From Gemmatimonadota bacterium (lineage in GTDB: Bacteria > Latescibacterota > UBA2968 > UBA8231), in the NCBI GenBank assembly GCA_002712305.1, contig PATE01000069.1:1-25905 (forward strand): 25,905 nt of DNA, written 5' to 3'. Below, in pieces: positions 1 to 25,905 of the stretch (position 1 is its first letter; each line of letters starts with the position of its first letter). The translations under genes were made by a program, and so were the position numbers. Under the pieces are notes generated by a model. It made no database searches. It worked only from the letters and a program-made list of their open reading frames with translations, and had not been told where the DNA came from.

Positions 1-2
1 TA

Positions 3-316
3 TACGGCTATGAGAGAAACGAGGATAAGGCACTTGGGGTAGTGAAGTCAGAGGCTGTGGTGGTATCGAAGATCTTCAAGCTGTATTCCCAACATCGGTC
101 GTTGGGAAAAGTGGCCCATACACTAAATCGTCAGCAGATTCTGACTCGTAGATCCAAACCATTTCCCGGATGACCATCAAGAATATCCTCAACAACAAGA
201 CCTACATCGGTCGGATCGTCCACAATGGGGTCGAAACCAAGGCTACTCATCCACCGATCGTCTCGACTCGGCTGTGGAATCGGTGCAATCAGATGTTGAG
301 TGGGAAGAGAGGATAA
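3..316 (+). pseudogene. Serine recombinase C-terminal fragment, frameshifted
   Basis: The frame open from base 3 reads YGYERNEDKALGVV, then a VVSKIFKLYSQ helix, KVAHTLNRQQILTRRSKPF and a stop at 171. An overlapping frame from 170 continues MTIKNILNNKTYIGRIVHNG and ends at 316. Together they match the PF07508-type recombinase domain that follows the catalytic domain in large serine recombinases (pattern: helix, GKPFS, tv.IL.N..YiG). The N-terminal catalytic domain lies outside the window. Adding one T to the TTT at 162-164 restores the family motif KPFSRMTIKNIL, so the break is a one-base loss, either real or a sequencing error. The protein still stops early, soon after the IVS.RLWNRCNQ segment, and lacks the usual zinc-ribbon and coiled-coil tail. 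It is probably the residue of a prophage or integrative element. Confidence 0.75.
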
Positions 317-468
317 GGGGTCAATTTGTGAGAATTATCCCGAATAGGGGCTTGGCAGATGAAAAATGCTGCCGTAGCCTGGCAAAACACCAGAAGCTCA
401 TTCGGGTGTTTCGGTCTATATAAGTTATTGTTTTTATTTGTTTAATGAATCTTCTTGGCTACGGTATT
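317..468. other. AT-rich non-coding spacer between recombinase remnant and tRNA fragment
   Basis: No ORF with family resemblance is visible. Base composition turns AT-rich near 415-450, unlike the GC-rich genes downstream, as expected of element-derived DNA. A short direct repeat CTACGG occurs at 459-464 and again at 469-474, where the second copy is part of the tRNA anticodon loop. The 5' half of the tRNA (acceptor strand complementary to TGGGTGC, plus D-arm) is not found here. Confidence 0.5.
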
Positions 469-513
469 CTACGGATCAGGAGGTTGGGGGTTCGAATCCT
501 CCTGGGTGCACCA
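469..513 (+). tRNA. 3' half of tRNA-Arg(ACG), probable element attachment site
   Basis: Reading from 469: anticodon loop CTACGGA (anticodon ACG, Arg, at 471-473), 3' anticodon stem TCAGG, variable loop AGGTT, T-stem GGGGG, T-loop TTCGAAT (491-497), T-stem CCTCC with one G-U pair, acceptor strand TGGGTGC, discriminator A and an encoded CCA at 511-513. The bases before 469 do not supply the matching 5' anticodon stem (expected CCTGA), D-arm or 5' acceptor strand. The tRNA is therefore only a 3' half cut at the anticodon loop, a classic integrase crossover position. Being next to a recombinase remnant supports an att site. An intron-split tRNA is a less likely alternative, since the 5' exon would lie outside the window. 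Confidence 0.75.
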
Positions 514-524
514 TATATTGAAAG

Positions 525-558
525 GGCGACGGTCAGTTGATCGTCGCCTTTTTCTTTT
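525..558 (+). terminator. Rho-independent terminator after the tRNA-Arg fragment
   Basis: The arms GGCGACGGTC (525-534) and GATCGTCGCC (539-548) form a 10-bp stem with one G-U pair and an AGTT loop. The stem is followed directly by TTTTTCTTTT. It lies 11 bases after the CCA end, the expected place for a tRNA transcript terminator. It also separates the element edge from the ACT-domain gene. Confidence 0.85.
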
Positions 559-616
559 TAGTTGTCGTCCAGGGACGGCCGCTCTCCGGCCGGTGGCGTG
601 GAAGGTAGGTAGAGTC

Positions 617-1159
617 ATGCAGACATCTCTCGTGTTGACGATCATCGGCGATGATCGTCCCGGTTTGGTAGGCACTCTGTCTCGTGTGGTGGCAGACCAC
701 GGTGGCAGCTGGCAGGAGAGTCAGATGGCTCGTCTGGCGGGCAAGTTTGCGGGGATCCTGCGAGCCGAAGTTCCACAGGAGCAGGCAGCAGCTCTTCAGC
801 GCGCCCTCGACGAGTTGTCGGCGGACGGACTGCAGGTGGTGGTGGAAAGCAGCGCTGATTCAGATCCGAACAGCACCGTCGATGTGACGATCGAACTGGT
901 CGGCAGTGATCGACCTGGGATCGTGCGTGAGCTTTCTCAAGCCCTCGTCGATCAGCGCGTCAATATCGAAGAGATACGCACAGGCACATCGGAGGCCCCC
1001 ATGTCGGGTGGTCGACTCTTTACGGCCAACCTGCGGATACGTCTCCCTGTCGGCGTTTCGACACAGCAGCTACAAGAGAGCCTGGAAGGTCTGGCCAATG
1101 AGATCATGGTCGACATTGCGCTGGACGAACAACCGACGACGGCTGCATCACCCACCTGA
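617..1159 (+). CDS. GcvR-like protein with two ACT domains
   Basis: 180 aa when started at ATG 617, which has a purine-rich AGGTAG-type site about 6-12 bases upstream. The longer open frame from 455 runs back through the tRNA and terminator and is not credible. Two ACT domains are visible: residues about 5-75 with LTIIGDDRPGLVGTLS, and about 88-170 with IELVGSDRPGIVRELS. The repeated DRPG turn marks amino-acid-sensing ACT folds. The two-ACT layout and the length match the glycine cleavage system transcriptional repressor family (GcvR), which acts through protein contact rather than DNA binding. No glycine-cleavage genes are in the window, so the target is unknown. Its 3' end overlaps the convergent lipoprotein gene by 12 bases. 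Confidence 0.8.
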   Translation: MQTSLVLTIIGDDRPGLVGTLSRVVADHGGSWQESQMARLAGKFAGILRAEVPQEQAAALQRALDELSADGLQVVVESSADSDPNSTVDVTIELVGSDRPGIVRELSQALVDQRVNIEEIRTGTSEAPMSGGRLFTANLRIRLPVGVSTQQLQESLEGLANEIMVDIALDEQPTTAASPT

Positions 1160-1642
1160 CGTGGAGTCGCCCTCTACGCGGGAGAGGCGAATGGCGACGC
1201 GCAGCGTTCGCAGTCCGTAACGTCCCGCATCCTCCCCGCCGCGCAAGACGAAGCTCCCCCGCTGCCAGGTCGTCGACTGAGGGGGGAGTCTCAGAGGCAA
1301 GGCAAAGGGGATGTGGTTGTCTACGAGAAAATCACCGTCGTCGAAAAAGCGCAGATCATCTCTCAGGTCCAGCGGAACATCGCCGTCGTTGCGAAACGAG
1401 ATCTCGTAGTCGCCGACGATCTCCAGCGTCTGGCCCGGCGCCGGGAAAACCGCCGTCGGCCGCCACAGTGCGGAGTCGATTCCCACCGCATCTTCGAATC
1501 CGGTCGGCGCCTCTTCAATCAACAGCAGCGTGTGCCGATTCTGCTGATCAAAGAGCGCGTTGGTCGGATTCCGGCCATCGCCACAGCTCGTGAGCAGCAA
1601 CATCAGAAACACCGATCCGAGTGGATGCATGCGTCTTGTCAT
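1148..1642 (-). CDS. Small lipoprotein of unknown function
   Basis: 164 aa starting at the ATG at 1642. The N-terminus has RR, a hydrophobic stretch GSVFLMLLL and a lipobox LTSC with the lipidation Cys at residue 20, followed by GDG. The rest has no membrane segment and looks like a beta-rich domain (LEIVGDYEISFRNDGDVPLDL, then FFDDGDFLV and FVLRGGEDAGRYGLRTL). This resembles a proteinase-inhibitor or immunoglobulin-like fold, but I do not recognise a family. Its ATG shares the A of the upstream methyltransferase stop (TGATG), so translation is probably coupled. The open frame continues upstream of the chosen start, but that part is a shadow of the methyltransferase gene. A start at the second Met (residue 5) is also possible. 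Confidence 0.7.
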   Translation of the reverse strand: MTRRMHPLGSVFLMLLLTSCGDGRNPTNALFDQQNRHTLLLIEEAPTGFEDAVGIDSALWRPTAVFPAPGQTLEIVGDYEISFRNDGDVPLDLRDDLRFFDDGDFLVDNHIPFALPLRLPPQSTTWQRGSFVLRGGEDAGRYGLRTLRVAIRLSRVEGDSTSGG

Positions 1643-2688
1643 CAGGTGGGGATCGTGGATGCGGTCTTGCGAACGCGGGCGAGGAAGAACCCTTCCCAGG
1701 GTGGCTGGGGAAGGATTCGACGAGTCTTGGCAAGAGACGGATGAAAGGTCTTGTTCGCCCAGCTGGTACGCCCGGGCTGGCCGTACCGATCGCCGAGCGG
1801 CAGTGGCTCCATTTCCACGGCTCCGTGGAATCGTTCGAGCAGGCGCGACATGATCGCCTCGTTCTCTTCGGGTGCAAGAGTGCACGTGCAGTAGACGAGA
1901 ACCCCTCCCGGTTTCAGGCAATGGATGGCGGATTCAGCCAGACGACGCTGTTTGCGGGCCATCTCCTTCACCTTGCGAAGACTCCAGTATTTCCACGTGT
2001 CGGGCTCTGAGGCGACAATGCGCCCCTCAGCAGAACACGGCGCGTCGAGGAGCACCCGATCAAAGCGTTCTGGCACTTTGCGCCAGACACCGCGTCCGTC
2101 GGTATGGTACGTGTCGACGATCTGAGCGCCGCAGCGCTCCAGATTTCGCCGGAGATGATGAAAGCGCCCCTTCACGGATTCGACGGCGGCGATACGCCCC
2201 GTGTTCCCCATCAGCTCGGCGAGATGGATTGTCTTTCCGCCCGGTGCCGCAGCCAGGTCGAGGACCTCCTCCCCCGGTTGTGGCTCGAGACAGAGCCCGG
2301 GAAGTACGCTGGAGGGTGTCATCAGATAGATCCGGCCGTCTCTGGCGGCAGCCGTGTCGGTAAGTACTCGATGTGACGCTGTTGGTACGGTGAAGACGCC
2401 GTCCAGCCGGTCGAGAGGCGTTGCGTCGATCCCCTGGGCTGCCAATTCTGCGCTCACCTGTTCCCAGGTCGCCGTCAGCGCGTTCAGCCGGAAACAGGTC
2501 GGACCGCCGCCGGAAAACCCGGCGATACAGGCCGACGTTGCCACAGGGTCATTGTCAAGCAGACGACATAAACGTTCGGCGAACTCTGCGGGCAGGTCTC
2601 GATTCTCTGGGAGGTTATATTCTGGTGGCGGATCGGTCTGTTGTTTCACGATGCGACAATGGAGTAACGTGACGGGGTGATGAACCAC
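1642..2688 (-). CDS. RsmB/RsmF-type (NOL1/NOP2/Sun) RNA cytosine-C5 methyltransferase
   Basis: 348 aa. SAM-binding motif I is DLAAAPGGKT (residues 144-153). Motif IV is DAPCSAEGR with Cys218, and motif VI is CTCTLAPEEN with Cys269, the two conserved cysteines of the m5C methyltransferase family (one nucleophile, one for product release). The family methylates cytosines in rRNA or tRNA in the cytoplasm. The protein ends shortly after the catalytic domain (PWEGFFLARV) and lacks the extra C-terminal PUA-like domain of E. coli RsmF, so the target base cannot be assigned. The start is GTG at 2688, and an in-frame GTG at 2649 is an alternative. It diverges from the sigma54-activator remnant with only 37 bases between, and is coupled to the lipoprotein gene by TGATG. 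Confidence 0.9.
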   Translation of the reverse strand: MVHHPVTLLHCRIVKQQTDPPPEYNLPENRDLPAEFAERLCRLLDNDPVATSACIAGFSGGGPTCFRLNALTATWEQVSAELAAQGIDATPLDRLDGVFTVPTASHRVLTDTAAARDGRIYLMTPSSVLPGLCLEPQPGEEVLDLAAAPGGKTIHLAELMGNTGRIAAVESVKGRFHHLRRNLERCGAQIVDTYHTDGRGVWRKVPERFDRVLLDAPCSAEGRIVASEPDTWKYWSLRKVKEMARKQRRLAESAIHCLKPGGVLVYCTCTLAPEENEAIMSRLLERFHGAVEMEPLPLGDRYGQPGRTSWANKTFHPSLAKTRRILPQPPWEGFFLARVRKTASTIPT

Positions 2689-2725
2689 AAAGATAGCAAC
2701 CCTTCAGCCTCCACGAGGTACTGAC

Positions 2726-3472
2726 TTGGCCACCGAATACCCTGAACGCCACGAATTGCTCGAAGAGGTTCGTGCGTTACGCCGCGAACTGGCCGACTCG
2801 CATCCTCCATCTGCGACCGATGGAAGAGTGCGTTATCAGTCGGTGGTGGACAATGTCATCGACGGCATCATTACCATCGATGAGGGCGGCAAAATCGAGT
2901 CCTTCAATCCGCTACCGCACGAATCTTCGGCTACGACAGCAGTGGATTTTCGCGAAGACCTGTTCTATCGCATCAACACCTTCCCAATCCATCTGCCGCC
3001 CTTGCGCGAACGACGCGACGATATCGCCCTTCTCGCAGATCACTACCTACAGGTCTATGCCAAGAAGAATGGGATGGACGTGGCTGAGATCTCGCCCGAG
3101 GCGATGGATCTATTGATGGGATACGAGTGGCGAGGCAATGTGAGGGAACTACATAATGTGATCGAACGTGCCCTGGTATTGGCCACCGACAACGTGGTAC
3201 AACCTGGAGATCTGCCACCGAGAGTGAAGACGTCGGAAGGAACCCACTCGAGTGACCATCCGGAATTCTACCTTGATCTGCCCTTCAAGGATGCCAAGGA
3301 GCATCTGATTGAGGACTTCGAAAAGCGTTACATCGTAGAGGTCCTGAAGACCTTTGGTGGCAACATCTCACGTTCAACCGACCACAGTGGGATCGATCGG
3401 CGGTCGCTGCACCGATTGCTGTCCAAGTATCACATCGATGCCCATCAGGTGGCTTCTGACGAAAGCGAGTAG
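2726..3472 (+). pseudogene. Sigma54-dependent activator remnant: PAS start joined to end of AAA+ domain, Fis-type HTH
   Basis: The open frame of 248 aa starts at TTG 2726 with GAGGT just upstream. Residues about 36-61 are the start of a PAS domain (VVDNVIDGIITIDEGGKIESFNP). The protein then jumps to FREDLFYRINTFPIHLPPLRERRDDI, the second half of an NtrC-type AAA+ domain, followed by WRGNVRELHN and a Fis-like HTH (GNISRSTDHSGIDRRSLHRLL). Walker A, the GAFTGA loop that contacts sigma54 and Walker B are all absent. The lost PAS stretch ARIFGYDSSGF can still be read in another frame at 2917-2949. So there was a one-base loss near 2910 plus a deletion of several hundred bases, which by chance left the frame open. 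The product could bind DNA but not activate sigma54 promoters. Confidence 0.8.
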
Positions 3473-3473
3473 G

Positions 3474-6400
3474 TCAGGACCCGAAGTCGTGACGATGTAC
3501 CCAGCCCTGCCACACGGTGTAGATCGCGGGAATCACGAGCAAGGTCAGCAGCGTCGAAGACACGAGTCCACCCACCATGGGCGCGGCGATTCGGTGCATC
3601 ACTTCTGACCCGGTTCCTGTGCCCCACATGATGGGCAGCAGGCCGGCCATGGTCGCTGTCACCGTCATCACCTTGGGTCGGACGCGGTCCACCGCACCAG
3701 CACCGACCGCCGCGTAGAGATCTGCACGACGCAAGGATCGCCCCTCGGCGCTGCATTTCGAGCGTGCCTCATTCCAGGCCTGATCCAGATAGAGCAGCAT
3801 GATGACACCCGTCTCGGCGGCAACCCCTGCCAGCGCGATGAACCCCACACCGACAGCAATACTCATGTTGTAGTCGAGTGCTGCCAGCAGCCAGATCCCA
3901 CCCACTAGGGCAAAGGGCAGACTCAGCATGATGATGAGGGACTCAGTGACGGATCTGAAGTTGAGATACAGCAGCAGGAAGATGACGGCCAACGTCACAG
4001 GCACGACAAGGCGCAGCCGCTGCTGAGCCCGCTGCATGTATTCATATTGCCCACTCCACGTCAGACTATAACCAGCTGGCAGCTCGACCTCGTGGGCCAC
4101 AGCCTTACGAGCTGCCTCCACATAGGTGCCTACGTCGATCCCACGAATGTCGACGTAGACCCATGCATTGAGTCGAGCATTCTCGCTCTTGATGGCTGGG
4201 GGTCCTTTGCGCAGGCGCAAGTCGGCGATCTGTCCGATGGGGATCTGTGTGCCTGTCGGTGTTGAGATGAGGACACGCTTGAGAGCGGGCAAGTTATCAC
4301 GCAGCTCTCGCCCATATCGCAGGTTGATTGGATAACGTTCCCTGCCCTCGACGGTAGAGGTGATGTTCATGCCACCCAGGGCGGACATGATCACGTCCTG
4401 CACGTCGCCGACGGTCAGTCCGTAGCGCGCAACCGCCTCGCGATCGATGTCGAAGTCGAGGTAGTTGCCACCCACGACGCGCTCGGCGTACACGCTCAGC
4501 GTACCCGCCTGTCGTCGGATGACGTCCTCAATCTGCTCACCGATCTGCTGCAGAACAGTCAGGTCTTCGCCGGCGATCTTGATGCCCACGGGCGTCTTGA
4601 TGCCCGTCGACAGCATGTCGAGCCGTGCCTTGATCGGCATGGTCCAGGCGTTGGTCAGACCTGGAAACTTGACGGCGGCGTCGAGTTCCTCGATCAGGCG
4701 CTCAGGTGTCATGCCGTCACGCCACTGTGACTCGGGTTTCAGCGTAATCGTCGTCTCGATCATCGACAACGGTGCTGGATCGGTCGCCGTCTCTGCTCGA
4801 CCGATCTTGCCGAAGACCTCGTCCACCTCCGGGAACGTGCGAATGATGCGATCCGTCTGCTGCAGCAGTTCCCGCGCTTTGGTGATCGACACACCGGGGA
4901 GGGTGGTGGGCATGTAGAGCAGATCTCCCTCGTACAGCGGCGGCATGAACTCGGAACCGATTCGCTCGAAGGGAAACAGGATCTCAAAGCGTTCCAGCGT
5001 CCGCCGCCAATCCCCATCGACGCGGTCCAGAACCCAGGACTGATAGGGCATCACGGTCGCCCCCAGAATCAGCAGGCTCGCCCCCGTCACAACCGCTTTG
5101 TTGCGCAACACCCACGTGATGACCGGTCGATAACACCACAGCAGGAATCGATTGATTGGATTGCGGGTTTCTGGCAGGATTCGCCCCCGTACCAGATACC
5201 CCATCAATACGGGTACGATCGTGATCGCCAACAGCGCAGCCGCTGCCATGGCCCAGGTCTTGGTGAAGGCCAGAGGCTTGAACAGACGTCCTTCCTGCGC
5301 TTGCAAGGTGAATACGGGTAGAAAGGAGAGCGTGACGATCAGCAGAGAGTAGAAGAGCGACGGACCCACTTCCTTGGCCGCATCGAGGACGATCGCCCAG
5401 TGTTCCTTCTTTCCCCCATCTCGCTCGATGTGCTTGTGCGTGTTTTCCACCATCACCACAGCAGCATCCACCATCACGCCGATGGCGATGGCGATGCCTC
5501 CCAGAGACATGATGTTGGCATTGATCCCCTGGAAGTGCATGACCACGAAAGAGATGAGAATGCCGAGGGGCAGGGTCACGATGGCGACGAAGGCTGATCG
5601 TACATGCAACAGGAACAGGAGACATACGAGAGCGACGATGGCGCATTCCTCGATCAGTTTCACCTGCAGATTGTCGACGGCTCGGAGAATCAGACCCGAT
5701 CGATCGTAGGCGGTGTGCACGGCGACACCCTGAGGGAGCCCGTCCTTCAGCTCTTCGAGTCGCTTGGTGACACGTTCGATGACACCCAATGCATTCTCGC
5801 CGTATCGCATGACGACGATGCCACCCACCGTCTCCCCTTCTCCATTCCATTCGGCCAGGCCGCGTCGCAACTCGGGTCCTACCTGCACCGTGGCCACATC
5901 ACCGACGCGTACCGGTGTACCTTGCGTGTCGACGCCGACGGCGATGGCCTCGATGTCCTGGGTGGAACCGATGTAGCCGGGCCCGCGGACCATGAATTCA
6001 CGCTCCGACAGCTCGACCAGGCGACCGCCAACATCATTGTTCGATCGCTGAATGGCGGTACGGACTCGTTGTAGCGGAACACCGTAGGCGAGCAGGCGAT
6101 TCGGATCGACAGTGACCTGATACTGCTTGACGAAGCCACCAATACTGGCCACCTCGGCGACACCTGGCACACTCGTCAGCTCATATCGCAGATACCAGTC
6201 CTGGAGCGAACGCAGCTGTGCCAGATCATGGGTTCCACTGGTATCCTCCAGGACATACTGATAGACCCAGCCCACGCCGGTGGCATCCGGTCCCAGACGT
6301 GGCTGTACGGCCGCCGGCAGTCGATCGGCAACGACATTGAGATATTCGAGCACGCGGCTGCGTGCCCAGTAGATGTCGGTGCCGTCTTCGAACAGGACGT

Positions 6401-6680
6401 AGACGAAGGACAGGCCGAAGAAGGAGTAACCCCGCACGACGCTGGCGTGAGGGACAGACAGCATGGCCGTACTCAACGGATAGGTCACCTGGTCCTCCAC
6501 CACCTGCGGGGCTTGACCGGGATAGTCGGTGAGGATGATGACCTGCACGTCGGACAGATCTGGAATCGCGTCCAGCGGCGTTTTGCGCACGGCCCACAGC
6601 CCAGCGCCCACGATGAAGACCGTCGCCAGCATCGTCAGGAAACGATTGTTGATGCAGACTTCGATGATGCGATGCAACAT
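3474..6680 (-). CDS. cusA: CusA-type heavy-metal efflux RND pump (Cu+/Ag+)
   Basis: 1068 aa from ATG 6680, which follows a good GGGAG site; the open frame extends 18 codons further into cusB, but this start fits the family N-terminus MLHRIIEVCINNRFLTML. It is the inner-membrane proton-driven pump of a tripartite Cus system. Family residues are present: the three metal-binding methionines in LLYMP, APLSM and LDMLSTG (equivalents of E. coli CusA M573, M623, M672), and the proton-relay residues in GVMVDAAVVM (Asp), GVAAETGVIM (Glu) and RVRPKVMT (Lys). The methionine triad favours Cu(I)/Ag(I) over the Zn/Co/Cd of CzcA. An insertion of about 20 residues precedes GSEFMPPLYEGD relative to E. coli. 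It is the last gene of the cusC-cusB-cusA order, 10 bases after cusB, and its end converges with the sigma54 remnant. Confidence 0.95.
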   Translation of the reverse strand: MLHRIIEVCINNRFLTMLATVFIVGAGLWAVRKTPLDAIPDLSDVQVIILTDYPGQAPQVVEDQVTYPLSTAMLSVPHASVVRGYSFFGLSFVYVLFEDGTDIYWARSRVLEYLNVVADRLPAAVQPRLGPDATGVGWVYQYVLEDTSGTHDLAQLRSLQDWYLRYELTSVPGVAEVASIGGFVKQYQVTVDPNRLLAYGVPLQRVRTAIQRSNNDVGGRLVELSEREFMVRGPGYIGSTQDIEAIAVGVDTQGTPVRVGDVATVQVGPELRRGLAEWNGEGETVGGIVVMRYGENALGVIERVTKRLEELKDGLPQGVAVHTAYDRSGLILRAVDNLQVKLIEECAIVALVCLLFLLHVRSAFVAIVTLPLGILISFVVMHFQGINANIMSLGGIAIAIGVMVDAAVVMVENTHKHIERDGGKKEHWAIVLDAAKEVGPSLFYSLLIVTLSFLPVFTLQAQEGRLFKPLAFTKTWAMAAAALLAITIVPVLMGYLVRGRILPETRNPINRFLLWCYRPVITWVLRNKAVVTGASLLILGATVMPYQSWVLDRVDGDWRRTLERFEILFPFERIGSEFMPPLYEGDLLYMPTTLPGVSITKARELLQQTDRIIRTFPEVDEVFGKIGRAETATDPAPLSMIETTITLKPESQWRDGMTPERLIEELDAAVKFPGLTNAWTMPIKARLDMLSTGIKTPVGIKIAGEDLTVLQQIGEQIEDVIRRQAGTLSVYAERVVGGNYLDFDIDREAVARYGLTVGDVQDVIMSALGGMNITSTVEGRERYPINLRYGRELRDNLPALKRVLISTPTGTQIPIGQIADLRLRKGPPAIKSENARLNAWVYVDIRGIDVGTYVEAARKAVAHEVELPAGYSLTWSGQYEYMQRAQQRLRLVVPVTLAVIFLLLYLNFRSVTESLIIMLSLPFALVGGIWLLAALDYNMSIAVGVGFIALAGVAAETGVIMLLYLDQAWNEARSKCSAEGRSLRRADLYAAVGAGAVDRVRPKVMTVTATMAGLLPIMWGTGTGSEVMHRIAAPMVGGLVSSTLLTLLVIPAIYTVWQGWVHRHDFGS

Positions 6681-6690
6681 CCGCGTCTCC

Positions 6691-8070
6691 CTATCCACCC
6701 AGATGGCTGTCGTGATCGCCTTGCGCTCGGTCACGCATGTTGCTTACCGCCGTCTTCAGGTGACTCTCCGAGTCGATGAGGAACTGGGCGGAGGTGACGA
6801 TTTCGTCGCCTTCCCGCAATCCGCTACGGATCTCATACCAGCCATCGGCCTCGATGCCGACCTCTACGGCGCGCGGCTGGAACCGCCCGTCACCGAGATG
6901 AACGATCGCCAGACGGCGTGCCCCCGTGTGCAGGATCGCCTGTACCGGCGCTGCCACCACATCGGCAACGGCGGGGGCGTCGATGAGCACATCTGCGAAC
7001 ATCTCCGGCTTCAGCAGACGCGCCGCGTTGTCGAAAGCCAGCCGTGCACGAACCGAACGCGTGTCGGCATCAAGAAAGGGGAAGATGTGTTCGACAGTAC
7101 CGTGCAGCGTTTGGTCCGGCAGATGCGCCAACGACACGGTTGCGCCCTGTCCCTGTTGCACCCACGGCAGATCCCGCTCGAACAGATTGGCTATGACCCA
7201 TACCTGCGACAGATCCGCGATGCGATAGAGATGTTCTCCGGGGCGGATGTAGGCCCCTTCGAACACCGCCTTGTGCACGACGACGCCCTGCTGAGGTGAC
7301 TCCACGGTCACCGTTCGTGAGACCGTTCCGCCGGCCTCGAGTCGTGCAATGCGCTCTTCGGTGACGTCGAGAAAACGCAGCCGCTGCGCCGACGCCTCGA
7401 CCAGATCACGCGCCCCCTGCAACACATCCTCGGCGACGCGTTGCCGCTGCAAACGCTGCACGTATTCGAGAGCGATCAGGTGCTCTTCCTGCGCATTGAC
7501 CAGTTCGGGACTGTAAATCTCGAGCAGGGGCTGACCGAGCTCCACCCGCTGCCCCGTAAAATCGACGTGCAGCTTCTCCACCCAACCGGGCACCTTCGTG
7601 TTTACATCGCTCATCCGGGTTTCATCATAGTCGACGCGCCCCACGGCACGCACCGAACGCACCAGGGAACGGCGATCGACAATGGCTGTGCGCACACCCA
7701 TGTTCTGTATCGTGGTGGCGTCGATTGCCACGGTCCCCAGTTGTCGTTCACCCGTCGACGTCGTCTTCCTTTCGATCTCGTCGGCCACCAGATCCATGGA
7801 ACAGATCGGACAGCTGCCTGGCCCCTCGGAAACGACGGTGGGATGCATGGGACAGCGATGAATCACCGTCTGTTGTTCGTGCTCAGGATAGTCTGTGTCA
7901 GAGGCACCTGCCCCCCACCAATTGCCGATGGCCAGCCCCACGGCAAGGGGAACGAGCAAACGCAGGATCTTGCGTGTCATCTGTGACTCTCTTTCGGTCT
8001 GTCGTCCGTCGCTCTTGGGCGCTTCCGACCTGCGCGCGGCATCCGCTCCGGGTTCATCGTTGTGTGCCAT
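6691..8070 (-). CDS. cusB: CusB-type periplasmic adaptor (membrane fusion protein)
   Basis: The adaptor that links the CusA pump to the CusC channel. From ATG 8070 it is 459 aa; that ATG overlaps the cusC stop as TGATG, the coupling style used elsewhere in the window. An alternative ATG at 7980 (429 aa) begins MTRKILRLLVPLAVG and has a weak AGAGAG site. Either start gives a single N-terminal membrane or signal segment. A heavy-metal-binding domain follows (HRCPMHPTVVSEGPGSCPICSMDL, with CPMHP and CPICSM ligands). Then come the HlyD-like lipoyl/barrel parts (VRAVGRVDYDETR, GWVEKLHVDFTGQRV, LEIYSPEL), an alpha-hairpin and a C-terminal beta-domain (VTVESPQQGVVVHK, ADLSQVWVIANLFE). The CPMHP/CPICSM domain is common in copper-type systems. 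Confidence 0.9.
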   Translation of the reverse strand: MAHNDEPGADAARRSEAPKSDGRQTERESQMTRKILRLLVPLAVGLAIGNWWGAGASDTDYPEHEQQTVIHRCPMHPTVVSEGPGSCPICSMDLVADEIERKTTSTGERQLGTVAIDATTIQNMGVRTAIVDRRSLVRSVRAVGRVDYDETRMSDVNTKVPGWVEKLHVDFTGQRVELGQPLLEIYSPELVNAQEEHLIALEYVQRLQRQRVAEDVLQGARDLVEASAQRLRFLDVTEERIARLEAGGTVSRTVTVESPQQGVVVHKAVFEGAYIRPGEHLYRIADLSQVWVIANLFERDLPWVQQGQGATVSLAHLPDQTLHGTVEHIFPFLDADTRSVRARLAFDNAARLLKPEMFADVLIDAPAVADVVAAPVQAILHTGARRLAIVHLGDGRFQPRAVEVGIEADGWYEIRSGLREGDEIVTSAQFLIDSESHLKTAVSNMRDRAQGDHDSHLGG

Positions 8071-9335
8071 CAGAACAAGCGCACACCGACGAGGGCTTCG
8101 AGACTGGCCAGCGTCTTTTCGTAGTCGATATGATGATGATGCATTTGGATCTCGTATTGCTGAACCGCGACCTGGCTGTCGAGGAGGGTACCGAAGTCGA
8201 CGTGGTCGACCCGATATCCGGCGATGGCGGCGGTCAGGGCCTGCTCGGCTTGCGGAAGGATCGCCTGGCGCAGCAACTCCATCTGGTCCCGGTGGAGCCG
8301 GGCCTTCACCAGCAGTTCCTGTAGGCCCAGTTCGATCTGCAGACGCAACGCCTCGACCTCGGCCGACGCAGCCCGCTGTCGCTGTTGCGCCTCGGCGGCC
8401 TGCTCGTGCTCCCGTTCGGCGCGCCACAGAGGCAAACGCACGGCGACCCCGGCGGAGAGGAAGTCTCGACCGGCGACGGCATCCTCTTCGAAACTGCGCT
8501 GCCGATACGCCACGCTGAAATCAAAGTCGGGTCTGGCCGCCAGTTTTGCCAGGTGTTCTGCCGCTTTCCAGTGCTCGCGCTCCCATCGCAGTTCTGCCAG
8601 GGCCGGGCGGGAGGCGATGGCCATCTGCGTCAAGTCGGCCAAACCGTAGTCGAGATGTGTCGCCGGCGTCATGCTTGCGCTGGCGATCGGCGTTCCGATC
8701 GCGCGAGATCTCAGAGCATTGAGGCGGGCCTCCGCCACATCCCTCCTGGCGTGAAGCGACAGGAGTCGGTCACCGAGGCTCGACAGTAAGAGCTGTGCCT
8801 TGAGAATGTCTTGCTGCCGTCCTGTGCCCACGGCGTATTTCGTCTGCGCCATGCGCACGTAGTCACGAATCAGGTCCTGGTTTCGTGCGGTGATGGCCAA
8901 GGCCTGATCGACGAAGACGAGTTCGAGATACGCTTGCTTCACCGCCTCGACGAGGCGAGCCGCCTCGTCTTCGGTCCGAGCCTCGGCGATCTGTGTTCGT
9001 GTAGACGCCAGTTGGCGCTCGGCTTCACGGCGACCGGGCCAGGGCAGGCTCTGCGAAAGACCCAACTGTCGACCGCTCATGGGAGAACTGTCCGTGTCCC
9101 ACTTACCGAGCGGTACATTGAGCAGATCGAAGCGGAGATGTGGATCGGGCAGTGCTGCCGCCGGTCGTTCAGCGTGCCTCTGCGCGGTCGCCAATGCGGA
9201 CAGGGCCTCAAGCCGCGGATGCCGTGACAGGGCCTCGGCGATAAGCACCTCAAGTTGCGCGGTCTGCGCTGCAGCACTCTGCAGCAGAAGGCCAAGTACC
9301 AGGATCAGCCGGCACGGGAGTGGAGTCGTTCGCAT
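8070..9335 (-). CDS. cusC: TolC-family outer-membrane channel of the Cus system
   Basis: 421 aa from ATG 9335, with GAGGT about 8 bases upstream. The signal peptide is LILVLGLLLQSAAAQ. The body has the long heptad-rich helices and two-fold repeat of outer-membrane efflux proteins: PLPDPHL-type N-terminal part (here AALPDPHLRFDLLN), LGLSQSLPWPGRRE, YAVGTGRQQDILKAQ, and in the second half AGVAVRLPLWRAERE, YRVDHVDFGTLLDSQ. No lipobox is seen, unlike E. coli CusC. A run of four His (QMHHHH) lies near the C-terminus and could bind metal. It is the first of the three pump genes and its stop overlaps the start chosen for cusB. The 227-base gap upstream separates it from the Cys-rich gene. Confidence 0.88.
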   Translation of the reverse strand: MRTTPLPCRLILVLGLLLQSAAAQTAQLEVLIAEALSRHPRLEALSALATAQRHAERPAAALPDPHLRFDLLNVPLGKWDTDSSPMSGRQLGLSQSLPWPGRREAERQLASTRTQIAEARTEDEAARLVEAVKQAYLELVFVDQALAITARNQDLIRDYVRMAQTKYAVGTGRQQDILKAQLLLSSLGDRLLSLHARRDVAEARLNALRSRAIGTPIASASMTPATHLDYGLADLTQMAIASRPALAELRWEREHWKAAEHLAKLAARPDFDFSVAYRQRSFEEDAVAGRDFLSAGVAVRLPLWRAEREHEQAAEAQQRQRAASAEVEALRLQIELGLQELLVKARLHRDQMELLRQAILPQAEQALTAAIAGYRVDHVDFGTLLDSQVAVQQYEIQMHHHHIDYEKTLASLEALVGVRLF

Positions 9336-9352
9336 CTGTTTCTACCTCGCAC

Positions 9353-9366
9353 TGCTGAGTTCAGCA
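9353..9366 (-). promoter_or_regulatory. Small inverted repeat upstream of cusC
   Basis: TGCTGA and TCAGCA, separated by GT, form a perfect 6-bp inverted repeat 18-31 bases before the cusC ATG. The position would suit an operator or leader hairpin. No CueR- or CusR-like consensus is recognised, and a repeat this short can arise by chance. The rest of the 227-base gap (9336-9562) holds nothing else I can support. Confidence 0.25.
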
Positions 9367-9562
9367 ACGTGACTCAGATTCAGCCTTCCGTCGTGCAGAG
9401 TTCGGGCTCTACAGGCGAAACTGAAGAATCTGAGACAGGTGATCGGCTTGCATCGGGGTCAGCCACGACGCGACCAGCCGCCCGGTCGGTATGGACCGGA
9501 GAACGGCCGTCGGCACAGACACGGGAAACCCGGGACTGGCCCAACAGGATCAGAGGGGTGAA

Positions 9563-9928
9563 TCAGATGAGAAGTGAGGCGTGGAGCAGAAAGAGCGGTG
9601 GGGCGTGGGCGAAACGAACCGCCACGTCAGCGTTGCCCGTCTTGTAGGCGTCGGTGACAGGACTTGCGGTGGCGATCTGCGTCGTCCACAACTGCAACGA
9701 TTCGACGGACCCTTCCGCCGGTGGCGTGATCGCCTCGACGGGATCTGTTGTCGTCCACTCACCGGAACAGCTCGGACCACAGCAACAGGCCGGCAGGATC
9801 TGAGAGCCTTCCATCGGCGTCGACCCGGCACATGCACCTGCGGGACAGGGCAGCGCGCCGAACACGACCAACTGAACCAGCAGGAGCAGGCTCGCAGTCG
9901 AGGACAGGATGGGATGGCGGTGTTTCAT
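9563..9928 (-). CDS. Small exported Cys-rich protein, likely Cus accessory
   Basis: 121 aa from ATG 9928, with a CGGAG site upstream. Residues about 7-26 form a hydrophobic signal segment (ILSSTASLLLLVQLVVFG). Six cysteines follow: C28 and C33 in CPAGAC, and C48-C50 with C54 in ACCCGPSC. These are plausible soft-metal thiol ligands in the periplasm. The acidic/polar middle leads to a C-terminal APPLFLLHASLLI. Similar short Cys-rich exported proteins are often found beside cusCBA or czc genes, but their role is not established, so copper binding is inference. It lies on the same strand just upstream of cusC and just after the methyltransferase gene (30 bases apart), so it may be the first gene of the efflux operon. 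Confidence 0.7.
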   Translation of the reverse strand: MKHRHPILSSTASLLLLVQLVVFGALPCPAGACAGSTPMEGSQILPACCCGPSCSGEWTTTDPVEAITPPAEGSVESLQLWTTQIATASPVTDAYKTGNADVAVRFAHAPPLFLLHASLLI

Positions 9929-9958
9929 CGGGACTCCGGTGTGGGTCTACCAGTCAAT

Positions 9959-10858
9959 CTACCCGGGCTTTTGCGAATCGGCAACAGAAGGCTTTTGCAG
10001 CGCGAGCCACATGGTGTCGTAGAGATTGTGCCTGAACACCATGTGAAAGAGTCGTGCCGTTGCGTAAATCACCTTGTGGACGACGGCCCCGATGCCACCG
10101 CTGACGTAGTATGGATCCAGCGCCATATCCACGATCTCCAGCGACTGCGACTTCATCAGGTAGGCAGCCGTCTTCTGTGTAAAGTGAGACAGGTGGATTT
10201 CGGTCAGGGTTCCCTCCAATGAGATCTTTGGGAGGGTGTGCTTACCGTAGTTCTTGAACTTGCCAATGCCAGCCACCTTGAGCACGGCCCTGACGCCCTG
10301 CCGAACCTTCGAATGGATCTCGTTGGGAATGGCGATGATCAGAATCCCACCTGGCTTGAGCAGATCCCTGCAGCGAGCGATAAAGGCCGACGGGTCGGGC
10401 ACATGCTCCAGCACGTGGAACGCCGTGACCACGTCGAACTGTTTGTCGAACTGAATCTCCTCGATCTGTCCCTGGTGGATATCGAAACCGTATCTCGACT
10501 TGGCGATGGAGATGGCATTGTCCGAAACCTCCGTCCCCTCTACACGAAAGTGCCTCTGTGCATGGGAGAGGAACTGACCGATACCGGTACCCACATCGAG
10601 GAGATCTCCCGCTTGTCGGTATTTCAGGACGCGCTTCAGTCGCCGCCGCCAGAGGGTATCGCGACTCGCCTCCTGGGCCAGCCACGCATCGTATTGATCT
10701 TCTTCAGAGTAGAAACGCTGGATCTCAGCGAACGTGGGCCGCGGCGAGTCGAAGATGAAACCGCACTCGGTGCACTGACACAGATGATGCTCTGTATCGA
10801 TCGTAGCAACCGGATCTGTGCCGCAAAGATTGCAGCTGCTGATAACCTCTGACTCCAT
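9959..10858 (-). CDS. Class I SAM-dependent methyltransferase with N-terminal zinc ribbon
   Basis: 299 aa from ATG 10858, preceded by GAGGAG about 8 bases away; the open frame continues upstream but without family resemblance. The N-terminus has a CxxC pair (C9, C12) and a second pair in CQCTECG (C29, C32), typical of the zinc-ribbon that precedes methyltransferase domains in sugar-modifying enzymes. SAM motif I is LLDVGTGIGQFL (residues 87-98). FDVVTAFHVLEHVPDP and LLKPGGILIIAIPNE follow, as in the methyltransf_11/23 group. The substrate is unknown; surface-sugar or lipid modification is the usual role of close relatives. It sits between the cus and ars genes, but nothing in it suggests metal resistance. 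In particular the ArsM cysteine pattern is not evident. Confidence 0.85.
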   Translation of the reverse strand: MESEVISSCNLCGTDPVATIDTEHHLCQCTECGFIFDSPRPTFAEIQRFYSEEDQYDAWLAQEASRDTLWRRRLKRVLKYRQAGDLLDVGTGIGQFLSHAQRHFRVEGTEVSDNAISIAKSRYGFDIHQGQIEEIQFDKQFDVVTAFHVLEHVPDPSAFIARCRDLLKPGGILIIAIPNEIHSKVRQGVRAVLKVAGIGKFKNYGKHTLPKISLEGTLTEIHLSHFTQKTAAYLMKSQSLEIVDMALDPYYVSGGIGAVVHKVIYATARLFHMVFRHNLYDTMWLALQKPSVADSQKPG

Positions 10859-10974
10859 GAAGCACTCCTCGACGACCCAACAGATGGACAGATGATGGCA
10901 TCGCCCAGGACCCGGACACGAAGCGACGCGCCTATAAAGATGCGGCGCCGTGCGAGTCCGCGCACCCATGGAGA

Positions 10975-11088
10975 TCAGTTGGTCAACAGAACCGCCCCCA
11001 CCAGTCCCCACGCACCGGTGAACGCACCGAATGCCAACAGCGGTCTCCAGAGCCGGGATATGAAGTGTTGGGTCGATTTAGCGGCCAT
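10975..11088 (-). CDS. Possible 37-aa single-membrane-span peptide
   Basis: The ATG at 11088 opens a frame of 37 codons: MAAKSTQHF, basic SRLWRP, a hydrophobic span [19 protein letters not shown], then TN and stop. A basic N-terminus followed by one hydrophobic helix is typical of small membrane peptides. The ribosome site is poor (AAGG far upstream). The start lies just upstream, on the same strand, of the methyltransferase, whose ATG is 116 bases downstream of this stop. I recognise no family. It may be chance. Confidence 0.3.
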
Positions 11089-11129
11089 GCCAGGGCCTTA
11101 GCAACGGTCATGCCGACCTGGCCACCATC

Positions 11130-11163
11130 GAGGCGCCTCTTGAATACCGACCAGGACCTGGTC
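11130..11163 (+). promoter_or_regulatory. Two adjacent palindromes in the gap before the ACR3 gene
   Basis: GAGGCGCCTC (11130-11139) is a perfect 10-base palindrome. Ten bases later GACCAGG-A-CCTGGTC (11149-11163) is a perfect 7+1+7 inverted repeat. They lie in the divergent gap between the minus-strand small ORF and the plus-strand ars genes, where an ArsR or other operator would be expected. The sequence does not match the usual ArsR box (ATCAA-N6-TTGAT), so the assignment is positional only. Confidence 0.3.
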
Positions 11164-11165
11164 TG

Positions 11166-12231
11166 GTGGCCTGCCCTCTGTTTGCCTCAGTGAGGCGGCC
11201 CAACCCCACGAAGCAGGACACCCAAGTCCCGTTCGGCCGAAGAAATGAGCCTCAATTGGCGAAAATGGCCAGTTGCCGAACGGATACGCCACGGGGATGG
11301 TGGTGGTACGAATCCTGCTCCTGTCCTTGGCGGTGTCCCCCCCCCCCGCTGGCAAAAGTCCGCTACGAACAGTTGCTGCGGGTCTTTGCCAATACACGCG
11401 TCTTGGGCCTGTCGCTGGTGCAGAACTGGCTGATCGGACCTGTGCTGATGTTCGTGTTGGCACTGATCTTCCTGCGCGATCAACCCCAGTACATGGTGGG
11501 ACTGATCATGATCGGTCTGGCACGCTGCATCGCCATGGTCATCGTCTGGAATGAACTGGCCCGTGGGGATACCGAATACGCGGCGGCGCTGGTGGCTTTC
11601 AACTCGCTGTTTCAGATCCTGTTCTATTCGGTGTATGCGTGGATCTTCCTGACGATTCTGCCGCCCTTCTTCGGATTGCAGGGGATCATCGTCGACATCT
11701 CCATGGGGCAGATCGCAGAAAGTGTCCTCATCTATCTGGGGATTCCCTTCTTCGGCGGCATGCTGACACGCGCGGTCCTGCTGCGGTCGCATGGACGAGA
11801 GTGGTACGAGTCGGTCTTCATTCCACGAATCAGTCCTCTCACGCTCGTGGCACTGCTGTTCACCATCGTGGTCATGTTCAGCTTTCAAGGCGAACGGATC
11901 GTCGCTCTGCCTCTGGATGTACTGCGAATCGCTGTGCCACTGCTGATCTACTTCGTCGTCATGTTTCTCGTGTCCTTCTGGATGGGCAAGAAGGTGGGTG
12001 CCAACTACGGTCAGAGTGCGACCCTGTCGTTCACAGCGGCGAGCAATAACTTTGAACTCGCCGTCGCCGTCGCCGTATTCGGCATCGGTTCGGGTGCGGC
12101 TCTGGCCGCCGTGATTGGCCCCCTCGTCGAGGTGCCCGTCCTCATCGGTCTACGTCAACGTGGCGCTCTGGTTTCGTCAACGCTGGTTTGGACTCGACAT
12201 GCCCTCTGATATGGTCCCGGAGAGATCGTGA
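11166..12231 (+). CDS. ACR3-family arsenite efflux permease, damaged at both ends
   Basis: The central part is a clear ACR3 (Bile/As(III) permease superfamily) membrane protein: [47 protein letters not shown] (with the conserved thiolate Cys), [51 protein letters not shown]. Homology starts only at about 11343, directly after an 11-C tract. The first transmembrane helix (about 50 residues, normally ending LMMYPPLAK) is missing, and the preceding translation is not membrane-like. At 12147-12150 the frame breaks: the open frame ends at 12209 with a non-homologous tail, whereas another frame reads [21 protein letters not shown] and stops at 12231, overlapping arsR as TGATG. The true gene therefore ends at 12231. 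Its role is export of arsenite, paired with arsR and arsC. Confidence 0.85.
11337..11347 (+). repeat. 11-base C homopolymer at the truncated 5' end of ACR3
   Basis: Eleven consecutive C lie exactly where ACR3 similarity begins. Upstream bases do not encode the missing N-terminal helix in any frame I checked. The tract mirrors the G11 tract at 13070-13080 on the other side of the ars cassette. Confidence 0.9.
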
Positions 12232-12629
12232 TGGACAACGATGTAGAAATCTTCAAAGCCTGTGCCGACGAAACGCGCCTGCGAATCCTCATCCTTCTCG
12301 GTGAGGGTCAGTTGTGCGTCTGTGAGATCGTCGATGTCCTCGGCATGCCTCAGGGAAAAGTGTCACGACACCTTGCAGTGCTTCGCCGAGCCGGTCTCGT
12401 AGATGACGAGCGTCGCGGCACATGGATCCACTATTCCTTGAGTCGGTCCAAGGCACCTTTCATGAGGCGACTTCGCACGTATGTGAAGGGAGAGGCCCGT
12501 GACAGTGAGCAGGCTACCACAGATCTGCAGCGACTGCAGGAGTTGTGCGACTGTGGTGAGATCTGCCTCGATGCCCAGACTGTGGCCCCCCGTCGCGCCG
12601 AGCGAATCGCGGCGGTCGGTGCAGGATGA
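12231..12629 (+). CDS. arsR: ArsR-family arsenic-responsive repressor
   Basis: 132 aa. ATG 12231 is preferred to the in-frame GTG 12228 because GGAGAG lies 6-8 bases upstream and the ATG overlaps the frame-corrected ACR3 stop (TGATG). Winged-helix ArsR/SmtB fold: FKACADETRLRILILL, then the metal-sensing motif QLCVCEI with C29 and C31 (the ELCVC As(III) site type), the recognition helix MPQGKVSRHLAVLRRAGLV and the wing DERRGTWIHYSL. As(III) binding to the vicinal thiols would release it from the ars promoter. Further cysteines occur near the C-terminus (ELCDCGEICLD), possibly an added site. The stop overlaps arsC by ATGA, so the cassette is one transcript. Confidence 0.93.
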   Translation: MDNDVEIFKACADETRLRILILLGEGQLCVCEIVDVLGMPQGKVSRHLAVLRRAGLVDDERRGTWIHYSLSRSKAPFMRRLRTYVKGEARDSEQATTDLQRLQELCDCGEICLDAQTVAPRRAERIAAVGAG

Positions 12630-13060
12630 ATCCACTACGCGTCCTGTTCCTTTGCACCGGAAACTCCTGTCGCAGTCAGATGGCCGAGGGTTGGGCACAC
12701 CACTTGAAGCCGGGCGTCGTGGAGGCCTACTCGGCGGGCATTGAAACCCACGGTCTCAACCCGCATGCCGTATCGGTGATGGCAGAGCAGGGCGTCGACA
12801 TTTCGGGCCAGGAGTCTCAGCATGTGGACGAGTTGGCCCATGTCGATATAGACGTGGTCGTCACCGTCTGTGATCGGGCCGCCGAGAGTTGCCCGGTCTT
12901 TCCAGGCACGACACGTGTCGTCCATCGGCCCTTCGACGATCCGCCGCGATTGGCGGCGACGGCCAGCAGCGAGGCCGAAGGCCTGGAACACTACCGCCGT
13001 GTACGTGATGAAATCAGAACCTTCGTCGATTCGCTTCCCCAGGCCGTCTCCGGGGGCTGA
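12626..13060 (+). CDS. arsC: Thioredoxin-dependent arsenate reductase (low-MW phosphatase fold)
   Basis: 144 aa. It reduces cytoplasmic arsenate to arsenite for export by ACR3. The P-loop CTGNSCRSQ carries C10 and R16. VCDRAAESCP supplies C82 and C89, which match exactly the C10/C82/C89 relay of S. aureus ArsC, so thioredoxin coupling is expected. RPFDDPPR provides the catalytic Asp region. The length is typical of the family. ATG 12626 overlaps the arsR stop (ATGA). The G11 homopolymer begins 9 bases after the stop codon. Confidence 0.95.
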   Translation: MNPLRVLFLCTGNSCRSQMAEGWAHHLKPGVVEAYSAGIETHGLNPHAVSVMAEQGVDISGQESQHVDELAHVDIDVVVTVCDRAAESCPVFPGTTRVVHRPFDDPPRLAATASSEAEGLEHYRRVRDEIRTFVDSLPQAVSGG

Positions 13061-13069
13061 TCTCTAGTC

Positions 13070-13080
13070 GGGGGGGGGGG
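13070..13080 (+). repeat. 11-base G homopolymer just after arsC
   Basis: Eleven consecutive G form the mirror of the C11 tract at 11337-11347. The next gene on the right (UroD-like) lacks its 5' part and its open frame begins at the last G of this tract. Confidence 0.9.
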
Positions 13081-14096
13081 TGCCATGCCGTGCGCGGCGG
13101 CTACACACGGTCTCGACCCAGCCAGGACGTCGTGCTTCGGGGGTTCGGCCTCGACAATCACCCGACTACCCCTATCGCATCGAGGTCGAGGGGCTGGCTG
13201 TCGAAGCAGATGTCGGTCCCGAGCAAGTGCACACGGTCGTGCACGCGCCATCTGGGGATGTGACAACCCATCTGGAACTGTCGGCTCAAATGATAGCGGA
13301 AGGGATATCGCTTCCCTTCGTACGACGATATCCGATCGAGTCGGTCGCCGATCTTCCGATTGTGGCAGAGGTCTTCGAACACTGCCGGGTCATTCCGACA
13401 CCGCAGGCCTACACACAATTTCACCAGCGGATCGGCGAAAGCGGTGTCGCCGTTGCCTCGGGCCCGATCGCGGCATCGCCCATGCATCTAGTCCTGCATG
13501 ATCTGATGGCGATGGATCAGTTCTTCTACCTCTACACCGATGAACTCGAGGCGTTACGAGCCTTTGCCGCTCGTCTTGAGCCGTTGTACGAGGCCTGCCT
13601 CGATGCCGTCGTCGAGAACGAGGCCGAAGTCGTGTTTTGGGCGGCCAACTACGATCGTGATCTCACGTGGCCACCCTTCCTTGAGCAGGAGATCGCCCCT
13701 TGGCTGCGGCGGGCGGCGGACCGCTTGCACGCTGCAAGAAAGCTGTTGCTCACCCATTGTGATGGCGAGAATGATCGCATCGGCCATGTCTTCGGCGACT
13801 GCGGCGTAGACGTCGTGGAATCGGTCTGCCCCTCACCGATGACGAGTCTCGATCAGCACGGGCTGCGCACGGCCTTCGGCCCCAACGTCACCATCTGGGG
13901 TGGTGTTCCATCGGTGGCTCTCCTTGAAGCCTCCATGTCAACGGTGGATTTCCACACGTATGTAGATGACATGTGCGAACAGATCGGCGATGGGCATCGA
14001 TGGATCCTCGGCGTCTCCGACAATGTGCCACCTGATGCCGACCTGTCGCGCCTCGAATACCTTGGCACGCGTTTCACCGAGGTGGCCAGCGGCTGA
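13080..14096 (+). CDS. UroD-like (uroporphyrinogen decarboxylase/corrinoid methyltransferase family) protein, 5'-truncated
   Basis: The open frame of 338 aa begins with GTG inside the G11 tract. Recognisable family sequence starts only around YRIEVEGLAVEADVG (about 13170). The normal N-terminus (about 70-100 residues, with the R.PVD-type motif) is missing, and the first ~30 codons (CRARRLHTVSTQ) look like non-coding sequence. The core is typical of the UroD/MtaA TIM barrel: GVAVASGPIAASPMHLVLHDLMAMDQFFYLY, AEVVFWAANYD, LLLTHCDGEN (metal-site-like His-Cys), GVDVVESVCPSPMTS, ILGVSDNVPPDADL near the end. Such proteins in environmental bacteria are usually demethylases or uncharacterised, not heme enzymes. 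It precedes an HprA-like dehydrogenase on the same strand. The break at the G tract may be an assembly fault. Confidence 0.75.
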   Translation: MPCRARRLHTVSTQPGRRASGVRPRQSPDYPYRIEVEGLAVEADVGPEQVHTVVHAPSGDVTTHLELSAQMIAEGISLPFVRRYPIESVADLPIVAEVFEHCRVIPTPQAYTQFHQRIGESGVAVASGPIAASPMHLVLHDLMAMDQFFYLYTDELEALRAFAARLEPLYEACLDAVVENEAEVVFWAANYDRDLTWPPFLEQEIAPWLRRAADRLHAARKLLLTHCDGENDRIGHVFGDCGVDVVESVCPSPMTSLDQHGLRTAFGPNVTIWGGVPSVALLEASMSTVDFHTYVDDMCEQIGDGHRWILGVSDNVPPDADLSRLEYLGTRFTEVASG

Positions 14097-14235
14097 TCGT
14101 GGCCATGATGTAGATCCTGCGTGCCGGTCAATCTCGAAGTGGCCGTGATGCCCTCGCGCTTGCCGGCGCTCCGGCGCAAGCCCAACTTCGGTCCGGAAAG
14201 AAATCGTCCAGCACCCGAATCCGGATTAAGTCATT

Positions 14236-15189
14236 ATGAAGATCGTCGTCCTCGACGGTTATGCATTGAACCCCGGCGATCTCAGTTGGGATGGCCTCGC
14301 CGACCTCGGCGACCTGACCGTACACGAACACTCCACCGCGGATCAGGTGATCGAACGCGCCGCGGGCGCCGAAGTATTGCTGACCAACAAGTGTCCTGTC
14401 GGCGCCGAGCAGATTGCACAGTTACCTGACCTGCGCTACATCGGTGTCCTGGCCACAGGCTTCAACATCGTCGATGTCGAGGCAGCGCGGTCCCGTGATA
14501 TCCCCGTCGTCAACGTCCCCACCTATGGCACTTCGTCCGTGGCGCAGATGGTGTTCGCTCACATCCTCCACCTCACACAGAATGTGGGTCACCATGCGAC
14601 GACGGTGAGTGAAGGGCGCTGGGCTGCGAATCGCGATTTCTGCTACTGGGATACGTCGCAGGTGGAGTTGGAGAATCTCGTCCTGGGTATCATCGGATTT
14701 GGTCGCATCGGTCGTCGTGTCAGCGAACTGGCGCTCGCCTTTGGTATGAGCGTCGTCACCGCGACCCGTGATGGGCGAGCCCCTGACGCGACCGGCATTC
14801 GCAACGTAGACCTGGACGAATTGTTTTCACTCAGCGACATCATCTCCCTGCACTGCCCGCTGACCCCGCAGACAGAGGGAATCGTCAGTGCCCAGCGCTT
14901 GTCGCTGATGAAGTCGACGGCTTTCCTCGTGAATACGAGTCGAGGTCCACTCATCGACGAAGGAGCCCTGCTGAGCGCGTTGAACGACGGGCGGATCGCG
15001 GGTGCAGGTCTCGATGTGCTGGCCATCGAACCACCCAAGGCGAATCATCCGCTGTATGGGGCGAAAAACTGCTTCATCACACCCCATATCGCATGGGCCA
15101 CCGGTGCGGCGCGAACGCGATTGCTCGACACGGTCGTCGACAATGTCCGCGCCTTCGCGGCAGGTACCCCACAGAACGTGGTAAACTGA
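14236..15189 (+). CDS. D-2-hydroxyacid dehydrogenase, hydroxypyruvate/glycerate type
   Basis: 317 aa from ATG 14236; the ribosome site is weak. An NAD(P)-dependent enzyme that interconverts 2-oxoacids and D-2-hydroxyacids, such as hydroxypyruvate and glycerate. The Rossmann motif is GIIGFGRIGRRV. The catalytic triad is visible as Arg in NTSRGPLIDE, Glu in AIEPPKANHP and His in ITPHIAWATG. The ATGFN and VPTYGTSSVAQ motifs near the active site resemble the HprA/GyaR branch more than SerA. No ACT domain follows. The 139-base gap before it carries only a short stem (GCCGG/CCGGC near 14163-14176) without a T-run. Neighbouring sugar-acid genes suggest a catabolic role; the substrate is not certain. 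Confidence 0.87.
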   Translation: MKIVVLDGYALNPGDLSWDGLADLGDLTVHEHSTADQVIERAAGAEVLLTNKCPVGAEQIAQLPDLRYIGVLATGFNIVDVEAARSRDIPVVNVPTYGTSSVAQMVFAHILHLTQNVGHHATTVSEGRWAANRDFCYWDTSQVELENLVLGIIGFGRIGRRVSELALAFGMSVVTATRDGRAPDATGIRNVDLDELFSLSDIISLHCPLTPQTEGIVSAQRLSLMKSTAFLVNTSRGPLIDEGALLSALNDGRIAGAGLDVLAIEPPKANHPLYGAKNCFITPHIAWATGAARTRLLDTVVDNVRAFAAGTPQNVVN

Positions 15190-15337
15190 TCTGATCGACG
15201 ATTTTCGGGCTATCGGGAAAACAGTGCCTCGACCTGTGACGCCACGGTCTGTTCGGCTCCTAGCAGATACCCCGCATGACGATGCCGCAGATCGCCCTTG
15301 ATGCATCTCTGGTCCCGAGCCTTCAGGTAGGTCTACG

Positions 15338-15810
15338 TCATCGATCGTCGGCGCCGCGATCGTCGAGATAGCTGGCCAACTCCGCCACTTCGGAACCACC
15401 CGTGAGTTCGAGGAAGCTCCCGCCTCCAGCAGCAGACGTACTACGTCGAGTTTGCCACGGGCCGCGGCGAAATCCAGTGGCCGGTGCTGATTGTGCCGGC
15501 GTGAATTGGACCAGTAACCCTCCTGCTGCAGCAGATCGGGATCCTGGTCGATCAACGTTCGGAGCGTGTTCAGATCTTGTTGCTGGATGGCCGCCTCCAC
15601 CGCGCTGACCGATGGCGCCTCGGCAGACTCCACGTGGGCCTTGAGTTTGGGCCAACTGGTGAAACCGTATTCGAGGGCAAGTTGATACTGGGAATCAGCA
15701 ACGGACGTGGCCGATCCGGTGGAAAGCAGTTCGGCTGCCTGCTTCTTCAGGTGGCGGAGATCCGGATTCTGCGGCAAAGAGCGGTTGGCGCGGGGGGCTT
15801 GGGTCGACAT
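15338..15810 (-). pseudogene. Ankyrin-repeat protein, truncated or frameshifted
   Basis: ATG 15810 follows a strong AGGAGGT. The N-terminus is the arrangement common before ankyrin repeats in these bacteria: DLRHLKKQAAELL, then YQLALEYGFTSWPKLKAHVES. One repeat follows: VEAAIQQQDLNTLRTLIDQDPDLL and RPLDFAAARGKLDVVRLLLEAGAS. After about 15425 the frame no longer looks like a repeat. A second frame reads GSEVAELASYLDDRGADD, the end of another ankyrin unit, and stops at 15338. The original frame stays open to 14827, but only as an antisense shadow of the hydroxyacid dehydrogenase. I read this as a gene that lost part of a repeat and shifted frame, or a sequencing fault. Ankyrin repeats mediate protein binding; the partner is unknown. 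Confidence 0.65.
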
Positions 15811-15967
15811 GGCGACCTCCTCTCATGGATCGCCCGATTGTCCGCATGTGCCGGGCCGAAAGAAGGATCGCTTGACGTGATGACTGCGACGATGGGCTTA
15901 GACCCTTTCCGCGGACCGGTGGCACTCGCTGATGCCGAGCACAAGGATATAGACAGCTCTCGCCGTG

Positions 15968-16060
15968 GATCAAGCGTCCCGATGATGGCAGGTGTCTCGG
16001 TTCTGCAAGCCCTTGATCGGCTTCGCTTCCACGGGTATCGTGAAACGCCATCACCTGCCA
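15968..16060 (+). promoter_or_regulatory. Possible structured leader before the SerA-like gene
   Basis: Within the 268-base divergent gap (15811-16078) two inverted repeats interleave. GATCAAG (15968-15974) pairs with CTTGATC (16012-16018), and TGGCAGGTG (15986-15994) pairs with CACCTGCCA (16052-16060). The order is that of a pseudoknot and it ends 18 bases before the start codon. No known riboswitch class is recognised, and pairings of 7 and 9 bp could be chance. Confidence 0.25.
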
Positions 16061-16078
16061 CCGGATTGAGGTCATTCG

Positions 16079-17038
16079 TTGAGCAAACCCGTCGTCTTCA
16101 TCTCTGAACCGATCAATCCTCTAGGTCTGGAGATCCTTGCGCCGTACTGCCACTGTATTGCACCCTGGCTGGATGGGGGCATAGCCGGAGAGATCCCCGA
16201 GGAAGCAACAGCCATCATGGTGCGAACCTATCCGGTGACCGCCGACCGCATGGATGCCGTCGCCAATCTGCAGGTCGTCGCCAAACATGGCGTGGGCATC
16301 GACAACATCGACGTGGAGGCAGCCACGGCTCGTGCCATTCCTGTGCTGTGGACGCCGGAAGCGAACGCAGATGCCGTCGCTCAGCATGCCCTGGCTCTGA
16401 CCCTCGGGTTGGCCAATCAACTCCTGCGTGCAGAGAAGGCCCTGCGAGCGGGACAGTTCCTGGATCGGCTTGAGTTTGCCAGCACGGAACTGACGGGTCG
16501 CGTTCTCGGCATCATCGGCCTCGGTCGGATTGGCAAACGAGTCGCTCGTCGAGCCACCGTGGGACTGGGCATGGAGGTCATCGCCTACGACCCCTATGTG
16601 GACGAATCGGACCTGGCAGCCCACGTCGATTCGCTGGGTGAACTCATGTCGCGCGCCGATGTGGTCTCGCTGCACGTGCCACTCACGGAGGAGACCCGTC
16701 GTTTCATCAATGCGTCAACGCTGGCGCAGATGAAACCGGGTGCTTTCCTCATCAACACGTCGCGCGGGGGTGTCATCGATGAGCCTGCCTTGGCCCTTGC
16801 TCTCGACCAAGGGGCTTTGGCAGGTGCTGGTCTCGATGTGTATGCCGATGAGCCACCGACGCCCGACCATCCCTTTCTCTCGGCCCCTCGCGTGCTGCTC
16901 ACGCCTCATGTCGCGGGTCTCTCAGATCAGGCTCTGGTCCGTGTCGCCACAGAGGCGGCCGAAGGGATTCTCGATGTGTTGAACGGCCACAGACCTGCCA
17001 GCCCCGTCAATCCTCAAGTGCTGGAGAACGCCGGATGA
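16079..17038 (+). CDS. D-2-hydroxyacid dehydrogenase, phosphoglycerate-dehydrogenase-like
   Basis: 319 aa from TTG 16079, with TGAGGT upstream. The SerA-like signature KHGVGIDNIDVEAA is followed by the Rossmann motif GIIGLGRIGKRV. The catalytic residues are Arg in NTSRGGVIDE, Glu in ADEPPTPDHP and His in LTPHVAGLS. No ACT or ASB domain follows, so this is the short form often used in sugar-acid or hydroxyacid metabolism rather than regulated serine synthesis. Its stop overlaps the VOC gene start (ATGA), and it diverges from the ankyrin gene. It is paralogous to the dehydrogenase at 14236-15189 but clearly a different subgroup. Confidence 0.87.
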   Translation: MSKPVVFISEPINPLGLEILAPYCHCIAPWLDGGIAGEIPEEATAIMVRTYPVTADRMDAVANLQVVAKHGVGIDNIDVEAATARAIPVLWTPEANADAVAQHALALTLGLANQLLRAEKALRAGQFLDRLEFASTELTGRVLGIIGLGRIGKRVARRATVGLGMEVIAYDPYVDESDLAAHVDSLGELMSRADVVSLHVPLTEETRRFINASTLAQMKPGAFLINTSRGGVIDEPALALALDQGALAGAGLDVYADEPPTPDHPFLSAPRVLLTPHVAGLSDQALVRVATEAAEGILDVLNGHRPASPVNPQVLENAG

Positions 17039-17505
17039 AAACATGGTCCTTCAAGGATGTACATCACGTAGGGATCACGGTGAGCGACATTGAACGATCG
17101 ATTCTCTTCTACCGCGACCTTCTGGGGATGCAACTGGTCGCGCGTCGACCCTGTGTCGAGGAGGGTTATGTCGCCGAGCAAACCGGCTACGAAGAGGTGA
17201 AGCTGAGTGTCGCCTCCTTCCGTGTTCGCCCCGACAGCCCCAACTCGCTCGAAGTCGTTCAGTATCTGAATCACACGGCACAACCTGCCTCAACGTCGAC
17301 CAACCAACCTGGCGTGACCCACTTGTGTCTCCTCGTTGATGATCTCGCCGCGGCCTACAAGGCGCTGTCCGCCGAAGGTGTGCGCTTTCGCTCGGCCCCC
17401 GTCCAGATCACGGCGGGTCCGAACAAGGGGGGAAGAGTCATCTATCTGTACGACCCGGATGACTACGTGCTCGAGATGTTTCAGCCCGCCCTCGGATCTC
17501 CGTGA
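17035..17505 (+). CDS. VOC (glyoxalase/dioxygenase) superfamily protein
   Basis: 156 aa with ATG 17035 overlapping the upstream stop. Two beta-alpha-beta-beta-beta modules are visible. The first starts with HHVGITVSDIERSILFYRDLLG, the second with VTHLCLLVDDLAAAYKALSAEG. Likely metal ligands are His11, Glu in NSLEVVQY, His in VTHLCL and Glu in YVLEMFQP, so a mononuclear metal enzyme (isomerase, lyase or dioxygenase) is plausible. The closing YLYDPDDYVLEMFQ is typical of the family. Coupling to the SerA-like dehydrogenase suggests action on the same pathway. The stop overlaps a GTG (GTGA) that may start the next gene. Confidence 0.87.
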   Translation: MKTWSFKDVHHVGITVSDIERSILFYRDLLGMQLVARRPCVEEGYVAEQTGYEEVKLSVASFRVRPDSPNSLEVVQYLNHTAQPASTSTNQPGVTHLCLLVDDLAAAYKALSAEGVRFRSAPVQITAGPNKGGRVIYLYDPDDYVLEMFQPALGSP

Positions 17506-18707
17506 CAGACACCTCCGAGCCGGCTCGCGCCTCATGACATCGACCCGCTTGCCCTGGCACCCAGCTACGCCCCCCTGCCTCCTGCGACAGGCGACATCAT
17601 TCACGTCGCCACAGTAGAGGAGTTGTTCGCTGCGGCACAGACCGTGCAACATGGCGGCACCATCGAGATCGCCGACGGTCACTACATGATGCCGACGGTT
17701 TTCACGATGCGTACCGACGATGTCTGTATTCGATCCGCGTCAGGAGATCGCGACGCCGTCGTGCTCGACGGTGCGCAAAGCGATCACGGAGAGCTGATGG
17801 GCTTCACCGAATGCCATCGGGTCACTGTAGCTGATCTGACGATTCAGAACTGCATTCACAACTGTGTTGCCCGCAACATCTGGCAGCGCGGCCTCAAGGG
17901 AGTCTGCGGTCCGCAAGTAGAGGGGGCAGACGACCTGCCCATGCGCCCGAGCAAGCGAGGAAAGCCGGACCACCCTGTACAGTTCGTCGACGACTGCATC
18001 GTGCGATATTGCCTGTTCTACAACGATCGTCCGAACGCATCGATGACGAACCCTCCGAGCAGGAGAACCCGGAGAATTTCGACGGCAACTACATTGCCGC
18101 TCTCGATGTCATGTCGGCACGCAACTGGCAGGTCCACGACAATGTGTTCGCAGGAATCCAGGGGCGAAATGGCGGAGCGAGAGGCGCCATCTTCTTCTGG
18201 CAGGGCTCACAGGATGTGCGCATTGAAGACAACATCATCGTCGACTGTGACTCCGGCATGTGGTTGGGCCTCTCATGGACTCCCGAAGACACACCTCGCT
18301 GTGTGAGGTATACGGTGTGCAACAACCAGATCACGAGGCCCGGGCCTGCGGGGATCCTGCTCAGTCGTCACGTGGATAGTCGTATCGCCAACAACACTAT
18401 CTACGATCCCCATACTACCCACGACCGCCCTGCGGCGACGGACATCGACGACGGCGGCGTGTTGATCGCCAGCGAGCGACCGGTCTGTAGACCACTGCGG
18501 ATCGGCGTCCAGAATCAGAATCTGCTGATCGAAGACAATCTGCTGATCAGTGAACAGGACCTGCACGTGGCCTAAGAAGCGGGACACGTTGAACTGCGGA
18601 GAAATCCGTGGATGCAGGCTGCCTATCCAGATCCATTCATCGATGGTGCCGCCGGTGATCTGCGGCGCACTCAAGCGGGCGAATCTCTCAACGTAGAAGC
18701 CATCTGA
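17502..18707 (+). pseudogene. Right-handed parallel beta-helix protein, broken by frameshifts and an in-frame stop
   Basis: The family start GDIIHVATVEELFAAAQ lies at about 17590-17640. It is followed by GGTIEIADGHYMM, LRSASGD-like IRSASGDRDAVVLDGA, VADLTIQN, NIWQRGLKG and YCLFYNDRP. The frame breaks at 18042 (adding a G restores it) and continues DDEPSEQENPENFDGNYIAALDVM, NVFAGIQGRNGGARGAIFFWQ, NIIVDCDSGMWLGLS and NNTIYDP. A TAA at 18573-18575 interrupts it, yet the same frame stays open with a family-like tail (AGHVELRRNPW, DPFIDGAAGDLRRT) to a TGA at 18705-18707 that overlaps the next ATG. At the 5' end, GTG 17502 needs a further frame change to reach the family start; alternative starts such as TTG 17623 exist. 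Proteins of this fold bind or cleave polysaccharides; no catalytic residues can be named. Confidence 0.7.
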
Positions 18708-19282
18708 TGGCACGTGTGACGCTGATCGGCGATTCGATCCGCAACAGCTACGAACCCATTGTGATCGATGCGTTGTCCCCTGAAGGGCACGAGGTCTGGG
18801 GGGCTCCGGGCAACAGCCAGTATTTCCTGTTCACGCTGACCTCACTGGGCGGCTGGCTTGGACAGTTCGAAAATTCCGACGTCGTCCACTGGAACAATGG
18901 ACTGCGCGACATCGGCCACAATCCGAATCGTGCGCCTGTTCAGATGCCCCTCGACGTGTATGCGTCAAACCTGGGCTTCATCGGTCGCCAGTTGCTCGCC
19001 ACAGGGGCAAAGGTCGTGTTCGCCAGCACGACACCGGTGCATCCAGAGCGACCCTTCGTCAACGATCAATGGTCGTGGCGCAACGACGAGATCGATGCCT
19101 ACAACGACGCGGCGCGGGCAGTGATGAAGGATCTCGCCATCCCCGTCAACGAGTTGCATGCGATCGTCAGTTCAGATATTGAACGTTTCCTCAGTGCCGA
19201 TCAGCTACACCTCAGCGATGAGGGCAAGCAAGCCTGTGCCGACGCCGTCTGTGGGGCGGTTCGGACGCAGGTTCAGAGCTGA
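18707..19282 (+). CDS. SGNH/GDSL-type hydrolase
   Basis: 191 aa with ATG 18707 sharing a base with the preceding stop (TGATG). The block I nucleophile is in LIGDSIRNSY (Ser10). HWNNGLRDIG supplies the block III Asn-type oxyanion position, and SADQLHLSDEG supplies the catalytic Asp-x-x-His. The family hydrolyses esters, often acetyl groups on sugars. There is no signal peptide, so it is probably cytoplasmic. It is coupled to the beta-helix gene and converges with the enolase-superfamily gene with only 6 bases between. Confidence 0.87.
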   Translation: MARVTLIGDSIRNSYEPIVIDALSPEGHEVWGAPGNSQYFLFTLTSLGGWLGQFENSDVVHWNNGLRDIGHNPNRAPVQMPLDVYASNLGFIGRQLLATGAKVVFASTTPVHPERPFVNDQWSWRNDEIDAYNDAARAVMKDLAIPVNELHAIVSSDIERFLSADQLHLSDEGKQACADAVCGAVRTQVQS

Positions 19283-19288
19283 GTCAGA

Positions 19289-20560
19289 TCAGGTTCGCTG
19301 TTCCCGCATGGGCCCCTGCTGCAACCGTTCGTAGAGATCTGACCACTCCTTCGACCCATCATCGTCCCAGATTTCCAGCGTTGCGCCCGGCTCCTGGGCC
19401 GGATCGTTGCCACGCTGACGGAAATGTGGCCATACGTGATCACGCATGTTGGCGAAATGGACGACACGCCCGCCCGGCCAGACGACGGAGAGGATGTGAC
19501 GAGGATGAGGTAGCTCGTAGGGCGGCTCCATCTTGTATTTGACCAGGGCCTCTTCGTTCACCTCGACGCCGAGTCCGGGACCTTCAGGCACCTGTAAATA
19601 GCCGCCCCGAATCGTCAGGGGTTTGGTGAGCAAGTCGTCGGTGTAGTTGTTCATGCACGTGATCGTGGGCCACTGGGCGAAAGGCAACACAGCCCCCAGA
19701 TGTGCCGACAGGGCCGTCACCAGACCCACACCCACCATCTGCAACCAGAAGGGATGCTCGAAGGCACCCGACAATTGACCCTGCTGCAGGACCGTCGATA
19801 CGCCACCACCGATGACGAAGCCGTCGCACACGGCCTCTTTCATGGCCGTGGGGAAAGGCGGCGCACCGAAATGGATGGCGATTGGTTTCTGCACGTTGCG
19901 TCGAAGTTCACGCATCCCCTCCACATCGGATTGATTGATCGGTCCCTCGTAGATGGAAACGCGCTCGTAGTGGTCAAGACGCTGCATGACCGGTGTTGCC
20001 GTGCCCACGTTCATGAGCATGCCATTCCAGTCGAGATCGAGTCGATAGTGTTCGGGGGTGACGGCGCTGATCGCCTCAACCTGCTCATACACGTCAAACC
20101 AGGGTCGCGTCTTAAACTTGTGGAAGATGTACCCCGCCGCGACAGCTTCCTGTGCTTCGGAGGCCAGATCCTCGGGACTCATTTTCGTGTTCCACCAGGC
20201 GATGGGACACCAGTCGCGGACTTTAGGCAGATTGAGCAGATGGTAGACGGGCACGCCGAGCGCCTTCCCCACCACGTCGTAGATCGCCATCTCCAACCCG
20301 GCGCCGAAACTCGTATCGCCCAACAGCTCCGCCGGATTCTTTCCCTTCACACGTGCGAGTGCCTCGTCACTGACACGTCCCCACGTGTAGTGGGGCAAGG
20401 TTTCCCCGTAGCCAACGGTCCCGTCGTCGGTCGTAACACGGATGATCTCGACGATCTGCCATTGCCAAACGAGAAGGGCATTCCATTTTGCAGCGGTCTC
20501 GGTAAAGGGAACGCGCAGAGTAATGCGCTCAACGTCTTTGATGCGTAACGAGGCGGGCAT
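19289..20560 (-). CDS. Enolase-superfamily (mandelate racemase/muconate lactonizing) enzyme with altered metal site
   Basis: 423 aa from ATG 20560, with GGAG about 8 bases upstream. The N-terminal capping domain includes VGYGETLPHYTWGRV. The barrel shows KFKTR (the K-x-K base motif on strand 2), LDLDWNG (metal Asp) and YEGPI (metal Glu). At the third metal position, where D or E is usual, it has PIAIHFGAPPFP, a His. The region before the end (GGYLQVPEGPGLGVEVNEEAL) is typical of the family, and about 70 further residues follow (HPRHILSVVWPGG, HVWPHFRQRGN), longer than most members. Members abstract the alpha-proton of carboxylates, for example sugar-acid dehydratases. The changed ligand makes the exact reaction uncertain. 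Confidence 0.85.
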   Translation of the reverse strand: MPASLRIKDVERITLRVPFTETAAKWNALLVWQWQIVEIIRVTTDDGTVGYGETLPHYTWGRVSDEALARVKGKNPAELLGDTSFGAGLEMAIYDVVGKALGVPVYHLLNLPKVRDWCPIAWWNTKMSPEDLASEAQEAVAAGYIFHKFKTRPWFDVYEQVEAISAVTPEHYRLDLDWNGMLMNVGTATPVMQRLDHYERVSIYEGPINQSDVEGMRELRRNVQKPIAIHFGAPPFPTAMKEAVCDGFVIGGGVSTVLQQGQLSGAFEHPFWLQMVGVGLVTALSAHLGAVLPFAQWPTITCMNNYTDDLLTKPLTIRGGYLQVPEGPGLGVEVNEEALVKYKMEPPYELPHPRHILSVVWPGGRVVHFANMRDHVWPHFRQRGNDPAQEPGATLEIWDDDGSKEWSDLYERLQQGPMREQRT

Positions 20561-20726
20561 GCTGTGTTCTCCAGGGGGGCCGGTTCGGTTGATGTTGCCC
20601 GAATATGAGAAGAATCGTGTGGCGCGGACAATGGGAACCCCTTCTGAAGCGTCGGGGTCAGATGAGAGAGCCTTCGATCACCAGTGGGTGTCACCGATTC
20701 TCTGAGACACATCCGAAGAGCCCAGT

Positions 20727-21496
20727 ATGAAGCCCATGAGAACTGTCGCCTTGATCGCCTTCAGCATCATGCTGGCCGGCTGTGACACCGACGACGATGG
20801 CAGTGTCCTCGGAGTGACCGACGGGTCGGTTCACATAGGTCCCGCCAGTGATGCCATCGAGGGGTCTGGCGCGATTGTGACACATGTGGTCGACGTAAAT
20901 AACTTCAGTGAAATCGAGGTCTCCCACACCTTCAATGTGGCGATCACACAAGGCGATAGTTTCTCCGTAAGCGTGCGTGTGGATGACAACATGGTCGAAC
21001 ACCTGCGGTGGAGCGCACCGAGTCGAAACTGCAGTTCGGATTGAAGGACGGCAGCTACAACAACATCACCCTCGAAGCGTCGGTGGTTGTGCCGGATCTC
21101 GACTACCTCGACGTGAATGGCGTCTCTCGAGTTGAGGTCCTTGGCTTCGAGTTGGACCACGATCTCGAATTGGACTGCAGCGGTGCAAGCCGAATCAGCG
21201 AGACCGTCCACGTAACGGAGTTGGAGATCGATGTTTCTGGCGCCAGCCAATTGCTGATCGAGGGTTCAGCCAGCCGCCTCGAGCTCGATGCAAGTGGTGC
21301 CAGCAGTGCTGGACTCAAGGATTTTCCCGTGGCCACCGCTGATGTACACCTCAGTGGAGCCAGCAGTGCGACACTGCGGGTCCAGAAAACACTTGAGGTA
21401 ACCGCTTCCGGGGCATCTCGGCTGTCTTTCCATGGAACACCCGGTCCAGGCAGGGTCTCCACCAGTGGGGCCTCGACGATCACGTCGTTGGACTGA
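20727..21496 (+). pseudogene. DUF2807-type (GIN/adhesin-head-like) surface lipoprotein, frameshifted
   Basis: The N-terminus MRTVALIAFSIMLAGCD is a lipoprotein signal with lipobox LAGC. VVDVNNFSEIEVSHTFNVAITQGDSFSVSVRVDDNMVEHL is the start of a DUF2807 domain. At 21007-21008 the frame breaks; adding one G gives LRVERTESKLQFGLKDGSYNN and the rest in frame. The second half has repeated beta turns: CSGASRISE, VSGASQLLI, ASGASSAGL, LSGASSATL, ASGASRLSF, TSGASTITS. This is the regular G/S-A-S ladder of the family, which is predicted to be exported and beta-helical. The function is unknown, perhaps surface adhesion. If the shift is a sequencing error the intact protein would be about 256 aa. Confidence 0.75.
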
Positions 21497-21672
21497 CCGG
21501 TGTCGCTCTCGTAGGCCGCTCTGCAGCGTCTCGCCTCTACCTTGAGCGAACTCTCTGCAGCAGTTCTATGTCGTGACGACGCTTGACCCAGCTGTGCGAG
21601 GCGCCGACCGTTGGCCACCGATGCGACGATGGCAACAACGATCCAACCCTCATCGAGACAGCTGGAGATTCA

Positions 21673-23085
21673 ATGAACAAGAAGGACGAACTCGGTGTAC
21701 TCATCGAGAGCGGCGCCCAGAATTGGCAGATCTTCCAACGATCTGATCAGGACACGGCGTCGATCTCGCTGTCAGGGCGATGGGTGACACGCGAGAAGGG
21801 CTACAAGAAGGCCGTCGTCGTCGTGCGCCTGGTTCGTGAAGCCGATGGCGAACCTGTCGCCCGGGATCTGCAGTGGGTTCGTGCGCGCACCAGCAAGTCG
21901 GGCACATGGAAGGTGACGCTCGACGCCGTTCCTGCTGGAGGTCTGTACCGACTCGAGACCGTGCTGCAACTGAGTGATGGACCGGTGGAATGGGGTCAGC
22001 GCGGCGACATGGTCCATCATCTGGGTGTGGGCGACATCTGGGTCATCGCCGGACAAAGCAACTCGGAAGGCCATGGTAAGTCCCCGACGCCGGATGCTCC
22101 CGAGCTTGGAGTTCATGTGTTTCGCGCCCGTGGGGAGTGGGCCCTCGCCTCGCACCCTCTCAACGACTCGACGGATACGAAGTACCTGCCGAACCGACTC
22201 GGTTCCAATCCGTCACATAGTCCGTGGCTCGTGTTCGCCAAGACGCTGCGAGCTGAACTGGGTGTGCCCATCGGTCTGATTCCCGCCGCCCTCGGAGGAT
22301 CACCCCTATCGGCGTGGACGAGAGGCGACAAGGCGAACCCCGGAGGCGGCATCCTCTTCGACAACATGCTCGCCTTTGTAAGAGACGCGGAAGCAGGTGT
22401 ACGAGGCGTGGTCTGGTATCAGGGTGAGTCTGATGTGGGTGGACCCGAGCGTCGTGTCTATGCCCACAACTTCAAGAGATTCGTCACCGACCTGCGTGGG
22501 AGCTTCTCCCGTCGAGATCTTCCGGTGATCACCGTGCAGCTCAATCGAGTCGTGAGTGAACCGACAGCCGAGGGCGACGCGGGTTGGGACGGCATGCGTG
22601 AGATTCAGAGGCGACTGGCCAGGACCATGCGCCATGTATTCCTCATCCCAACAGTCGATCTGAATCTCTCCGACTCCATCCACACCAATTCCCTCGGCAA
22701 CATCACCATCGGCCAACGAGCCGCTGCCGCCGCTCTGGGGGGTGTATTCGGGCGCGATGTGAAGTTCCGCCATCCCGACTGCGTGGAGGCGAGAAAAGCA
22801 TCGGCACGCCGCATCCTCTTGCGATTCGAGCATGTAGATGAGCGACTGCATTTCGAGAGCATGATTCCCGCGGAATTGCCCTTCGTCGTGAGAGATTCCA
22901 AGGGACCCGTTGAAATCGAGGGCTGGACCATTCCGAAGCCGGATCAATTCGAGTTGCGACTCAAGCGCACTCTGGTGGGACGAACGGTCGTGATCGGCGC
23001 ACCGGGTACCTATCCCCCTTTCATCGTACCCCAGGATATCAGCGGGCATCGCCCTATGCTCGGCTTCACGCAGGTGTTGGAATGA
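21673..23085 (+). CDS. Sialate O-acetylesterase-type carbohydrate esterase (SASA/DUF303)
   Basis: 470 aa from ATG 21673, which follows GGAG; the open frame starts 30 codons earlier but without a ribosome site. The N-terminal part (residues about 14-115) is a beta-sandwich-like region (VLQLSDG, VHHLGVGDIWVIAG). The SGNH catalytic blocks are IAGQSNSEGHG (nucleophile Ser129), GVVWYQGESDV (block III) and LSDSIHTNSLG (Asp-x-x-His). The C-terminal domain FESMIPAELPFVVRDSKGPVEIEG is also seen in other members of the family. These enzymes remove O-acetyl groups from sialic acid or plant and algal polysaccharides. No clear signal peptide is seen at this start. It stands before the DASS transporter, which supports a role in sugar-acid use. 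Confidence 0.85.
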   Translation: MNKKDELGVLIESGAQNWQIFQRSDQDTASISLSGRWVTREKGYKKAVVVVRLVREADGEPVARDLQWVRARTSKSGTWKVTLDAVPAGGLYRLETVLQLSDGPVEWGQRGDMVHHLGVGDIWVIAGQSNSEGHGKSPTPDAPELGVHVFRARGEWALASHPLNDSTDTKYLPNRLGSNPSHSPWLVFAKTLRAELGVPIGLIPAALGGSPLSAWTRGDKANPGGGILFDNMLAFVRDAEAGVRGVVWYQGESDVGGPERRVYAHNFKRFVTDLRGSFSRRDLPVITVQLNRVVSEPTAEGDAGWDGMREIQRRLARTMRHVFLIPTVDLNLSDSIHTNSLGNITIGQRAAAAALGGVFGRDVKFRHPDCVEARKASARRILLRFEHVDERLHFESMIPAELPFVVRDSKGPVEIEGWTIPKPDQFELRLKRTLVGRTVVIGAPGTYPPFIVPQDISGHRPMLGFTQVLE

Positions 23086-23093
23086 TCTGCCGA

Positions 23094-23110
23094 CGGCCTC
23101 TCCGAGGCCG
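23094..23110 (+). promoter_or_regulatory. Hairpin covering the ribosome site of the DASS transporter gene
   Basis: CGGCCTC (23094-23100), loop TCC and GAGGCCG (23104-23110) make a perfect 7-bp stem. The 3' arm holds GAGG, the only ribosome-site candidate, 3-6 bases before ATG 23114. The stem begins 8 bases after the esterase stop. There is no T-run, so it is not an intrinsic terminator. It may tune translation or be a partial terminator. Confidence 0.35.
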
Positions 23111-23113
23111 CCG

Positions 23114-24565
23114 ATGACACGCCAGTCGGGTGGCCTCATCGGTGGTTTGCTCGCTTTCATCGTCGTATTGCTGCTGCCCACACCAGAGGGTAATGAGTCC
23201 CATGGCGCAGCGAGCGGCGGCGGTGACCGTATTGATGGCGATCTGGTGGATGACGGAGGCGGTCCCCATTGCGGCGACGGCATTTGTACCGACCGCACTA
23301 TTTCCCCTTCTTGGCATTCTCGATGCGAAAGCGACGGCCGCGAACTACGGGCACAACTATGTGCTCATGTTCCTGGCGGGCTTTTTCATCGCCCGCGCTT
23401 TCGAGGTGCATCAACTCCATCGACGCATCGCGTTGAGTCTGATCCACCGAATCGGTACGAGCCGACGGCGCATCGTCCTGTCCTTCATGCTCGCCACGTC
23501 ACTGCTGTCCATGTGGATCGCGAATGTGGCGGTCACCTTGTTGATGCTGCCCATCGGTATGGCCGTCGCTTCGCGTGACGATGGCAAGGGCGGAAGCTTT
23601 GGCGTGGCTCTCATGCTGGCCATCGCCTACAGCGCCAGCATCGGTGGCACCGGGTCGTTGGTGGGCACGCCGCCCAACATGGTTTTTGTCGGAATGGTGA
23701 AAACCATGTATCCCCAGGCGCCCGACGTGACCTTCATCGACTGGATGGAGATCGGCATCCCCTTCGTCATGTGCATGTTGCCCGTGACCTGGCTCTTCCT
23801 CACGCGCTCCTTTGGTGTCACAGGAAGCTTTTTCGGCAGTCGTGAGGTGATTACCTCCGAGCTGGAATTGCTCGGACCGATGCAGCCCGGCGAACGACGT
23901 GTGCTGGGTATCTTCCTTCTGACAGGCCTGGGCTGGATCTTTCGCGATGTCTGGGCAGCCTCGCTCGGTGTGGAGCACCTGGTTCACGATGCGACCGTCG
24001 CTGTCGCCGCGGCGCTGGCCCTCTTCGTTCTACCCTCCGGCAACAAGGGAGAACGACTTCTCGACTGGCAGCAGGCTCAGACCGTTCCCTGGGGTGTGGC
24101 CATGATCGTAGGCGGGGGTATGCGATCGCCAAAGGGTTTGCCACGACGGGCCTGGCCACATGGCTTGGAGATGCCTTGGCCCCCATCGCCGCTCTGCCGC
24201 TGCCGGTGATCGTTCTGCTCGTCGTTCTGTTCATGACCTTCATCACCGAGATCAACTCCAATACGGCAACAGCGAGCATCTTCTTGCCCGTGCTCGCGAC
24301 GATGGCCACCGCAGGACACACCCATCCCTTCCTGCTGATGATCCCCGCCACCTTCGCCTGCTCCTGTGCCTTCATGCTGCCCTCGGGAACGGGACCGAAC
24401 GCGGTCATTTTCGGCAGCGGGCAGGTGACGATTCCCCAGATGTCGCGAGCCGGGCTGCGAATGAACTTCATCTCCGTCGTGATGTTGTCTGTCATCATGG
24501 TCCTGTTCGCCATTCCCCTGCTCGACATCTCCGGTACACCACCGGCGTGGGCGACCCTACCATGA
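23114..24565 (+). pseudogene. DASS/SLC13-family dicarboxylate or anion transporter, two frameshifts
   Basis: ATG 23114 starts MTRQSGGLIGGLLAFIVVLLLPTPEG. The frame breaks at about 23192 (an extra base) and continues MSPMAQRAAAVTVLMAIWWMTEAVPIAATAF, the SLC13 signature, through SIGGTGSLVGTPPN and PWGVAMIVGGGM. It breaks again at 24122; adding one G restores GGGMAIAKGFATTGLATWL. The last part (FMTFITEINSNTATASIFLPV, SGTGPNAVIFGSG) carries the second SNTA sodium/substrate motif. The first is seen as IGGTGSLVGTPPN. About 483 codons and the typical two-repeat topology would be intact if both shifts are errors. The family imports di- and tricarboxylates or sulfate with Na+. The stop overlaps the MDR gene (ATGA). 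Confidence 0.8.
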
Positions 24566-25539
24566 AGACACGAGCCGTCGTTTTCTCTGCCATCGATGAA
24601 GTCGGAATTCAGGACATCGAGATGCCTGCGCCGGCTGCGGACGAGGTGCAGATCCAGACGTCATTCTCGAGTATCAGTTCGGGGACAGAGGGGTGGGCGC
24701 TGCACAATCTCTTCACCTGGGCGCCGACGCCGTTCCCAGCAGTGCCCGGATATCAGCGGGTCGGCACCATCAGCGCTGTCGGCGACGGTGTGGATGGCTG
24801 GAATGAAGGCGATGCGGTGATGGCGACCATGGGAAGCTGGTCGAGCTCACCCGTCCCCTTCTGGGGTTCGCACGTGGGGGTGGCCAATTCGAAGACCGAG
24901 CACCTCTTCCGACTGCCGGAGGGTGTAGATCCGATCGATGCAGCCGCGACGGTCGTCATTCAGGTGGGATACAATGCCGCTTACCGGCCCTACATGGAAC
25001 CAGGGGACTGGGTCGTCGTGATCGGCGATGGCCCCATCGGTCAGTTCGGCGCGCAGGCCGCTCGCGTTCGAGGTGGGCGTACGATTCTCGTTGGGCATCG
25101 ACAACAGCGACTCGATGCAGCGGCCGCCTTCAGCGCAGACCACGCGCTGGCCGAATCGCCTGAAATGGTTGAGCAGATTCGCGCGATCACCGGTCAGCAT
25201 CACGTTCCCGTGATCATCGATACGGTGCAGCGCCACGACGTACAGGCCGCGTATCTGCCCCTGCTGCAGAGAGAAGAGGGACAGATCGTCTACTCGGGTT
25301 TTTCTCCCGAAGAGACGTGGGCGAGTATGGCGGATCTGCACAAAGCCGAGTTGACGACCCATTACATCAGTGGGATTACGCGTCCACGTATGGAGGCGAC
25401 GCTGCAGCTGATGGCGAAAGGCAAGCTGACCCTGTCACCCCTGATCACACACCGTGTGTCCTTCGACCAAGCCCCCGCCATGTATCAGATGATCGACACG
25501 AAGTCGGAGCCTTTTCTCAGCATCGTCTTCGAGTGGTAG
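24562..25539 (+). CDS. MDR-superfamily oxidoreductase lacking catalytic-zinc residues
   Basis: 325 aa with ATG 24562 overlapping the transporter stop. The N-terminal GroES-like domain has SISSGTEGWAL where zinc alcohol dehydrogenases have a Cys, and VPGYQRVG where GHE is expected, so the catalytic zinc site is absent. The Rossmann part is VVVIGDGPIGQFGAQAARV. The SSGTE motif resembles a subgroup that includes BchC-like and bi-domain oxidoreductases. It probably oxidises or reduces a sugar-derived or alcohol substrate using NAD(P). Coupling to the DASS transporter suggests it handles the imported acid or its product. Nothing in the sequence names the substrate. Confidence 0.82.
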   Translation: MKTRAVVFSAIDEVGIQDIEMPAPAADEVQIQTSFSSISSGTEGWALHNLFTWAPTPFPAVPGYQRVGTISAVGDGVDGWNEGDAVMATMGSWSSSPVPFWGSHVGVANSKTEHLFRLPEGVDPIDAAATVVIQVGYNAAYRPYMEPGDWVVVIGDGPIGQFGAQAARVRGGRTILVGHRQQRLDAAAAFSADHALAESPEMVEQIRAITGQHHVPVIIDTVQRHDVQAAYLPLLQREEGQIVYSGFSPEETWASMADLHKAELTTHYISGITRPRMEATLQLMAKGKLTLSPLITHRVSFDQAPAMYQMIDTKSEPFLSIVFEW

Positions 25540-25599
25540 TCGCCTCGAGCTTGGAGACACCCGAACTCATGTGCGGTGAGTTCTAGCTCTCAGGTTGCC

Positions 25600-25905
25600 T
25601 CAGCCTTCAGGCTCTTCGTCGGTTCCGCCGCCGCGCCAGAGTCGTCGCATCTCTTCGTTGGTCCTGAGCAGTTCGTCGAGTTCACCCACCGCCTCGATGT
25701 GGCCATCTTTCAACACGATGATCCGATCGGCGTGCCGCAGCGCCGGACGACGATGGGACACGACGAGGCAGGTCGTCTCACGACCGGTTGCTCGTCGCTC
25801 GAACATGCGTGCCCAGAGACGGCTCTCGGTTTCTACATCGAGGGCACTGGACAGGTCGTCGAACACGAACAGCTCCGTGTCCCGAACAAACATGCGAGCC
25901 GCAGC
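25600..25905 (-). CDS. ABC transporter ATP-binding subunit, 3' end only
   Basis: The frame is open to the window edge and continues upstream of it. The visible part begins [27 protein letters not shown], the end of the signature-helix region plus Walker B and D-loop. [23 protein letters not shown], with the H-loop His, and a short acidic tail ([10 protein letters not shown]) follow. Walker B ends in Asp-Asp rather than Asp-Glu, and the form [13 protein letters not shown] is common to one group of lipid/multidrug-type exporters with fused membrane domains. Walker A and the membrane part lie outside the window. It is convergent with the MDR gene and separated by 60 bases without features. Confidence 0.85.

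Follow-up and report, generated by a model that had tools for sequence, protein, structure and literature searches.

The closest described counterpart of the locus analysed here is the chromosomal ars operon (arsM, ACR3, arsR, arsC). The locus resembles such an operon in having co-directional genes for ACR3, ArsR and an LMW-type ArsC, and relatives have the same neighbourhood; it differs in that arsM and the start of ACR3 are absent and in that homopolymer tracts lie at both edges. In some bacteria, phase-variation tracts are long runs of G or C. Two further systems bear on the tracts and on the breaks beside them. Two-colour sequencing chemistry is known to produce false G calls and poly-G tails (PMC6637168); Illumina poly-G tails of this type, like mis-joined draft contigs, share with our locus the outward G runs and the bases missing at joins, whereas the tracts described here are internal, only 11 long and without a second case in the assembly, and the likeness is drawn from a chemistry that may not be the platform of this genome. 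Our literature search found no description of an artefact exactly like the one suspected here. Breakpoints at G tracts are also a feature of C. elegans dog-1 (FANCJ) mutants, with deletions upstream of G-rich DNA (Cheung 2002, as cited in PMC2673046); to the extent that this secondary account describes them, those deletions are unlike the losses in our locus, where each G run has the missing DNA on its 3' side and the organism is a bacterium.

We analysed the first 25,905 bases (the window) of a 36,856-base contig, C90, from a 4.77 Mb assembly of 146 contigs. Tracts were counted by pattern search of the whole assembly, and other statistics come from sampled stretches, many of which had been picked for holding a G9; run-length fits were restricted to unbiased stretches. 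Features are listed in Table 1. A preliminary description of the window, made from its letters alone, had reported 11-base homopolymers, C11 and G11, bracketing the ars genes, and we found their positions to be exact. These are the only G or C runs of at least 10 in the assembly, and they lie 1.7 kb apart. Runs of at least 9 comprise 13 of exactly 9 and the two of 11, and a geometric fit to shorter runs gives an expectation of ~7 runs of at least 10, against 2 observed; the number of long tracts is ordinary and unremarkable. The probability of two random tracts lying this near each other is ~7e-4. G runs of at least 11 are found in single-contig relatives too, and homopolymer-tipped contigs are present in relatives' assemblies.

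Table 1. Positions in the window of the ars genes, the tracts and their surroundings
Feature	Position	Strand	Remarks
Second broken join, no tract	2942..2945	.	Kinase N-terminus fused to sigma-54 regulator C-terminal part
SAM-dependent methyltransferase gene, not arsM	9962..10861	-	PF13489/PF08241
Left flank without coding signal	10862..11336	.	Single copy in assembly
C11 tract	11337..11347	.	Left limit of homology to G001
acr3 fragment	11346..12209	+	Lacks first 63 codons; 5-base loss at ~12150; TIGR00832
arsR, intact	12231..12629	+	PF01022; NF033788
arsC, LMW-phosphatase type, open frame intact	12626..13060	+	PF01451
G11 tract	13070..13080	.	10 bases past arsC stop codon; right limit of homology to G001
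UroD-like gene fragment	13081..14096	+	PF01208; lacks ~56 codons; 1-base loss at ~13161
2-hydroxyacid dehydrogenase gene, intact	14236..15189	+	PF02826/PF00389

The gene downstream of acr3 encodes an ArsR/SmtB metalloregulator, scoring 96.5 bits against NF033788 (cut-off 55). The ArsC translation has an LMWPc domain and a CX5R-like motif, CTGNSCR; its score against TIGR02691 (thioredoxin-type arsenate reductase), 146.5 bits, is below the cut-off of 174.3. ACR3 scored 365.4 bits against TIGR00832 (cut-off 282.8), but the match covers only profile positions 59-323 of 327; positions 1-58 are missing, and TM1 and most of TM2 are gone. In 12 of 12 relatives, these being the ones with loci readable across the cut point, TM1 and TM2 (ending ..GLILMMY) stand before PPLAKV/PPLAKI, and the window sequence before the cut point is unrelated to them. 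Hence, the abrupt truncation of ACR3 at C11 asserted in the preliminary description is borne out by the relatives; its statement that the first helix is lost was correct for TM1 but understated the damage, since the cut runs through TM2. Near the 3' end of acr3, a 5-base loss that alters the C-terminus has removed one copy of an apparent tandem GGTCT pair. Neither this loss nor the 1-base loss in the UroD-like gene figures in the preliminary description. The fragment as assembled does not contain a complete transmembrane set and could not form a working pump; in living cells, the predicted ACR3 is probably a working pump. A scan of the genome contigs for ACR3 yielded more distant relatives only.

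We compared the window with related genomes. A genome of the same genus (G001) has a contig, C66, that is collinear with the whole of C90 in one orientation, at a DNA identity of roughly 67-84% per block, and ACR3-arsR-arsC occupy the matching place and orientation with amino-acid identity of 77-87%. The order arsM-ACR3-arsR-dehydrogenase is retained in two genomes of a sister genus (G005 and G009), and G009 also has a sigma factor gene and an outer-membrane efflux gene upstream. The 2-hydroxyacid dehydrogenase gene is the syntenic anchor to the right of the ars genes in all three genomes. In G005, arsC is reduced to its last 34 residues between arsR and the dehydrogenase gene (L214 2040-2605), which is an independent loss in the same operon. 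The GC content and tetranucleotide profile of the ars piece, a comparison that the preliminary description had proposed as a check, are ordinary for the genome and reveal nothing foreign. Since order, neighbours, orientation and composition are all native, the ars piece is neither inserted nor foreign. We conclude that the 1.7 kb piece is, judged by its sequence and synteny, an ars operon (ACR3-arsR-arsC) that belongs to this genome and still occupies its ancestral position.

Homology to G001 is interrupted at both edges of this piece, picking up again at 11343, a position within C11, and at 13081, directly after the last base of G11. At neither matching site does G001 have a G or C run of at least 8. 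To the left, the sigma factor gene, arsM and the ACR3 N-terminus of the relatives are absent; the place of the first two is occupied by the methyltransferase gene, which is UbiG/BioC-like only, under curated cut-offs. The ~480 bases between this gene and the tract score negative or near zero in all six frames; a search of G001 with region 9300-11336 returned no DNA match, and a search of the left flank against its own genome returned a single copy. To the right, the G001 homologue of the UroD-like gene is 393 aa long and the window match begins at residue 57, confirming the earlier remark that the N-terminal portion is missing; the 1-base loss in this gene is 80 bases from G11. In G001, 11 kb separates arsC from the UroD-like gene. 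In the sister genus nothing comparable lies between the ars genes and the dehydrogenase gene, which is why we leave this block out of the losses; hence, at the right edge only the UroD start need count as missing. Searching the genome's own assembly by DNA for the ACR3 start, arsM and the 11 kb of G001 gave short partial matches only, although a negative result counts for little at an identity of ~75%.

The best single reading of the junctions, which we hold to be somewhat likelier right than wrong, is that pieces were mis-joined in a strain-mixed draft assembly, and the C11/G11 bracket is probably not a biological feature. The runs would be low-support tips of an assembly piece, with reads that run into G in the outward direction on either strand. 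The left tract probably began from a native run, since the ACR3 cut sits in Tyr-Pro-Pro codons that would give about six C. Overlaps or pairing information would then have put the piece where it belongs, between its true neighbours, and the gaps would have been closed with the absent bases left out. As expected of a mis-join, homology breaks at the junctions while order and orientation agree with G001 and the sister genus. Both breaks fall at the only two long tracts in the assembly, which are mirrored, and small indels lie near the joins (80 bases away in UroD; ~45 bases ahead of the kinase join). Long decay has left no sign, since the broken genes are still highly identical to G001 (ACR3 87%, transporter 89-90%). 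The assembly looks like a consensus of several strains: single N's are scattered through it, and contigs C90 and C135 share a 530-base overlap at their ends (L175 16327-16856, L176 16438-16940), in which SNPs and a 27-base indel flanked by short direct repeats mark strain variation that stayed unmerged. The homopolymer-tipped contigs of relatives and the documented G artefacts of two-colour chemistry also favour mis-joining.

Several observations weigh against mis-joined pieces. The preliminary description had invoked poly-G read artefacts, with G tails on both 3' ends of one piece; an artefact is still the best single reading and such tails account for the outward-facing G, but they do not explain two gap-free joins, for which the flanking pieces would need C tails. 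Elsewhere in the assembly, two contigs abutting with seven shared bases stayed unjoined, so the assembler did not force such joins everywhere. Without another G or C run of at least 10 in the assembly, such an artefact would have arisen here and nowhere else in it. Breaks free of tracts are also present.

The principal alternative, which we consider a serious possibility though not the one we favour, is that two real, recent deletions occurred in a degrading stretch of chromosome and that slippage at the scars lengthened their C and G runs. The left deletion would have taken the sigma factor gene, arsM and the ACR3 start, and the right one the UroD start. Both ACR3 and the UroD-like gene have a further lesion independent of the truncation, and that in ACR3 resembles the loss of one tandem repeat copy; the G005 arsC remnant shows that a sister-genus genome has independently lost most of that gene, and the long G runs of single-contig relatives also fit real deletions. 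Further genes on the contig are broken. In G001, 4.5 kb lies between the kinase and sigma-54 regulator parts that are fused in the window, and the kinase has a 1-base indel just ahead of this join. A beta-helix gene has small indels at ~18000, and a transporter gene (23114-24562) has two frameshifts (~23190 and ~24120), which suggests consensus errors or very recent breakage. In a control region of the same genome, one gene is likewise cut at a collinearity break without a tract. Against real deletions, a mirrored tract pair at both edges would be a coincidence, as the probability for closeness alone indicates; the fragments give no indication of relaxed selection; and at the left junction unrelated sequence replaces 2-3 genes, and no mobile element was seen there. 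We also considered a genome-wide error rate as the sole cause, and rejected it; a strict frame-switch model detected 3 switches across the 26 kb window, compared with 12 across 373 kb from its assembly and none across 209 kb from G001, a mild local excess only.

We think it improbable that the junctions are real and that the G runs served as deletion starting points, with the DNA 3' of each run lost and the run itself kept. Little credence, and less than for that proposal, can be given to the literal form of the preliminary description, in which a contig from another organism or locus was stitched in. In its favour are the mirrored tracts and the genes that begin abruptly at either edge, but G001 has the same genes in the same setting, with order, orientation and neighbours unchanged, G005 and G009 share part of this arrangement, and the composition is that of the genome; we conclude that synteny largely refutes it. 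The preliminary description would have taken matching gene order and junctions in a relative as evidence against it; the relatives share the order and not the junctions. A real insertion, offered in the same description as less likely, is excluded, and a mobile cassette with it, by the presence of the ars genes at the same site and orientation in G001 and of ACR3-arsR beside the corresponding dehydrogenase gene in G005 and G009. Least credible of all, and rejected here, is the suggestion that the tracts are slippage-prone on/off switches of ACR3 and the UroD-like gene, as known from long G/C runs in some bacteria: the missing ACR3 helices are encoded in no upstream frame and no coding signal precedes C11, G11 is untranslated, lying past the arsC stop codon with no complete UroD start to toggle, G001 lacks comparable runs, and no tract length restores a complete frame in any register.

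Taken literally, the assembly would describe an arsenic operon without a working pump in a new gene neighbourhood; comparison with relatives describes instead a native operon with missing edges. Hence, the contig alone is no basis for proposing loss of arsenic resistance or a mobile ars cassette. The case is a caution on reading draft assemblies, in that a contig needs reads before such inferences are made.

Other observations concern the window and its surroundings. The chimeric gene at the tract-free join (2732-3472) consists of a first ~75 codons that are PAS-containing and kinase-like, and, fused to these, the last 175 residues of a sigma-54-type response regulator. In the window, ~890 bases (15190-16078) separate two dehydrogenase genes whose spacing in G001 is only ~24 bases; this interval holds a portion of a minus-strand ORF, with ankyrin-like matches, that continues antisense into the dehydrogenase gene and is probably a gene fragment. 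Just past the right end of the window, 22 single N's fall within 1.6 kb (L175 5906-7503) over an ABC-transporter gene, and are probably collapsed variants. Contig C63 of the same assembly (L151 1-13180) has coding signal over only ~32%, and may on that account be a contaminant or a degraded stretch. Finally, a mandelate-racemase/enolase-like gene (19292-20560) encodes a protein 96.7% identical to that of G001, against 70-90% for its neighbours, which is, at the level of sequence, unusually strong conservation.
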